DNA from: Oscillochloris sp.
GTDB lineage: Bacteria > Chloroflexota > Chloroflexia > Chloroflexales > Chloroflexaceae
Direction: 5' to 3'
DNA length: 62,723 nt
Assembly (NCBI GenBank): GCA_012032775.1
Contig: JAAUQO010000006.1
Coordinates: 1-62,723, forward strand
This document shows positions 1 to 62,723 of this stretch, one piece after another. Position numbers and translations under genes: made by a program. How positions within the stretch are numbered: position 1 is the first letter of the stretch; every line of letters begins with the position of its first letter. Below the pieces are notes generated by a model. The model was not told the DNA's origin. It did no database searches and was given only the letters and a program-made list of their open reading frames with translations.

Positions 1-502
1 GTGTTCAGCTCGTTTCGCAATTGGGTACTTGCCGCCGGCGCCACCAGGCCGGGGATGAGCCTGGCCGCGATCGCGCTGAACCCTGTTCTTCCACCAGGCG
101 TGCATTGGCCTCACGTGCCGCCTGCGCTTCGATACTATCAGGCCCGGCTTTGGTATCACACAACATAAGGGCGCGGACCCGATCGCCATGGCGGCGCAGA
201 AAGGCAAAACCGATATAGCCGCCCATCGACAGCCCGCCCAGGATCACATGTTCCAGATTCAGGTGATCAAGCAGCGCCGCCAGATCATCGGCATGTTGAT
301 CCATGGTGTACATGCCGGGCGGGGCCTCGCTATCGCCGAAACCACGCAGATCAGGCGTAATCACCCGATAGCGGTCGTGCAGTGCCGCCACCTGGGCCTG
401 CCAGATCTTTCCGTTGAGCGGAAAGGCATGCACCAACAATACCGCCGGTCCGTCGCCGCTCTCTTCATACTGCATCAGAATGCCGTTCACCTGAGCTTCC
501 AT
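1..502 (-). CDS. Alpha/beta-fold hydrolase, partial and frameshifted
   Basis: N-terminal part of an alpha/beta hydrolase, probably an esterase, lactonase or C-C hydrolase; the substrate cannot be read. Visible are the oxyanion segment VHAFPLNG near residue 25, the strand ending DLRGFGDS near residue 58, and the nucleophile elbow GLSMGG near residue 93 (Ser nucleophile). The gene runs off the left edge, so the acid and the catalytic His are outside the window. A one-base loss near 81-85, in a CCC run, throws the frame into an early stop. Restoring one base gives FSAIAARLIPGLVAP, which continues to the edge and fits the family. Its start is 213 bp from the divergent radical SAM gene. Confidence 0.8.
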
Positions 503-715
503 CGGGCTTCTCCTTTGAGCAGGAAGTGGTAGAATAGGTGTGCGATTCGAGGCGTGAGCGTCTTATTCCGGGTTTCTTTGATGCAACTTGTATTCCGTCG
601 CGCCAATCGCTTCGCTAAAACAGGTTTGTGTGGCTCTGAACGAGCCGCAGGCGCGCGAACAGTTTCGGTATTGGCGTGCCGAATATCGAAACCTGTGTAC
701 CCTGTATCGTAATTC

Positions 716-1894
716 ATGACGGATCTCGACACAAAACTCGATCTGCTTGCCGACGCCGCGCGCTATGATCTTTGCCAGACTTATGCGCGCCCTGGGCGCA
801 AGTATACGCCACGCCAGGCAAGTTGGGCGGCGCCCGAATCCGACGACGCCGATCGGCGCAATCGGCCGGTGTTTCGGATTTTGATGAGCAGCGAGTGTGC
901 CTGGAATTGCGCCTATTGTCCGCTGCGGGCCGCCAATGATCTGCCGCGCACGGCCCTTGAGCCGGAAGAATTGGCGACGGCATTCCTGCCCCGCTATGAA
1001 TCCGGCGCCGTGCAGGGGTTATTTGTCTCCACCGCTGTGCATTCCGATGTGGCTACCGCCGTCAATCGCATGCTCGATGGGGTGGAGTTGTTGCGTACCC
1101 GCCACGCCTATCAGGGTTATGTGCATGTCAAACTGCTGCCCGGCACTGCGGCAAGCGATGTGGAGCGCGCCGCCCGGTTGGCCGATCGGCTTAGCCTGAA
1201 TCTGGAGGCGCCGAATGCCGATCGGCTGGCCCGCATCTCGCCCGAACGGCGTTGGGATACCGATCTGATCGAGCGATTGCGCTGGGCGCGGGATTGGCAG
1301 CGCGAGGGTGGCATGCTCGGCGCGGGCCTGGCGACGCAGTTTGTGGTCGGCGCCGCCGGCGAACGTGATCGCGAGATTTTGAATGCCGGCAGCTGGCTTT
1401 ATCGCGATTTTGGTTTGCGGCGCGTCTATTTCGGCGCCTTCCGCCCGGTTGTCGGCACGCCGCTGGAGGATGGCGAGCGGACGCCGGCCGTGCGGGTGCA
1501 ACGGCTTCAGCAGGCCGACTGGTTGCTACGCCGGTATGGCTTTCTGCAGGGTGAGTTGCCGTTTGCCCCCGACGGCGATCTGCCGCTGCATATCGACCCG
1601 AAACTAGCCTGGGCCCTTGGCCGTCCCGAGCAGTTTCCGCTCGAACTCAATACCGCTTCCGCCGAACAGTTGCTGCGTGTCCCCGGCCTCGGCCCGGTTA
1701 GTGTCGAGCGGATCATCCGACTGCGCCGGATCGGGCGTTTCCGCGAGCGCGAACATCTCTTTAATCTTGGCCCTCAGGCTCGCAAAGCGCTCGACTTCGT
1801 CACCTTCGACGGGCGCTACTTTGGCCGCTCACGCATCGATCTGGAGCGTGTGTACGCGCCGAAGCCCGTGGTGGAGCAACTGACGTTATGGTGA
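716..1894 (+). CDS. Radical SAM protein, putative DNA modification/repair type (UDG-linked family)
   Basis: Radical SAM enzyme of about 392 residues resembling the family annotated as putative DNA modification/repair radical SAM protein, which often neighbours uracil-DNA glycosylase-like genes. The [4Fe-4S]/SAM motif CxxxCxxC is C61, C65 and C68 (SECAWNCAYCPL). The TIM-barrel core follows, and residues about 318-345 form a helix-hairpin-helix (VPGLGPVSVERI), a non-specific DNA-binding module. The last residues, EQLTLW, resemble the beta-clamp binding pentapeptide. The reaction is unknown for the family. A type-4 UDG that also ends in a clamp-like motif lies 7 kb downstream. The start ATG is the first in frame. 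Confidence 0.88.
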   Translation: MTDLDTKLDLLADAARYDLCQTYARPGRKYTPRQASWAAPESDDADRRNRPVFRILMSSECAWNCAYCPLRAANDLPRTALEPEELATAFLPRYESGAVQGLFVSTAVHSDVATAVNRMLDGVELLRTRHAYQGYVHVKLLPGTAASDVERAARLADRLSLNLEAPNADRLARISPERRWDTDLIERLRWARDWQREGGMLGAGLATQFVVGAAGERDREILNAGSWLYRDFGLRRVYFGAFRPVVGTPLEDGERTPAVRVQRLQQADWLLRRYGFLQGELPFAPDGDLPLHIDPKLAWALGRPEQFPLELNTASAEQLLRVPGLGPVSVERIIRLRRIGRFREREHLFNLGPQARKALDFVTFDGRYFGRSRIDLERVYAPKPVVEQLTLW

Positions 1895-1986
1895 TGCAGC
1901 TCGGTCATACGAGGTTGCGCCGTTTGATCACGGGGCTGATCGGCCTTGGGCTGTGCCTCGCCTTTGGGCAGGCTGCACCGCGCAGG

Positions 1987-3098
1987 TTACGTCCTGTGAG
2001 TGGACAAACCCTCATCGAACTCCTCGTCGTCGGTCGTGGCCAGCCAGGGCGGGTGCGGGATCGGGTCGAAATCCAGCAAGCGCTTAAGGCCCCCTGCCGC
2101 GCCGATCGCCGTCAGTGCCGTTGCCCACGGTGCAGCCGGGCAACTCAACCGGCGTCCGGCCTCGTCTTCTTGCGGCGGCGCCTGTTCTTCCAGGCGTGCC
2201 AACAACTCGTTTGCCCGTTCGGCCTGGCCTAATTCAAGTGCCAACAGGTAGCTAAAGCCGAGGACAAGCGTGGTGCGGGCGGCAGGTTGTTCAAGGGTCG
2301 GCCAATGCCGTTCCGCCAGACGCTGGGTTACGTCCGGTGCCAGCGGCGCCAGCAGCGCCAGGCTCCAGGCGTCGTTGAGCGGATCGCCGCCGAATGAGGC
2401 GCGCGCCGCTTCAGATCGTATGTGCCGGCAAAGACGCCCCGCCCAAACATCCTCGGGCCACGCAGGGCGATCCGTTCTTCCAGCGCACTCAGCCAGCGAT
2501 CACCGGCGCCGGCGTGATCACCGCCGAATGCGCGATCACTCAGGTGTAGCGCCCAGAGCACATGCAGCATCTCGTAGGGCAGTGCCACTGTGCCGTAAGA
2601 CGGAACTCCGCCGTCGGGCCACTCACGCATGCGCCGCACCAGTGTCGCCGTCAGATCGGCTGGTGGGTAGCGGAAACAAAAATCACTCAACCAGCGCAAT
2701 TCTACCGGCTCGTCTTCCGGCGGCGCAATGCCCAGCAATGCACGTAAGCTGTAGATCGCGGCGAGCTGGCCGGCGAATCCGGCATTTCCCTCGCTGATCG
2801 GATCGGGCAACAACCCGGCTCGCTCGGCAACCAGGGCTGCATCGGCCCAGATCCGGCGTTGACCCAGGCGCGCACTGATGGCTGTCAGCCCGGCCAACCC
2901 GCGCTCGCGCTCCGCAGCATCGGCCTCCGGTGCGCAGGCCAGAATCACTAATGCCAGCCCGGTAAAAGTCAGTTGATCACGCAGCGAGGTTGTCCGGCTG
3001 CCGGGATCGCCTAGATCAAAACCTTCCCAGCGATTCGGCGGCTGTTCCGTCAGTTGCGCGAAATAATTCAAATATGCAGCACATGGTTCTGGTAACAT
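1987..3098 (-). CDS. Uncharacterised protein, frameshifted
   Basis: About 370 residues once one base is restored near 2395-2406 in a GCGCGC stretch. The upstream frame gives residues 1 to about 237, and the downstream frame continues SFGGDPLNDAWSLALLAPL to the stop at 1987. The protein is soluble and rich in Leu, Ala and Trp, with helical pairs suggesting an (alpha/alpha) barrel. Segments such as GVPSYGTVALPYEMLHVLWAL recall terpene-cyclase or linalool-dehydratase-like folds, but I cannot assign it. Its ATG lies 2 bp after the hisC stop, so the two genes are co-transcribed, with this one downstream. I give no function. Confidence 0.55.
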
Positions 3099-3100
3099 AT

Positions 3101-4171
3101 TTAGGCTTCGAGCGTTGATTGCAACGCCGCGATGAATCGTTCATTCTGCTCTTCGGTTCCAAAGGAGACGCGGATCAGCCCCGGCAAGCCCCAGCCGGCC
3201 AGCGGCGTAACGGCGAAGCCGCGCTCGCGTAATCCGGCCGTTACGGCTGCATCATCGCCGACGGCAAACGCTACAAAATTCGTCTCACCGGCGATCGGCT
3301 TCAGCCCCAGCCCACGTAACCTATGCTCAAAAAATGCCCTGCTGGCGATCGCATGTGCCCGTGAGCGCTCCAGGTGCTCGTCGTCGTCCAATGCGGCGAT
3401 CCCGGCCACTTGCGCCGGCAAACTGACATTGAAGACCGGGCGCACCCGATCGAGATAACCGATCAACTCGGGGTGGGCGTAGCCATAGCCCAGTCGCAGC
3501 CCGGCCAGGCCGTGGATCTTGGCGAAGGTGCGCAGCAAGATCACGTTCTTGCGCCCGGCCCGCAACTCCGGTAGCAGATCCGGATAATCGGTTCGGGTCG
3601 CAAACTCGACATAAGCCTCATCCATCACAATCAGCACATCATCCGGCACGGCCGCCAGGAACGCCTGCACCTCCGCAGCCCCAACGGTTGCGCCGGTGGG
3701 ATTATTCGGGTTGCAGACGAACACCACGCGGGTGCGTTCCCTAAGGGCGGCTGCCATTGCCGGCAGATCGTGGCTGTGGTTGCGCAACGGCACCTGCACC
3801 GCCCTTGCGCCCAGCTCACGGCTGCGGATCAAATAACTGATAAACGTCCCGCTTGCCATCAGCGCCTCGTCGCCCTCGCCCAGCAATCCCAGGCAGATCA
3901 GCAGCAGTAACTCGTCGGAGCCGTTGCTACAGATCACATGTTCCGGCCCCAGGCCCACCTTTGCCCCAAGGGCGCTGCGCAGCGCCAGAGCGCCCGCATC
4001 AGGATAGCGGTGGATCTCGCCGGCGATCGCTTGAAATGCCGCGATCGCCTTTGGTGAAGGGCCGAGCGGATTCTCATTCGACGACAGCTTGACCAATTCG
4101 GCCGACGGCCCGGAAACTAACTTCGCCGGCTTATAGGCCGGGAGCGACTGAATATGTTCTTTGTAGTGCAT
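3101..4171 (-). CDS. hisC: Histidinol-phosphate aminotransferase
   Basis: PLP-dependent class I/II aminotransferase (356 residues) that transfers an amino group from glutamate to imidazole-acetol phosphate in histidine synthesis. Diagnostic features are SSNENPLGPSP near residue 31, CNPNNPTG near 153, MDEAYVEF near 183, and the PLP lysine K218 in FAKIHGLAGLRLGYG. Length matches the family. HisC enzymes sometimes also act on aromatic substrates, and no other his gene is in the window. It is followed after 2 bp by an unknown gene, and its ATG is 71 bp from the histidine kinase stop, so it may belong to the same leftward transcript. Confidence 0.93.
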   Translation of the reverse strand: MHYKEHIQSLPAYKPAKLVSGPSAELVKLSSNENPLGPSPKAIAAFQAIAGEIHRYPDAGALALRSALGAKVGLGPEHVICSNGSDELLLLICLGLLGEGDEALMASGTFISYLIRSRELGARAVQVPLRNHSHDLPAMAAALRERTRVVFVCNPNNPTGATVGAAEVQAFLAAVPDDVLIVMDEAYVEFATRTDYPDLLPELRAGRKNVILLRTFAKIHGLAGLRLGYGYAHPELIGYLDRVRPVFNVSLPAQVAGIAALDDDEHLERSRAHAIASRAFFEHRLRGLGLKPIAGETNFVAFAVGDDAAVTAGLRERGFAVTPLAGWGLPGLIRVSFGTEEQNERFIAALQSTLEA

Positions 4172-4242
4172 TTGTCGTGCTCACCAGATTTCGCATATGC
4201 AGGATGCATTCGGCAATTTCGCATGCTGCCGTTCGCATTGAT

Positions 4243-6447
4243 CTAAGGCTGGCTCAGCGGCAGCGTGAACGAAAAGATACTACCGGCGCTATCATTGCTG
4301 TCAACCCAGATTTTGCCGCCGTGCATCTGCACAAACTGCCGGCTCAGATACAGGCCCAGCCCCAGCCCTTCGGCGCGCTGGCCGCGGGCCCGGAAATAGC
4401 GCTGGAACAGCTTTGCGCGTTGCTCAACCGGCACCCCGGCGCCAGAGTCGATCACACTGATCAATGCGGCGGAGGCCTCGTCATCGCCCAGTTCACTCGA
4501 TCGCGCGCGGCGCAACCGCACCGTAACCGGACTTTCGGCCGGGCTGTACTTGATCGCGTTGCCCACCAGGTTGGTGATCACCTGCCGAATCCGCAATGGA
4601 TCGCCCTCAACCTCCAGCGCATCGTCGTCGCTCTCAAGAATCAGTTCACGGCTGCCTGCCGCCGGACGCTGTTGATCGAGAACCTGGCTGATCAGCGAAA
4701 CCAGTTCGGTCGGTTGGATTTGCAGATCAAGTTGCCCGGCGTCGATCCGTGAGACATCGAGCAGGTTATCGACCAGTCGCAACATATGCGAGACCTGCTG
4801 CGACAAAATCGTCAATCCGTGCAGATCACGCGGATCGGCCTCGTTGCGTTGTTTCTCGCGTCGCAGCAACAGATCGGCGTAGCTGCGCACCGCCGCCAGC
4901 GGACTACGTAATTCGTGGGCTGCTACCGCCAAAAACTCATCTTTGGCCCGCTCGACGCGCTGGCTGGCGGTAATATCGCGGAAAACAACCACCGCGCCTT
5001 CAATCGTGCCGTTATCGGTACGTGCCGGTGCGCCGGAAAAACTCATCACCGTCTCATCTCCGCTCACGCCCCGTAAAATCAGCCGATAATCCTGAAAAAT
5101 CTCGCCCGAAAGCGCTCGGGCAAACGGCAGTCGATTCAACTCCAATGGCGAACCGTCGATCTCACGCATACGGTAGAAATCGGGCATCTCGGCCAACGGC
5201 TGCTCGAACGGCAACGAATTCAGGCCCAGCAATGTCAGCGCCGCTTCGTTAGCCAGTGTCAGCCGACCGCGCGAATCACAGAGCAACACACCTTCTGCGA
5301 TCGAAGTGACCACCGTGTTGAGCTTACGACGTTCGGCCTGACTATCATCGTAGAGCCGGACGTTCGCAATTGCAAAGCCAACCTGATTGCAGATTGGCAT
5401 CAGCATTGCTTGATCGGCGCGCCGATTCAGATCGGGAGTGCCATAGAGCGCCAGCACACCGGCGACAGTGCCGCCGGCAAGGAGCGGGAAATACGCCGTT
5501 GCTGCCAGACCTGCCTCCAAAAACAGCCCTTCGTTGCGCTCCTCCAGAAGCGGACGGAGCGACGGTTGACCGTAATGCACCACTTCGGCGCAGGGCGAAT
5601 CGGCAACCGGCAACGATTGTAAAAGCGCAATCGCATCGCCCGGCAGATCACGTTGTGCGCCGAGGCGCAGCAGATCATGTTCGGTATCGAGCAACAGCAA
5701 CGCGCCGCATGCGCCGGGCACCAATTCCAGCACCACATCAAGGGCGCTATGCACAAGATCCTGCAGATCGGCCGCCGTCTGAATCGCCGTCACCACCGCA
5801 TCGAACGCCTTCAAACGGCGTTCACTATGCTGAACATCGTCATAAAGTTGGGCATTCTTAATTGTGGCGGCGGCAATACTGGCAAAGATTTGCAGATCGG
5901 GCAAATCCGCATCCTCGATCGGCCGCCAGGTGTCGTTTTCGGGCGTCCCCAGGCTAAACAGTTCCAGCACACCCGTAACCTCAGGGCCAACCAGCAGTGG
6001 AATCGTGGCATTAGCGATCCGGCGCGGCAGTTGTTCGGAGAGCAATTGAAATGCAGTTGCGCAGGCCGGAGAAAGCGGCGTTGCGAGTTCCCGATAGCCG
6101 AGGCGGGTTGTGTTGCGCTGAGGTGTGCCGCGTTGCAACGCCGTGCCCGCCGGCCCTTCCCCGGAACGCAGATGGCACTTCATAAGCGCCTGAGTGGCCG
6201 TATCGTCAAGCGGCAATCCGGCGATTGCCAGCGGACGCAACCGCCCATCGGCATAGATCCACAGGATCGCGCCCTGAATGAACGACAACGTATGAACGGC
6301 GCCGTTCACAATCTGCGAATAGAGTGTTTTCGGATCAAGGGTTGCCACCAACGACGGAGCGGCGCGCAGCAGGCCGAGCATGTCGGCGGTATGAGAACGC
6401 CGTGATGAGCGGCGGGCGCGACGTGGCGTCTGCTGCTTTTCCGTCAT
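4243..6447 (-). CDS. Sensor histidine kinase with two GAF domains and a PAS domain
   Basis: Soluble hybrid-free histidine kinase of 734 residues with no membrane segment. The order is GAF (about 30-200), GAF (about 210-368), PAS (about 375-492), HisKA with phospho-acceptor H511 in AHELRSPLAAV, and HATPase_c with N-box ITNLVGNAIKYSP (about 624-636), G1 DSGAGVP (about 667-673) and G2 GLGLGLY (about 694-700). GAF domains suggest sensing of a small ligand or redox/light state, but no chromophore cysteine is obvious. The ATG overlaps the epimerase stop by 4 bp (ATGA), so the two are translationally coupled. No response regulator gene is adjacent, so its partner lies elsewhere. Confidence 0.92.
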   Translation of the reverse strand: MTEKQQTPRRARRSSRRSHTADMLGLLRAAPSLVATLDPKTLYSQIVNGAVHTLSFIQGAILWIYADGRLRPLAIAGLPLDDTATQALMKCHLRSGEGPAGTALQRGTPQRNTTRLGYRELATPLSPACATAFQLLSEQLPRRIANATIPLLVGPEVTGVLELFSLGTPENDTWRPIEDADLPDLQIFASIAAATIKNAQLYDDVQHSERRLKAFDAVVTAIQTAADLQDLVHSALDVVLELVPGACGALLLLDTEHDLLRLGAQRDLPGDAIALLQSLPVADSPCAEVVHYGQPSLRPLLEERNEGLFLEAGLAATAYFPLLAGGTVAGVLALYGTPDLNRRADQAMLMPICNQVGFAIANVRLYDDSQAERRKLNTVVTSIAEGVLLCDSRGRLTLANEAALTLLGLNSLPFEQPLAEMPDFYRMREIDGSPLELNRLPFARALSGEIFQDYRLILRGVSGDETVMSFSGAPARTDNGTIEGAVVVFRDITASQRVERAKDEFLAVAAHELRSPLAAVRSYADLLLRREKQRNEADPRDLHGLTILSQQVSHMLRLVDNLLDVSRIDAGQLDLQIQPTELVSLISQVLDQQRPAAGSRELILESDDDALEVEGDPLRIRQVITNLVGNAIKYSPAESPVTVRLRRARSSELGDDEASAALISVIDSGAGVPVEQRAKLFQRYFRARGQRAEGLGLGLYLSRQFVQMHGGKIWVDSNDSAGSIFSFTLPLSQP

Positions 6448-7390
6448 CCCGCACGCTCCTCGCCGCGACTCCAGGCAACTGCCCGGCGGATACCCTCGTC
6501 AAGCGAAACTTGCGGCTGATAGCCGAGCAGATCGCGGGCCAGGCCAATATCGGCGACATAATAGGTCACTCGCCGGGACGTTTGGCCGGCTCAACAATGA
6601 TCTGTGGTGCGACATGCAGCGCATCACCGATCAGTTCCGCCATTTGCACCAGTGAATTGCCCTGCCCATAGGCCAGATTGATCGTCCGGTTCTCTACGCT
6701 CCCAAGCATCAGGCGATCCAGACCGCGCACAATCCCCTCGACACAATCATCGACATACGTAAAATCGAGCACCTTCTCGCGTCCGAAAACCGTCACCGGT
6801 TCACCGCCGGCGATCTTCCGAATAAAGAGCGGGATCACCCGCTCCATGCGCTCGATATCATTATCGTAGCGACCATACACATTCGAGAAGCGAAAGATCA
6901 GATAGCGTAACCCATAACAACGGGCATACGAATAGATCAGCGCTTCGCCGCTGATCTTCGAGGCCGAGTACGGACTCTCGGTGAAGCTGAAATCGGCGTT
7001 GCGCTCCTCGGTAATATAGCGGTGGATATCGCCGTACACCTCACGCGACGAGGAGAAGATGATCGGCAGGCCGTTCATCCGGCAATATTCAAGCACATTG
7101 AATGTGAGGTTGATATTCTCCAGTGCCCGGTGGGGATGCTCAACGAGTTCGTGGACTTTGGCATTGGCCGCCAGATGCACCACCACATCACAGGGAGGAT
7201 AAGGGGCGCCGCCGATGCCGCTACGAAACTCGCGATGGGCCGCTGCCAGATCTTGCAGCAACGTGGGGAAGCGATCAGTCCAGGGATTCACGCGCCGGTC
7301 TACACCAAAGACCGTATGGCCCTCGGCGAGCAGACGCAGCGCCAGATTAGTTCCGATCTGGCCGCTGGAGCCGGTGATCAAGACACGCAT
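6444..7390 (-). CDS. NAD-dependent sugar epimerase/dehydratase, frameshifted
   Basis: Extended short-chain dehydrogenase of the UDP-glucose 4-epimerase class acting on a nucleotide sugar, likely for polysaccharide synthesis. The NAD-binding TGSSGQIGTNL is at residues 7-17, SSSREVYG carries the catalytic Ser/Thr position, and YSASK is the Tyr-Lys pair. The frame stops at 6566, but one restored base near 6566-6572 gives RPGEVTYYVADIGLARDLLG and continues to a TGA at 6444-6446. That is the usual family C-terminus, and it overlaps the kinase ATG by 4 bp. The break is therefore most likely a sequence error. Exact substrate unknown. Confidence 0.82.
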
Positions 7391-7803
7391 GGTCTGGGGC
7401 CGTTACCTGGAAGCAGCATACAAATCGAATTGCCGCACGGAGCCTTAGTATACCAGTAATTCACAATGCATGTGCCGAGCGCATACTCTACCCAGGGCAA
7501 CTGCAACGTCGGGGAATCCTTTGTCATTCCGACCCCCTCGGCGGAGTTTACCCTGAGTGCAGCCGAAGGACTCGGGGCAGGCTCCACGCGGCAGCGAGCG
7601 GAGCGGAGGAATCTCGGCATGGCATCTGCACGCTGCACAACCGATTCCCGCGCGACCCGCCACGGCGCCTGTGGTTCCGGTCGGGGTGAAAAGGGCGTCG
7701 GATGCAGGACGTTGCAACAGCCTGATTACCCTACCGGCTTATCACCAGGGGCTGGGCATAACCATCACTTGCTCGGCGCTCGGAACCGCAGCACTTGCGG
7801 TTC
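7391..7803. other. Intergenic region with no supported gene
   Basis: About 410 bp between the epimerase start and the MarR stop. Short open frames occur on both strands, but none has a ribosome-binding site or recognisable protein. The stretch at about 7530-7620 (CTGAGTGCAGCCGAAGGA and following) has the look of a dispersed non-coding repeat. No promoter or terminator could be assigned with confidence. Confidence 0.4.
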
Positions 7804-8367
7804 TTAATCATTGGCGACGACAGGAAAGCTATTCGGCGACTGGGCGCCGTTTTCGTGGATGAGGTGATGGCCGCCGTTGGCATGCAGCGCCATAAGGCCA
7901 TTTGTGGCGCTTAGGGGCTGCCCGGTCAGGCTTTGCAGGAACTGCTGCAGCAACTGGGTGAGCTCGACAAGTTGCGTCGAGCTGAACGGTCGCAACATGC
8001 GATCCATGTCTTCGCGGCGCGCCTGCTCAACCCGCGCCAGCCGCGTTTCACCGGCCGGTGTCAGGGTTACCTGCACCACGCGCCGATCTTCCGAATCGCG
8101 AACCCGACCGACGAGATGATCGTCGATCAGCCGATCGACAATCCCGGTCAGGGTGCCGGCCGACTGCTGAGTGATTTCGGCCAGTTCACTCATGCGGCAG
8201 ATCCCCGAATCGCGAATGGCGAACAGCGTTACCATTTGCGGCAAAGTCAAATCGATGTCGGGCTGACTAAGGGTTTGTAATAATTGTTTGTGGCTTTGCC
8301 AGGTGATCTGGCGTACGACGTCTTCGATCATTGCAATGTACTCAGAGCGGACGTCGGTCAGTGCCAT
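7804..8367 (-). CDS. MarR-family transcriptional regulator
   Basis: Winged-helix regulator of 187 residues. The helix-turn-helix is around residues 58-85 (MSELAEITQQSAGTLTGIVDRLIDDHLVGRVRD), followed by the wing DSEDRRVVQVTLTPAGE, the signature of MarR proteins. These dimers usually repress efflux or stress genes and release DNA on binding phenolic ligands or on thiol oxidation. No target is adjacent in the same direction. The C-terminal tail of about 35 residues is longer than usual. The region upstream of its ATG at 8400-8480 is AT-rich and is the likely site of its own promoter. Confidence 0.92.
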   Translation of the reverse strand: MALTDVRSEYIAMIEDVVRQITWQSHKQLLQTLSQPDIDLTLPQMVTLFAIRDSGICRMSELAEITQQSAGTLTGIVDRLIDDHLVGRVRDSEDRRVVQVTLTPAGETRLARVEQARREDMDRMLRPFSSTQLVELTQLLQQFLQSLTGQPLSATNGLMALHANGGHHLIHENGAQSPNSFPVVAND

Positions 8368-8806
8368 GCCGTCTCTCCCGCTGTAGTGCTGATGCCGGAC
8401 GATATCTTACGAGAAATGGAATTATTCTTGTATGAAATATTTTAAGTATTCTTTATATTAGCTTATAAAAAATGAAATGTCAACCTCTTGCACAAATCGC
8501 AACGGTGCTTTGCAAAGCGGAAAACGGCTTTTTTAGACGCAGGTTGCGATGTTGTGGCCTACCGGCGTTCCGGGGTTATTACCGCCTGGCTATGCCGTGC
8601 GGCAGGTGCCGTCGGCGGGCCAAATTGCAGGGTCTGAAGCAGTATCATGACTGCCTTGCTATGCGGCAAGGGCTGCCGGCTGCAACATTGGCGGCCGGAC
8701 ATATCATGACATGGAATGTGTATCTCGCCATTTATCTCGCCATGATGTATAATGGACGCTAGAACTGTACCGTCCGGAATGTGGGCGGCATTCGTTGTGA
8801 GGTTTG
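8368..8806. other. Divergent intergenic region between MarR gene and UDG gene
   Basis: About 440 bp containing an AT-rich block at 8400-8480 next to the MarR start and a promoter for the UDG gene at 8725-8753. A 96-codon open frame (8472-8762) is not supported: it has no ribosome-binding site, a cysteine/arginine-rich translation and no family. Confidence 0.45.
8725..8753 (+). promoter_or_regulatory. Promoter of the UDG gene with tandem 12-bp repeat
   Basis: A perfect -10 TATAAT at 8748-8753 lies 17 bp after a 4/6-match -35 (TCGCCA, 8725-8730). Two direct repeats of about 12 bp (tATCTCGCCAT, 8720-8731 and 8732-8743) overlap the -35 and spacer, as a regulator-binding site would. The predicted transcript start is near 8760. 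Confidence 0.5.
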
Positions 8807-9442
8807 ATGTCCGGTTCCGTTGGCGACATAACAGTTATTGCTCAGGAAGTGCGCGGCTGTACGCGCTGCGGCTTGCACACTGGTCGCGTGCGTGCAGTGC
8901 CCGGTGAAGGCCCCGCCGACGCAAAGATCATGCTGATCGGCGAAGGGCCGGGTTACCACGAAGATCGTCAAGGGCGGCCGTTTGTTGGGCCGTCGGGCCA
9001 GTTCCTCGACGAGCTATTGGCAATCGCCGGTTTGCGCCGGTCGGATGTATTTATTGCCAATGTCGTCAAATGTCGTCCGCCACAAAATCGTGATCCACAA
9101 CCGGACGAAATTTCCACCTGCACCGAATTGTATCTTTACCGGCAGATTGCGTTGATCGACCCGGCTGTGATTGTCACACTCGGCCGGTTCTCGATGAATC
9201 TGTTTTTGCCGGGCGCACGCATTATGCGTGATCACGGTAAGCCGCAATGGGTGAATGGGCGCTTGATTGTGCCGATGATTCACCCGGCCGCCGCGCTCCA
9301 CCGTCCGGAAAATCGGCCATTGATCGAAGCCGATTTTGAACGGTTGCCGGCTATTCTTGCCGAAGCCGAGGCGGAGCGTAGCACGCCCGCCGATCCGTCG
9401 AATGATGAAGAACCGCCTCTGGAACAGCTCAGTCTGTTTTAG
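8807..9442 (+). CDS. Uracil-DNA glycosylase, type 4 (Fe-S)
   Basis: Family 4 uracil-DNA glycosylase (211 residues), which removes uracil from DNA as the first step of base excision repair. The [4Fe-4S] ligands are C18, C21, C89 and C105. Motif A is GEGPGYHEDRQGRPFVG (about 45-61) and motif B begins H159-PAA. A charged linker precedes a C-terminal EQLSLF that matches the canonical beta sliding clamp binding motif QL[SD]LF. I chose the ATG at 8807; a TTG codon lies directly before it. It heads a two-gene unit with a membrane protein and follows a good promoter. Confidence 0.93.
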   Translation: MSGSVGDITVIAQEVRGCTRCGLHTGRVRAVPGEGPADAKIMLIGEGPGYHEDRQGRPFVGPSGQFLDELLAIAGLRRSDVFIANVVKCRPPQNRDPQPDEISTCTELYLYRQIALIDPAVIVTLGRFSMNLFLPGARIMRDHGKPQWVNGRLIVPMIHPAAALHRPENRPLIEADFERLPAILAEAEAERSTPADPSNDEEPPLEQLSLF

Positions 9443-9470
9443 TTTCCGAGGCTTGCGCCTGAGTTTGGGC

Positions 9471-10022
9471 ATGAAAACATATCGTCTTTCTCGCGCCGGG
9501 CGACGCCTGATTCTGGCGTTGCTTGTCGGGGCCTTGTTGATCTGGTTGTTCGCGATCTGGAGTTTTGTCAACACCCTTGGCATCAGTTTGAATCCGCTGG
9601 CTTTGCCGGCAAGCCTGAGTGCTGCGCTGCGTTCCGGCCTTGGGATCGCCGAGATTGTGCCGGCGCTGCTGATGTTGGTGCTGATTATTGCGAATCCGCT
9701 GCTGATCTGGAATCTGCTGGAAGAGTGGAGCGCCGGCTATACGCCCTCCGAGTCCGGCCTGTGCTTTGAGTCGCTTGGGGTGCGGTTGGATGTGCCCTGG
9801 TCACTGGTGCGTGGCCTGGAATCCGACGACGACGACCGTGATGAACCCCGCGATGAGCTTGTGCTTAGCAGCGATGTGAGCACACAGATCACGAATCCGT
9901 TGGTGCGCTTTTTGCATCGGCAGGCGTTCGGTTCGGCCCGCCTACCGATCTACTCCGGTGTCGCCGATCGCGATGAGTTGCTTGGTGTGATTCGCCGGAA
10001 CAGTGTGCCGGCGGTGGCCTGA
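9471..10022 (+). CDS. Small membrane protein of unknown function
   Basis: A 183-residue protein with two predicted membrane helices (about residues 11-34 and 56-80), separated by a short loop and followed by a cytoplasmic domain of about 100 residues. That domain contains an acidic patch (ESDDDDRDEPRDE) and may have a PH-like beta fold (GVRLDVPWSLVRGLE), but this is weak. The open frame extends upstream into the UDG gene. I chose the ATG at 9471 because the extra part is a shadow of UDG and the helix begins just after. It sits 28 bp behind UDG and is followed by a terminator. Confidence 0.7.
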   Translation: MKTYRLSRAGRRLILALLVGALLIWLFAIWSFVNTLGISLNPLALPASLSAALRSGLGIAEIVPALLMLVLIIANPLLIWNLLEEWSAGYTPSESGLCFESLGVRLDVPWSLVRGLESDDDDRDEPRDELVLSSDVSTQITNPLVRFLHRQAFGSARLPIYSGVADRDELLGVIRRNSVPAVA

Positions 10023-10033
10023 GTTTGGAAACG

Positions 10034-10059
10034 CCGCGACAGTTGGTGTCGCGGTTTTT
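10034..10059 (+). terminator. Intrinsic terminator
   Basis: Perfect 8-bp stem CCGCGACA/TGTCGCGG with a 5-nt loop followed by TTTTT, 12 bp after the membrane-protein stop. It ends the UDG transcript and separates it from the RNase J gene. Confidence 0.85.
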
Positions 10060-10172
10060 GTGTGGACGTACCCGGGCGTCGGTCGATGACGGCTCGGTGT
10101 GAACGATACACGATTGGTTGTGGCGGCATCTATCGCTGCAACCCTATCTGAGCCTTGTGCTCAACACAATTG

Positions 10173-10216
10173 AAAGGAGGCGAAGCCGCGCCGATGAGGT
10201 ATTGCGGCGCGGCTTC
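10173..10216 (+). promoter_or_regulatory. Distant Shine-Dalgarno and leader hairpin of the RNase J gene
   Basis: A near-perfect Shine-Dalgarno (AAAGGAGG, about 10173-10180) is 48 nt from the RNase J ATG, too far to work in a linear RNA. Between them is an 11-bp perfect hairpin, GAAGCCGCGCC (10182-10192) with GGCGCGGCTTC (10206-10216). Folding it brings the Shine-Dalgarno to an effective spacing of about 12 nt. No other ribosome-binding site precedes the ATG. The hairpin could also be an autoregulatory target. Confidence 0.5.
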
Positions 10217-10227
10217 TACGTACAACT

Positions 10228-11904
10228 ATGGCAAAACAGCGTGTTCGCGTTCTGCCCCTCGGCGGTGCCGGCGAGGTCGGGCGGAATATGTGGGTGGTCG
10301 AGTATGGCGATGATATCGTTGTCCTCGACTGCGGTGTGATGTTTCCCGATGCCGATATGCTCGGCGTCGATCTTGTCTTGCCCGATATTACGTATCTACG
10401 CGAGAAGACCGACAAGATCCGCGGGATTTTGCTCACCCATGGCCACGAAGATCATATCGGCGCCGTTCCTCATTTGATCAGTGATCTGAATTTTCCGCCG
10501 GTTTATGGTACGCGCCTTACCTTGGGTCTGCTCGGGAATAAGCTCAAAGAAGCCCGGCTCACCGATAAGGTTCAGGTGAATACGATCAGCGATGCGAGTT
10601 CGTTTACGCTGGGCAATTTTACGATCGAGGCTTTCCATATCGCGCACTCGATCCCCGATGCGGTCGGGTTTGCGATTACGACTCCCGGTGGGATGGTTGT
10701 GTATCTTACCGACTGGAAGCTCGATCATAATCCGGTCGATGGTAAGCCGACCGATCTGGAAAAACTGGCCGAACTTGGCCAGCGTAAGCCGCTCGCTCTG
10801 ATTACCGATTGTGTGCGTGTCGAGAGTAAGGGCTATACGCCCAGCGAAACGACTGTTGGCGATGCCTTCGATACGATTTTCGCGGTTGCGCCGGGCCGGA
10901 TTATCATCGCGACGTTCGCCTCGAATATCAGTCGTGTCCAACAGGCGATCGACTCGGCCGAGGCGTATGGCCGCAAGGTGCTGCTGCTTGGCCGAAGTAT
11001 GGAGAATAATACGCGGATCTCGCTGGAAATGGGTTTCCTGCGGGCTGAACCCGGTACGATCATTCGGCCCAACGAGATGGGGAACTATCCCGATGAGGAG
11101 ATCGCAGTGGTTTGTACCGGCAGTCAGGGCGAGCCGATGGCGGCCCTGAACCGCATGGCGAACCGCGATTATCCGCATGTGAAGATTAAGCCCGGCGATA
11201 CGGTGGTGGTTTCGGCCACGCCGATCCCCGGCAACGAAGTCAGTGTCAGCCGGGTGATCAACAACCTGTTCCGGCTCGGCGCCGATGTGATCTATGGCGC
11301 CGGCGCGAATGTGCATGTTTCCGGGCACGCCGCCCAGGAAGAACTTAAGCTGGTGCTGGCATTGCTGCGGCCGCAGTTCGTGGTACCCTTCCACGGCGAT
11401 TATCGCCATATGGTCTTGTACCGCAAACTCGCCGCCAGTATGACCAAACTCTTCACTGAAGAGCAAATTCTCATCCCCGAAGACGGCAGTATTATGGAGT
11501 TCGCGCCCGGCTTCGGTAAGGTCACCGGCAAGGCGCCCGTCGGCTATATCTATGTTGACGGCACAACTGTCGGCGATGTGGGCAATGTGGTGGTGCGCGA
11601 CCGGCAGATGCTGGCGAAGGACGGCATGCTGATTGTGGTGGTGAGTATCGACGCCACCAGCGGCGAACTGGTCGCCGGGCCCGATGTGGTCTCGCGCGGC
11701 TTTGTCTACATGCGTCAAAGCCAGGATCTGATCGAGGCCACGAAGGATGCGGTGCGCTCGGCGCTGACCAGCAAGAACGGCGGCTCACCTGCACTGGGCG
11801 ACGCACAGTACGTCAATCGCAAGATCAAAGATGTGGTCAGCGAGTTCCTGTATCGCGAAACCCGCCGCCGCCCGATGGTGCTGCCGATGGTGATGGAAGT
11901 GTAA
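10228..11904 (+). CDS. rnj: Ribonuclease J
   Basis: Metallo-beta-lactamase/beta-CASP ribonuclease (558 residues) with endonuclease and 5'-3' exonuclease activity in RNA decay and maturation. The zinc-binding HGHEDH motif is at about residues 71-76, with further ligands in AFHIAHSIPDAVG and the later HGDYRHM. The beta-CASP insert spans the middle, and the C-terminal 100 residues form the small RNase J domain. Length and order match RNase J1/J2, and no RNase E is present in the window. The start ATG agrees with the family (MAKQRVRVLPLGGAGEVGRN). Its leader has an unusual hairpin between Shine-Dalgarno and start. Confidence 0.96.
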   Translation: MAKQRVRVLPLGGAGEVGRNMWVVEYGDDIVVLDCGVMFPDADMLGVDLVLPDITYLREKTDKIRGILLTHGHEDHIGAVPHLISDLNFPPVYGTRLTLGLLGNKLKEARLTDKVQVNTISDASSFTLGNFTIEAFHIAHSIPDAVGFAITTPGGMVVYLTDWKLDHNPVDGKPTDLEKLAELGQRKPLALITDCVRVESKGYTPSETTVGDAFDTIFAVAPGRIIIATFASNISRVQQAIDSAEAYGRKVLLLGRSMENNTRISLEMGFLRAEPGTIIRPNEMGNYPDEEIAVVCTGSQGEPMAALNRMANRDYPHVKIKPGDTVVVSATPIPGNEVSVSRVINNLFRLGADVIYGAGANVHVSGHAAQEELKLVLALLRPQFVVPFHGDYRHMVLYRKLAASMTKLFTEEQILIPEDGSIMEFAPGFGKVTGKAPVGYIYVDGTTVGDVGNVVVRDRQMLAKDGMLIVVVSIDATSGELVAGPDVVSRGFVYMRQSQDLIEATKDAVRSALTSKNGGSPALGDAQYVNRKIKDVVSEFLYRETRRRPMVLPMVMEV

Positions 11905-12022
11905 GGCCCGTTCGGACAGGAAGTCTTTTATCGGCGCCTCTGCTCATTCGTGAGTGGGGGGCGTTTGATTCTTGGGGCGGTGGCGGTGCTATAATCGCTT
12001 CGTTATATTCCAATTCCCTGGC

Positions 12023-12057
12023 GGGCGAAGCATTTCGCATTGCGAAATGCTTCGCCC
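12023..12057. repeat. Perfect 17-bp palindrome (REP-like hairpin)
   Basis: GGGCGAAGCATTTCGCA, one T, then its exact reverse complement. There is no T-run on either side, so it is more like a REP element than a terminator. It lies between the RNase J stop and the fused thymidylate synthase gene and would end up in the latter's leader if transcription starts at the TATAAT near 11990. It is followed at about 12065-12092 by two direct copies of TGTATGCTAG. Confidence 0.7.
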
Positions 12058-12098
12058 TTACGCCTGTATGCTAGGGCGTGTATGCTAGAGCCTAATTT

Positions 12099-13559
12099 AT
12101 GAATTGGCCACTGTATTTCGCCCGTAGTCTGACACTCGGCAGCCCTGATGCAGGCCTGGCGATCTGTTTACTCTGGACACCTCAGGAGCGGGTGCTTGCA
12201 GCGCTTGAGCCGCAGCAGTATGCTCTGGTTGGGAATTTGTATTCGCGCGATGGGGTGAGTTTTCTGGTGCGGAATGTGTTGGCGCGGCCGCAGATTCGCA
12301 CATTGTTGCTTTGCGGAAAGGATATGACCGGCAGCGGCGCGGCTCTGGCGGCGCTCTGGGCCGGCGGTCTGGATGAGTCTGGCCGGATTGTCGGCGACGG
12401 GACGCGGTTGCATGCGGAAATTCCCGGCGAGGCCGTGGAGTTGTTGCGGCGCAGTGTGCGACTCTACGACGCCCGCGATACGGTTCGCCCTGAGCAGGTG
12501 GCTGAGTTGGCGGCGCAGTTGGTGTGCCCCGCGCAGCCGTTCGCTTCTGCGCCGCTGGTTTACCCATATAGTGAGCCGAGCGCCGCAGGCTTGCCGGCCG
12601 CCGAGGCCGGATTGCTGCTGCGGGCGCCGAATATCCGTAGCGCATACTTGCGCTTGATCTGGCATGTGTTGACGTTTGGGGTGCGGAGCGGTACGCAGCA
12701 TGGCTCCGCTCAGCGTGAATTGCTCGATGTGCTCACGATTGTGAGTGACGAGCCAACTGATCCCGAACGCTTCTCGTATGCCGATTGGATGCCCTTCACG
12801 CGCGCGAGTCTCGGCCGGCGCGAGGATGACGGCAGCTACAGCGGCTATCTGGGCCAGTTTGTGCAGGCCGGGCCTGAACCGGGCGTCAGTTACACCTACG
12901 GCAGCCGCTTACGGGCCTTCGGCGGGGCGATCGACCAGGTTGCGGCGATGGTGGCGCAGTTGCGCCAGAGCGGCGATAGCCGGCGGGCTGTGGCAGCGTT
13001 ATGGAGTCCGGCCCAGGATCGCGAAAGCGCCAACCCGCCCTGTCTGTGCCTGGTTCAGGCGCGGTTGCGTGGCGGGCGTCTGCATCTTACGGCGTATGTG
13101 CGTTCCCACGACATCTACCGGGCGTGGGCCGCGAACGCCTATGGATTACGGGCGCTGCAAGGGCTGATCGCCGCGCAATTGCACGATGCCCTGCCCGGCG
13201 AGTTGGCGATCCTTTCGCACTCGGCTCATATCTACGCCCATGACTGGGAGCGGGCGGATGAACTGCTCGCCCATCATTATCGGGCCGCCGATCCACGCCT
13301 GGTGCGTGATCCCCGCGGCTCGTTCGTCGTCAGCCTGGAGCCGCCCGAGATCGTGGTGCGCCACTACTCACCGGCCGGTGAGCATTTGCAGAGTTTTCGC
13401 GGCGAAACGGCGCGTGAACTTGGCGTACAGCTCACAGCCTATGTCGGCGAGCTCAGCCACGCGATCTATCTTGGCCAGGAATTGCAAAAAGCCGAATTGG
13501 CGCTTACACTCGGTCGGCCGGAAACCTATCATCAGGATCGGCCGCTGGCATTGTCGTGA
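12099..13559 (+). CDS. Methanogen-type thymidylate synthase fused to MtrA-like and DUF4346 domains
   Basis: A 486-residue three-part protein. Residues 18-145 resemble MtrA (tetrahydromethanopterin S-methyltransferase subunit A): RTLLLCGKDMTGSGAALAALWAGG and LDESGRIVG align, but the cobalt-ligating His of MtrA is absent. Residues 170-393 match the methanogen-type thymidylate synthase: SYTYGSRLR, phosphate-binding SRRA (294-297), catalytic C315 in PPC, RSHD (335-338), AANAY (344-348) and HIYAHDW (377-383). Residues 402-482 match DUF4346 (VRDPRGSFVV, YLGQELQKAELAL). It probably makes dTMP from dUMP. The gene is followed by dcd, which feeds the dUMP pool. The carbon donor is unknown. The start has no clear ribosome-binding site. 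Confidence 0.82.
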   Translation: MNWPLYFARSLTLGSPDAGLAICLLWTPQERVLAALEPQQYALVGNLYSRDGVSFLVRNVLARPQIRTLLLCGKDMTGSGAALAALWAGGLDESGRIVGDGTRLHAEIPGEAVELLRRSVRLYDARDTVRPEQVAELAAQLVCPAQPFASAPLVYPYSEPSAAGLPAAEAGLLLRAPNIRSAYLRLIWHVLTFGVRSGTQHGSAQRELLDVLTIVSDEPTDPERFSYADWMPFTRASLGRREDDGSYSGYLGQFVQAGPEPGVSYTYGSRLRAFGGAIDQVAAMVAQLRQSGDSRRAVAALWSPAQDRESANPPCLCLVQARLRGGRLHLTAYVRSHDIYRAWAANAYGLRALQGLIAAQLHDALPGELAILSHSAHIYAHDWERADELLAHHYRAADPRLVRDPRGSFVVSLEPPEIVVRHYSPAGEHLQSFRGETARELGVQLTAYVGELSHAIYLGQELQKAELALTLGRPETYHQDRPLALS

Positions 13560-13587
13560 GGCGTGGCCGGGCGACACGCTGACCGGT

Positions 13588-13657
13588 GACCGGGTGATGA
13601 ACCGAGGATGCCTTCATCCTTCATCTTTCCTCCCTGCCCGGCTATATCCTGTATCCT
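13588..13657 (+). repeat. Dispersed intergenic repeat, copy A
   Basis: About 70 bp beginning GACCGGGTGATGAAC and ending CTGCCCGGCTATATCCTGTATCC. Closely similar copies lie at 22954-23021 (same strand) and 21232-21300 (opposite strand), with a shorter relative at about 16220-16262. The end of this copy abuts the dcd ribosome-binding site. Confidence 0.7.
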
Positions 13658-13670
13658 AAGGAGCAAATCT

Positions 13671-14243
13671 ATGCCGATTAAGGCCGACCGCTGGATTCGT
13701 CGGATGGCGTTGGAACACAGCATGATCACGCCGTTCGAAGATCGTCAGGTGCGTCAGGGTGTGATCTCATACGGCTTGACATCGTATGGCTACGACATGC
13801 GCGTGACCAACCACTTCAAGGTTTTTACCAATGTCTTCAATGTCCTGGTTGACCCGAAGCATTTCGATCCGCGCTCCTTTGTCGATATTGTGGCTGATTA
13901 CATCGACATCCCGCCGAACTCATTCGCCCTGGCGCAATCGCTCGAACACTTCTACATTCCGCGCAATGTCAGCGCAATCGTGATCGGCAAATCCACCTAC
14001 GCCCGCTGCGGAATCATCATTAACGTCACTCCGCTGGAGCCGGAATGGCGCGGTTATGTGACGATCGAGATCAGCAATACAACCCCGTTGCCGGCGCGGA
14101 TCTATGCCAACGAAGGCATTGGCCAGGTGTTGTTCTTAGAAAGTGACGAGGAGTGCGAAATTTCGTATGCCGATAAGGCGGGCAAGTATATGAACCAGAC
14201 CGGGATTGTGTTGCCGCGTATTGATGCACAAGGCCAGGAATAA
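13671..14243 (+). CDS. dcd: dCTP deaminase
   Basis: Deaminates dCTP to dUTP, the precursor of dUMP for thymidylate synthesis (190 residues, trimeric dUTPase-like fold). The conserved GKSTYARCG (106-114) holds the substrate-binding Ser/Arg, [14 protein letters not shown] (123-136) holds the catalytic Glu, and the C-terminus KYMNQTG closes over the nucleotide. I chose the ATG at 13671 because AAGGAG is 7 nt upstream and the family starts there; the frame is open further up through the intergenic repeat. It follows the fused thymidylate synthase on the same strand by 111 bp. Confidence 0.95.
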
Positions 14244-14248
14244 AACGA

Positions 14249-14288
14249 TGCCGCGTAGAAACACAAGAATTTGCATCTCTACGCGGCA
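14249..14288. terminator. Bidirectional hairpin between dcd and the Nudix gene
   Basis: An 11-bp perfect stem TGCCGCGTAGA/TCTACGCGGCA with an 18-nt loop between two convergent genes. There is no T-run, so it may act by stabilising 3' ends rather than as a strong intrinsic terminator. Confidence 0.55.
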
Positions 14289-14294
14289 CAGCCA

Positions 14295-14717
14295 TCACCG
14301 GTCGTCTAATATCGCGAGCGCCTTGCGCACAACGGCTCGAATTTGATCATAATGGAGCCGGGCAAGTGCCTCGGCGTGGGGTGTCCAACAGGCCAGCGTA
14401 ATCCCTTCATCAAGGGCGGGTGTTGGTGCGGCGTAGGGTGCATTGGCCAGGAAATACACCACTTGCTTGGTGCGCCAGCGGCCCCGCCGATTGATCGGGT
14501 AGCGGATCGTCGCCAGATGTTGCTCCAACTCGGCGTGGAGTCCGGTCTCCTCCCAGATCTCACGGCGAGCGGCCGCTTCATCATCTTCGCCGGGATCAAG
14601 ATGGCCTTTGGGCAATGTCCAGGTGCCGTAGCGATCCTGGATCAACAGCAGCAGCAGTTCGCCCGCAGGGTTGTGGGTATACACCACCCCACCGGCGGCA
14701 CGAACCAGGCGCGCCAT
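14295..14717 (-). CDS. Nudix hydrolase
   Basis: About 140 residues with a complete Nudix box GX5EX7REXXEEXGU (GHLDPGEDDEAAARREIWEETGL), which binds Mg2+ and hydrolyses a nucleoside-diphosphate linkage. Substrate unknown; MutT-like nucleotide sanitising or Ap4A/NDP-sugar hydrolysis are possible. The frame is open 16 codons further up. I chose the ATG at 14717 because it overlaps the upstream CcdA stop (TAATG) and the core strand VRAAGGVVY begins there. The overlap suggests translational coupling with the CcdA-like gene. Confidence 0.88.
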   Translation of the reverse strand: MARLVRAAGGVVYTHNPAGELLLLLIQDRYGTWTLPKGHLDPGEDDEAAARREIWEETGLHAELEQHLATIRYPINRRGRWRTKQVVYFLANAPYAAPTPALDEGITLACWTPHAEALARLHYDQIRAVVRKALAILDDR

Positions 14718-15637
14718 TAGAAGCCGAAGAGCCGGCTCACAGCACTCTCGACCTCGACCCACCACTGAGCCAGACTAGTGCCGTTCACCTGCTGCGAGAT
14801 CCATTCCAGCCGCCCGGTTGCCAACAGCAAGCCCATCACCACCATCAGCCCGCCGCTGATCAGGCTGGTGCTGTGCAAGTAAAAACTGCGCCCAAAGAGC
14901 GTGACATCGAAGCCGCGGCCGCGGATCAGTTGCCAGAAGCGCGAACCCTGGCCAAGCCGGTTGAAGAAGACCGCGATCATGATCAGCGGTGTGCCGAGCC
15001 CAAGCGAATAGATAAAGGCCAGCACCGCACCCTGCAAGATCGCCACACCACTGGTGGCGGCCAGCATTGTCAGCAGCGCACCCAGGATCGGGCCGACGCA
15101 TGCCGTCCAACCCAGGGCGAATGTGGCGCCGTAGACATACGATCCGGCCAACGTCGCCGCCGGGCGCTCCTGGATCTGCGGGCCGGCGAAGCCCTTGCCA
15201 AGCATCCCCATCACCCCGAAGGCGATAATAACCATGCCGCCCCAGAAGGTCAGCGCGTTTCGATTATCGAAGATCAGCGCACTTAGGGCGGTGGCGCTTG
15301 CGCCGAGCAGGGTCATTGTTGTGGCCAGGCCGAGAAAAAAGGCGACCGACATCAGGGTAACGCGCTGGCGACCGGCCTGGAAGGTGAAGGCGAAGTAGGC
15401 CGGCAAGATCGGCAAGGTACAGGGCGATAGAAAACTCAGCAGCCCGGCGAGAAAGGCCGGGATCGCCAGGATCAGGACATTTCCGTCGCCGGTCAGATAG
15501 TTGAGATCATTGCCGCTGTTCAGGCTGAGCACAACAACCACGAACAACAACAAACCGCCGATAATGCCGAAACCAATCAGGTTGCGCCGGCTGTGATTGG
15601 GCTGCTTGGCGGCGGCCTCAATTGGCTGAGATGACAT
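14717..15637 (-). CDS. CcdA/DsbD-family thiol-disulfide membrane transporter
   Basis: Polytopic protein of about 306 residues with at least six membrane helices. It has the paired cysteines of the CcdA/DsbD transmembrane domain: FLSPCTLPILPAYF in the first core helix and LGWTACVGPILGA in the fourth. These proteins pass electrons from cytoplasmic thioredoxin to extracytoplasmic thiols, for cytochrome c maturation or thiol repair. I chose the ATG at 15637, which has AAGGAG 7 nt upstream. It lies between a small unknown gene and the Nudix gene in a three-gene leftward unit. Confidence 0.9.
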   Translation of the reverse strand: MSSQPIEAAAKQPNHSRRNLIGFGIIGGLLLFVVVVLSLNSGNDLNYLTGDGNVLILAIPAFLAGLLSFLSPCTLPILPAYFAFTFQAGRQRVTLMSVAFFLGLATTMTLLGASATALSALIFDNRNALTFWGGMVIIAFGVMGMLGKGFAGPQIQERPAATLAGSYVYGATFALGWTACVGPILGALLTMLAATSGVAILQGAVLAFIYSLGLGTPLIMIAVFFNRLGQGSRFWQLIRGRGFDVTLFGRSFYLHSTSLISGGLMVVMGLLLATGRLEWISQQVNGTSLAQWWVEVESAVSRLFGF

Positions 15638-15647
15638 AATTAACTCC

Positions 15648-15944
15648 TTAGATGCGAACGCGCCGTCCGGCGTTGCGTGCTGCATTCAGTTCTGCATCGC
15701 TAATTGGCTGCGTGCCGATAAAATTCAGCGTGGCGCTCGGAATGTCGATCTTGTAGCGCCGGCTCATCCAGCCACTCTGTTGCCCCGGACAGACCAGCGT
15801 AATCCGCCAGCTAGGGTCTTGTTCTTCGTACTTTTCTTCCGTGAGCCAGACCGGAGTACGCGGCGCGAAGATGGTTCGGATGAAGCTGTCGATAAGCGTC
15901 GTATCGGCCGCAGCCTCCGGGGTCGGTGCAGGCGGGTTACTCAT
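15648..15944 (-). CDS. Small hypothetical protein
   Basis: A 98-residue acidic-to-neutral protein with a disordered Pro/Ala start and a predicted beta-rich core (PVWLTEEKYEEQDPSWRITLVCPGQ). There is no signal peptide or membrane helix. It lies 10 bp before the CcdA-like gene and is likely translated from the same transcript, which suggests a link to that system. I do not recognise the family. Confidence 0.6.
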   Translation of the reverse strand: MSNPPAPTPEAAADTTLIDSFIRTIFAPRTPVWLTEEKYEEQDPSWRITLVCPGQQSGWMSRRYKIDIPSATLNFIGTQPISDAELNAARNAGRRVRI

Positions 15945-16279
15945 GCTTTTCCTTGCTTATTATTCCTGTCGCAATTATAGCACTGTCGTTACACAAGTTG
16001 CGGTGTTGATTTTGCTGCGGCCGGGCTGCGGCGGTATCAACCCCACCCCCGCAAACTGGAAGGATGGCTGATCTTGCGCCGCTGCCGGTATGCTACGATG
16101 AGAAAAATAATTAGCCGGCTATGAAATGATGGAGCAACCAATGATTTCCGGCGCAGCTATGCAGATCCGACAGGCCGTGTTACGTTGGGCTCAGCCGTCC
16201 GACCCGGAATAACACGCTTCCCTCGCCGCCCTGTATCCTGTACTCTGTACTCTGTATCCTGCTTACAAGTGAGTAAGTT
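15945..16279. other. Divergent intergenic region
   Basis: About 335 bp. It contains a partial copy of the dispersed repeat at about 16220-16262 (CTGTATCCTGTACTCTGTA). Promoters for the flanking divergent genes are expected here, but none reads clearly. Confidence 0.4.
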
Positions 16280-17935
16280 ATGGCGAAACCGGTGATTCTG
16301 ACCGTCGATGACGATCCGAATGTGCTCAGTGCGATCGCGCGCGATCTGCGCCGTCGTTATGCCGAACAGTATCGAATTCTGCGCGCCGATTCGGGCGACA
16401 ATGCGTTGGAAGCGCTTCGAGAGTTGCGCCAACGCAATGAAACCGTGGCCCTGCTGCTCTCCGACCAGCGTATGCCTGGGATGAACGGGGTTGAGTTTCT
16501 GGCCGAGGCGTCCCAACTCTTCCCCGAAGCGCGCCGCGCCCTCCTCACCGCCTACGCCGATACCGAGGCCGCTATTCAGGCGATCAATACCGCCGCCGTG
16601 CATTACTATCTGCTCAAGCCCTGGGATCCGCCGGTTGAAAAACTCTACCCGGTGCTTGATGATTTGCTTGATGACTGGAGCGCCAATCAACGCCCGACTT
16701 TCGAGGGGATTCGGATCATCGGCCATCGCTGGTCGCCTGAAGCCCACGCGCTCAAGGATTTCCTGGCCCGTAACCACGTTCCGTATCTGTACCTCGATGT
16801 CGAGACCGACCCGGCGGCCAATGAGTTTTTGGCGCTCTATGCCGGCGAGCCGCAACTCCCGTTGGTGCAACTGACCGACGGCGCCTGGTTGAATGCGCCT
16901 TCGCCCCAGGAGTTGGCCGGCAAAATCGGGTTGCTTCAAGCGGCCTCGCAAACCTTCTACGATCTGGCGATTGTCGGTGGCGGGCCTGCGGGTCTTGCCG
17001 CAGCGGTGTACGGCGCATCCGAGGGCTTACGTACGGTGCTGATCGAGCGCGAGGCGCCCGGCGGGCAGGCCGGAACCAGTTCGCGGATCGAGAACTATCT
17101 CGGTTTCCCAACCGGCCTCAGCGGCGGCGATCTGGCCCGGCGCGCCGTTGCTCAGGCCCGCCGCTTCGGGGTCGAGATCATCTCGCCCCAGGCAGTCGCC
17201 GCCATGGAGATCGATGGGCCGTATCGCATCTTGAAGCTTGCCAACGGCGCTACAATCAGCACCTACAGCGTGGTTGTTGCGGTGGGCCTGACGTATCAGA
17301 AGCTCAAGGCACCCGGCGTCGAAGCACTCAGCGGTGCCGGGGTCTATTATGGCGCATCACTCACCGAGGCGCTGTCGTGCCGCGATCAGCCGGCATTTAT
17401 TGTCGGCGCCGGTAATTCCGCCGGTCAGGCTGCCGTTTATCTGGCCGGTTACGCTTCGCAGGTGGTGATTCTGGTGCGCGGCGAATCGCTCGCTGCGAAG
17501 ATGTCGCAGTATCTGGTGGAGCGGATCGAACAGACGCCGAATATCGCGATTCGTCTGAATACCACGGTTGGATCGGCCCACGGCAATGGGCATCTGGAGG
17601 CGCTGACCCTGCGCGGGCCACAGGGCGATGAACAGGTTCCGGCTTCGGCGCTGTTCATCTTCACCGGCGCGCGCCCCAGCACTGATTGGCTGCCGGACGT
17701 TGTGCGCCGCGATGAACGGGGCTTTGTGCTCACCGGCTCGCAGGTGCTTGAGGACGGGCGGAAACCCGCTAGCTGGGATGTCGATCGCGAGCCGTTTCTG
17801 CTGGAGAGTACCGTCCCCGGCGTGTTTGTGGTTGGTGATGTGCGCGCCAGTTCGGTTAAGCGAGTCGCATCGGCGGTGGGCGAGGGCTCGATTGCGGTGC
17901 AGTTTATCCATCAGCATCTCGCCCGCCTGAGGTAA
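16280..17935 (+). CDS. Response regulator fused to a thioredoxin-reductase-like flavoprotein
   Basis: A 551-residue three-domain protein. Residues 1-130 are a receiver domain with phospho-acceptor D62 (LSDQRMPGMNG), acidic pair D10-D12 and K113. Residues 141-222 are a glutaredoxin/thioredoxin-like fold. Residues 226-551 are a pyridine nucleotide-disulfide oxidoreductase with FAD motif GGGPAG (233-238), NAD(P) motif GAGNSAG (376-382) and FAD motif VFVVGDVRASS. The CxxC active site of thioredoxin reductase is missing (GVYYGAS instead), so it should not reduce thioredoxin in the usual way. The next gene, 3 bp on, is its probable kinase. Confidence 0.88.
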   Translation: MAKPVILTVDDDPNVLSAIARDLRRRYAEQYRILRADSGDNALEALRELRQRNETVALLLSDQRMPGMNGVEFLAEASQLFPEARRALLTAYADTEAAIQAINTAAVHYYLLKPWDPPVEKLYPVLDDLLDDWSANQRPTFEGIRIIGHRWSPEAHALKDFLARNHVPYLYLDVETDPAANEFLALYAGEPQLPLVQLTDGAWLNAPSPQELAGKIGLLQAASQTFYDLAIVGGGPAGLAAAVYGASEGLRTVLIEREAPGGQAGTSSRIENYLGFPTGLSGGDLARRAVAQARRFGVEIISPQAVAAMEIDGPYRILKLANGATISTYSVVVAVGLTYQKLKAPGVEALSGAGVYYGASLTEALSCRDQPAFIVGAGNSAGQAAVYLAGYASQVVILVRGESLAAKMSQYLVERIEQTPNIAIRLNTTVGSAHGNGHLEALTLRGPQGDEQVPASALFIFTGARPSTDWLPDVVRRDERGFVLTGSQVLEDGRKPASWDVDREPFLLESTVPGVFVVGDVRASSVKRVASAVGEGSIAVQFIHQHLARLR

Positions 17936-17938
17936 CCT

Positions 17939-19342
17939 ATGTTAAATGCAAACGAGTTGGCGCAACTCGATCTATTCGCCGACCTGACCGACGATGAGTT
18001 GAACTGGGTGATCACGGCCGGAAGCGAGGAGTTTCTGGAACCGGGCGAGTATTTCATTCGTGAGAATGAGCCGGCCGATCGTTTCTATGTGACACTCGCA
18101 GGTGAGTTGCAGATCATCCGTAGCATCGACGGCAACGAAGCCGTGATGGGCACGACGCCGCGCGGGATCATGGGCGGCGAACTCGCCATCCTGAATGGCA
18201 CGACCTCGATGGTGACGGCCCGGGCACTGGTGCCTTCGCGCTTGCTGGTGTTCGGCCTGGCCGCCTTCCGCCAGATGTTCGCCGCCGCGCCGCCGATGGG
18301 CACCAAGGTGCTGCAAATTGCGACCCAACGGCTCCAGGGCTACGCTTCGCTGCGCAAACAACAGGAGAAACTGGCCGCGCTCGGCAAGCTCTCGGCCGGT
18401 CTGGCCCACGAATTGAACAATCCCGCCGCCGCCGCCCGCCGGGCAGCCGGTACGCTGCGCGAGAATCTGCCCGATTTCACCATTCGGGCATTGCAACTCT
18501 GCAAGCTCGGCTTGAGTGAGAACCACCTCGATCGGCTCGGCGCCTACCAGCAGCAGGTGATCGCCCGCATCAACGATCTTCCGCCCCTCTCGACCCTGGA
18601 GCGGGCCGATTGCGAGGATGAAGTTGGCGACTGGCTTGATGCGCAGGGCGCCGCAAAGCCCTATGAAATGGCTTCAACCCTGGTTGGCGCCGGGGTGACA
18701 GTGGCCGAACTGAAGGGGTTGATCGCCGATTTGCCCGCCGCCGCAATCGCTGCGACATTGCTCTGGGTGTGCGAGGCCCTGGCCGCCGACTCGTTGTTGG
18801 CCGAGATCGAAGCAAGCTCGCGCCGCATCGCCGATCTTGTCGGGGCAGTCAAGTCGTACAGCTACATGGATCAGGCACCGGTGCAGGATGTAGTGATCAA
18901 TCGCGACCTTGAAACGACCCTGACGGTGATGAACCACAAGCTCAAGCGCGGGGTAACCGTGCTACGCGAGTACGACCCGACACTGCCGAAGATCACCGGG
19001 CGCGGCGGCGAACTCAATCAGGTCTGGACGAACTTGATCGCGAATGCGATTGAAGCGATGCAGTACAAAGGCACGCTGAAGGTGATCACGCGCCACGAGC
19101 ATGACTTCGTGATGGTCGAAATCGCCGACAGCGGGCCGGGTATCCCCGAAGCGATTGTGGCACATATCTTCGAGCCCTTCTTCACCACCAAGGGCGTCGG
19201 CGAAGGCACCGGTCTGGGTCTCGACATCTGCTACCGCATTATCAAGCAGCACCACGGCAATATCGAAGTGCAATCGCAGCCGGGTAATACGCGCTTCATC
19301 ATCAGGCTGCCGGTCAATCAGGTTCCACAGCCGATCGGCTAA
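17939..19342 (+). CDS. Histidine kinase with N-terminal cyclic-nucleotide-binding-type domain
   Basis: A 467-residue soluble kinase. Residues 8-125 form a cNMP-binding/CRP-like beta barrel ([34 protein letters not shown]). H157 in [16 protein letters not shown] is the phospho-acceptor. The long dimerisation helical region runs to about 330, and the HATPase carries [17 protein letters not shown] and GTGLGL. It starts 3 bp after the fused response regulator/flavoprotein gene, so the two form one operon and probably a cognate two-component pair. A hairpin terminator follows at 19373. Whether the barrel binds cAMP, another nucleotide or nothing is unknown. Confidence 0.92.
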
Positions 19343-19372
19343 ATTGTTCGCCCGGCACATAGATTGCCGTTG

Positions 19373-19411
19373 ATCGGGTTGTAAGCCATGCTTACAACCC
19401 GATGATCTTTT
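19373..19411 (+). terminator. Intrinsic terminator
   Basis: A 13-bp perfect stem ATCGGGTTGTAAG/CTTACAACCCGAT with a 5-nt loop, then GATCTTTT. It ends the redox two-component operon 31 bp after the kinase stop. Confidence 0.85.
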
Positions 19412-19518
19412 ACCAATCATTAGTAGAAGATTAAAACGAGCATAACCTGCTCCTAACAGAGTCAAGGTAAGGTGCCATGTTGAATGGACAAGCTCTCAAC
19501 GCGGGCCACGAGGCGAAC

Positions 19519-20637
19519 ATGCGAATCGCGCTGATCTGTGAGACCTTTTTGCCTGATGTCAATGGTGTCACTACGACACTCTGCCGGCTGTTGGAACACC
19601 TGAATCGCGAAGGGCACGAGGCGTTGCTGTTTGCGCCGCACGATGCGCCAGATGCGTATGCCGGGGTGCCGATTGTGCATCTCGGTGGGATGCCGTTGCC
19701 GATGTACCCGGAAGTGAAACTTACGCCGCCGCAGCCGGGGATCACGGCGCAACTGCGCCGCTTCAAACCCGATCTGGTGCATCTGGTGGGCCCGGCGGTG
19801 ATGGGTGCGGTGGTGCCGACGATTACGCGCACCATGCGTCTGCCGCTGCTGGCCTCGTACCATACCGATTTCGGCGCATACAGCCGGCACTATGGTTTTG
19901 GCTTCTTGCAGAGTGCGGTGAATGGTTGGTTGCGCTGGATCCACAATCGCTGCCAGGTTACCCTTTGTCCATCCACCTACACATTGCGCTCGTTGCGCTC
20001 GTTCGGCTTTCGGCGCCTGCGGATCTGGGGGCGCGGCGTCGATACCGAGCGCTTCCACCCGCGTAATCGCAGCCAGGCATTTCGTGATTCTGTCGGCGCA
20101 CAGGCCCACGAACGGATCTTGCTCTACGTCGGCCGGATCGCCGCCGAGAAGCGCGTCGATCTGTTGCCGGACGCGATTCAGGGTTTGCCGAATACGCGCT
20201 TAGTCTTTGTGGGTGATGGACCGTACCGCAACGAGTTGCAGCGGCGCTGCCGCGATCTGCCGGTGCATTTCACCGGCTACCTGAAGGGCCAGGAACTGGC
20301 GACAGCCTATGCCAGCGCCGACGCCTTTGTCTTTCCGTCCGATACCGACACCTTCGGCCAGGTGATTCAGGAGGCCATGGCCTCGGGATTGCCGGTGATC
20401 GGCGCCCGTAGCGGCGGCACCCTCGATCTGGTTCACGATCGCAAAACCGGTCGTTTGTTCGAGCCGGGCGTCGCCGGAGATCTGCGCGCCCGCATCCGCG
20501 AAGTTGTCGCCCAGGACAGCAACCGCCTCACGATGGGCTTCGCCGGGCGTACCACCGCCGAACAACGCTCGTGGCCGACCGTCATGGGCGAACTCGTTAC
20601 GCACTACGAACGGGTATTACACCGCCGCGCCGCGTAG
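19519..20637 (+). CDS. Glycosyltransferase family 4
   Basis: GT-B fold retaining glycosyltransferase (about 372 residues), related to mannosyl- or sulfoquinovosyl-type lipid glycosyltransferases. The N-terminal MRIALICETFLPDVNGV is typical, VDTERFHP and YVGRIAAEKRVDLL mark the donor domain, and the EX7E signature appears in DTFGQVIQEAMASGLPVIG. The likely acceptor is a membrane lipid or cell-surface glycan. The frame is also open from ATG 19477, which has a better ribosome-binding site (AAGG). I prefer 19519 because the fold starts there. A strong terminator follows. Confidence 0.9.
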   Translation: MRIALICETFLPDVNGVTTTLCRLLEHLNREGHEALLFAPHDAPDAYAGVPIVHLGGMPLPMYPEVKLTPPQPGITAQLRRFKPDLVHLVGPAVMGAVVPTITRTMRLPLLASYHTDFGAYSRHYGFGFLQSAVNGWLRWIHNRCQVTLCPSTYTLRSLRSFGFRRLRIWGRGVDTERFHPRNRSQAFRDSVGAQAHERILLYVGRIAAEKRVDLLPDAIQGLPNTRLVFVGDGPYRNELQRRCRDLPVHFTGYLKGQELATAYASADAFVFPSDTDTFGQVIQEAMASGLPVIGARSGGTLDLVHDRKTGRLFEPGVAGDLRARIREVVAQDSNRLTMGFAGRTTAEQRSWPTVMGELVTHYERVLHRRAA

Positions 20638-20645
20638 CAACGCAA

Positions 20646-20677
20646 GGGTAGCGCCGCAAAATCTTGCGGCGCTACCC
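20646..20677. terminator. Bidirectional terminator
   Basis: A perfect 14-bp stem GGGTAGCGCCGCAA/TTGCGGCGCTACCC with a 4-nt loop lies between convergent genes, 9 bp after the glycosyltransferase stop. Confidence 0.75.
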
Positions 20678-20679
20678 AT

Positions 20680-21225
20680 TTACGCAAACCCCAGAATATC
20701 GATCCGCGAGCGATCGAGCGCCACCGCATCTCCGGCGTCGATCCGTTCGGCGCCGAGCACATCGGCTAACCGGGGTGCGGTGACATTTGTGCGCAACCCG
20801 ATGGTCCCCAGCCCAATATCCAGCAATAATTCCAGATACAACGATTCATAGGGCAACTCGCCGGGCTGCCGCTCCCAGGCGGCAACCGCCTGCACCTGCC
20901 CGAACACCAGCGGCGCATGACTCGGCGCCTGCGGATCGTTGCCGTTCGGCAGCAAGCCAAGTTTAACCGGCGCTTCCTGTAATCTGATCGCACTCAATGC
21001 GAACACCAGTTGCGCGATCCCGGCCTGGCCTTCCCGTTGCGGATCGACGCGATGATGGCGATCGACCACCAGCAAGCGAAAACCCGCCGGTGTGATCGTG
21101 TGATCGGCGGTTGGGCGCAGAATCAGTTGCGGCAGATAGCGGCGACCGTCGGGATGCAGTTTGCCGGGCACAAACTGCTCGAACACACACGGCAGCCGGC
21201 ATTGGTTCAGAAGTGGGAAACGCAT
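20680..21225 (-). CDS. Hypothetical protein
   Basis: A 181-residue soluble protein rich in Leu and Pro with no signal peptide, no membrane helix and no motif I recognise. Codon use matches the neighbours and the end abuts a terminator, so it is probably real. It may be transcribed alone. The C-terminus DRSRIDILGFA is unremarkable. Confidence 0.6.
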   Translation of the reverse strand: MRFPLLNQCRLPCVFEQFVPGKLHPDGRRYLPQLILRPTADHTITPAGFRLLVVDRHHRVDPQREGQAGIAQLVFALSAIRLQEAPVKLGLLPNGNDPQAPSHAPLVFGQVQAVAAWERQPGELPYESLYLELLLDIGLGTIGLRTNVTAPRLADVLGAERIDAGDAVALDRSRIDILGFA

Positions 21226-21231
21226 AGGTTA

Positions 21232-21300
21232 GGGTACAGGATAGAGCATACAGGATCCAGCCGGGCAAGGATGCAGATATCATCAGTTCAGCACCCGGCC
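21232..21300 (-). repeat. Dispersed intergenic repeat, copy C
   Basis: On the minus strand it reads CCGGGTGCTGAACTGATGAT to CCTGTATGCTCTATCCTGTA, matching copies A and B with substitutions. It lies just upstream of the hypothetical gene at 20680-21225. Confidence 0.65.
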
Positions 21301-21342
21301 ACCGTATCAGGTGGCGCTTGGCACCGTGGCAGGCCGCTTATC

Positions 21343-21894
21343 TTACGCCTCAACCGTCAGTTGTTCAACCGCCGACTGGGTACGGCGCTCATTGAGCGCC
21401 TGGATGAAGTCGCGCGGTTTCGCCGGGCTGAGGATCAGCGGCGGCTTGTTGTCGCGGGCCACTGCCACCAACCGGGTGCGATTCGTGGCCAGGAAGAAGA
21501 CCTGCCCATAAGGATCGAGCCGGAACGGCCCGAGATAACCGAAAATACCGGCATTAAAGGCGAAACGCAACCCGCGCTTAGGCACGTCGCTCAGTGGCGA
21601 GGCCGACGAAACGCCGCTAATCCGTTCCAGCGGCACGCGCAGCGGGCGCCACCAGCGCCGGCGGATCACCAGCGCTTCAGGTTCGATCGTGTAACTGGAG
21701 GCTTGAGCGGCATAATTGAGCAGTAAAAACAACGCCAGCGGCAGCGCCAGTGCGATCGGCACCAGCAAACCGCCCCAACGCAGATTCGCCAGATACGCGA
21801 ACAGCAACGGCAGTGTCAACAACCCGCCCAGCCAGGCCAGGCCGATTGTGATGCGGGTTGCGTATGGATCAAGGGGGGCAGTTTCGAAACGCAT
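21343..21894 (-). CDS. Membrane protein with PH-like domain
   Basis: A 183-residue protein with two membrane helices near the N-terminus (about residues 14-36 and 41-60). A bacterial PH-like beta domain follows (SYTIEPEALVIRRRWWRPLRVPLERISGV and later LVAVARDNKPPLILSPAKPRDFIQAL). This arrangement is common in small membrane proteins of unknown role. No partner gene is adjacent, and 40-50 bp of non-coding DNA separates it from repeat copy C. Confidence 0.75.
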   Translation of the reverse strand: MRFETAPLDPYATRITIGLAWLGGLLTLPLLFAYLANLRWGGLLVPIALALPLALFLLLNYAAQASSYTIEPEALVIRRRWWRPLRVPLERISGVSSASPLSDVPKRGLRFAFNAGIFGYLGPFRLDPYGQVFFLATNRTRLVAVARDNKPPLILSPAKPRDFIQALNERRTQSAVEQLTVEA

Positions 21895-22052
21895 TCAACC
21901 ATTCTCGTCTGATACAGCTCCTGCTACAATGATTATAGCCTAGTGAAGCATTGCTTGCGGAGTTCATCGCGGGTTTTGTTCATTGCGCAAGCAACATTCT
22001 CAACATGTTGTGCGAATTAGGTATGCTGCATTGAATACTGAGGAGCTATTTC

Positions 22053-22910
22053 ATGAATTCTACAACGCTGCCGTTGCTGCCGGTTCCGCCGACGATCTGG
22101 CAATGGCGCGGCCACAATATCGCAACCTATCGTGCCGGCGTCGGTGCGCCGGTTGTCCTGATCCATAGCATCAATGCCGCCGCATCGGCGTTCGAGATGC
22201 GTGGCCCTTTCTGCGGTTTGCAGGATCGCTATGCCGTTCACGCCCTTGATCTACTTGGCTACGGCAACTCCGACCGCCCCGAACGTCGCTATAGCGCCGA
22301 AGATTATACCGCCCTGATCAGCGATTATCTCGCCACGCTGGATGCCCCGGCGACCCTGATCGCCAGTTCGCTCGGCGCCGCATATGCCGTTGCCGCCACC
22401 GACCGCTGCCCCGATCGCGTGCGCGGCCTTGTGCTCGCCGGGCCGGTTGGGATCACGCAACTCGCCGAGCGGCCCAGCCCGCTCGCCTATGCTGTTTATC
22501 GTATTTTGCGCGGCCCGGTTGGGCGGGTGGTGTTTCGCCTGCTGACAACCCGCGCCGGCACGCGCTATTTTTTGCGTACCCAGGCCTACTATCGGGCTTC
22601 CGCGATCGACCAGGAAACCCACGATGGCTTCTACTATACCTGTCAGCATCCGAATGCGTTCTACGCGCCGATCTGTTTTTTGACCGGCCTGCTGAACTGT
22701 GATATCAGCGCGGCTTTCGCTCGTCTGCGCGTACCGATTCTGTTGATCTGGGGCCGTCAATCCCAGACCACGCCGGCCAGTCGTGCGGCTGAGTTTCAGG
22801 CCCGCAATTCGCAGGCTCGGCTTGAGATCATCGATCAGGCCGGCCTGATGGTGCAAGACGAACAACCCGCCGAGTTCAATCGTCTGGTGCGCGAGTTCCT
22901 GGCTGCCTAG
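22053..22910 (+). CDS. Alpha/beta-fold hydrolase lacking the usual catalytic histidine
   Basis: A 285-residue alpha/beta hydrolase. HSINAAASAFE is the oxyanion region, DLLGYGNSDRP follows, and the nucleophile elbow is ASSLGAAYA (Ser). An acidic residue may be supplied in the WGRQSQTTP loop. Where relatives have GH before the C-terminal EQP motif, this protein has QAGLMVQDEQP, so the catalytic His position appears to be Leu. The enzyme may be inactive, use another His, or act as a binding protein. GAGGAGC precedes the ATG. Substrate unknown. Confidence 0.85.
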   Translation: MNSTTLPLLPVPPTIWQWRGHNIATYRAGVGAPVVLIHSINAAASAFEMRGPFCGLQDRYAVHALDLLGYGNSDRPERRYSAEDYTALISDYLATLDAPATLIASSLGAAYAVAATDRCPDRVRGLVLAGPVGITQLAERPSPLAYAVYRILRGPVGRVVFRLLTTRAGTRYFLRTQAYYRASAIDQETHDGFYYTCQHPNAFYAPICFLTGLLNCDISAAFARLRVPILLIWGRQSQTTPASRAAEFQARNSQARLEIIDQAGLMVQDEQPAEFNRLVREFLAA

Positions 22911-22953
22911 GCCGCCGCTATATAGTTCGAATCGGGTGATCGGATGATCAGGC

Positions 22954-23021
22954 GACCGGGTGATGAACTGATGATGTCTTTATCCTTCATCCGCATCCCT
23001 GCCCGACTGTATCCTGTATCC
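22954..23021 (+). repeat. Dispersed intergenic repeat, copy B
   Basis: About 68 bp from GACCGGGTGATGAACTG to GACTGTATCCTGTATC, the best match to copy A. It sits in the leader region of the RlmI-type methyltransferase gene. Confidence 0.7.
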
Positions 23022-23084
23022 CGGCTTCTTGACCGCCGTACTACGCTGTGATACAGTGTCAACCCATAAGCCGTCTTTATGCTT

Positions 23085-24292
23085 ATGGCAACTGTCATCC
23101 TTCGGCCTAATCGTGAACGACCGGTACTGCAACGGCATCCCTGGGTTTTCTCAGGGGCGATTGCTGTTGTCAACGGTCAACCTGATCCCGGCGCAGCGGT
23201 TGATGTGCTCAGCGCCGACCGTGAGTGGCTTGGGCGCGGGTTTTGGAGCGGCCGTTCGCAGATTCAGGTGCGCCTGGCCTGCTGGGATAGCGATCAACCA
23301 CTCGATGAGCATTGGCTGCGTGCAGCATTGCAACGCGCCATTCAGGGCCGATCCGAACTGTTTGCCCCCGGCGATAATCGTGCTTGCCGGCTGGTTTTTA
23401 GTGAAGCCGACCAGATCCCCGGCCTGATTGTCGATCGCTACGGCCAATTTCTTGCGCTCCAGATCAGCACCCAGGGCATGGCTGTCCGCCGCGACATGGT
23501 TGTGCGGATTCTGGCCGATCTCTTGCAGCCGCAGGGTATCTACGAGCGCAGTGATGCCGATACCCGCGCCAAAGAGGGCTTGCCGATCGCCAATGGCCTG
23601 CTTTGGGGCGAAGCTCCGCCTGAGGAATTGATCCTGGCGCCAGCGCCGTTTCCCGGCACTCCCGTCGATCCGCCGCCGCTGCTGATCATACCCGAGAGCG
23701 GTCAGAAAACCGGCGCCTATCTCGATCAGGTGGTCAATCGCGCGCGTGTGGCCGCCTACGTTCGCGGTGCGGATGTCCTCGACTGTTACTGTTTTAGTGG
23801 TGGTTTTAGCGCCTATGCCGCCCGCGCCGGCGCCGCCCGGTTGACACTGCTTGATACCAGTGTTGCCGCGCTTGAAAGCGCCCGCGCCATGCTGCACCTT
23901 GCCGCCGCCGATGCGCCGGCGAGGTTGTGGTTGCCGATGTCCCGAAGCAATTGCGCGCTTATCGTGCTGCCGACCGTAGCTTCGATGTAGTTGTGCTCGA
24001 CCCGCCGAAATTTGCCGGTAGTCAGTCGCAAGTCGATCGAGCCGCCCGCGGCTATAAGGATATTAATTTGCAGGCGTTGCATCTGCTGCGGCCCGGCGGT
24101 ATCCTGGCGACCTTCAGTTGTTCCGGGGCGATCAGCGCCGACCTGTTCCAGAAGATTGTCTTCGGCGCTGCTGTTGATGCCCGGCGCGATGTTCAGCTGA
24201 TCGAACGGCTCTCGCAGGCCCCCGATCACCCGGTGTTGTTGAGTTTTCCAGAGAGTGAGTACCTTAAAGGCTTGATCTGCCGCGTCTGGTAA
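23085..24292 (+). CDS. rlmI: RlmI-type 23S rRNA cytosine-C5 methyltransferase, frameshifted
   Basis: Class I SAM-dependent rRNA methyltransferase of the RlmI/YccW family (m5C1962 in 23S rRNA). The N-terminal PUA domain starts [10 protein letters not shown], the central domain has GLIVDRYG, the SAM site is [20 protein letters not shown], and the catalytic motif [11 protein letters not shown] and late TFSCSG cysteine are in the C-terminal part. The frame breaks near 23917-23922. One missing base restores [31 protein letters not shown]. Total is about 402 residues, the family length. The start at 23085 (MATVIL) fits the family; an ATG six bases earlier is also possible. Confidence 0.88.
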
Positions 24293-24346
24293 GGCACTGT
24301 TGTTCGCCCGCTGCCGGGTGGGCAGTGTTCTACGGGTAACGATACA

Positions 24347-25542
24347 ATGAGCTACACCATCTTCGAAGACGGCCACATCTCCAGTCCGACCGGCTTCCGA
24401 GCCACCGGGGTGTCGTGTGGGTTGAAGGATGGCAGCAAGGCCCGCGATCTGGCGTTGGTGTTCTCCGTCCAGCCCTGTACTGCGGCGGCGATGTTTACCA
24501 CAAGTGCGACGCCGGCCGCGCCGGTATTCCTGAGCCAGGCGATCCTTACGCGCAACCGCGAAACTTTGCGCGCGGTCTTGATCAACTCCGGCCAGGCGAA
24601 TGCCGGTACCGGCCAATCCGGTTTGACCGATGCGATCGAATGTGCCAAACTGGTAGCGGACGAATTGGAGATCCCGCGCGATGCGGTCTTGTTGATGTCA
24701 ACCGGCATTATTGGCCAGTCGCTGTCGATGCATAAAATACGCGACGGCATTCGCCGCGCCGTGAGTGAACTCGACAGCGGCGGCGGTAAGCGGGCGGCTG
24801 TCGCAATGATGACGACCGATACGCGCGCGAAGGAGCGTGTTTATCGCGTGCAGTTGCGCGAGGGACATCGCGTCACGCTCGCTGGAATGGCCAAAGGCTC
24901 GCGGATGGTGCATCCGCGCCTGGCCACTATGCTCGCCGTACTGACGACCGACCTGGCGATCGATGAGCGCTTGCTCAACAAGGCGTTGCATCAAAGCGTC
25001 GAACGCTCGTTTAATCGCTTGAGTCTTGACGGCGACATGAGTCCCAACGACAGTGTGCTTATTCTGGCGAACGGCGCGCCGGCGGTACTCCAATCACCGA
25101 TGCGAGTTCCTGGGAGTTCGGTGCATTCCAGGAAGCGCTCGATCAGCTGTGTGCCGATCTGGGCCAACAGATCGTTCGTGATGCCGCTTCCGGCGGTAAA
25201 GTTATCCAGATTGTAGTACGTGGGGCGGCAAATGATGAATGTGCGCGTCAGATCGCGCACGCCGTCGCTCGCTCGACCGCCTTACGCCAAGCCTGTCGTC
25301 GTAGTGCTCCCGATTGGGGCGCCTTGCTCGCCGCCGTTGGTGCGAGTGGGGTTGAATTGCGGCCCGAATTGATCGAGTTGCGCACCGGCCCCCTGGTTTT
25401 AATGCAAGAAGGTACGCCGCTTTCGGTCGATCAACAGATGATCGTGCAGATGTTCTCCAGCGCAGAGATCGAGTTTACGGTTGATCTCCACCTTGGTCCG
25501 GTCGAGACGCGGGTTTGGACATGTACATGGCAGGAAGATTAG
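24347..25542 (+). CDS. argJ: Glutamate N-acetyltransferase/amino-acid acetyltransferase, frameshifted
   Basis: ArgJ (ornithine acetyltransferase) transfers acetyl from N-acetylornithine to glutamate, and often uses acetyl-CoA, in the arginine pathway. It is an Ntn-type enzyme that self-cleaves at the Thr of the AMLAV-type motif; here RMVHPRLATMLAVLTTD contains it. SGQANAGTG and SLDGDMSPNDSV are further signatures. The frame breaks near 25075-25085. One missing base restores GGTPITDASSWEFGAFQEAL and runs to VWTCTWQED at 25542, for about 399 residues in total as expected. It is 54 bp after rlmI on the same strand. Confidence 0.9.
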
Positions 25543-25596
25543 CCCGGTCGGCTCGTTTCAGGCAAGCCGACTCAATCACTTAATGATGAGCTTTTT

Positions 25597-26259
25597 ATGA
25601 TTCGCCAACTTCCGCTCTTTCCGCTTGGTACGTTGTTGTTTCCCGGTAGCACGCTCAATCTGCACATCTTTGAAGAGCGCTATCGTCAGATGATCGGGCG
25701 CTGCCTGGAACAGAACAGCCCTTTCGGGGTGGTTCTCATCCGCGATGGCGATGAAGTGATCGAGGGTAAAACCCTTGCTCGTCCCGCCGAACCGGCTTCT
25801 ATCGGCACGATCGCGCGCATTAATGCCAATGTACGCCTTGATGACGGTCGCTATCTGCTGACCGCCACCGGCGAGCGGCGGTTTCGTATTCAGTACATGC
25901 TTCAGCAGGCGCCGTATCTGATCGCGTCGGTAGCTGAATTGCCTGAGGAACCGGTTCCTGATGTAACCCTGGCCGATGAGTTGCGGCGCGTCTACGACCG
26001 ATATTGGCAGGCGATGGCCTCCGCTACCGGCACGCCCGTTCAGGCCGAAGAGTTACCTGCCGATCCGGCGCAACTCAGTTACCTGCTCGCTGATCGCTTG
26101 CAGGTGAAGTTGGGACGCAAGCAGCAGTGGCTCGAAGCCGACTCCGATACTCGGCTGCGTGAGATCATCGCCGATCTGCGGGCTGAGTTGATGTTGTTGC
26201 CGCCCGCCGGCAAACGCAAACAAGGCGAAAGTTGGAGCGGGCTTGGGAGCCTGAATTAG
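25597..26259 (+). CDS. LON substrate-binding domain protein
   Basis: A stand-alone Lon N-terminal (substrate-binding) domain of 220 residues without an ATPase or protease part. It opens IRQLPLFPLGTLLFPGSTLNLHIFEERYRQM and continues GTIARINANVRLDDGRYLLTATGERRFRI, both typical. Such proteins (for example YcaL/cereblon-like architecture in bacteria) probably bind unfolded or degron-bearing proteins, but their role is undefined. It is followed 35 bp later by a DUF503 gene on the same strand. Confidence 0.9.
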   Translation: MIRQLPLFPLGTLLFPGSTLNLHIFEERYRQMIGRCLEQNSPFGVVLIRDGDEVIEGKTLARPAEPASIGTIARINANVRLDDGRYLLTATGERRFRIQYMLQQAPYLIASVAELPEEPVPDVTLADELRRVYDRYWQAMASATGTPVQAEELPADPAQLSYLLADRLQVKLGRKQQWLEADSDTRLREIIADLRAELMLLPPAGKRKQGESWSGLGSLN

Positions 26260-26294
26260 GCTTCAGTTCGCCTTGCTGATCGCCGCACGCCACT

Positions 26295-26579
26295 ATGATC
26301 ATTGGAACTTGTACGATCGAACTTTCAATCCCGATCGCCCATTCGCTCAAAGAGAAGCGCCGGGTTGTCAAGTCGCTCCTTGCGCGGGTTCGTAACGATT
26401 TTAATGTCTCGATCGCCGAGGTTGATGACCAGGATCGCTGGCAGAGCGCGGTCTTCGGTGTTGCCTGTGTGTCCACATCGCAGCAGTATGCCCACGGACA
26501 GCTTGAGGCCGTGGTGCGCTTTATCGAGGATGCTCGCCCCGATTGCCCACTGGTGGGCTACGCAATCGAGATGCTGTAG
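26295..26579 (+). CDS. DUF503 family protein (YlxP-like)
   Basis: A 94-residue alpha/beta protein starting MIIGTCTIELSIPIAHSLKEKRRVVKSLL, the family hallmark. Members such as YlxP sit near rbfA and infB in Firmicutes and are thought to be linked to ribosome assembly, but biochemical proof is thin. Here it follows the LON-domain gene and precedes the ChlI-like ATPase gene. Length is as expected. Confidence 0.9.
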   Translation: MIIGTCTIELSIPIAHSLKEKRRVVKSLLARVRNDFNVSIAEVDDQDRWQSAVFGVACVSTSQQYAHGQLEAVVRFIEDARPDCPLVGYAIEML

Positions 26580-26693
26580 GGGCTCGGCCGGCCGCAACCC
26601 TTTTGTGATGGCGTCTGGCGGTGTGCCCGCCCCGCCGAAGGGCATCCACTGGCCCATTGGGCGCGACGCCCAGACTCTCCGCCGGAGGCAGTA

Positions 26694-27716
26694 ATGGACG
26701 AGATCCTGCCTTTCCCACTGCTTGCGGTGGTTAGCCAGGCCGAGTTGAAAACCGCATTGATCCTCGGCTTGATCAATCCCCAGATCGGCGGCGTGCTGAT
26801 CAGCGGCCCGTATGGTGTTGGGAAGACAACGGCGGTGCGCGGGTTGATCGATATCTTGCCGCTCAGTGAAGCGCTTGATGATCAAGCGATGCGCCGGCCG
26901 ATGCGCCTGGTGGAATTGCCGCTGAACGCACGCATCGACGATGTTGTCGGCGGGATCAATCAGCGGGTCGCCCTTGAGCAGAATCGTCTGTTGATCGACG
27001 AAGGCGTACTCGCGCGTGCCCACGGCCAATTGCTCTACATCGATGAGATCAATCTGCTCGAACCGGCCGTCGTCAATGCGATCCTCGACGCCGCCGCACA
27101 AGGGCGAACCCTGGTGCGGCGCGGCCCAGTCACCCGTCTTTACCCCAGTCGCTTTGTGTTGATCGGTTCGATGAATCCCGAAGAAGGCGATCTGCGGCCC
27201 CAGATCATGGATCGCTTCGGCCTGCGGGTCTGGGTGTCGCCGCTCGAATCCACCGCCGAACGCCTGGAGATTTACCGGCGCGCACGGGATTTTCGCGTCG
27301 ATCCCGGCAATTTCCGCCTGGCCTACGCCAATGCGACCGCCGCACTCGCCGATGAAGTGGAAGCCGCGCGCGAGATTTTGCCCCATGTGACGGTGCCGCC
27401 ACAACTGGAGGAGCGGGCCTTGGAGTTGGTGCAGCGCCTCCGTATCCCCTCGCACCGCGCCGAGATCGCGCTGCTCGAATCGGCGCGCGCCCGTGCCGCC
27501 GCCGATTTCCGTACCACCGTGACGGTAGAAGATGTGCGCCGAATCGCGCCGCTGGCTCTGCGCGGCCGGCGTAGTCTGCAGATCGAACACTACACCGAAC
27601 GGCTCGCTGCTGAACAGACCACGATCGACGCTGTGATCGCCGACCTCTTGCCCGCTCAGGCCGCCGAAAAAGTCGATCCGCGCCGCAGCACCGTCAGCAC
27701 GATCGAAGATCCGTAG
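26694..27716 (+). CDS. Magnesium chelatase subunit I-like AAA+ ATPase
   Basis: A 340-residue AAA+ protein. Walker A is GPYGVGKTT (about 39-47), Walker B is LLYIDEINLL, sensor 1 is GSMNPEEGDLRPQ, and the arginine finger region is DRFGLRV. This matches ChlI/BchI, which drives Mg2+ insertion into protoporphyrin IX with subunits D and H. No D or H gene is nearby, so it could be a genuine BchI of a phototroph or a MoxR/ChlI-type ATPase with another client. GGAGG lies 7 nt upstream of the ATG. Confidence 0.82.
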   Translation: MDEILPFPLLAVVSQAELKTALILGLINPQIGGVLISGPYGVGKTTAVRGLIDILPLSEALDDQAMRRPMRLVELPLNARIDDVVGGINQRVALEQNRLLIDEGVLARAHGQLLYIDEINLLEPAVVNAILDAAAQGRTLVRRGPVTRLYPSRFVLIGSMNPEEGDLRPQIMDRFGLRVWVSPLESTAERLEIYRRARDFRVDPGNFRLAYANATAALADEVEAAREILPHVTVPPQLEERALELVQRLRIPSHRAEIALLESARARAAADFRTTVTVEDVRRIAPLALRGRRSLQIEHYTERLAAEQTTIDAVIADLLPAQAAEKVDPRRSTVSTIEDP

Positions 27717-27774
27717 GGGCGCTGCCGCGCACTTGCACGTCGCATCGCTTCAGTGGGCCGTGCGCTTGTTCGAC

Positions 27775-28731
27775 TCATACATCACCCGCTAGAATCCGTT
27801 GGAACAGCGCACTCGCCACGTTTCGCCCGCTCAGCAGCGCTACAACCCGCCGCCCGGCTACCTCCGGCACAAGCTTGTGCAGCAGTGCCGCTGCCGTCAC
27901 CGCGCCGCTGCCCTCAACCACCAGGTGCTGCTCGTGGAAAAGCCACGCCATCGCCGCCGCAATCTGCTCCTCGCTTACCGTCAGCATCCCGTCGGTCAGT
28001 TGTTGCACCAGTGGAAAAGTGATACTCTCAGCCTCGATCCCGCCGGCCAATCCATCGGCCAGCGTCGGTAGATCCGGCGCCGCCACGATCATGCCCGCCT
28101 TGAGCGCGGCTGCCATTGCCGCCGAGTTTTCGGCTTGCACGCCGATCACCCGGATCTGCGGGTTGATCGCCTTCGCCCAGAGCGCAATCCCGGCGATCAG
28201 GCCGCCGCCGCCGACTCCCGCCAGAAGTACGTCGGCTTCCGGCAGTTGCTCCAGGATCTCGACCGCCACCGTCCCCTGCCCGGCGATCACAAATGGATCG
28301 TTATACGGCGAGACAAAGCGCAATCCCTCGCGATCGGCCAGGGTTCGGGCGGCGAGTTCGGCTTCATCATAGTTCGCACCATGTTGAATTAATCGCACCG
28401 GGTAGCGTTTAAGGGCCGCAACTTTCGCCGGTGATGCGTATTCCGGCAGCACCAGTGTTGCGCCGATCCCGGTAAGTGCGGCGGCATGGGCGATACCAAG
28501 GGCGTGATTCCCGGCCGAGCAACTGATCACCTCGCGCCGTTCAGGATCGGCCAGTAATGCATTGGCCGCGCCGCGCAGCTTGAAACTGCCGGTGATCTGG
28601 GCGCATTCCAGCTTCACATACACCTCGGTGCCACATACCTCCGACAGTGGCCGGCTATGCTCCAACGGCGTAGAAGCGGCAATCCCGGCGATGCGTTGCC
28701 GGGCACGTAGAATATCGGCTGGTTTGATCAT
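27775..28731 (-). CDS. Threonine/serine dehydratase
   Basis: PLP fold-type II lyase (318 residues) that deaminates threonine to 2-oxobutanoate, or serine to pyruvate. The PLP lysine is K51 in GSFKLRGAANAL, SAGNHALG follows the serine/asparagine loop, and the glycine-rich phosphate loop is GVGGGGLIAG. There is no C-terminal ACT-like regulatory domain, so it is the short catabolic type (TdcB-like) or a threo-hydroxyaspartate dehydratase/serine racemase relative. It starts 10 bp from the -35 of the divergent MerR promoter, so the MerR operator could also influence it. Confidence 0.88.
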   Translation of the reverse strand: MIKPADILRARQRIAGIAASTPLEHSRPLSEVCGTEVYVKLECAQITGSFKLRGAANALLADPERREVISCSAGNHALGIAHAAALTGIGATLVLPEYASPAKVAALKRYPVRLIQHGANYDEAELAARTLADREGLRFVSPYNDPFVIAGQGTVAVEILEQLPEADVLLAGVGGGGLIAGIALWAKAINPQIRVIGVQAENSAAMAAALKAGMIVAAPDLPTLADGLAGGIEAESITFPLVQQLTDGMLTVSEEQIAAAMAWLFHEQHLVVEGSGAVTAAALLHKLVPEVAGRRVVALLSGRNVASALFQRILAGDV

Positions 28732-28740
28732 CTTGCCCTC

Positions 28741-28771
28741 TTGACTCTCAAGTTGCTTGAGGTTGTAGGAT
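28741..28771 (+). promoter_or_regulatory. MerR-type promoter and operator
   Basis: A -35 TTGACT (28741-28746) and -10 TAGGAT (28766-28771) are separated by 19 bp, the lengthened spacer typical of MerR-activated promoters. Inside the spacer is a perfect dyad, CTCAAG-TTG-CTTGAG (28747-28761), like SoxR/MerR boxes. It lies just upstream of the MerR/GyrI-like gene, which points to autoregulation. Confidence 0.8.
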
Positions 28772-28821
28772 ACGCTTGCACACCTGCAGGTGCAAGTCCC
28801 GCAAGTTGGAGGATCAAGGCG

Positions 28822-29616
28822 ATGTTCAAAATCGGCGAGTTCTCACGTCTGGCGCAACTCTCGGTTTCGGCGCTGCGCTACTACGCCGATCGCGGCCTGC
28901 TGCCGCCGGCGCATATCGATACCTTTAGCGGCTATCGCTACTACAGCATCGATCAATTGCCGCGGCTCTACCGGATTCTTGCCCTACGCGATCTCGGCTT
29001 GTCGCTCGAACAGATCGTGCAAGTGCTGGAGAACGACCTGTCGGCCGAACAGATTCGCGGCATGCTCCGGCTCAAACAGGCCGAACTCCAACAACAACTC
29101 GCCGAAGAACAGGCCCGGCTCAAGCGTGTTTCTGCGTATCTGCGAAGAATCGAACAGGAGGATCTTATGAGCGGCTACGATGTCGTGATCAAAGAGGTGC
29201 CGGCCCAGCTTGTTGCCGGTATCCGGCAGATCGTTCCGAGTTATGGCGAGATGGGGCCATTGTATGGCGAATTGTACGCCCATCTCGGTCGTCATGGCGC
29301 CGGCGGTATGAATGGCGCCGTGTACTACGATGAAGAGTACAAAGAACACAATCCCGATGTAGCGGCCGTGGTCTTTGTGCCTGAGCCGGTTCCTGCCACC
29401 GAGCGGATCAAGGTTTACGAGTTGCCGGCTTGCACTGTTGCCAGCCTGGTGCATCACGGCTCGCCCGACGGCTACAGCGATGCCTATGGCGCGCTGATGA
29501 GTTGGATCGCCGGGAGCGGCTATCGCATCTGCGGCCCCAACCGCGAATTGTATCTGCGCTGGGAAGATGATCCCAATCAGAATGTCACCGAGATCCAGTT
29601 CCCCGTCACTCGGTGA
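28822..29616 (+). CDS. MerR-family regulator with GyrI-like effector domain
   Basis: A 264-residue activator of the BmrR/TipA-like class. The N-terminal MerR helix-turn-helix is FKIGEFSRLAQLSVSALRYYADRGLLPPA. A coiled dimerisation helix runs over about residues 75-112, and residues 118-264 form a GyrI-like small-molecule-binding domain (VVIKEVPAQLVAGIRQIVPSYGEM to LRWEDDPNQNVTEIQFPV). Members bind drugs or lipophilic cations and switch on efflux or detoxification. I chose the ATG at 28822, 9 nt after GGAGG. The frame is open upstream, but that part contains the promoter. Its likely operator is in the 19-bp spacer at 28747-28761. Confidence 0.92.
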   Translation: MFKIGEFSRLAQLSVSALRYYADRGLLPPAHIDTFSGYRYYSIDQLPRLYRILALRDLGLSLEQIVQVLENDLSAEQIRGMLRLKQAELQQQLAEEQARLKRVSAYLRRIEQEDLMSGYDVVIKEVPAQLVAGIRQIVPSYGEMGPLYGELYAHLGRHGAGGMNGAVYYDEEYKEHNPDVAAVVFVPEPVPATERIKVYELPACTVASLVHHGSPDGYSDAYGALMSWIAGSGYRICGPNRELYLRWEDDPNQNVTEIQFPVTR

Positions 29617-29621
29617 TACGT

Positions 29622-29685
29622 TGGGGTGAAGCCGTTCGTAACGCGAACGGCTTCACCCCACTGAAACGCGAACGGCTTCACCCCA
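29622..29685. terminator. 17-bp hairpin with a duplicated arm
   Basis: TGGGGTGAAGCCGTTCG (29622-29638) pairs perfectly with 29644-29660. The second arm is then repeated exactly for 20 bp (ACGCGAACGGCTTCACCCCA, 29641-29660 and 29666-29685). The last copy overlaps the final codons of the phosphoesterase gene. It separates two convergent genes and probably serves as a two-way terminator. Confidence 0.7.
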
Positions 29686-30307
29686 CCAGATCAAACACCA
29701 GCGGCGGATTGATCGGCTGATAGCGTACGGTGCAGCTACTTGCATTCCCGAAGATCATGCCATCATATTCGGCGGTGCCGTAGCCTTCATGGATATGGCC
29801 GAACACATGCAAGCGCGGGCGGATCCGCGCCAGCTCGGCCCATAACTCGGCGCAGCCGGCATCGACGCCATACACCGTAAGATCGAGCATGCCCTGTGGT
29901 GGGCCGTGGGTGATCAGCACATCTACGTTCGTCGGCACCTGCGCCCAGACGCGCCGCAACTCCGGCGGATCGAGGTTAAAGGCCCAATCGAGAAAGCGCG
30001 GTTGCCAGGGGCTGCCGTAAAATCGCAGCTCACCGATCTGCACCGCCGAGTCGCACAAGTACACGCCGTTACTAAAGATTTTCGGCATATACGCCGGCAT
30101 CTCCGCACAAATCCAATCGTGATTACCGGCGATCACCAGTTTATGTCGATGCGGCAGCCTGCCCAGCCACTCATTCAAGGCCCGCAATTCATCCAGTTCG
30201 CCGTGGGCCGTCAGATCGCCGGCATGGATGAGCACATCGCCCTCAGGCACGCCGACCTGCTCGTGCATACCGTGGGTGTCGCTGATCACCACAATCCGCA
30301 GACTCAT
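29678..30307 (-). CDS. Calcineurin-like metallophosphoesterase
   Basis: A 209-residue phosphoesterase with the full metal-ligand set: SDTHG (about 9-13), HAGDLT (about 28-33), AGNHDW (about 60-65), THGPP and FGHIHEGYG. It hydrolyses a phosphate mono- or diester in the cytoplasm; the substrate is unknown. Its end overlaps a repeated hairpin arm. It starts 92 bp from the tRNA-Val gene on the same strand, so it may be co-transcribed with it. Confidence 0.9.
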   Translation of the reverse strand: MSLRIVVISDTHGMHEQVGVPEGDVLIHAGDLTAHGELDELRALNEWLGRLPHRHKLVIAGNHDWICAEMPAYMPKIFSNGVYLCDSAVQIGELRFYGSPWQPRFLDWAFNLDPPELRRVWAQVPTNVDVLITHGPPQGMLDLTVYGVDAGCAELWAELARIRPRLHVFGHIHEGYGTAEYDGMIFGNASSCTVRYQPINPPLVFDLVG

Positions 30308-30398
30308 AGGCGGTTCCCGTTTGTCGAGGATAGGAAAACGGCGCCCTTCGCTAGAGCGCCGCTACATATCTGTTTTGGATTGCGATCGGTGTTATATG

Positions 30399-30475
30399 TG
30401 GTGGGCGATACTGGACTCGAACCAGTGACCTCATCCGTGTGAAGGATGCGCTCTAGCCAACTGAGCTAATCGCCC
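30399..30475 (-). tRNA. tRNA-Val (anticodon CAC)
   Basis: The acceptor stem GGGCGAT (30475-30469) pairs with ATCGCCC (30409-30403). D-loop AGCTCAGTTGG, anticodon stem CATCC/GGATG with loop TTCACAC giving anticodon CAC (reads GUG, Val), and T-arm GGTTCGAACC are all present. The 3' CCA is encoded (30401-30399). Confidence 0.97.
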
Positions 30476-30586
30476 GGGGTTTTCAACAGCGCGCAGTATA
30501 GCATATCCGCTTTCTTAACGCAAACGCGGCCGGTAGCGACGCACAATTCCGCATCGCCACCGGGCCTCTGCATCCTGTATCCTCAA

Positions 30587-31913
30587 CTACGCCGGCACCT
30601 CATCGACATTGCTTGGTTGCGTGCCGCGGCCGACGCCCCAATAGATAAAGCCGCGCTCGGCCATCTCTTTCGGGTCGTACAGATTGCGGCCGTCGATCAC
30701 AACCGGCCGGCGCATGAAGCCGTGGATCTTCTCCCAGTTCAGTTGCTTGAACTCGTTCCATTCGGTTACCAACAACAGCGCATCGGCCTCTTTGGCGACA
30801 TCATACGCCGTGGCGCAGAAAGTCACTTCCGGCATCATCTCGCCGGCATTCTCCATCGCCACCGGGTCGTAGGCTTTCACACGGGCGCCGGCGGCCTGCA
30901 GGGCCTGAATAATATCGACACTCGGCGCCTCGCGCATGTCGTCGGTGTTCGGCTTGAAGGAAAGCCCGAGCACACCTACCACTGTGCCGGTCAAATCGCC
31001 CAATACCGTTTCGACCTTCTGCACGAACTTGTTGCGCGCGTCGCGGTTAATATCCATTACTGCCTGAAGCAACTGCGGGTGACAGCCGGACGAAGCAGCC
31101 ATGTGGTGCAGCGCCAGCACATCCTTCGGGAAGCATGAACCGCCGTAGCCGATACCGGCATCCAGGAAGTGCGGGCCGATTCGCTTGTCGGCGCCCATAC
31201 CGCGCGCCACTTCACGAACATCGGCGCCAAGCCGCTCGCAGATCTGGGCGATCTCGTTGATAAAGCTGATTCGGGTTGCCAGGAATGCATTCGAGGCGTA
31301 TTTGATCATCTCGGCGGTGCGCAGGTCGGTGATAATAATGGTGGCGCCGAGTGGTGCGTGCAGTTCGGCAACTTTTTCGGCCGCTTCACGATCGGTTGCG
31401 CCAAGCACGATCCGATCCGGCTTGAAGAAATCGCTGATCGCCGAGCCTTCGCGCAGGAACTCAGGGTTCGACACAACCGCGAAGCTGATCCCCGAGACGG
31501 CATGTTCGGAGATGATATTCGTCACCATATCGCCGGTGCCCACCGGCACCGTGCTCTTGTCGATAATCACTGCCGAATGGTTCAAATACTTGCCGATGCT
31601 GCGGGCCGCCGACTTCACCTGGCTCAGATCGGCGGCGCCGTCCGGCCCCATTGGTGTGCCGACGGTGATAAAGATCAACTCGCTCGGCCAATGCCAATGC
31701 ATAATCGTCGGTGAAGCGCAAGCGGCCGGCGCGCATGTTTCGCTCTTGCAGCTCTTCCAGTCCCGGCTCATAGATCGGCGATTTGCCGCTGCGCAGCAAG
31801 TCCAGCTTATCTGGGTTAATCTCCAGGCAGTAAACGGTATTCCCCAGATCAGCAAAACAGACGCCGGTCGTCAGGCCGACGTAGCCGGTACCCACAACAG
31901 CTATGGTACTCAA
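30587..31913 (-). CDS. ugd: UDP-glucose 6-dehydrogenase, frameshifted
   Basis: UDP-glucose dehydrogenase (or GDP-mannose dehydrogenase relative) that makes UDP-glucuronate for surface polysaccharides, using NAD+ twice. The N-terminal GTGYVGLTTG binds NAD, and the downstream frame has FITVGTPMGPDG, DKSTVPVGTGD, SNPEFLREGSA, catalytic Cys in GYGGSCFPKDV and GLSFKPNTDDMREAPS. The frame changes near 31679-31686. Two missing bases (or one extra) restore ALAEAELIFITVGTP. The total of about 442 residues is right for the family. The remainder is intact, so a sequencing error is the simplest explanation. Confidence 0.9.
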
Positions 31914-32055
31914 GTCGGTACTCCTCAGTAGTGATGGCCGCAGTTCGGCCGGTTTCGTGATTCCTACTACCTACAGTTGAGCGTAGACAGTATGGTTAAA
32001 TATTGAATGAATCGCCCCTGATAGCTCGATGACAGGGCGTTCAGACGGCATTGAT

Positions 32056-33041
32056 TCAGAGCGCTACCTCAATCCCCAACCCTTCCGCAGCAGCCTGAGT
32101 CAGCGCTAATCCGGCCACTGCCAGATCCTGGATCGCATTTCCGACCGACTTGAAGAAGGTGATCTCGGTCTCATTTTGCCGGCCTGCGATCTTTCCGGCG
32201 AGTACTTCGCCTAACTCGCCGGCAACGTGGTTGCTCGCGATCAATCCCTGGTCGCGGGCCTGGATGAGATCGCCCGCTTCGGCCCAGGCTGGTTCGCGCT
32301 GATCCACAATCACCCGTGCGCGGGCCACCGTTTCCGGCGGCACTTCCGCCATCTGCGCCGTGAACGAGCCGACACCATTGATATGGGTTCCCGGCCGCAC
32401 AGCGCCATCGGCGAACAGCGGGGTTGCGCTACTTGTGGCGGTGCAGATAATATCGGCATCGGCGAGGGCTTGTTGCACCGTTGGGGCAATCCGCACCTCA
32501 CCATGGTAGCCCTCGCCGCGCAACCGCGACGCCAGTAGCCCCGCTCGGTCGCGGGTGCGGTTCACAATCCAGATCCGTTCGATTGGCCGAACCGCCAGCA
32601 CCGCCAGCACTTGCGGCAGTGCCTGGGCGCCGGCGCCGAAGATCGCCAACGACTGTGCATCCGGCCGGCCAGGGCTCGAGTTGCCGCGCCCGACGCCGCC
32701 CCGGTTCGTAGGGCGGTCAGGTAGGTGCCGTCGAGGACTGCCAATGGTCGGCCGGATTGCGGATCAAACAGCGTTACCAAGGCATAAATACTTGGCTCAG
32801 CCCGTCTGATATTGTGCGGGAAGACCGATACGACCTTGATACCAAGGGCGCCGCCGCCGTGATCGGCGAGGCGCGCCGGCATAAAGAAGCTGATCCCTTG
32901 CTGGGCCGGGGTGCTGATATGCGTGCGCAAGGGCACATCAGCCTCACCATTCGACAAACGGGTAAACGCGGCCGCGACCGCATCGATTGCGGCCGGCATC
33001 GATACTGCACGCCGTACATCATCGCCGGAAAGCACCCGCAT
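32056..33041 (-). CDS. Ornithine cyclodeaminase/mu-crystallin family protein, frameshifted
   Basis: NAD-dependent amino-acid (imine) reductase or ornithine cyclodeaminase-like enzyme. MRVLSGDDVRRAV is the N-terminus, LRTGAASGAATRALA precedes the Rossmann motif FGAGAQAL, and GSFTAQMAEVPP and DQREPAWAEAGDL follow. One missing base near 32658-32664 joins ALAGR to AQSLAIFGAGAQ. Restored length is about 328 residues. I chose the ATG at 33041, which has AAGGGG upstream. The substrate could be ornithine, lysine, alanine or an imine. A terminator separates it from rpsA. Confidence 0.85.
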
Positions 33042-33061
33042 ATAGTTCCCCTTAGAAACAA

Positions 33062-33099
33062 ATAGGGAGGCCGGCACGTAAAGCGCCGAACCTCCCTAT
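33062..33099 (-). terminator. rpsA terminator
   Basis: A 9-bp outer stem ATAGGGAGG/CCTCCCTAT, with an inner 4-bp stem CGGC/GCCG, lies directly after the rpsA stop. It is followed on the minus strand by TTGTTT. Confidence 0.7.
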
Positions 33100-33122
33100 G
33101 CTTCCTGATACCGCTTTCAGAA

Positions 33123-34406
33123 CTACGCCTCGGTTTTGGGATCTTCAGTCGCCTCAGGCGCAGTCGCCTCAGGCGCCGCAGCTTCAGCCGGCGCCGCAGC
33201 TTCAGCCGGTGCAACAGCTTCAGCCGACTCAGCCGGCGCGGCCGACTCAGCCGGTGCAGCCGGTTCTTCGCCTTCAGTCTCACCAACCTCCGAATCGCTC
33301 ACCCGGCGCAGCGACAAACCCATGCGCTGGCGCTGGCGATCCAGGCTGATCACCTTGGCTGTGACTGTCTGGCCGGGCTGGAGCACATCACGCGGCTGCG
33401 TCTGAGGATCGACGTCCAACTCACTGGCGTGAATCAAACCTTCGACCGCCTCTTCGACCTGCACAAATGCACCGAAGGGCGTAACATTCGTAACCGGGCC
33501 GCTGATCAACTGGCCGAGCGTGTAGCGCTGATCGATCGTATCCCAGGGGTTCGCCTGCAACTGCCGGATCGACAATCCGATCCGCTCGCGATCACGATCG
33601 ATCTCAACCACAACCACTTTCACTTCCTGGCCGGGCTGAAGCACCTCACGCGGATGGTTAACCCGCTGCCAGCTCAACTCCGAGATATGGGCCAGACCAT
33701 CGGCGCCGCCAAGATCAATAAAGGCGCCGAAGTTCGTCAACTGGTTGACCCGGCCGGTGATCGTATCGCCCGGCTGCAATTCGGTGAGCAAGCGCTGCTT
33801 CTGGGCGCGGCGCCACTCCTGGGTTGCAGCGCGCTCCGAAAGAACCAGTCGGTTACGCTCGCGATCAACCTCGATCACCTTAAGCGGGATCTCCTGGTTC
33901 ACCATCTTCTGCAGCGCCTGCTGCCGCTCCTCGGCGGCGGTGCGCCCGTGAAGTTGAGCCACCTGCGAGGCCGGTACAAAGCCGCGAATCCGATTGAACT
34001 GAACCAGCAGGCCGCCTTTGTTAAACCCGATCACCTTACAGCGGACGATCCCGCCGTCGTTAAACAGCTGCTCGGCGTGCTCCCAATCCTTCGCGACCTG
34101 AACCATAGTCAGCGAGAGGATAAGATCACCCTCACGATTCTCAGGCTCCTGGACGTAAACCTGGATCGTTTCGCCGATTTTCAGGGTGCCGAGAAACTCG
34201 TCCCCCATCTGACGGAGATCCTGCGCCGGGATTACCCCCTCGCGCTTGGTGCCGATCGACACCAGTACCCCACTATCCTCGATCTGCATGACCAGACCCT
34301 CACGCAGCTCACCTCGCTGCGGTCGAGCGTAATCATATTCGTCGAGAAGTGTGGTCCAATCCAGGTCCTCAGTCTCGAAGATGACCTGATCCGGTTGCAC
34401 AGACAT
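33123..34406 (-). CDS. rpsA: 30S ribosomal protein S1
   Basis: A 427-residue S1 protein with four S1 RNA-binding repeats, at about residues 30-105, 118-185, 200-272 and 288-360. The third is the best preserved (GDTITGRVNQLTNFGAFIDLGGADGLAHISELS). It helps mRNA bind the 30S subunit. The C-terminal 60 residues are a low-complexity Ala/Pro/Glu tail built from AAPAE and APEAT units; its length may vary between strains. AGGAGG sits 10 nt before the ATG. The transcript starts near 34664 and carries a roughly 258-nt leader with an intrinsic terminator. Confidence 0.95.
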   Translation of the reverse strand: MSVQPDQVIFETEDLDWTTLLDEYDYARPQRGELREGLVMQIEDSGVLVSIGTKREGVIPAQDLRQMGDEFLGTLKIGETIQVYVQEPENREGDLILSLTMVQVAKDWEHAEQLFNDGGIVRCKVIGFNKGGLLVQFNRIRGFVPASQVAQLHGRTAAEERQQALQKMVNQEIPLKVIEVDRERNRLVLSERAATQEWRRAQKQRLLTELQPGDTITGRVNQLTNFGAFIDLGGADGLAHISELSWQRVNHPREVLQPGQEVKVVVVEIDRDRERIGLSIRQLQANPWDTIDQRYTLGQLISGPVTNVTPFGAFVQVEEAVEGLIHASELDVDPQTQPRDVLQPGQTVTAKVISLDRQRQRMGLSLRRVSDSEVGETEGEEPAAPAESAAPAESAEAVAPAEAAAPAEAAAPEATAPEATEDPKTEA

Positions 34407-34456
34407 GCGTTGCTGCCTCCTAAAAAGAATTTTTTTAGTTGTCGCCCCACAGAACC

Positions 34457-34491
34457 AAAAAAAACCGCCACCTCAAAGCAGAGGCTGGCGG
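34457..34491 (-). terminator. Intrinsic terminator inside the rpsA leader
   Basis: On the minus strand, CCGCCAGCCTC, loop TGCTTT, GAGGTGGCGG (10 pairs, one bulged G), then eight T. It lies between the rpsA promoter (34671-34698) and the rpsA start at 34406. It therefore either ends a separate RNA of about 200 nt or attenuates rpsA. Confidence 0.85.
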
Positions 34492-34670
34492 GCATTGCGC
34501 GAGTTGTACTAAGCGCGATACTCCAACGGTGGCAGCGGCAAACCTCCGCAGAGTAAACCACACCGGCGCCTTCTGCCGGTTCCGCTGGGTGGCGCCCTTG
34601 TCCATCGTCGCGTAACTACCGGCTTGAGGGTGGAACCATGGCGGAGACAACTATGTTTTACAATAGGATG

Positions 34671-34698
34671 ATTATAGTCAACATTGTGAAATTGTCAA
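34671..34698 (-). promoter_or_regulatory. rpsA promoter
   Basis: On the minus strand, -35 TTGACA (34698-34693), 16-bp spacer and -10 TATAAT (34676-34671): both boxes are perfect sigma-70 consensus. The predicted start is near 34664. Confidence 0.85.
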
Positions 34699-34822
34699 CA
34701 CGCGATGAACGAATATACGCTGGCTGCCCGGAATATCGCCTGCTGCGGAAGGCAGCACGGCGATGTAAGGATGCTGGTACACATGTTGCATTGTAAGTAG
34801 TACAATAGTGGTGTTGATACGG

Positions 34823-34851
34823 TTGACGCTCGTATACGGCCATGCTATGAT
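34823..34851 (+). promoter_or_regulatory. kimA promoter
   Basis: -35 TTGACG (34823-34828), 17-bp spacer and -10 TATGAT (34846-34851), with start near 34858. It gives kimA a leader of about 148 nt. Confidence 0.8.
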
Positions 34852-34909
34852 CCGGCTGGTTGTAGAGATGTAGATACTGGTATCAGATGTACATTATCGG
34901 GTTTCGACA

Positions 34910-34957
34910 GCCGACGTTCCGCCGACTGCCGCAAGGTGGCCGGCTTTTTTTGTCGGC
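34910..34957 (+). promoter_or_regulatory. kimA leader terminator with competing pairings
   Basis: A stem at 34921-34944 (GCCG...CGGC around loop GCAA, one mismatch) is followed by seven T (34945-34951), a good intrinsic terminator upstream of kimA. GCCGAC occurs at 34910-34915 and again at 34921-34926, while its complement GTCGGC is at 34952-34957. Alternative pairings could therefore open or close the terminator. I see no match to the known c-di-AMP riboswitch. Confidence 0.6.
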
Positions 34958-35005
34958 AGGCTTCCGCAGGCTTGTGCGGTGATGAAATAGTGAGTGTAAG
35001 CAAGC

Positions 35006-36865
35006 ATGGTCGGGCAGATTAAACGCTTTCTGGTCGGCAAACCGATTGCAACCGAACAACAGCGCCATCATCGTCTGAGTCGCAGAACCGCTCTGGCTGT
35101 CCTTTCATCCGATGCGCTTTCATCGGTTGCCTACGCTACCGAAGCGATTCTGGCGGTGCTGATTCTGGCTGGAACCGCTGCGTTTGAAGTGGCGCTGCCG
35201 ATCGGTGCCGCGATCGCCGTCTTGATTCTGGTGGTCGGGTTCTCGTACCGTCAGACAATCCGCGCCTATCCACAGGGTGGTGGCGGTTATATTGTCGCCA
35301 GGGAAAATCTCGGCGAAACTTCCGGCCTGATCGCCGCCGGCGCCCTGTTGATCGATTATGTGCTGACGGTCGCGGTCGCAATTTCGGCCGGTGTGGCAGC
35401 AATTACGTCGCTCGCCGGTAATGTTGGGATGCCCGGCCTTACAAATTATTCCGTCGAGATCGCGCTCTTTTTTACGGCTCTGGTGACACTGGTTAATCTG
35501 CGCGGCGTGAAGGAGAGCGGCGGCGGGGGGATTTTTGCCCTGCCGACATATGCCTTTATCGCCTGTATCCTGCTGCTGATTGGTTTCGGGATCTTTCGAT
35601 CGGTGACGGTTGGTGTAACCCCGGTGGTGCATTCGGTTGCCCCACCATTGCCGGAAGCAACGCAGGCCCTTGGAATCTGGTTGTTGCTGCGGGCCTTCGC
35701 CGCCGGGTGTACTGCGCTCACCGGAATCGAGGCGATCAGCGACGGCGTGCCGCTGTTTCGCGTTCCCGAGTCGCGCAATGCCGCGACAACTCTCGGTTGG
35801 ATGGTGCTGATCCTGGTTACGATGTTTCTCGGTGTTACCTGGCTTGCCTATACCCACGGTGCATTGCCGAATGAACTCACCCACGAGACGGTGATCTCGC
35901 AGATGGCCCGCACGATCTTCGGCGTTGGTCCGGTCTATGTGGCGATCCAGGTTGCTACGGCCCTGATCCTGGTGCTGGCGGCGAACACCGCATTCGCCGA
36001 CTTTCCGCGCCTTGCCTCGTTCCTCTCGCGTGATCGCTTTTTGCCGCGTCAGTTTGCCTCACGCGGCGATCGGTTGGTCTTCTCGAATGGAATTGTGGTC
36101 TTGGGGATGTTCTCGGCGCTGCTGGTGATTTTGTTCAACGCCAACGAAATCGCTATGTTGCCGCTCTATGCGATCGGGGTATTCATCTCGTTCACGCTGT
36201 CGCAAAGCGGGATGGTGCAGCGGCATTTGCGTCTACGTGAAGAAGGCTGGCAGCGGGGCGCATTGATTAGCGGGATCGGCGCAACCCTTACTGCCATCGT
36301 GATGGTGGTTTTGGCTGTTACAAAGTTCACCCACGGCGCCTGGATGGTCTTGCTGATGATCCCGTTTCTGGTGTTGCTCTTTCGTGGAATCCGGCGCCAT
36401 TACGAGCATGTCGCCGAGCAATTATCGCTCAGTGGTGCGCCTCGCCCGGTGCCGTTGCGCCGCCACACGGCAATTGTGCTGGTTAGTGGCATTCATCGCG
36501 GTGTGTTGCCGGCATTGCAATATGCCCGGTCGATTGCGCCCGATAACGCAACTGCAGTCTATGTTAATCTCGATCCGGAGCAGACGGAGAAGATCAGTAC
36601 CCGCTGGTGCGATTGGGGCTGCGAGGTGCCGCTTGTGGTGCTCGAATCGCCCTATCGCTCGCTGCTGACGCCGCTGATGCGCTATATCGATGAGATGGAT
36701 ACGCGCTATAGCGATGATGTGATCACGATTGTGTTGCCGGAATTTGTGCCCGCCCACTGGTGGGAACACATTCTCCATAATCAAACCGGCCTGTTGATCA
36801 AGACCGCGTTGATGTTCCGCAAGGGCAAGGTAGTTACCAGCGTGCCGTATCGGTTGGAGAAATAA
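35006..36865 (+). CDS. kimA: KimA-family potassium/amino-acid permease
   Basis: A 619-residue APC-superfamily permease closely resembling KimA (YdaO), a high-affinity proton-coupled K+ importer. IKRFLVGKPI at the start, LSSDALSSVAYATEAIL in helix 1, YPQGGGGYIVARENLGE, ALTGIEAISDGVP and LVLAANTAFADFP follow the family closely. About 12 membrane helices span residues 25-465, and residues 475-619 are the cytoplasmic USP-like domain. KimA proteins are inhibited by c-di-AMP in Firmicutes. Here the gene has its own promoter and a terminator-bearing leader, so expression is probably controlled by attenuation. A terminator follows. Confidence 0.9.
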   Translation: MVGQIKRFLVGKPIATEQQRHHRLSRRTALAVLSSDALSSVAYATEAILAVLILAGTAAFEVALPIGAAIAVLILVVGFSYRQTIRAYPQGGGGYIVARENLGETSGLIAAGALLIDYVLTVAVAISAGVAAITSLAGNVGMPGLTNYSVEIALFFTALVTLVNLRGVKESGGGGIFALPTYAFIACILLLIGFGIFRSVTVGVTPVVHSVAPPLPEATQALGIWLLLRAFAAGCTALTGIEAISDGVPLFRVPESRNAATTLGWMVLILVTMFLGVTWLAYTHGALPNELTHETVISQMARTIFGVGPVYVAIQVATALILVLAANTAFADFPRLASFLSRDRFLPRQFASRGDRLVFSNGIVVLGMFSALLVILFNANEIAMLPLYAIGVFISFTLSQSGMVQRHLRLREEGWQRGALISGIGATLTAIVMVVLAVTKFTHGAWMVLLMIPFLVLLFRGIRRHYEHVAEQLSLSGAPRPVPLRRHTAIVLVSGIHRGVLPALQYARSIAPDNATAVYVNLDPEQTEKISTRWCDWGCEVPLVVLESPYRSLLTPLMRYIDEMDTRYSDDVITIVLPEFVPAHWWEHILHNQTGLLIKTALMFRKGKVVTSVPYRLEK

Positions 36866-36868
36866 ATC

Positions 36869-36909
36869 GGGTTGTCGATGTTGCCGCTTTGCCGCAACAT
36901 CGACAATCC
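36869..36909. terminator. Bidirectional terminator
   Basis: A stem of about 16 bp, GGGTTGTCGATGTTGC (36869-36884) with GCAACATCGACAATCC (36894-36909, one G-T pair), lies between kimA and the convergent sigma factor gene. Confidence 0.75.
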
Positions 36910-36918
36910 CACGATCAT

Positions 36919-38001
36919 TTAGTCCAGGTAGCCCTGCAAACGGTTGCCGACGCTCGGGTGGCGCAGGCGGCGCAGTGCCTCGGCTTCGATCTGGCGGGTG
37001 CGCTCACGGGTGATCCCGAAGGCCACCCCGACTTCCTCAAGGGTGTGGCGCTGGCCGTCGAGCAGGCCATAACGCATCTGCAAAATCTTCCGTTCGCGAT
37101 CAGGAAGATCATTCAATGCTGCGGTAATCTCAGCGTGCAGCATATTTTGCGCTGCGATCTCCATTGGCGTCTCAAGGCTCTCGTCGGCCAGAACTTCACT
37201 CACCCGGCCTTCGCTCTCGTTGTTCAGCGGTTGTTCCAGCGAAACCGGCTGGATCGAGGCCTGGAGCAGGCGCTTGATTTTGCGCAGGCTGACCCCAAGG
37301 GCATGGGCCAACTCTTCGGCGGTCGGTTCGCGCTCAAGTTCTTGTTCAAGTCGGTAGACTGCACGGCGGAGATGTACGATCGATTCGCTGAGGTGAACCG
37401 GCAAGCGGATGAGGCGACTTTGCTCGGCGATCGAGCGCGTAACAGCCTGACGAATCCACCAGGTTGCATAGGTCGAGAAGCGATTGCCCTTGGTGTAGTC
37501 GAACTTCTCGACGGCGCGCATCAGGCCGATATTGCCTTCCTGCACCAGATCCATAAAGGCCATCGGGCTGCCGATATATTTTTTCGCGACACTTACCACC
37601 AGACGTAGATTCGCCTGGATCAGTTTGCGCCGGGCTTCGAGGCCACGGGCCACAACTATTTCCAGCCGCCCACGCTCACGTCCGTTGACGTAATCCTCAT
37701 TGTCGATGCGTTGTCGGGCTGCCTTACCCTCGGTGATCTGCATTGCAAGGTTGCGTTCTTCTGCGGCATTCAGCAGCGCAACCTGTCCAATCTCTTGCAG
37801 ATACAATTGGACTGAATCTTCAACCGGCTCGACATCAGCATCCTCAGGGGATTCCTCTTCGGCTTCAAGCTCCATTTCCGGCTCATCAGCATCGGGCTCG
37901 CGCGCATCTTCGCCGTCCCAATTGTTGGATGTGCCGGCCTGAACGCTTGTATGATCATCGTCCAGCGTGCGAGCTTCTTTGGCTTTGCGGAAGTTCTTCA
38001 C
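36919..38001 (-). CDS. RNA polymerase sigma-70 factor (group 1/2)
   Basis: A 360-residue sigma factor. An acidic N-terminal stretch (about 15-60) is followed by region 1.2 (EDSVQLYLQEIGQVALLNAAEE), region 2 (MDLVQEGNIGLMRAVEKFDYTKGNRFSTYATWWIRQAVTRS), region 3 (LEREPTAEELAHALGVS) and region 4.2 (TLEEVGVAFGITRERTRQIEAEALRRLRHP). There is no long region 1.1 or non-conserved region, as in short primary or SigA/SigB-like factors of Chloroflexi. It could be the housekeeping sigma or a group 2 paralogue; context does not decide. It is preceded by about 200 bp of non-coding DNA. Confidence 0.93.
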   Translation of the reverse strand: MKNFRKAKEARTLDDDHTSVQAGTSNNWDGEDAREPDADEPEMELEAEEESPEDADVEPVEDSVQLYLQEIGQVALLNAAEERNLAMQITEGKAARQRIDNEDYVNGRERGRLEIVVARGLEARRKLIQANLRLVVSVAKKYIGSPMAFMDLVQEGNIGLMRAVEKFDYTKGNRFSTYATWWIRQAVTRSIAEQSRLIRLPVHLSESIVHLRRAVYRLEQELEREPTAEELAHALGVSLRKIKRLLQASIQPVSLEQPLNNESEGRVSEVLADESLETPMEIAAQNMLHAEITAALNDLPDRERKILQMRYGLLDGQRHTLEEVGVAFGITRERTRQIEAEALRRLRHPSVGNRLQGYLD

Positions 38002-38200
38002 GGCGATCTCTCCTGAATAGCTCAGCGGCGTAAGCCATTCTCGGCGCCGGTTCGGCGAGGATGCCTGCGGCGTCGGCGTCCACTATGCGAACATTTGGAG
38101 GCCGGTCGATCTCTATAACTTGACTGTACAGATATCTGGGCCTTCAAAGGTTTCGGTTCCTTACATTTTCACCTTTTGCACAGACTTTGTCAAGACTGGA

Positions 38201-38929
38201 TCAGTGCGAATTTTGCACGGATTTTGGCCGGTGGGCATCAATCGTCGCTCCACTCTGGCTCCTGGGCGACAGCAGCGCCAATTCAAGTACGGCTGCTGCG
38301 ATCTCATCGGTGCCGAGCAGGCCCGTAGTGATTTCAGGCACGGTGCTGCGCACCATCGCGGTATCGACAAAGCCGCCTGGATGCAGACAATTGACATTGA
38401 TGCCGTAGCGGCGTAGATCCTTTGCCATCACGCGGGTTAAACCATCAACAGCGCATTTAGCCGAATAGTACGCGGCAAAACCCGGTACGCCAATTCGCTC
38501 AAGCGGCGCGCCGATAGTGATGATATTTCCGCCGCCGCGGCTTGTCATCTGCGGGATAACTGCCTGTGCCGCCAGGAATGTGCCCTTCACCAGTGTGTCG
38601 TATATGGCATCCCACTGGTTCGCGCTGGTCTCCTGCAACGGTGCTCGTAGCCCAACTCCGGCGCTGGTTACCAGAATGCCGATCGGTCCAAGTTGTTCGC
38701 CAACCTGTGCAACAACTTCCTGCACCTGTGCAGCTTCACGGACATCAGCAGCGATACCCAGGCTACGTCCACCCAGGTCGTCAATCAGCCATGCCGTTTC
38801 GGCAACTTCATCGGCACTGCGAGCAGTTACGGCTACCAACGCTCCGGCACGGGCCAGGCTCAGGGCCATGGCCCGGCCTAATCCACGCCCGCCGCCTGTC
38901 ACCAGCGCCACGGTTCCGGTCAATTGCAT
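38201..38929 (-). CDS. Short-chain dehydrogenase/reductase
   Basis: A 242-residue classical SDR with the cofactor motif TGGGRGLG (about 11-18), NNAG-equivalent TSAGVG, and the YYSAK Tyr/Lys pair. The residue 13 positions before the catalytic Tyr, normally Ser, is Ala (TIGAPLERIG), so activity may be altered. Substrate unknown. I chose the ATG at 38929 because the fold starts MQLTGTVALVTGG and AAGGAG lies upstream. The frame is open 12 codons further. It follows the polyprenyl synthase gene, separated by a terminator. Confidence 0.87.
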   Translation of the reverse strand: MQLTGTVALVTGGGRGLGRAMALSLARAGALVAVTARSADEVAETAWLIDDLGGRSLGIAADVREAAQVQEVVAQVGEQLGPIGILVTSAGVGLRAPLQETSANQWDAIYDTLVKGTFLAAQAVIPQMTSRGGGNIITIGAPLERIGVPGFAAYYSAKCAVDGLTRVMAKDLRRYGINVNCLHPGGFVDTAMVRSTVPEITTGLLGTDEIAAAVLELALLSPRSQSGATIDAHRPKSVQNSH

Positions 38930-39062
38930 CGGTATTGCTCCTTTCAGTACCCGGCTTCTGTGCAAATCCTTTGCGTTCCGTACTATGCTCTACGGAACCG
39001 CGTGCGAAATGGATGTCTTTGGGTAAGTTGACGCCAGCGTATGGGTCGCATCCCGCCATGCA

Positions 39063-39088
39063 ACAAACCTCCCCGGAGGGAGGTTTGT
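39063..39088 (-). terminator. Terminator hairpin after the polyprenyl synthase gene
   Basis: A perfect 11-bp stem ACAAACCTCCC/GGGAGGTTTGT with a 4-nt loop lies 62 bp past the polyprenyl synthase stop. It lacks a long T-run. Confidence 0.6.
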
Positions 39089-39149
39089 GACGGAATAGCC
39101 GCAAAGAATGGCAAGGCAGGGTTCGGTTGCGGGTTGGATGCCTGCGGGG

Positions 39150-40217
39150 TTAGATATCGCGTTCAATCACAAAATGCGCCAGATCAATCAGCGCGCGGTG
39201 GGCAGCCGAGGGTGGGAAGATCGCCAGATGATCGATCGCGCGGACGATCAGGCGCCGCGCTTCTTCCATCGCCCGGTTAACGCCGCCCAGCGCAATGACT
39301 TCCTCGATCGCCTGGCGCACCGTGGTCTCATCAGGCTGGCTTTGTTCGATGATCGCATGCAGTTCCGGGCTGCTGCCGGCAGCAACGGCGTAGATCAAGG
39401 GCAGGGTGATCGTACCCTGGCGCAAATCATTTCCCGCCGGCTTGCCGAGTGTATGCTCATCGCCGACAAAGTCGAGCACATCATCGACGATCTGGAATGC
39501 CGTGCCGAGATCGTGCCCGTAGCGTCCCAATGCGGTAATTTCGGCCTCGCTACCCTGGCCGGCAACCATCCCGGCTTTGCAGGCCGCCTCAAACAGCACC
39601 GCCGTTTTCGCCCCGGTTTTGTAATAATATTGAGCCAGGGCCGTTTCGAGCGGCGTAATATGGGTTACCGGGCTAAGCTCGCCTTCAACAATTGTTTGCA
39701 CCGCCTGGGCATAAAAAGTGATGATCCGCGGATCAGGACTCAGGGCCATCTCACCTGCGGCGAGAGCAAAGAAATAATCGCCCACCATGAGTGCGACATC
39801 GTTGTCCCAGCGGGTATGTACCGTTACCCGGCCGCGCCGGCGGGCGGCTTGATCGACCAGATCGTCGTGGACAAGTGAGGCGGCGTGGATCAACTCGGCC
39901 GAGGCTGCCGGATGAATCACCCACTCCAGCCGATAATTACCCAAACGGGCCGCCAGAAGCGCCAATGCGGCCCGCAGCCGTTTGCCGCCCGAACGTACTG
40001 TGTGGGCGCTGGCAGCACTGATCAACGCCGAACGCGAACGCGAACGTTCAAGCAGCAATTGTTCCACCGCCAGCAGATCATCGGTAATTCCGGCCATATG
40101 GAATATCCCGGCCACGCCGGCTGTCTGCGAAGGTAACTGCTGCGTTCCGTGCGGCACCAGCAGTCCGAGTGCGTGTTCCGCCTCCGGCCCGGTTGTGTGC
40201 GTTCGATAGACCGCCAT
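39150..40217 (-). CDS. Polyprenyl diphosphate synthase
   Basis: E-type isoprenyl diphosphate synthase (about 355 residues). The first aspartate-rich motif is in HDDLVDQAARRRGRVTVH, the second is DDVLDFVGDEHTLGKPAGNDLRQG, and the chain-length region before the first motif is typical of octaprenyl-type enzymes. It probably makes the side chain of a quinone or a carrier lipid. I chose the ATG at 40217 (AGGAAGG upstream). The frame is open 30 codons further, but that part is non-coding in style. The N-terminal 60 residues are longer than in E. coli IspB. A good promoter with an inverted repeat lies upstream. Confidence 0.9.
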   Translation of the reverse strand: MAVYRTHTTGPEAEHALGLLVPHGTQQLPSQTAGVAGIFHMAGITDDLLAVEQLLLERSRSRSALISAASAHTVRSGGKRLRAALALLAARLGNYRLEWVIHPAASAELIHAASLVHDDLVDQAARRRGRVTVHTRWDNDVALMVGDYFFALAAGEMALSPDPRIITFYAQAVQTIVEGELSPVTHITPLETALAQYYYKTGAKTAVLFEAACKAGMVAGQGSEAEITALGRYGHDLGTAFQIVDDVLDFVGDEHTLGKPAGNDLRQGTITLPLIYAVAAGSSPELHAIIEQSQPDETTVRQAIEEVIALGGVNRAMEEARRLIVRAIDHLAIFPPSAAHRALIDLAHFVIERDI

Positions 40218-40333
40218 ATGGCTGTCCTTCCTAGCGTATCCAAGCCGAAGCGGTATCGGCTCGATGGTCATGCCTGTGCCGTCGGTACGAACCGTCGGCC
40301 GCAGCAATCTTTGTGTCGAATATCACAAACTTT

Positions 40334-40372
40334 AGTATAGCACTATCTTAACCCCTGTCAAGCCAAGATAGT
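40334..40372 (-). promoter_or_regulatory. Polyprenyl synthase promoter with inverted repeat
   Basis: On the minus strand, -35 TTGACA (40361-40356), 16-bp spacer and -10 TATACT (40339-40334). An 8-bp inverted repeat ACTATCTT/AAGATAGT (40342-40349 and 40365-40372) brackets the -35 box, suggesting a regulator site. Confidence 0.7.
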
Positions 40373-40631
40373 TCCGTTGCCGCATAAGGTTTTGATTATA
40401 CTTTGCCGGGCTAGGGCGCGACTGTCTGTAATGTACGTTACGGGCGACAACTAAACAGATAATTCCATAGATCGTCCTGAAGCGTCAATACCGATTATGC
40501 ATCAAAATGACTGAACCTGTGTATAATAGAGAACTGTTAGAACCTTGGTCGATATGTGTAGAAATTTACGTGCTGAAAGTGCCTTCCGATACATCCATAT
40601 TGAGCGCAGTTGCGTAGATAAGGATGAGGGC

Positions 40632-41264
40632 GTGGAGGATGAGATCGCACTCGTGTCCGCCACGACACAAAATACCGGTGCCACAGATCAGGCTACCGAT
40701 GAAACACTGATGATGTTGATCGCCGAAGGCGACAGCATTGCTTTGGCGCGGCTTTACGATCGCTATAGCCGGGTTGTGTACGGTCTGGCTTTACGCATTC
40801 TGGGCAATGCCGAACCTGCCGAAGATATTGTGCAAGAAACATTCTGGCGGGTTTGGAAGCGTAGTACCACATTTCAAGCCAGTCAGGGCCAGGTTGCGCC
40901 ATGGTTATTCGGTATCGCCCGTAACCTGTGCATCGATGAATTGCGACGGCGTCAGTCGCGTCCGGCAACGATCAGCAATGGGATTGATACGCCGCTGATC
41001 GCGGCTTTGCCCGATCTGGGGCAGGATGTCGAGGCGCTTTCATGGGAGATTGAGCGCCGGCAGTTGATCGTCGGGGCACTGAGTGAGCTTCCCGCCGACC
41101 AACGTCAAGTGATCGAATTGGCATATTTCGGCGGCCTGTCGCAACGTGAAATTGCCGCACAGTTGGAAAGTCCCCTTGGCACAATCAAGACTCGGATCCG
41201 CCTTGCCCTGCAAAAACTAAAAGGTTCGCTGCAGCAGCTGGGAGTCGGTCAGGACGACCGCTAG
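40632..41264 (+). CDS. ECF sigma factor (SigK-like)
   Basis: Extracytoplasmic-function sigma factor of about 210 residues. Region 2 is LARLYDRYSRVVYGLALRILGNAEPAEDIVQETFWRVWKR, and region 4 is LSELPADQRQVIELAYFGGLSQREIAAQLESPLGTIKTRIRLAL. The start is uncertain. GTG 40632 has AAGGA 9 nt upstream, while ATG 40554 or TTG 40545 would add 26-29 unconserved residues without a ribosome-binding site. A -10 TATAAT is at 40522-40527. The next gene, 13 bp on, encodes its RskA-type anti-sigma factor. Confidence 0.93.
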   Translation: MEDEIALVSATTQNTGATDQATDETLMMLIAEGDSIALARLYDRYSRVVYGLALRILGNAEPAEDIVQETFWRVWKRSTTFQASQGQVAPWLFGIARNLCIDELRRRQSRPATISNGIDTPLIAALPDLGQDVEALSWEIERRQLIVGALSELPADQRQVIELAYFGGLSQREIAAQLESPLGTIKTRIRLALQKLKGSLQQLGVGQDDR

Positions 41265-41277
41265 ATAGTTTGCGACG

Positions 41278-42180
41278 ATGAATACGTCCGATCAGAACAA
41301 TATAGAAAGTCAGCTTGCTGCCTACGCTCTGGGTGCACTCGATCTTGACGAGATGCCCGATCTCGAACGGGTTTTGGCGGAATCTCCAGAGCACCGCGAC
41401 GAGTTGGTTCGTCTGCGTACGGTTGTGGCCCATTTGCCGTATGCCGCAACGTCTGTCGATCCGCCCGCCCATATTCGCGAGCAGTTGTTGGCGCGGGTCG
41501 CCGCCGATCAGCAAACCCGCGTAAAGCCGGTGATCGCTGCGCCGTCGCCCGCCGCGCGCCCCTTGCCCAGGCGCACATCCTCCTGGTTGATTACGACCAC
41601 TATGGCGATCCTCGCGGTGCTGGTGCTTGGCCTTGGCGGCCTGACGTTGACGTTACAGCAGACGGTTGCCAACATGGCGGCGACGAATAGTGCTCTGATT
41701 ACAACTGTCGATCAGTTGCAGGGCGTGCTCGCTGAGACGCAGTTGCGGCAGGCGCAACTGGCCGATGATCTGCGCGCCGGCCAGATGCAGATCGATCAAC
41801 TGAACGATCGCCTGGCTCAAGATCAAACCCTGATTGCCTATGTGACGGCGCCGGGTGTTGCTACGCGCGAACTGCAAGCCGCCGATGCCGCTGAGATGGC
41901 CCGGGGCGAGATGTATATGTACCCCGGTAATTCCGACGCGGTGGTGTTGTTTAGCGGTTTGGAGACGTTGGAAGCGGGCAAAGTTTATCAATTCTGGTTG
42001 GCCGACGGAGCGACGCAAGTCGCCGGCGGTACATTCAGTGTTAATGCCAGTGGAATCGCGACCCTGGTGATTGATGCGCCGCGTGAAGTGAATGCCTACC
42101 GCCAGGTGATGGTGACGGTCGAACCAGCCGGCGGGAGTACCTCCCCCAGTAATCAAGTGGTGTTAAGCGGATCGCTTTAA
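41278..42180 (+). CDS. RskA-type anti-sigma factor
   Basis: A 300-residue membrane-anchored anti-sigma factor. The N-terminal cytoplasmic anti-sigma domain (about 8-75, LAAYALGALDLDE) binds the sigma factor. One membrane helix spans about residues 102-124. A coiled segment (about 130-180) leads to the extracytoplasmic RskA C-terminal domain (GKVYQFWLADGATQVAGGTFSVNASG). It has no zinc-binding HxxxCxxC. Encoded 13 bp after the ECF sigma factor, it would hold that factor at the membrane until a redox or envelope signal releases it. Confidence 0.92.
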   Translation: MNTSDQNNIESQLAAYALGALDLDEMPDLERVLAESPEHRDELVRLRTVVAHLPYAATSVDPPAHIREQLLARVAADQQTRVKPVIAAPSPAARPLPRRTSSWLITTTMAILAVLVLGLGGLTLTLQQTVANMAATNSALITTVDQLQGVLAETQLRQAQLADDLRAGQMQIDQLNDRLAQDQTLIAYVTAPGVATRELQAADAAEMARGEMYMYPGNSDAVVLFSGLETLEAGKVYQFWLADGATQVAGGTFSVNASGIATLVIDAPREVNAYRQVMVTVEPAGGSTSPSNQVVLSGSL

Positions 42181-42211
42181 TGGTGGCGTAGGCTCGCAAG
42201 TTTGTACGGCG

Positions 42212-43369
42212 CTACGGCCGCCATACCATTTCCCCGCCGGCTGTCGCCGGAAAGATCGCATTCATCAACCCCAAATCAGTATCGGCGCAGGTTAACTCAT
42301 CGCTGGCTCGTAGATCGGCGGCGTCGCGGTAGCCCAACAAGAATTGCGCTAATCCACCCAGACTGATCCGCCGGATCGCAAGATCGCGTGGTTCGCTTTC
42401 ACGCACAATACTCATCTGCCGCTTTTCGACCGCCAGGATTGCGCTGCCGCCGCTCCATTCCAGGCCGATCCGGCCTTCCCAGCCGTGATAATTTGAACGA
42501 TTCAGGCGTTCGTGCAACTCGATGCGTAATTCGTCCAGCGCGGCGAATGGATCGACCACTCCCCACAGCCAGGCTGCAGCATCAGGCGCCGGTGCGCGCA
42601 GTTCCAACCGGGCGCCAAGCTGGATCGCCGCCCGCGCCGTCACATGGATTGCCGGTAGCTCAAGCGCAAGCAGATCGCCGGATGCACGCACCTGGGCGGT
42701 TAATGCTTGGATAAGCATGCGGGCGGCGCCGCTGTCGGCGGCGGCGGCCTCGCGTACCAGCAATGCGCCGATACTCGGGCTGAGCGCCGCGTAGGCTACC
42801 GGGCGCCTGCGGTTGTCATCGAGAATCTGCAACCGGCTGTTGCCGGCCAGGATCCAGCGCCAGTCGGGCATAGCTCGTTGCGGCGCCAACGGGATGCGAT
42901 CATAGCTCGCGGCGTAGAGGGCGGCAAGATCGGCGATATCTTGCTCGCCGGCCAAACGAAGCCCACTCTTTGGATGCGGCGTTGTTTGCGGATCGAGTGT
43001 GAGATGGCTGCGCAGAGCACAAGGCGCCAGGCCGTATTCGGCGAATTGTGCCGGCGGACGGCGCAGACTCAGCCATGGCAAACCGGCTTCAGCCGCCGCA
43101 TGTACCGCCGCCTCAAGCAGGGCGTTTCGCACCGCCGGACTGCCCGATACCAGCTTGACGATTTCAAGCACCTCCAGCGTTGCTGCGCCCAGGCGTGCTC
43201 GTTGGTGGCTGAGCAAAACATACCCCGCCGCAGCAGTTCGTTGCAGCGCCAGGAGCGTGAATGAGTCCGTTGTGCGTGGGGCGGCGAGATGTCGTGCGAG
43301 CGCGGCGTCGCCGACGAATGCCCGTAAACGTTCGTCGTGTGCGCCTGGGATCACCGCTACCGCATCCAT
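42212..43369 (-). CDS. Eis-like GNAT acetyltransferase with SCP2-type C-terminal domain
   Basis: About 385 residues. The first half holds two tandem GNAT-like folds (AATLEVLEIVKLVSGSPAVRNALLEAAVHAAAEAG resembles the acetyl-CoA loop region). The C-terminal 110 residues match the sterol-carrier-like domain of Eis proteins (LHERLNRSNYHGWEGRIGLEW, SLGGLAQFLLGYRDAADLRASDEL). Eis acetylates amines of antibiotics or proteins in mycobacteria; here the substrate is unknown and motif fit in the GNAT part is loose. I chose the ATG at 43369 (MDAVAVIPG). It is divergent from a HAD hydrolase gene. Confidence 0.75.
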   Translation of the reverse strand: MDAVAVIPGAHDERLRAFVGDAALARHLAAPRTTDSFTLLALQRTAAAGYVLLSHQRARLGAATLEVLEIVKLVSGSPAVRNALLEAAVHAAAEAGLPWLSLRRPPAQFAEYGLAPCALRSHLTLDPQTTPHPKSGLRLAGEQDIADLAALYAASYDRIPLAPQRAMPDWRWILAGNSRLQILDDNRRRPVAYAALSPSIGALLVREAAAADSGAARMLIQALTAQVRASGDLLALELPAIHVTARAAIQLGARLELRAPAPDAAAWLWGVVDPFAALDELRIELHERLNRSNYHGWEGRIGLEWSGGSAILAVEKRQMSIVRESEPRDLAIRRISLGGLAQFLLGYRDAADLRASDELTCADTDLGLMNAIFPATAGGEMVWRP

Positions 43370-43517
43370 GCCAGTTCCTGTTCTACTATGACCTTGCGTT
43401 GGTGAACGAACTCCTTGGCACCGCGTCAAGCATCGCTCAGCACACCCGCTACCCGAAATGCTTACCCGGTACTCTGTTCCCATTGCAGGAGCGAGTCGTT
43501 TACATTATGATCAGTGT

Positions 43518-44198
43518 ATGAAGATCGAAGCCGTTATTTTCGATCGTGACCACACGCTGGTGTATTTTGACACTCAGCGCGTGGCTGCATTGAGCGCGCA
43601 GATCGCACAGATTGCGCCGGGATTGCCGGTTGAAGCCGCACAGCAATACTGGGCTACATGGCCGGGGCCGTGGCCACAGCTTGCTGCGGACGAAGCGGCA
43701 TTCTGGCGTGATTTCTGGACGGGTTTGGGCTCCGCACATGATCTTCCCGGCGATCATGTGCGTCGGCTCGCCACTGAGATTGGGCCACTCTACCACACCT
43801 GCTTCAAAGCATACCCCGAATCGGCGGCAGTGGTGCAACAGTTATCCAGCCGGGGATTGCGCCTGGCGGTATTGACGAACTTTGAATTGCCGAGTGTTGA
43901 TCTGACGTTACGTTATGCCGGGATCGACCCGCACTATTTCCAGGTGATGATCAGCAGTATTACCCTTGGTGTAGCCAAACCGGATCCGCGCGCCTTTCGG
44001 GCCACTGCGGCGGCGCTCGATGTTCCGGTTGAGCACTGTGCCTTTGTTGATGATCTGCCCGTACATGTGGCCGCCGCACATGCCGTCGGAATGCAAGCTT
44101 ACCGGATCGATCGTCAATCCGCCGGCGACCAGGATCCAACCGTTGTACGCTCCTTGGATGTTTTTGTGGAGCGTATCTCCCCTTTCTTCATGGCTTGA
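43518..44198 (+). CDS. HAD-superfamily hydrolase
   Basis: A 226-residue HAD phosphatase. Motif I is FDRDHTLV (about 8-15; nucleophile D9, acid D11), motif II is LTNFE, motif III Lys is in GVAKPDPRAF, and motif IV is FVDDLPVHVAAA. A helical cap lies between motifs I and II. It dephosphorylates a small metabolite; the exact one is not evident. I chose the ATG at 43518 because the nucleophile strand starts there; the upstream open frame overlaps the divergent promoter region. Confidence 0.88.
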   Translation: MKIEAVIFDRDHTLVYFDTQRVAALSAQIAQIAPGLPVEAAQQYWATWPGPWPQLAADEAAFWRDFWTGLGSAHDLPGDHVRRLATEIGPLYHTCFKAYPESAAVVQQLSSRGLRLAVLTNFELPSVDLTLRYAGIDPHYFQVMISSITLGVAKPDPRAFRATAAALDVPVEHCAFVDDLPVHVAAAHAVGMQAYRIDRQSAGDQDPTVVRSLDVFVERISPFFMA

Positions 44199-44421
44199 GT
44201 CCTCCATTCCTCATCCCACCCTGACTACGACAGCCTGTCGTAGCTTCTGTCATCTCTTGCTCATCTCATAGTCTTCCGATCCTCGGCAGTAAATTTTACA
44301 ATCAGCCTTAGGTATGAGGACGGGGTTCTCAATCGGGTAACGAGTCGGGCCTGCTTGCTCTACAAGGTGTGCCGCGCTGAACGTCGCGCCACTCGACACT
44401 CAGGCAAGGAATGAGGAGACC

Positions 44422-45210
44422 ATGATCACCCAGCAGTTCGACAATCACTCCCGCACCGCTGCCGGGAACCAGCGCAGCGTTGGCTCGCGTGGGCGACTGG
44501 GGCGCGATGAACGCGATCCCGCCGACGCCGAGACGCTGGTGCAGATGGATCTGGCCACTCTGGTGCGGCACTGTGCGACCGAAAGTGAACGATTTTACCG
44601 TGGGTTGCCGCACGACACATGTTACAGTTACGAGCTCTTTCGCCGGGCTCTGGTAGATCGTGATGAGCCGGCATGGGAACAGTTGTATCTGCATTACAGC
44701 GGATTGGTCGAAGGTTGGATCCGGCGCAGCGGTGCATTCAACAGCAGCGGCGAAAGCAGCGAATATTTCGTCGTCGGTGCATTTACCAAGTTCTGGCGCG
44801 CAATTGGCGCCGAACGCTTTACCTCATTCCCGACCCTGGCTTCGCTGTTGCAGTATCTCCAACTCTGCGCCACCAGTGTTGTGATCGACAGTGTCCGTGC
44901 GCAGTCGTGGTCGGAGATGTTGCCGGAAGAGACGATCACCTCGACCCATGGGCCACAAACATCGCCCGACGAAGAGGCGATGAACCGGGTCGATCGGCAG
45001 GAATTCTGGCGCTTTATCGACAGCCAGTTGAACAACGACACCGAGCGCGTGGTAGTCTACTGTTCGTTTGTCCTCGGCTTAACGCCGCGGGCAATTTATG
45101 CCCGGCGCAGCGAACTATTCGAGAGCGTCAACGACGTGTATAACGTCAAGCGCAATGTTCTGGGGCGGCTCAGCCGGAACACCCAACTGCGCCAATTGAT
45201 CGCATTGTAA
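44422..45210 (+). CDS. Divergent sigma-like transcription factor
   Basis: A 262-residue protein resembling an atypical ECF sigma factor. SYELFRRALVDRDEPAWEQLYLHYSGLVEGWIRR corresponds to region 2. A spacer follows, and NNDTERVVVYCSFVLGLTPRAIYARRSELFESVNDVYNVKRNVLGRL corresponds to region 4. The N-terminal 60 residues are extra and disordered. A terminator follows at 45288. The next gene on the same strand encodes a double zinc-finger protein that could be its anti-sigma factor. Confidence that it binds RNA polymerase is moderate. Confidence 0.7.
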   Translation: MITQQFDNHSRTAAGNQRSVGSRGRLGRDERDPADAETLVQMDLATLVRHCATESERFYRGLPHDTCYSYELFRRALVDRDEPAWEQLYLHYSGLVEGWIRRSGAFNSSGESSEYFVVGAFTKFWRAIGAERFTSFPTLASLLQYLQLCATSVVIDSVRAQSWSEMLPEETITSTHGPQTSPDEEAMNRVDRQEFWRFIDSQLNNDTERVVVYCSFVLGLTPRAIYARRSELFESVNDVYNVKRNVLGRLSRNTQLRQLIAL

Positions 45211-45287
45211 GGTTCGGTTCGCGGCTGGAACGCCGGCTCCAGGGTGTGATTTGTCGGCGTAGGATCCGCAAAATAAAGCCCTGCGAG

Positions 45288-45317
45288 GCCCGTATCAAAC
45301 CGATACGGGCTTTTTTT
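45288..45317 (+). terminator. Intrinsic terminator
   Basis: A 9-bp stem GCCCGTATC/GATACGGGC with a 5-nt loop, followed by seven T. It ends the sigma-like gene transcript. Confidence 0.92.
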
Positions 45318-45429
45318 CTTTTCGTAAAATCTACTATACAATGTAGGGGCTATGTAAAAACGCGGTAACGGTGCGTTTCTTACTATGCAATACGGGCGGA
45401 TCGAGCGGCGACGTGTCAGGAGCGCGGCT

Positions 45430-45822
45430 ATGGATTATGATGAAAGCTGGGATGAGGGCTGTGTAGCTCCGCCCGGCCTTTGGGGCGACGCTATCATGGC
45501 TGTAGTGGACGGTGAGGCCGACGAGGCGATGCTCGCCCATATGCGTGGCTGCCCGGCCTGTACGGCGCGCGTAGAGCGTATCCGGGCATTACAGCGGACG
45601 TTGCGTCGGCAGTTCTACCGGCTGTTTTGTCCGAGCACCGATCTGCTGGTTGACTATTGCCAGGGTCTACTCGATCCGTACCAGCGCGCCGTGATCGCAC
45701 ATCATGTTGCGATCTGCCCTTACTGTGCGGAAGAGTTTGCGTTGCTCGATCGGAATCTACCGGCGCATGATCTTTTTGACGTGGTCGGGTTGGCGCATTC
45801 CGGATTGCGTAGCGTGCTGTAA
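45430..45822 (+). CDS. Small protein with two anti-sigma-type zinc fingers
   Basis: A 130-residue protein with two HxxxCxxC motifs, HMRGCPACTARVE in the first half and HHVAICPYCAEEF in the second. Both are typical of zinc-binding anti-sigma domains. It has no membrane helix, so it is a soluble regulator. The frame opens 15 codons earlier at 45385; I prefer the ATG at 45430. It is separated from the sigma-like gene by a terminator, but the pairing suggests a functional link. Confidence 0.75.
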   Translation: MDYDESWDEGCVAPPGLWGDAIMAVVDGEADEAMLAHMRGCPACTARVERIRALQRTLRRQFYRLFCPSTDLLVDYCQGLLDPYQRAVIAHHVAICPYCAEEFALLDRNLPAHDLFDVVGLAHSGLRSVL

Positions 45823-45846
45823 CCAATGATATCTCAGATAACATAA

Positions 45847-45876
45847 AGCGGGCCGGCGTGATTGCGCCGGCCCGCT
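45847..45876. terminator. Bidirectional terminator
   Basis: A 12-bp stem beginning AGCGGGCCGGC and ending GCCGGCCCGCT, with a 6-nt loop, lies between the zinc-finger gene and GAPDH. Confidence 0.75.
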
Positions 45877-45912
45877 GTTGTCTCGGGCGTCGTAAACGCC
45901 CGAGTTCCCGCC

Positions 45913-46938
<1,026 letters not shown>

Positions 46939-47148
46939 GTGTTCTTGCCTCCTTCTCGGTAGGAGAATTCCGCGCCTCGTAACCATGGCGAACACGTCCG
47001 GCGGTAAGGTAATTCAGTAGAACTTGTGGTGCTACCGCTGCAATTGTTGCCGGACGAGGACGCGGATTATTATAGCATGCTGTGAGCGGCTTGCCGCGAT
47101 GACTTGTGCTACAATCGCTCGTATGCGGTCGAGTAGAAGGAGGGCGCA

Positions 47149-47817
47149 ATGGCGCTGACGATCGGGGTTGCGGCGTGCGTGTTGATACTCGCGTTGGTGG
47201 GTTTGATGCGCGGCCTGCGGCGAGGCATTGTCGCACTTGCCGGAACCTTGTTGGCCGCAGTCTTGATCGATCTCTGGCAGGCCCGCTGGATCAGTTGGCT
47301 GCGCGAGACGATGCAGTTTGAGCAGTGGGCGCTTCCGGCGTTTGTGCTGATTGCAATCATCTTTCTCGGGGTGACATTGCTGGTGGGTTATGGCGGAAGT
47401 ATTCTGCTGCCGCCGGAGAAACCCGGCGCCAACAACGCACTCGCTCGATTGTTGGGCGGCCTGATTGGGGCGATCAACGGGGCACTGATCGCAAGTTATC
47501 TGTTGCGCTATGCTTCAGAGATCTGGCCCGACGCCACAATCAGCACGTTGTTGGCCGGCTCGCCTGCGGCGTTAATTCTTAACACCTGGTTGCCATGGTT
47601 TATCCTGGCATTGGTGGGAACCACGGCAGTGTTCGTTATCTTGCGGGCCACCGTGCGCATCTCACGCGCTCTGAATGCTCGTCCAACGGCTGCGCCGCCC
47701 ACAATGCCGACGGCCAAAATACCGCCGACATCATCGTCATCGGTGGCGAACTCCAGCAGTCTGCGCGAGGCCGATCAGAAGTTGAGCGAGAAGATCGACC
47801 AACGGGCCGGGCGGTAA
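47149..47817 (+). CDS. CvpA-like membrane protein
   Basis: A 222-residue protein with four predicted membrane helices (about 4-20, 30-45, 60-82 and 145-165) and a disordered Pro/Ser/Thr tail. LALVGLMRGLRRGIVALAG and ARLLGGLIGAINGALIASYLL resemble CvpA (colicin V production) family helices. Function unknown; CvpA homologues affect envelope integrity. AGAAGGAGGG precedes the ATG. Hairpin 47824-47860 follows. Confidence 0.75.
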   Translation: MALTIGVAACVLILALVGLMRGLRRGIVALAGTLLAAVLIDLWQARWISWLRETMQFEQWALPAFVLIAIIFLGVTLLVGYGGSILLPPEKPGANNALARLLGGLIGAINGALIASYLLRYASEIWPDATISTLLAGSPAALILNTWLPWFILALVGTTAVFVILRATVRISRALNARPTAAPPTMPTAKIPPTSSSSVANSSSLREADQKLSEKIDQRAGR

Positions 47818-47823
47818 AAACGT

Positions 47824-47860
47824 AGGGCGCCACTATCGCAATTACCGATAGCGGCGCCCT
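47824..47860. terminator. Hairpin terminator between convergent genes
   Basis: AGGGCGCCACTATCG (47824-47838) pairs with CGATAGCGGCGCCCT (47846-47860) with one mismatch and a 7-nt loop. It sits between the CvpA-like gene and the convergent pyrophosphorylase gene. Confidence 0.7.
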
Positions 47861-47867
47861 GAAGGTT

Positions 47868-48980
47868 TTAGAATGAGATCGCGCGCTCGTTCAATGTTGT
47901 CCCCGGCCAGATCCGAATACTGCGCTCCAGGCGATTCTCGGGGCCGAAGCGGCACCCATCGCTGACAATTGCCCCATCGATAATGTGACAGTGCTCGCCG
48001 ATCTGATTGGCCCGGCCGAGTACGCAGTTGCGCAGCACCGACCCCTCGCCGATCTGATTGTTCTCCCAGAGCACCGCCCCTTCAAGTGAGGTATCGGGGC
48101 CGATCTGCGAGCCGGCGCCGATCACCGTCGGCCCGATCACCCGTGCGCCGCGGGCGATCTTTACACCGTGACCAAGTACTACCGGGCCGACCACCTGTGC
48201 CTGGGGGTGAATATCGGCATCGCCCTCAAGCCAGACCCGGTTGGCGATCTCTTTGCCGCGGAAGCGGTAATTCATCTTGCCGATCAAAATGTCGTGATGC
48301 ACATCAAGGTAGGTCTGCGGTTTCCCGATATCGGTCCAATACGCCCGCGAGGGAAAGCCGAACATTGGATCACCGGTTTGCAATACGACCGGGAACAGAC
48401 CGCGCTCGAACATGTAGAACTGATCCGGCGGCACATAGCGGAAGATCTCCGGTTCGATAATATAGGTGCCGGCATTGATCAGATTCGTGGTGATATCCAC
48501 TTCGCGGGGTTTTTCCAGAAAGCGGCGTACCCGGCCGTCGCTCTCGGTCTCGACAAGCCCGAACTGGGTCGGATCTTCGACCGGCGTGAGCGAGATCGTG
48601 AGCTTGCTCTTATTTTCGCGGTGATAATCCAACATCGCTCGCAGATCGAGATCGGTCATGACATCGCCGTTGAAAATAAAGGTCGAACCATCGAGCAAAT
48701 GTTCGACATTCTTCACGGCCCCGGCGGTGCCGCGAGGCTCAGGTTCCTCGACAATATGGATTTTCATCTCTAAATGCGAACCATCGCCGAGGGCGTCGCG
48801 GAAGCGATCGGCCAGGTACTGAACGGCGAGCACAACCTCATTGATGCCCTGATCGCGCAGGCGCAGCAGCATCCATTCGAGAAAGGGCTGATTGACCAAT
48901 GGAATCATCGGTTTGGGCGTGTTGCAGGTCAGTGGTCGCAGGCGCGATCCCTGGCCGCCGACAAGAATCACTGCTTTCAT
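47868..48980 (-). CDS. NDP-sugar pyrophosphorylase with left-handed beta-helix
   Basis: A 370-residue nucleotidyltransferase that joins a sugar-1-phosphate to an NTP. The N-terminal signature is VGGQGSRLRPLT..PKPMIPL (about 8-28), FNGDVMTDLD is the metal site, and AGTYIIEPE lies in the sugar loop. The last 120 residues form hexapeptide repeats (IHPQAQVVGPVVLGHGV and on). This architecture fits mannose-1-phosphate guanylyltransferase or a glucose-1-phosphate nucleotidyltransferase. The GDP-mannose dehydratase-like gene upstream supports GDP-mannose, but this is inference. AAGGAGG precedes the ATG. Confidence 0.9.
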   Translation of the reverse strand: MKAVILVGGQGSRLRPLTCNTPKPMIPLVNQPFLEWMLLRLRDQGINEVVLAVQYLADRFRDALGDGSHLEMKIHIVEEPEPRGTAGAVKNVEHLLDGSTFIFNGDVMTDLDLRAMLDYHRENKSKLTISLTPVEDPTQFGLVETESDGRVRRFLEKPREVDITTNLINAGTYIIEPEIFRYVPPDQFYMFERGLFPVVLQTGDPMFGFPSRAYWTDIGKPQTYLDVHHDILIGKMNYRFRGKEIANRVWLEGDADIHPQAQVVGPVVLGHGVKIARGARVIGPTVIGAGSQIGPDTSLEGAVLWENNQIGEGSVLRNCVLGRANQIGEHCHIIDGAIVSDGCRFGPENRLERSIRIWPGTTLNERAISF

Positions 48981-49315
48981 AGGCCTCCTTATGATCGCTG
49001 TCGTATGGTCGGCTATGGCACATGCAGCATTGGTACAACCTAGCTGCTCTGTGCATTATGGTAGCATTTTGCCGCTACGGAGACTGAACGTTGCCTGTCG
49101 TCAAACTGAGAATATTGTCATCCCTGGCTGAATAGAGCAATCCGACCAGAACCGAGAACCCGGCACCAGGAACCGCTGGATCAGGACGCAGAACCGACTT
49201 CACAACCCGGATAGGATCGCTATAGCTCACCGATGGAGATGAAGCGGTTGTGGTTAACGGCAGCGAATCAGGCGGCAAGCTGCGGGTAGGGTGCGCGGTG
49301 CAACGGAGCGGGCGC
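48981..49315. other. Intergenic region with no feature seen
   Basis: About 335 bp between the pyrophosphorylase start and the dehydratase stop, both leftward. No convincing gene, hairpin or promoter was found. The pyrophosphorylase probably has its own promoter here. Confidence 0.35.
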
Positions 49316-50287
49316 TTAACGCGAAGATCCGACCTCGGCGGCGACGATAGCACGCCAATAATCGAGAATATCGCGCAGAGTCTGGCGCAGCGTGATCTGC
49401 GGTTCCCACCCGGTATGCTCGCGGAGCAGCGTCGCATCACAACTGACGAGCGGAATATCGATCGGGCGCATCAATTCAGGGTTAAGGCGCAATTCAACCT
49501 GAGCCGTGCTTTCTTCAAGCAGAATGTCGAGCAGTTCACGCACCATCACCGGCCGACCGGAGCCGGCATTATAGACGGCGCCGCTCAGGCCGTGCTCCAT
49601 AGCCAGTACATACGCACGCACCATATCGCGCACATCGGTGAAATCGCGGCGGGCGCTCAGATTACCGACCTGAACAACCGGTGGCTGGAGGCCGTGCTCA
49701 ATCCGCGCGATCTGCCGCGCGAAGGCGGCGGTAACGAAGCGCTCATTCTGACGTGGGCCGATATGCGTGAAGGGGCGCACACGCACCACATCAAGCTGGT
49801 GGCTGAGGTGATACTGCTGCGCGAGGAGGCTCTGGGCGACTTTACTGACGCCATACGGACTGGTTGGCCGGAGCGGGCAATGCTCGTTGATCGGCAGATC
49901 CTCGGGGTCGATCTTGCCGTATTCTTCGTTGGTGCCGACGACCAGCACACGGGTGCGCATCCGATACTCGATCAGGGTGAGCAAAATATGCAATGCGCCG
50001 AGCGTATTTGTGGCCAGGGTAGCGGCCGGATCGCGAAATGATTCCGGGACAAACGGTTGGCCGGCGAGGTGATAAATGACCTGCGGCTGCACGGCTACAA
50101 TGGCGCGCATTGTTGCTTCAGGATCGGCAAGATCGGCCTGAACGACTTGCACGCGGCCTTGCAATTCCGGCAGGTGGATCAGGTCGGATCGCGAAAGCCC
50201 CCATACCTCCCAACCCTTGTGATCCAGCAAATACTCGGCGAGGTGGCCGGCAACAAAACCATTTATTCCGGTAATCAGTGCGCGCAT
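49316..50287 (-). CDS. GDP-mannose 4,6-dehydratase/GDP-6-deoxy-hexulose reductase-like
   Basis: Extended SDR of 323 residues. The NAD(P) motif is TGINGFVAGHL (6-16), GTNEEYG holds the catalytic Thr/Glu region, YGVSK is the Tyr/Lys pair, and RPFTHIGPRQ matches the substrate loop of GMD/RMD enzymes. It likely makes or reduces GDP-4-keto-6-deoxymannose for rhamnose- or fucose-type glycans. I chose the ATG at 50287 (MRALITGINGF); the 41-codon upstream extension overlaps the carH promoter region. It may act with the downstream pyrophosphorylase. Confidence 0.85.
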   Translation of the reverse strand: MRALITGINGFVAGHLAEYLLDHKGWEVWGLSRSDLIHLPELQGRVQVVQADLADPEATMRAIVAVQPQVIYHLAGQPFVPESFRDPAATLATNTLGALHILLTLIEYRMRTRVLVVGTNEEYGKIDPEDLPINEHCPLRPTSPYGVSKVAQSLLAQQYHLSHQLDVVRVRPFTHIGPRQNERFVTAAFARQIARIEHGLQPPVVQVGNLSARRDFTDVRDMVRAYVLAMEHGLSGAVYNAGSGRPVMVRELLDILLEESTAQVELRLNPELMRPIDIPLVSCDATLLREHTGWEPQITLRQTLRDILDYWRAIVAAEVGSSR

Positions 50288-50350
50288 AATTCCGTAGAGG
50301 TAATCGTGATTTAAACCATTCTGTTGCGTTACGGTTCGCTGTGCATTTCG

Positions 50351-50379
50351 TTGACAGGGTTTGTGCAGCGTGGTACAAT
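50351..50379 (+). promoter_or_regulatory. carH promoter
   Basis: -35 TTGACA (50351-50356), 17-bp spacer and -10 TACAAT (50374-50379), with predicted start near 50386, giving carH a leader of about 195 nt. TACA and TGTA elements flank the -10. Confidence 0.75.
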
Positions 50380-50581
50380 ATAATTGCAATTGTAGCACGC
50401 TTTTGTTCAAGGGCGTCAGTAATACGTAAGTATGAAACTGACAATTTTGATATCAGGGTGCGAAACGCCTCGGGCGTACTGTATATGCGGTTGCTAAGGC
50501 GGATGTGGCGGGCGGAGGATGGTCGGAAGTGAAGGGATCGCCCGACATTCGACAACGCAAACGCCGGGAAAGCGAGCCAAT

Positions 50582-51526
50582 ATGGCACAGTCGAATTTTC
50601 TCTCGCAGTTTTCGGAAAAACCTCGTTACAACACCAAAGCGGTAGCCCAGGAAACAGGTGTGCCTGCGGACACATTTCGAGCCTGGGAGCGACGTTATGG
50701 TGTGCCGCGGCCACAGCGTACCGAAGGCGGGCATCGGTTGTATTCGGAACGCGACATCGCTACTATCCGCTGGTTGCGTGATCGGACAGCCGAGGGATTG
50801 ACGATCAGCCAGGCGATTGCGCTGATGTCGGACGGCAGCGAGTCGAATTTGTCGTGGCTGAGCACGGCTGTTGACACCGAGCCGCATACCTGGGAGCGGC
50901 TTAACAGTCGTTTGTATGCTGCGCTGACCGACTTTGATTCAACCAGGGCCGAGCAGATTTTGGGTGAAGCGTTTGCGCTCTACCCGCTGGAAGAGGTCTT
51001 TCTCAAGCTGGTTCAGCCGGTTATGACGGATATTGGTGAGCAGTGGCATAACGGCAAGATCACGGTTACGGCCGAGCACTTCGCCACACAGTTCGTACGG
51101 CGGAAGCTGTCGGGATTGTTCAATACCTACAATATTACCGACGGGCGAGGGCTGGTGTTGGTCGGTTGTGCGCCGTCGGAGCAGCATGATCTCGGGGCTT
51201 TGATGCTGGCGGTTTTCCTGGTTCGCCACGGCTGGCAGGTGATCTACCTGGGGCCGGAAGTGCCGCAACGGGATCTGATCGAAACCGTGCGACAGTTGCA
51301 GCCCGACATTGTTTGTATGTCGGCTTCGACGACGGAAACCGCGACACAATTGTTGGAAGTCGGTCGGGCGATCCATTCGTTGCCGCCACCAACGCCGCAG
51401 TTCGGCTACGGCGGCCGGGCCTTCAATCTGAATGCGGTGCTGACCAATAAAATGCCGGGCCAGTTCCTTGGTAAGGATGCTCAGGAAGCGCTTGATGCCA
51501 TTGCTTCGCTCATCGGTAATCGCTAA
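50582..51526 (+). CDS. carH: CarH-type B12-dependent photoreceptor regulator
   Basis: A 314-residue MerR-family protein with a C-terminal cobalamin domain. The helix-turn-helix is YNTKAVAQETGVPADTFRAWERRYGVPRPQRTEGGHRLY (15-54). The helical light-sensing bundle has the diagnostic Wx9EH: W155, then E165-H166. The B12 domain carries the axial His in SEQHDLG (H202) and later FGYGGRAF. CarH binds adenosylcobalamin in the dark as a tetramer that represses carotenoid genes; light breaks the Co-C bond and releases DNA. The start at 50582 fits the fold. crtB follows 206 bp downstream. Confidence 0.92.
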   Translation: MAQSNFLSQFSEKPRYNTKAVAQETGVPADTFRAWERRYGVPRPQRTEGGHRLYSERDIATIRWLRDRTAEGLTISQAIALMSDGSESNLSWLSTAVDTEPHTWERLNSRLYAALTDFDSTRAEQILGEAFALYPLEEVFLKLVQPVMTDIGEQWHNGKITVTAEHFATQFVRRKLSGLFNTYNITDGRGLVLVGCAPSEQHDLGALMLAVFLVRHGWQVIYLGPEVPQRDLIETVRQLQPDIVCMSASTTETATQLLEVGRAIHSLPPPTPQFGYGGRAFNLNAVLTNKMPGQFLGKDAQEALDAIASLIGNR

Positions 51527-51690
51527 CTTTGCTGTGTGATCGAGAGCCGACGTGGCATCCGTCGGCTCTTTTGTTACGTAGATCCGAGCAGAAATATGTA
51601 CCACGCTTGTGGGGATTTGCCGAAATAGCGCGAACCCCGTATAGTGAGATGTAGAAACTTCACATTCGCTTGCTTTACCTGTGCGACTAT

Positions 51691-51720
51691 GATGTACGGT
51701 GATGTACGGTACAGGTTGTA
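51691..51720 (+). promoter_or_regulatory. Candidate CarH operator before crtB
   Basis: Two exact tandem 10-bp repeats GATGTACGGT (51691-51710), then ACAGGTTGTA, give four TGTA/TACA cores in 30 bp. They overlap the -10 like TATGAT (51688-51693) and the start region, suiting repression. CarH sites in other bacteria are built from repeated TACA-containing units. Confidence 0.6.
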
Positions 51721-51732
51721 AAGGAGCGCTGC

Positions 51733-52734
51733 GTGTCCCTCCATCCGCTGACTTCTCTGGCCCTGGGCGCCGGTCGCCCGACGATCGTCAAACCATTGCC
51801 GGCCGAGGAACAGCTGGCGCAGCTTTTTCATCTTTCTGAACTTAGCACCGCTGTCGGCAGCGATGAACGCCCTCCACACGAGTCCCACAGTCTGCAGGAC
51901 GCCTACGCTTTTTGTGAGCGGGTCATTCGTCAACACTCAAAAAGTTTCTTCTTTAGTACGCAGTTCTTGCCCAACGCTAAACGGCGTGCGGTGCGGGCAT
52001 TGTACGCCTTTTGTCGTATCACCGATGACACCGTCGATATGGCCACCGGCGATCCGGCCCGGGCGCTGGCGACATGGGTGCGCCAGGTGCGCGCGGCCCG
52101 GCCAATCAGCCACGATCCGGTGTTGTTGGCCTGGTACGATACTCGTACGCGCTACAACCTTGCGCCGGAGTTGGTGAGTGAGTTGCTGGCCGGGGTGGCG
52201 ATGGATCTGACGATCCATCGCTATGCGACCTTCGCCGATCTCTGGTTATACTGTTATCGCGTCGCGTCGGTTGTTGGCCTGTTGAGTATGGGGATTCTGG
52301 GCCATGGGCCGGGTGCTGAACCGTATGCGATCAAGCTCGGCGTTGCGCTGCAGATGACGAATATTTTGCGCGATGTGGGCGAAGACGCGAAGCGTGGACG
52401 GGTCTATCTGCCGCAAGAAGACCTGGATCGTTTCGGTATCGGCGCCGATGAGATTCTGGCCGAGGTGTACGACGATCGGTTCCGGGCGTTGATGCAGTTT
52501 GAAGTTGCGCGGACGCACCGGTTGTATGAAGAGAGCAAGCCGGGTTTGGCGCTGTTAACGTCCGACAGCCGGTTTGGTGTGGCGGCGGCGGCGGAGGTAT
52601 ATCGCGGTATCCTTGACAAGTTGGCTGCGAATAACTACGATGCCTATACCCGCCGGGCATATTTGCGTAACCGCGAGAAGTTGGCGCGGGTGCCGAAGAT
52701 CTGGTGGGATTTGTACAAAATTCGCTATAGCTAG
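51733..52734 (+). CDS. crtB: Phytoene/squalene synthase
   Basis: A 333-residue head-to-head prenyl synthase that condenses two GGPP to phytoene, the first carotenoid step. The two aspartate-rich motifs are YAFCRITDDTVD (about 98-109) and QMTNILRDVGEDAKRGRVYLP (about 207-227). The N-terminal 45 residues are extra. The start is a GTG at 51733 with AAGGAG 8 nt upstream. Position after CarH and the TGTAC repeats suggests light control. A squalene-type reaction cannot be ruled out from sequence alone. Confidence 0.93.
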   Translation: MSLHPLTSLALGAGRPTIVKPLPAEEQLAQLFHLSELSTAVGSDERPPHESHSLQDAYAFCERVIRQHSKSFFFSTQFLPNAKRRAVRALYAFCRITDDTVDMATGDPARALATWVRQVRAARPISHDPVLLAWYDTRTRYNLAPELVSELLAGVAMDLTIHRYATFADLWLYCYRVASVVGLLSMGILGHGPGAEPYAIKLGVALQMTNILRDVGEDAKRGRVYLPQEDLDRFGIGADEILAEVYDDRFRALMQFEVARTHRLYEESKPGLALLTSDSRFGVAAAAEVYRGILDKLAANNYDAYTRRAYLRNREKLARVPKIWWDLYKIRYS

Positions 52735-52743
52735 AGTTTACAG

Positions 52744-53300
52744 ATGACGACAGGTGATATATTGAACGCTCAACGTGCATCCGGTTGGCCGCGCTGGATT
52801 TTAGATACCATCCTCTGGATACTGTTTCTCGGCCCGATTGCGTCGCCGTTGTTGCGGGCAACCGGCTTGCCGTTGTTGAGCGAGAGCGGTGGCTTGGCCC
52901 GCGATCTGATGGCGACGTATATTTGCCCCACCCCGGAACGATCGCTGCTGATGTTCGGATTGCCGATGGCAGTCTGTGCGCGTTGTTGGGGCGCCACCTT
53001 CGGCCTCTGGGCGGCCCGGTTGCTCGTTGTGCGCTCCGGTGATACGGGGCGCTCGCGGTTTTCCGCAGCTTGCATTGGATCGTACGCCTGTTCCTCTGCG
53101 CGCTGCCGTTTGCATTCTGGCCGCTTGAAATTGTCGGCCATTACGATGGCTGGTGGTTCGCTCCGATCTGGTTGCTGTTGATCAATGGCGCACAGGCCGG
53201 GTTTTTTGCCGGTCTGTTCTTCTGCTCGATCTGGCCGGGACTCTGGCCGGCGACGGAGGTTGAACCTGCGGCTTCAGGCGCGCATTCAATGCCGGCTTGA
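52744..53300 (+). CDS. DUF2085 membrane protein, frameshifted
   Basis: About 185 residues with four membrane helices once one base is restored in the GGGG run at 53046-53049. The first frame holds CPTPERSLLMFGLPMAVCARCWGATFGLW, the DUF2085 cysteine motif (C and CARC). The second frame continues AVFRSLHWIVRLFLCALPF to the stop at 53300. The cysteines may bind a metal. Function unknown. It begins 10 bp after crtB and is probably in the same transcript. Confidence 0.8.
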
Positions 53301-53482
53301 TAGCCGGCCCATGAGCCTGGGTCGGGATGGGTTGCGAAGACTCCGCACTCTAAATTTGCCCTCTGCATGTAGTTACAGACCTGTCGGGTGACGCACACAG
53401 GTGTCAACATCAGCTATGATGGAGCCTGGTGTGTTCACTTGCCGGGTCTTTTCGATTTTTACTCGTCATCCAAGGATATTTT

Positions 53483-54749
53483 ATGTTTCGCATATCTGTG
53501 TTGCTGGTGGTGGCACTGCTGCTTGCAGGCTGTCAGTTTGATCTCGGATTGTCGGGCGCCGGCCCAGACCCGACGGTGATGGCGTTGCAAACGCAAGTAT
53601 CGTTGATGGAGCAGATTGATCGCCCGTCGGCAACAGCGCTGCCGCCACGCCCGACTGATCCGCCGCTGCCGACCATTCCACCGCAACCGACGATCGCTGC
53701 ATCGCTGGCCGAGGCGGCGATTGAGCAAGAACGCTTGTTGGTGGAATTATATCGCCGTGCGAGTCCGGCAGTGGTTAGTATTGAAGTTGTGATCGACGCA
53801 GGCGCGAATCTGCCTGAGGATCATCCGACCTTGCCCGGCGTCCCCGATGGGCCGAGTGGTCAGGGTTCAGGGTTTTTGTACGACGATCAGGGCCATATCG
53901 TCACCAACAACCATGTGATCGAAGGCGCGAGCCGGTTGCAGGTGCGGTTCTTCGATGGGACGACCATCCTGGCCGATTTGATCGGCACCGATCCCGATAG
54001 CGACCTGGCCGTGATCAAGGTGCGTGAGCTGCCGCTGGGTGTTGCTCCACTGCTGCTGGCCGATTCACGCGAGGTTGTGGTGGGCCAGACCGCGATTGCG
54101 ATCGGGAATCCCTTCGGTGAGCAGAATACGCTGACGGTTGGGGTGGTAAGTGGATTGGGCCGTACGCTGCGTGGCCCGGCCCGTAGCTTTGGGACGTTCA
54201 GCATTCCGAATATCATCCAGACCGACGCGGCGATCAATCCGGGCAACTCGGGCGGGCCGTTGTTGAATGCGCGGGGCGAAGTGATCGGCGTGAATACGGC
54301 GATCGCAGTGAGTTTCGGCAGCACAGCGTTTGAAGGCGTCGGGTATGCGGTGCCGTCGGGAATGGTATCACGCGTGGTGCCGGTATTGATCAGCGAGGGG
54401 CGTTATGCACATCCCTGGATGGGGATCAGTATGGTGTCGCTTGATGCATTGCTCGCCGATCGGTTTGAGCTGCCGACGACGCGTGGTGTCCTGGTGACGA
54501 CCGTGCAGCCGGGGAGTCCGGCGGCGCAGGCCGGTTTGCAAGCCGGGGGCAATCGGAGCGTTACAATGGCGGTTTGATCAATCTCGGCGGCGATATTATT
54601 GTGGCGATCAACGGCCAGCCGGTGTCCGACAGTGATCAACTGATCGGTGTTCTTGACCTTGAACATGTGGTCGGCGATACGATTACCTTGACCGTATTGC
54701 GCGACGGCGCGCCGAGGATGTGGACTTGATCCTGGAGGCGCGACCGTAA
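53483..54749 (+). CDS. HtrA/DegP-family serine protease lipoprotein, frameshifted
   Basis: A roughly 422-residue periplasmic or surface protease. The lipobox LLAGC (C17) and a Thr/Pro-rich linker (about 35-70) are followed by a trypsin-like domain with His in NNHVIEG, Asp in DPDSDLAVIKV and Ser in NPGNSGGPL, then one PDZ domain (HPWMGISMVSL). Two missing bases break the end: in the GGGGG run at 54545-54549 (restores GGQSERYNGGLINLGGDIIVAING) and near 54713-54717 (restores GAPEDVDLILEARP, stop at 54749). Likely role is envelope protein quality control. Confidence 0.88.
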
Positions 54750-54831
54750 CTGTAGGATAGAAGATACAGGACCTTGGTGCCTGGTTGTTGATGCTTGCGA
54801 TCGTGCGATCAGCATCGGCAATCGGGCATTT

Positions 54832-55992
54832 TTATGCTTTGGATGTTTCGTGGGCGACGGCTGCGTCGAGGCGGCGCACAATGCCGGCGATCAGGCGTGC
54901 GGCGCGTTCAACCAGGGCCGGATCGGCGGGAGTTGCGTTGCTGTTCGATTCGCCATTGGGCAGACTAAGAATACACAGGGTAGGAATAGCGCGACGGAGA
55001 AAAGGAAGCGTGAGATCATCGTCGGCATAGTAGGGGCGCGGCTCGGCGTCGATTGATGAATCAGACGCATCAACGGCTGCGGCGAATTGCAGGAGTTGGT
55101 TGCTCATGGGATGATTGCCCAGCGCGCCGGTACGCGTGGCATAGCTCAGTTGGCCCTGATCGAGATGTTGGATGACAATAGCCAGGGTTTCGCCGGGATG
55201 AAAGGGAAAGCGGCGAACCACTAATTCTACACCGGCGCGATCGGCGTATGCGCCGCCGACGCCAATGGCCCACAATTCAACGTGTTGTAACCCTGTGAGC
55301 CGTTGGGCGGTTGCGATCAGTGTCGCGAGTGCGCCGATACCGCCATCGAATGGAGTGCTGAGTGTCGGTGGCGTACGGGCGGCGATCAGCAGCGGCACCT
55401 GGGCGAGCGTCGATATCACGCCAAGGGATAGGGCAAATGCCGGATACCACAGACTAAGGGCGGCGGAAATGCCCGGCAGGGCAAGCAGCAGCAGGCGCAA
55501 CAGGGTTGCCGAGCGACCGGGGCCGGCAAGTGTCGCGAGTCCGTGTCGTTGGGGAGGCGTGTCGAGCGGCGCAATCAGCAACACCCGCCGGCGTGGGGCT
55601 GCCGGCCGGTCGGTATCATGCGGTTCGACGGCGCGATTGGCGATAATCGTCTGGCTTGGTCGGCGCGGAAGGAGATCGGATAAGGGCGCGAACAGGCTAT
55701 TGGCGAGGGCCGCAAGGACTGCCCAGATCGCGAGCAGCAGGGCAGGCAGCGGCAACCAGATTAATGTGACGGCGGCGAGGATGGCGAGCAGGGTGGGAAG
55801 AATATGAGCGCCGCTGCGATATGGTGTAACGTGAACTTCGCGGGTATCGACGCGCATGCCGCTGCGCCGGAGCCGGGCATTCAGATAGGCGGCAATTGTC
55901 GCTTCGGCGGGGGAAGAGGGCGGGCGAGGCCCGCCCTGATCGGCGAGTTGCAGCAGCAGCGTGCGAACTTCATCCTGTGCCGGCCGGCTCAC
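54832..55992 (-). CDS. M28-peptidase-like membrane protein, probably inactive
   Basis: A 386-residue protein with an N-terminal cytoplasmic segment, paired membrane helices (about 60-100 and 160-210), and an aminopeptidase-like (M28) fold. Where active M28 enzymes have AHxD and a DD zinc site, this has IAPLDTP and PFDGGIGALATLI, so metal ligands are mostly lost. It could be a structural relative with a binding role. Its ATG overlaps the stop of the PPC-domain gene by 4 bp, so the two are co-translated and it probably works with that secreted protein. Confidence 0.65.
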   Translation of the reverse strand: MSRPAQDEVRTLLLQLADQGGPRPPSSPAEATIAAYLNARLRRSGMRVDTREVHVTPYRSGAHILPTLLAILAAVTLIWLPLPALLLAIWAVLAALANSLFAPLSDLLPRRPSQTIIANRAVEPHDTDRPAAPRRRVLLIAPLDTPPQRHGLATLAGPGRSATLLRLLLLALPGISAALSLWYPAFALSLGVISTLAQVPLLIAARTPPTLSTPFDGGIGALATLIATAQRLTGLQHVELWAIGVGGAYADRAGVELVVRRFPFHPGETLAIVIQHLDQGQLSYATRTGALGNHPMSNQLLQFAAAVDASDSSIDAEPRPYYADDDLTLPFLRRAIPTLCILSLPNGESNSNATPADPALVERAARLIAGIVRRLDAAVAHETSKA

Positions 55993-57509
55993 GGTTCTGG
56001 TGTATTTGTCGGCGTCGGCGTCGGCGTATCATCGAGCGGAAACTCCTCGATCGGCGTACCGGTGGGCGCCGGCGTACCGGCCGGTTGCGAGGTTGGCCGA
56101 TTGGCAGGCGCGCCGGCGCGGCCACAGCTTGTTTGTTCGGGCAGACAGAGCAGCAGCGTCAGATCGTAGCGAATAAACTGGTTACCGATGTCGCCGACAT
56201 TCTTGATCTGCAAGAAATAGAAACCGTCAACCTCGGGAACAAACTCAATCTCCGAGTCCAGCGTATTGCCGCCGGGAATATCGTCGTTGACATCGAGGAC
56301 ACTGACGCCGTCGCGATCGGTAAGCACAATCACGGTATCGGCGCCGGCCTGGGTTTCGCCGTTCACCTCATTCCGGCCGCGATAACGCCGCGTATCGGTG
56401 AAGAGCACATACCGCTTGCCGGCCTTGCCGAAGAACGTGATCCAATCGGCGTCGCCGGTCGGGCAGAGTTTGCGATCTTCCTGCAACTCATTCGAGGTGA
56501 GCAGATTGGCCTGTTCAGGCAAGCCGTCGGGTTCAAAAAGATCGAGACAGACGGCTGCAACAAGCGTTGGCGTGGGGCCGTAGCTCTCGTCGATCAGCGC
56601 AATCACATAGAAATAGTTTTCGCCGCCGCTGCCGGCCGCATCACGGACGCGAATATAGTACGAGCCATCGTATGGAATGGTGATTGTGATCCGAGGCTTA
56701 ATATCGGTCGGATTGGGATTGGACGGATCGCGATTGAAAAAATCGTCGTTAAAGGCGATGCTGTTTAATTCGGGGTCGAATAACTCAAGGGTCAGATCGA
56801 TGCCGGGATCCATACGCGAGACATCGATCGTGTAGGTTTTGCCGCCGACACCGCCGAACACCAGCCAATCCTCATCGCCTGCCGGGCAGATCGTGTGTAG
56901 CTGGCTGGTCTGCACATCAAGTACCGTTGCGGAAGCCGGATTATCGTCGGGTTCGAATCCATCGGCGCAAACCGGTTGCGGTGAGCCGGTCGGCGTCGGC
57001 GTGCTGGTGGGTAGCGCGGTGACATTAATTGTCAGGGCGGCAAGGGCCTCGACACCGGAGGTTGCAGCAGGTTCCAGGCGTGCTCGGATGAGCAAGGTAT
57101 ACGATCCAGCCGCCAGGTTTGATGCGGCGTTGACCACAAATGTAATCGTGCGGAAGCCGCCGTTCTGGTTGACGACAGCCGGATCAGGAATGACCGTAAA
57201 TACCAACCCGCTTGGCGGCGGCGAACGATCGGCCGCTTGCACAATGTCAATATCGAACGTGCTTGTGACGGTGCTACTATTGCCGATATTGTTATTCAGG
57301 CGGTTCGTGAACTGGGCTGTGTTGCCCTGTTGCACGGTTACCGTGAGAGTCTGATTCTGCCAGTTAACAAGATCTTGTGCCAATGGAGCCTGCTCGGGTG
57401 CAGTTACCGGCGCGGCGGCAGCGGGAATCTGCACGTTGGCGAACATGAAGAGTAGCGTAACAACGAGGGCCGCGATTGCGGCATTGCGCAAGTGGGTGCG
57501 TGGACTCAT
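55989..57509 (-). CDS. Secreted protein with two PPC-like domains
   Basis: A 506-residue exported protein. A signal peptide (about residues 1-33, ending AAAAPV) is followed by a beta-sandwich (about 45-165), then two bacterial pre-peptidase C-terminal (PPC-type) domains. Each begins with C-x-D-x-FEPD (VCADGFEPDDNP at about 180 and VCLDLFEPDGLPEQA at about 330) and includes a DEDW/DADW motif. A Thr/Pro tail (TPTPTPTNTPEP) ends it. No protease domain is present. These are usually binding or spacer modules on the cell surface. It overlaps the next gene by 4 bp. Confidence 0.8.
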   Translation of the reverse strand: MSPRTHLRNAAIAALVVTLLFMFANVQIPAAAAPVTAPEQAPLAQDLVNWQNQTLTVTVQQGNTAQFTNRLNNNIGNSSTVTSTFDIDIVQAADRSPPPSGLVFTVIPDPAVVNQNGGFRTITFVVNAASNLAAGSYTLLIRARLEPAATSGVEALAALTINVTALPTSTPTPTGSPQPVCADGFEPDDNPASATVLDVQTSQLHTICPAGDEDWLVFGGVGGKTYTIDVSRMDPGIDLTLELFDPELNSIAFNDDFFNRDPSNPNPTDIKPRITITIPYDGSYYIRVRDAAGSGGENYFYVIALIDESYGPTPTLVAAVCLDLFEPDGLPEQANLLTSNELQEDRKLCPTGDADWITFFGKAGKRYVLFTDTRRYRGRNEVNGETQAGADTVIVLTDRDGVSVLDVNDDIPGGNTLDSEIEFVPEVDGFYFLQIKNVGDIGNQFIRYDLTLLLCLPEQTSCGRAGAPANRPTSQPAGTPAPTGTPIEEFPLDDTPTPTPTNTPEP

Positions 57510-57665
57510 CAGGGAACATGCTCCCGGCTACCTGGCTGGGGTTAAAATCGCCCGCATTATAGCCCCCAGGATAGGGAGTGTCAAGCAATTTTGTATTACA
57601 GGCAACTGATTTCGATACCGAACGACGCTGGTCGGCATCGAGATTCAGCGCATTCTAACGAGAAA

Positions 57666-58688
57666 CTACAGTTTGCGGCCCAGGGCTATGGCAACGGCGG
57701 CAAGGCGCGGCATAAGCGTAGCGAAGTTTTCACAATTCAGTGATTGGCTGCCATCGGATCGCGCACGGTCGGGATCGGGGTGGACTTCGATGATAATGCC
57801 GTCGGCGCCTGATGCAATTGCGGCGAGGCTGAGCGGCGGCACCAGGTACCATTTGCCGGTGCCGTGGCTGGGATCGGCGAGCACCGGCAAGTGGGTGCGG
57901 CGCTTGGCGACGGCAACGGCGTTCAGGTCAAGCGTGTTGCGCGTGGCGGTCTCGAAGGTGCGAATACCGCGCTCGCACAGAATAACCTTCGGGTTGCCCT
58001 CTTGTTGCGCCACAACATACTCGGCCGAGAGCAGCCATTCCTCGATCGTAGCTGAGAGGCCGCGCTTGAGCAGCACCGGCAGGTTGGTGCGGCCGACTTC
58101 TTCCAACAGTTGGTAGTTCTGCATGTTACGGGCGCCGATCTGCAAGACATCGGCGTAGCGAGCTACGAGATCGACATCGTTCGGCGTCATAACCTCGGTG
58201 ACAATCGGCAGGCCGGTTTCGGCGCGGGCCTGTGCGAGCAGTTTGAGGCCGGCCTCGCCCATACCGCGGAAGGTGTAGGGTGAGGATCGCGGCTTGAATG
58301 CGCCGCCGCGCAGCATTGTTGCGCCGGCCTCGCGAACGGCGCGGGCCGTAGCCATAATTTGCTCTTCACTCTCGACGCTGCATGGCCCGGCGATGACCGT
58401 CAGGTGCGGGCCGCCGACGACCGTATCGCCGACGTTCACCAATGTATCTTCCTTGCGCAGTTCGCGCGACACCAGTTTGTACGGCTGTGTGATGCGGAGC
58501 GTCTCGCGCACGCCGCTGAAATGGGCAAGTTCTTCGCGCAGTTCGGGCGGGATCATGGCGCCGACGACACCGATCACGGTGCGTTCTTCGCCGCGAATGA
58601 GATGGCCGTGCAGTTGATGTTCTTCCAGCCGCTCCAACACCGTTGCGATCTGTTCCTCGGTCGATCCGGCCTGCATGACGACGATCAT
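57666..58688 (-). CDS. aroF: 3-deoxy-7-phosphoheptulonate synthase
   Basis: DAHP synthase (type I beta, 340 residues), which joins PEP and erythrose-4-phosphate at the entry to the shikimate pathway. An N-terminal ferredoxin-like regulatory domain (about 1-75) precedes the barrel. Barrel markers are [67 protein letters not shown] and [14 protein letters not shown] chose the ATG at 58688. It follows aroH by 114 bp and should share the Phe/Tyr attenuator upstream of aroH. Confidence 0.95.
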
Positions 58689-58802
58689 GGAATTGTCCTT
58701 TTCTTGCTTATTGCAGGCGCACATGGTGCGCCACCTTGATAAATGGCGGCGCCGGTTGTTGCGCTGCTTCGGGTTGCGACTTGTCCGATCCGCATGGCGC
58801 AT

Positions 58803-59171
58803 TTACCTCGTGCGGTCGGGCCGCAAAGATTCGGCGCCGTTGGTATAAATGTGAACGACTTCGTCGGCGCGGCGCTCGGTATTCCAGTGGACGAGGACGC
58901 GGATGCAGTAGGGCAGGCTGCCGGGAACGGTCATCTCGTGGCCGCACAGCAGGGCGGTGTCGAGCCATCCGAGTCCACGGGCGGCGACGGCGGGAAATTC
59001 GGCGTTCAGGTCGGGTGTGGTGGTGAAGATCGCACTGGCGATATCGTCGGGATGCAGGTTGTTGGCTTCGATCAGGCGTTCAAGCATGGCGCGGGTGGCA
59101 TCCAGGATCGCTTCGCGGGTGTTTTCTGCGCAGGTTGTGGCGCCGCGAATCCCTCGACAACGGACAGTCAT
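58803..59171 (-). CDS. aroH: Chorismate mutase, AroH type
   Basis: A 122-residue trimeric chorismate mutase that makes prephenate, the branch to Phe and Tyr. RGIRGATTCAENTREAIL at the start, TTTPDLNAEFPA, CIRVLVHWNT and LRPD at the end match the AroH family (active-site Arg in RGIRG and CIRV, Glu in GHEM). It is the first gene after a leader that codes a Phe/Tyr-rich peptide and carries a terminator hairpin, then leads to DAHP synthase. Regulation by Phe/Tyr supply is strongly implied. Confidence 0.96.
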   Translation of the reverse strand: MTVRCRGIRGATTCAENTREAILDATRAMLERLIEANNLHPDDIASAIFTTTPDLNAEFPAVAARGLGWLDTALLCGHEMTVPGSLPYCIRVLVHWNTERRADEVVHIYTNGAESLRPDRTR

Positions 59172-59209
59172 AGGTTTGCCCTCTCTCTGTTGGCGACAGA
59201 ATACAGAAA

Positions 59210-59237
59210 GGGCGTGAAGCCCGGTTGCTTCACGCCC
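59210..59237 (-). terminator. Attenuator hairpin of the aroH operon
   Basis: On the minus strand, 5' arm GGGCGTGAAGC (59237-59227), loop AACCGG and 3' arm GCTTCACGCCC (59220-59210), followed by TTTCTGT. It is a perfect 11-bp stem with a short, imperfect T-tract. It lies 39 bp before aroH and 27 nt after the leader-peptide stop codon, as in classical attenuators. Confidence 0.85.
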
Positions 59238-59263
59238 TCGAATGAGTTTCTGTCAGGTTCAGT

Positions 59264-59350
59264 TTACGAGACAGTGCGAAGCGACCGGGCCGTATGTAGC
59301 TCGGTAAAGTAATAAAAGTAGCCGTAAAACGTGTTTGCCAGATTCGGCAT
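59264..59350 (-). CDS. Phe/Tyr-rich leader peptide of the aroH operon
   Basis: A 28-residue open frame with ATG at 59350 and TAA at 59266-59264. Residues 8-15 read FYGYFYYF: seven of eight are Phe or Tyr. The codons that follow (TCG CTT CGC, residues 23-25) form GCTTCGC (59282-59276). This can pair with GTGAAGC (59233-59227) of the terminator's 5' arm, giving an antiterminator when a ribosome stalls at residues 8-15. AAGAAAGAG precedes the ATG. This is a regulatory peptide and needs no other function. Confidence 0.85.
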   Translation of the reverse strand: MPNLANTFYGYFYYFTELHTARSLRTVS

Positions 59351-59386
59351 TGGCTCTTTCTTACGATTCGCTGGTCGCTCGTGGGG

Positions 59387-59415
59387 AATATAGCATAGGC
59401 GCGCTATGGCGTCAA
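59387..59415 (-). promoter_or_regulatory. Promoter of the aroH operon
   Basis: On the minus strand, -35 TTGACG (59415-59410), 17-bp spacer and -10 TATATT (59392-59387). The predicted start near 59380 is about 30 nt before the leader-peptide ATG. Confidence 0.85.
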
Positions 59416-59498
59416 GATGGAGTATGATAAAGGCGCTACAGCGAAGATTTTTGCTGATCGGGGCGCTTGTGGCTCTAGGATCGGCAAAAGAAGAAGTT

Positions 59499-60570
59499 AT
59501 GTCGAAACGAAATCGCCAGTATTCTGCGCCGGCTAGCCTTGAATCACGGCAGGTCGAACTTGTGGTGGCCGATGGTTTGCAGCCGTTGGCGCAGACGGAA
59601 ATACGCCGCCTGACTCAGGGCGCACGCGTGCAGGAAGTCGGGCCGGGTGTGTTCGCCATGCGCTATCAGGGCGATCTGCGGGTGTTGTTGGAACTGCGGA
59701 CGGTGGCGAGTGCGGCCCTGGTGCGGCATTTTGCGGTGCCGCGGCCAAAAGCATTGTTGGGCGATGAACATCTGCGCGCGGCGCTGGCCAGCATCGGCCA
59801 GGTGCTGAAGTTGCATAAGCCGGGTACGTTCAAGACACTGTATTTGAGTGCGGCGGGCGCCGACTCGCCGGTGTTGACGCGTTTGAAGCACGAATACGCG
59901 ACGCGGCTGGGATTAAGCGTGGGCGAAGAGGATGGCGATCTGCTGTTGCGGTTGCGCCGGGCTGTTGAGGGCGATGGCTGGGAGTTGTTGGTGCGGATTG
60001 CCCCACGCCCGCTTGCGACGCGCTCCTGGCGTGTGTGTAATCTGGAAGGCGCGCTGAATGGGCCGGTGGCGTATGCCCTAGCCCTGCTGAGCGGCGGCAA
60101 GCCCAACGATGTGTTTTTGAATATTGCCTGCGGGTCGGGTTCGATCTTGATCGAGCGCTTGCTGACAGGGCCGGCGCGCCGGGCGATCGGCTGTGATACG
60201 AGTTTTGCGGCGTTGGGTTGCGCTAAAGCGAATGTTGAGGCGGCGGGTCTGAGCGATCACTGCGAGTTGCAACAATGGGATGCGACGGCGCTACCATTGT
60301 CGGATCGCAGCGTGAGTGCGTTGGCCGCCGATCTGCCCTTCGGCCATCTGGTTGGCTCGCATAGCGAGAATCTGACCCTTTACCCGGCATTGTTGGCCGA
60401 AGCGGCGCCGGGTGCGGCCCGGGCCGGCGCCCCTGTTTGCGGCACTCTCGCACGAAGTGCGCTTGATGGAGCGCCTGCTGACCGATGATCCGCGTTGGGA
60501 GGTGTTGCAACAGGTGCGGATCGACCAGGGCGGCTTGAATCCCCGTATCTATGTGCTGGAACGCAGATAG
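59499..60570 (+). CDS. THUMP-type RNA methyltransferase, frameshifted
   Basis: About 357 residues of the UPF0020/RlmL-TrmN-like methyltransferase family. The N-terminal half is a THUMP-like RNA-binding region, residues about 170-230 link to the catalytic part, and FLNIACGSGSILIERLL is the SAM motif, with DLPFGH as the catalytic (N/D)PP-like motif. It likely methylates the exocyclic amine of a guanine in tRNA or rRNA; the target is unknown. The frame changes near 60421-60428. Removing one base (or adding two) restores APLFAALSHEVRLMERLL to the stop at 60570. I chose the ATG at 59499; upstream ATG codons lie in the divergent aro promoter. Confidence 0.82.
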
Positions 60571-60607
60571 GCCAACTGCGAAAGACAAGATGCGGCGCGC
60601 TTGTATC

Positions 60608-60662
60608 TTGACAACCGACCGTCTGGACGGTATCTTGTTAAAGAGCCGACCGTCTGGACGGT
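60608..60662 (+). promoter_or_regulatory. TetR-type promoter with two identical operators
   Basis: -35 TTGACA (60608-60613), 17-bp spacer and -10 TATCTT (60631-60636). A perfect palindrome ACCGTCTGGACGGT fills the spacer (60618-60631), and an identical copy lies at 60649-60662. The centre distance is 31 bp, about three helix turns. These are the likely sites for the TetR protein encoded next. Confidence 0.85.
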
Positions 60663-60683
60663 TTGGTTTAAAGGAGGGATGGA

Positions 60684-61262
60684 ATGGGCGCGAGTAAGGA
60701 TGACGCACAGACAACCCGGCAGCGCCTGCTTGAAGCGGCGTTGCAAGTATTGCGTGAGGAAGGATCGGGAAAGCTGACGCTGGATCAGATTGCACGCACG
60801 GCAGGCGTCAGTAAAGGTGGTTTACTGCACCATTTTCCATCAAAGGATGCGCTGTACGAAGCGCTGATCAGCGACATGTTGCGTGATTTTGAGGAGCGGG
60901 TGGCGCATTTTTACGCGGCTGAGCCGGATACGGCGGGCCGGTTGATGCGGGCATATATCCGCGCAACGTTTGCCGAAACATCGAGCGAATTGCCATTACC
61001 ACTGGAGGTAGGAACGCATTTGTTGGCAACAATGGTGGGGCAGCCGCATCTGCGCGCGCTGATCGCCGCCGATACCCTGGCGTGGCAGGAACGGTTGTTG
61101 AACGACGGCTTGCCGGCCGGTCGGGTGCTGGTGATCCGCCAGGCCACCGATGGCTATTGGACGGAGCGCTGGCTTGGGATTGTGAACGATCCGACGACTC
61201 ATAACGCGCTTATCGAGGAACTTCTGGCGCTTACGACAGGAGAAACACCTGATGCTGAGTGA
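60684..61262 (+). CDS. TetR-family repressor
   Basis: A 192-residue TetR protein. The DNA-binding helix-turn-helix is LTLDQIARTAGVSKGGLLHHFPSKDALYEAL (about 33-63), and the C-terminal helices form the ligand pocket (TetR_C-like). GGAGG lies 7 nt upstream of the ATG. It overlaps the MFS transporter by 11 bp, and two identical palindromes sit in its promoter, so it most likely represses its own operon and releases it on binding an exported compound. Confidence 0.93.
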   Translation: MGASKDDAQTTRQRLLEAALQVLREEGSGKLTLDQIARTAGVSKGGLLHHFPSKDALYEALISDMLRDFEERVAHFYAAEPDTAGRLMRAYIRATFAETSSELPLPLEVGTHLLATMVGQPHLRALIAADTLAWQERLLNDGLPAGRVLVIRQATDGYWTERWLGIVNDPTTHNALIEELLALTTGETPDAE

Positions 61263-62466
61263 GACGGTGCATTCAGGGCGGTCGCCATTGGCTATCCCTG
61301 CCTTTCGTTGGCTCTGGGCCGGCTGGACGTTCACCGGATTGGGAATTCAGGTCTACGCGGTTGCGCTGGTCTGGCTGGTGCTGGAGTTAACGGGATCGGG
61401 GTTGAATCTGGGAACCGTCCTGACGGCGGCGGCAGTACCGCGGGCGATGATAATGCTGGTGAGCGGGGTGTTGATCGACCGTACTTCGCCGCGCCTGGCA
61501 TTGTTGGTGGCCGGCTTGATCAGCGCGGTATTACTCGGCAGTTTGGCAGTTTTGACGGCGCTGGGTTGGATTCAATTTCTCGGGTTACTGGCGATCGCAG
61601 CGGTGCAGGGGCTGATGGATGCGTTCTTCTACCCGGCGGCGATGGCGCAACTGGCGCGTACGGTGGTGCCGGCGCAGCTTACCCAGGCGAATGCGTTGTT
61701 TCAAACCTCCGACAGTATTGCCAATATTCTTGGCCCGGCGCTGGGCGGACTGCTGGTGGGCGCGGTTGGTTTAGTGCCGGCGTTAGGGGTGAATAGCGGC
61801 CTGTTCCTGATCGGAGTGTTGCTGATTCTGGCGATTAGCCCAACTGCAGAGCAACAGGCGCTTGATCAGCCGGAAATGCCGTTCGGCAAGGCATTGATCG
61901 AGGGGTTGCGCTACGCCTGGGAACGTCCGGCAGTGCGATTGAGCCTGGTGATGATCGCACTGCTGAATTTTGCGGCGATCGGCCCAACACTGGTGGGCGG
62001 CGCGATGCTGGTTTCGCAGCGCTTCGGCGGCGAGGCGACCATGTTCGGCTGGTTGCTGGCAGGCTATGGCGTTGGCGCGCTGTTTGGCGGTTTAGGTGCC
62101 GGTTGGATGCCGAAGGTGGCTCATCCAAATTTGCTGCTGGCCTGGCTGATGGTGGGCATGGGTCTGGGGATGGGCTTGACGGGGGTGGCGCCGAATTTCT
62201 GGGTGGCCTTTGGGCTTCAGGCGGCCATGGGCGTCGGCGTCGGAATGTTGACCGTCATTGCGGTGAGTTGGTTGCAGGAGCAGACCAGCGCCGCGATGCA
62301 GGGGCGAATGGCGAGTTTGCTGGTGTTTTCGGCGGTTGCGCTTGATCCATTCTCGAATGGTTTGGCAGGTGTGATCAGTGAGTTGAGCCTGACGGGGTTG
62401 TTTGTGGGGGCGGGAGTATTGATGCTGGTGGTGGGAATCGTGGTTTTGGGGCGGCGTGAGGGATGA
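61252..62466 (+). CDS. MFS efflux transporter
   Basis: A 404-residue major facilitator with about 12 membrane helices, related to EntS-like drug or siderophore exporters. The cytoplasmic loop motif between helices 2 and 3 reads GVLIDRTSPRLALLVAG, and FGWLLAGYGVGALFGGLGAG is the second-half counterpart. It is translated from an 11-bp overlap with the TetR repressor gene, so export and regulation are paired. Substrate unknown; proton antiport is the usual energy source. Confidence 0.92.
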   Translation: MLSETVHSGRSPLAIPAFRWLWAGWTFTGLGIQVYAVALVWLVLELTGSGLNLGTVLTAAAVPRAMIMLVSGVLIDRTSPRLALLVAGLISAVLLGSLAVLTALGWIQFLGLLAIAAVQGLMDAFFYPAAMAQLARTVVPAQLTQANALFQTSDSIANILGPALGGLLVGAVGLVPALGVNSGLFLIGVLLILAISPTAEQQALDQPEMPFGKALIEGLRYAWERPAVRLSLVMIALLNFAAIGPTLVGGAMLVSQRFGGEATMFGWLLAGYGVGALFGGLGAGWMPKVAHPNLLLAWLMVGMGLGMGLTGVAPNFWVAFGLQAAMGVGVGMLTVIAVSWLQEQTSAAMQGRMASLLVFSAVALDPFSNGLAGVISELSLTGLFVGAGVLMLVVGIVVLGRREG

Positions 62467-62503
62467 AGCGAAACGAGAAATGCGAAATATACACTGGGCG
62501 GGA

Positions 62504-62723
62504 TCAGTCTAAGAAGGCCGTCAATTCGGCCTGGTGAGGCAGGGCGGTCTGGGCGCCGAGGCGGGTGGCGGCGAGGCGCAGGTTGAAGGTGCGGGCCTCG
62601 GTGTAATCGTGCGGCCCGCCCTGCGGACACTTGGTCTCGGGCAATTGGTCCGCCCGCCAGCGGCCTTTGCACTTTTTGCAATCGACCATGGGGTCGGTGA
62701 AGCCCTGCACGTGGCCGGAGGCC
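62504..62723 (-). CDS. glyS: Glycyl-tRNA synthetase fragment, truncated
   Basis: The frame is open to the right edge and reads [27 protein letters not shown], then [15 protein letters not shown]. This is the zinc-bearing segment of bacterial alpha2-type glycyl-tRNA synthetase, which in intact proteins continues (NLMFKT..) for more than 300 residues. Here it departs after FNL into [19 protein letters not shown] and stops at 62504. No frame restores the family, so this is either a real truncation or a chimeric join near 62580. If a working copy exists it lies elsewhere. Confidence 0.7.

Follow-up and report, generated by a model that had tools for sequence, protein, structure and literature searches.

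A probable ribosome-mediated attenuator with aromatic leader codons ahead of aroH and DAHP synthase in Oscillochloris and other Chloroflexota

We analysed 62,723 nucleotides of Oscillochloris sp. DNA (hereafter the window) and find that the region ahead of aroH and an adjoining DAHP synthase gene probably contains a ribosome-mediated transcription attenuator, which would make expression of both genes depend on how much charged tRNA-Phe and tRNA-Tyr is available; we put the probability of this reading at roughly 92%. The mechanism itself is known, and its occurrence in Chloroflexota is new as far as the literature searched shows. No earlier report of such an attenuator in the phylum was found in a search with most subscription journals outside its coverage, in agreement with the initial annotation of this DNA, which knew of no description there. 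Among described RNA families, no Rfam attenuator or T-box matched the window or 20 attenuator-bearing loci (L001 being the window's own) at the gathering score.

All parts of the element lie on the reverse strand, and most had already been recognised in the initial annotation. The promoter (59387..59415) is made up of TTGACG at 59415-59410, a 17-nt spacer and TATATT at 59392-59387, with TG preceding the -10 hexamer; it was annotated in this form and recovered by a promoter scan, in which 2 promoter-like sites were found in 2.3 kb against 0.5 expected. The leader peptide frame, read from the sequence (59264..59350, MPNLANTFYGYFYYFTELHTARSLRTVS), has the 28 codons first assigned to it, and its putative regulatory codons 8-15 (59306..59329) encode Phe-Tyr-Gly-Tyr-Phe-Tyr-Tyr-Phe (FYGYFYYF), also as annotated. 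Among frames of 12-60 residues on both strands of the window it is the only one with at least six F/Y/W in ten residues, and no strong Shine-Dalgarno sequence was seen in the window ahead of its ATG. The predicted intrinsic terminator (59208..59239), placed by scan, fold and covariation, is a hairpin followed by TCTGTATTCT; the 11-bp perfect stem noted previously lies inside it, and its end is 36 nt from the aroH ATG (59171). The bare count of terminator-like sites in a scan of the region does not exceed chance (3 against 2.9 expected), and the terminator at issue stands out because of its stem instead, with 13 pairs, 8 of them G-C, and -24.4 kcal/mol.

The antiterminator 5' segment (segment 2; 59276..59290, GCCCGGTCGCTTCGC) lies within the leader frame, and its partner, the 3' segment (59219..59233, GTGAAGCAACCGGGC), comprises the upper terminator 5' arm, the loop and the first bases of the 3' arm. 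A 7-bp pairing of GCTTCGC with GTGAAGC had been proposed here; this pairing stands, and its length is to be corrected, as the duplex GCCCGGT-C-GCTTCGC (59290-59276) with GTGAAGC-A-ACCGGGC (59233-59219) has 7 + 7 bp flanking one C-A mismatch, with one G-U among its 14 pairs. Antiterminator and terminator exclude one another, both using the terminator 5' arm. Taken as a whole, the leader RNA (59380-59204) has a predicted fold 4.6 sd more stable than that of its dinucleotide shuffles, of which 1 in 200 is as good.

Both genes hold the identities first given to them. The aroH gene (58803..59171, reverse strand) encodes an AroH-type monofunctional chorismate mutase of 122 aa (TIGR01796 at 128 bits, cut-off 82; PF07736) with PDB relatives 1xho and 1com. 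The DAHP synthase (57666..58688, reverse strand), type I with a ferredoxin-like domain and 340 aa long from the ATG at 58688, is matched by NF006421 (486 bits), TIGR01361, PF00793 and PF18152, as computed on 58682-57666. Divergent from the element, on the forward strand, is a UPF0020-type methyltransferase gene (59406-60570) that is seemingly frameshifted near 60430, its frame 59406-60488 appearing to resume as 60412-60570.

In the attenuation that we propose, RNA polymerase would start near 59380 and a ribosome would begin the 28-codon leader. With Phe or Tyr in short supply, the ribosome would stall in codons 8-15, leaving segment 2 free to pair with the emerging terminator 5' arm and loop, and transcription would continue into aroH. 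With good supply, the ribosome would reach the stop codon and cover segment 2, whereupon the terminator would form and transcription would end. We infer from sequence where the transcript begins and ends, that the leader is translated, that ribosomes stall in it and in which direction starvation acts, and predict that read-through rises when charged tRNA falls.

The upstream regions of aroH in relatives, whose comparison the initial annotation had called for, carry the same architecture. Of 41 genomes from the window's order, Chloroflexales, 40 have a recognisable aroH, as do 121 of 150 from its class, and the order set comprises 71 distinct aroH loci with upstream sequence from 70 genomes (72 rows, including L072, a repeat of L065); L121 and the order locus L125 were dropped, their upstream sequence being absent. 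Leader and terminator are both present at 68 of the 71 loci. The three exceptions are L060, which lacks the leader (2 F/Y/W in ten residues, with the aroH match in another context), L054, which keeps the leader and lacks the hairpin, possibly through an assembly gap, and L057, where VFSFYYGY is kept and the frame stops early. Considered separately, an upstream frame in which ten residues include five or more F/Y/W occurs at 68 of the 71 (69 of the 72 rows), with L041 and L061 reaching four, and the terminator hairpin occurs at 69 of 71, L054 not being counted, nor L060, whose hairpin call is weak (-9.4 kcal/mol). Leaders that keep the DNA and lose the Phe/Tyr frame, which had been named as evidence against the reading, were not seen among the 68 order loci. 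In 64 of the 72 order rows the DAHP synthase lies no more than 400 nt behind aroH; the gap is longer in 3, and in 5 the region is too short to tell. Two aroH copies with a leader motif before each occur in two genomes, as L040 and L041 in G027 (where both copies run into contig ends) and as L065 and a second copy within L072 in G129.

For quantitative comparisons, the 69 rows (68 distinct loci) remaining without L054, L057 and L060 were reduced to 58 non-redundant loci. The promoter pattern TTGA(C/T), 16-19 nt, TANNNT lies within 130 nt before the leader at 57 of these (37 of 2900 base shuffles), with a spacer of 17 nt in 48 and 18 nt in 9, and TG ahead of the -10 in 49. The proposed geometry, in which stalling frees and reaching the stop covers the segment containing GCTTCGC, had been put forward for the window, where the last aromatic codon lies about 20 nt from segment 2 and 24 nt separate the leader stop from the terminator. 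It extends to the relatives: measured from its first base, the last aromatic codon precedes segment 2 by a median of 20 nt (6-24), the stop codon ends a median of 22 nt beyond the start of segment 2, and the terminator begins a median of 26 nt (17-33) after the stop. Given the usual ribosome footprint, this spacing fits both halves of the proposed switch.

The aromatic runs of the 58 leaders contain a median of 6.5 aromatic codons (range 4-9) and in total 185 F, 163 Y and 20 W codons. To the Phe and Tyr codons first singled out as sensors, the comparison adds Trp codons in 14 of 58 leaders. Among 39 changes that affect aromatic codons in 20 disjoint near pairs of leaders, 25 stay aromatic, against 25% expected (p = 2e-7), with single-base changes falling at codon positions 3, 2 and 1 in 17, 8 and 1 cases; the choice of leaders by aromatic density biases this comparison towards aromatic codons. 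This pattern of substitution supports translation of the leader. Segment 2 behaves differently from the run, its core or family variant being read in three frames (at 40, 14 and 4 loci), and the constraint there is therefore on RNA and not on peptide. So the aromatic run appears to be constrained as codons and the segment that follows it as RNA.

These data also bear on nascent-peptide arrest of the TnaC type, in which the peptide itself would stall the ribosome on sensing a free aromatic amino acid or chorismate. Consistent with arrest, the end of the run is well conserved, many leaders having Tyr-Phe ahead of a Thr, Ser or Ala residue, and 49 of the 58 use TTT as their last aromatic codon (the codon at 59308-59306 in the window). 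Against it, both the length of the run and its mix of F, Y and W differ between leaders, and the peptide after the run shifts frame relative to the conserved RNA. We consider arrest improbable, at a few chances in a hundred; it fits worse than codon counting because of the variability of the run. As an observation on codon use, those 49 TTT codons are all the cases in which the last aromatic residue is Phe; in aroH, by contrast, TTT (62) and TTC (58) are used about equally.

The alternative RNA structures are conserved as well. At all 58 non-redundant order loci the 3' portion of the leader can form an antiterminator duplex with the terminator 5' arm; true partners give a mean of -21.6 kcal/mol and permuted ones about -18.6, and none of 5000 permutations does as well, although kinship among the sequences inflates this test, as it does the shuffle and covariation tests. 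The consensus fold predicts the terminator, in whose alignment 90.6% of cells are paired and double changes occur at 8 of 14 pairs; for the antiterminator, 85.1% of cells are paired and double changes occur at 5 of 13 pairs. Slid antiterminator registers yield 28 and 27 double-change cells against 23 in the true register, but only 55% of their cells are paired. For the three loop pairs alone, sliding by -3 columns gives 91.4% paired against 78.4% and a slightly higher covariation score; because the slid register does as well or better, these three pairs decide nothing and were dropped as a decisive test. Further upstream, a putative protecting 1:2 hairpin is weakly supported, with 39 of 5000 permutations doing as well, and is clear in some loci and not in others.

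Whether the hairpin would act as an intrinsic terminator bears on a second alternative, in which it controls aroH translation or access of Rho instead. This has some appeal in the window's family: the tract after the window's stem, TTTCTGTATTCT, is as weak as the initial annotation had remarked, tracts are likewise weak across much of that family, and the purine-rich aroH ribosome site lies only about 20-30 nt beyond the hairpin. That site is nevertheless outside the hairpin in the window, and in relatives the hairpin lies 17-155 nt upstream of aroH; moreover, canonical T-tracts are present in several relatives (e.g. TTTTTGTT), and T-tracts directly follow the stem in several families. Because the hairpin stands apart from the aroH start and T-tracts follow it in several families, translational control fits worse than transcription attenuation, and we regard translational or Rho-linked control as marginally less probable even than peptide arrest. 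A chance origin, in which an aromatic-rich frame happens to lie between an ordinary promoter and an ordinary terminator, can practically be set aside. Short frames are common (27 of 1080 dinucleotide shuffles and 5 of 72 reverse strands reach five F/Y/W in ten), and terminator-like sites in the region are no more numerous than chance predicts, but the comparative data already contradict this origin: the element is conserved at nearly all order loci, substitution in the run is of the coding type, the stems covary and the spacing is regular.

We built a covariance model from the order loci and searched 41 genomes with it. At E <= 6.5e-6 it matches in 40 of 41, once per aroH and always before aroH; being trained on order loci, the model was therefore bound to find most of them. 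The genome G027 has two matches and two aroH loci, and G002, in which no aroH was detected, has no match at this threshold. Among the matches listed for the 41 genomes under strict filters there are no other sites below E = 9e-5, the next starting at 9.3e-5. Seven weaker matches inspected as candidate second copies of the element elsewhere proved to be hairpins without an aromatic leader.

Beyond the order, the element is scattered. At aroH loci of other orders of the same class, 1 of 51 reaches five F/Y/W in ten residues. Of a named set of 80 loci, 50 were not recognised as Chloroflexales, and 25 of these 50 have both leader and terminator, with hairpin and T-tract judged by eye; their contigs are labelled Anaerolineae, Anaerolineaceae, Ardenticatenia, Ardenticatenaceae, Caldilineae, Caldilineales or Chloroflexi/Chloroflexota. 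Frames with five of ten at L261 (Desulfobacteraceae; without a terminator) and L273 (Dehalococcoidia) were not counted. A phylum search found aroH in 161 of 301 genomes, and from it we sampled 70 loci, 10 from the search and 60 hand-picked across families, 69 of them outside the order; leader and terminator are present at 13 of these 69, and L344 has a leader only. The named and phylum-sampled sets may overlap, and all positives outside the order are labelled or classed as Chloroflexota. At the 13 loci, the pairing of true partners is equalled by 4 of 5000 permutations, a test that leaves out L288 (an order locus fetched twice), L289 (whose frame overlaps trpA) and L344 (where no terminator was found). 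Antiterminators outside the order can be modest (-12.8 to -15.8 kcal/mol at L285, L335 and L352-L354), and the Tyr-type locus L359 pairs worse with its own antiterminator partner than with those of other loci.

In one family outside the order (f49; L323-L328 and L355-L360), Tyr-rich leaders precede aroH at 6 of 8 loci examined, with runs FYYYY, YGYYY, YGYY, YYY, YY and YY, five of them without Phe and five below the leader threshold; this is the second addition to the Phe/Tyr sensing first proposed. Downstream lies a prephenate dehydrogenase in 3 of 6 (fused to AroH in L324 and L325, a separate neighbour in L326) and a DAHP synthase in 3 of 6. A match of Tyr codons to tyrA is suggestive here and not strict, because three of the leaders precede DAHP synthase. 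Elsewhere, F/Y leaders stand ahead of aroH accompanied by prephenate dehydratase. At L330 and L349, AroH-type chorismate mutase and prephenate dehydratase domains occur in one open frame with an F/Y leader upstream.

Among 123 loci (121 outside the order), an upstream frame abuts aroH in 69, and in 42 this frame is TrpA. None of the 42 trpA-adjacent loci (e.g. L084, L312, L331 and L341) has a credible leader; the sole frame at threshold among them, at L289, overlaps trpA and looks spurious. Where aroH directly follows trpA without a leader, it is as if the gene had joined the trp operon. On balance we lean slightly towards an old aromatic attenuator of Chloroflexota, kept at loci whose transcript begins with aroH and lost from those that have aroH behind trpA. 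Its codon content would have been retuned, to Phe/Tyr mixtures that sometimes include Trp ahead of aroH-DAHP synthase and aroH-pheA, and to a Tyr-rich run in the family in which half of the aroH genes are fused to tyrA or have it next downstream.

Several known systems resemble the proposed element. The pheA gene encodes a chorismate mutase-prephenate dehydratase, of a fold other than that of AroH. According to PMC11802643, E. coli pheL-pheA likewise has a leader that senses Phe-tRNA before a gene with chorismate mutase activity (CM-PDT), and it differs in sensing Phe. The C. glutamicum aroR-aroF system (Neshat et al. 2014, as outlined in PMC11802643 and PMC4046766) likewise places a leader, there with Phe-Tyr-Phe, ahead of a DAHP synthase operon; according to these accounts, stalling raises transcription when Phe is short, and Tyr is without effect. 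That system belongs to Actinobacteria, and three aromatic residues are named in those accounts, against four to nine in the order of the window's element; the present operon moreover opens with an aroH-type chorismate mutase, and some relatives have Trp codons. Histidine leader attenuators of Firmicutes, as described in PMC9413887 and PMC2965389, are likewise outside Proteobacteria and were predicted by similar comparison, and differ in amino acid, phylum and genes. The 2010 study (PMC2965389) describes leader-peptide systems as known only from Proteobacteria and Actinobacteria, to which it then added Firmicutes. In a 2013 survey of Rfam motifs (PMC3766115), five Chloroflexi genomes were among those covered, and a gamma-proteobacterial origin of amino acid attenuators was suggested. 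The presence of such an element throughout one order, and at widely scattered loci elsewhere in Chloroflexota, speaks against a single recent origin. If the attenuator operates as predicted, a regulatory layer is gained for a group with few studied regulators, and its natural variants (Phe/Tyr, with Trp, and Tyr-rich) allow codon content to be compared with operon content.

Other forms of control were sought alongside. In lineages without the leader, a T-box was considered at 20 loci (14 of them from family f30), which gave no Rfam match except to an rRNA; a few of these below-threshold loci reach four aromatics in ten residues. Ahead of trpE (43 matches), 8 of 30 scanned loci have a frame with at least three Trp in ten residues within 1.65 kb. 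In the window's own genome, a Trp-rich frame (NWKWNWLW; L135:212-355, contig C268) runs over the beginning of trpS, which is read in a different frame.
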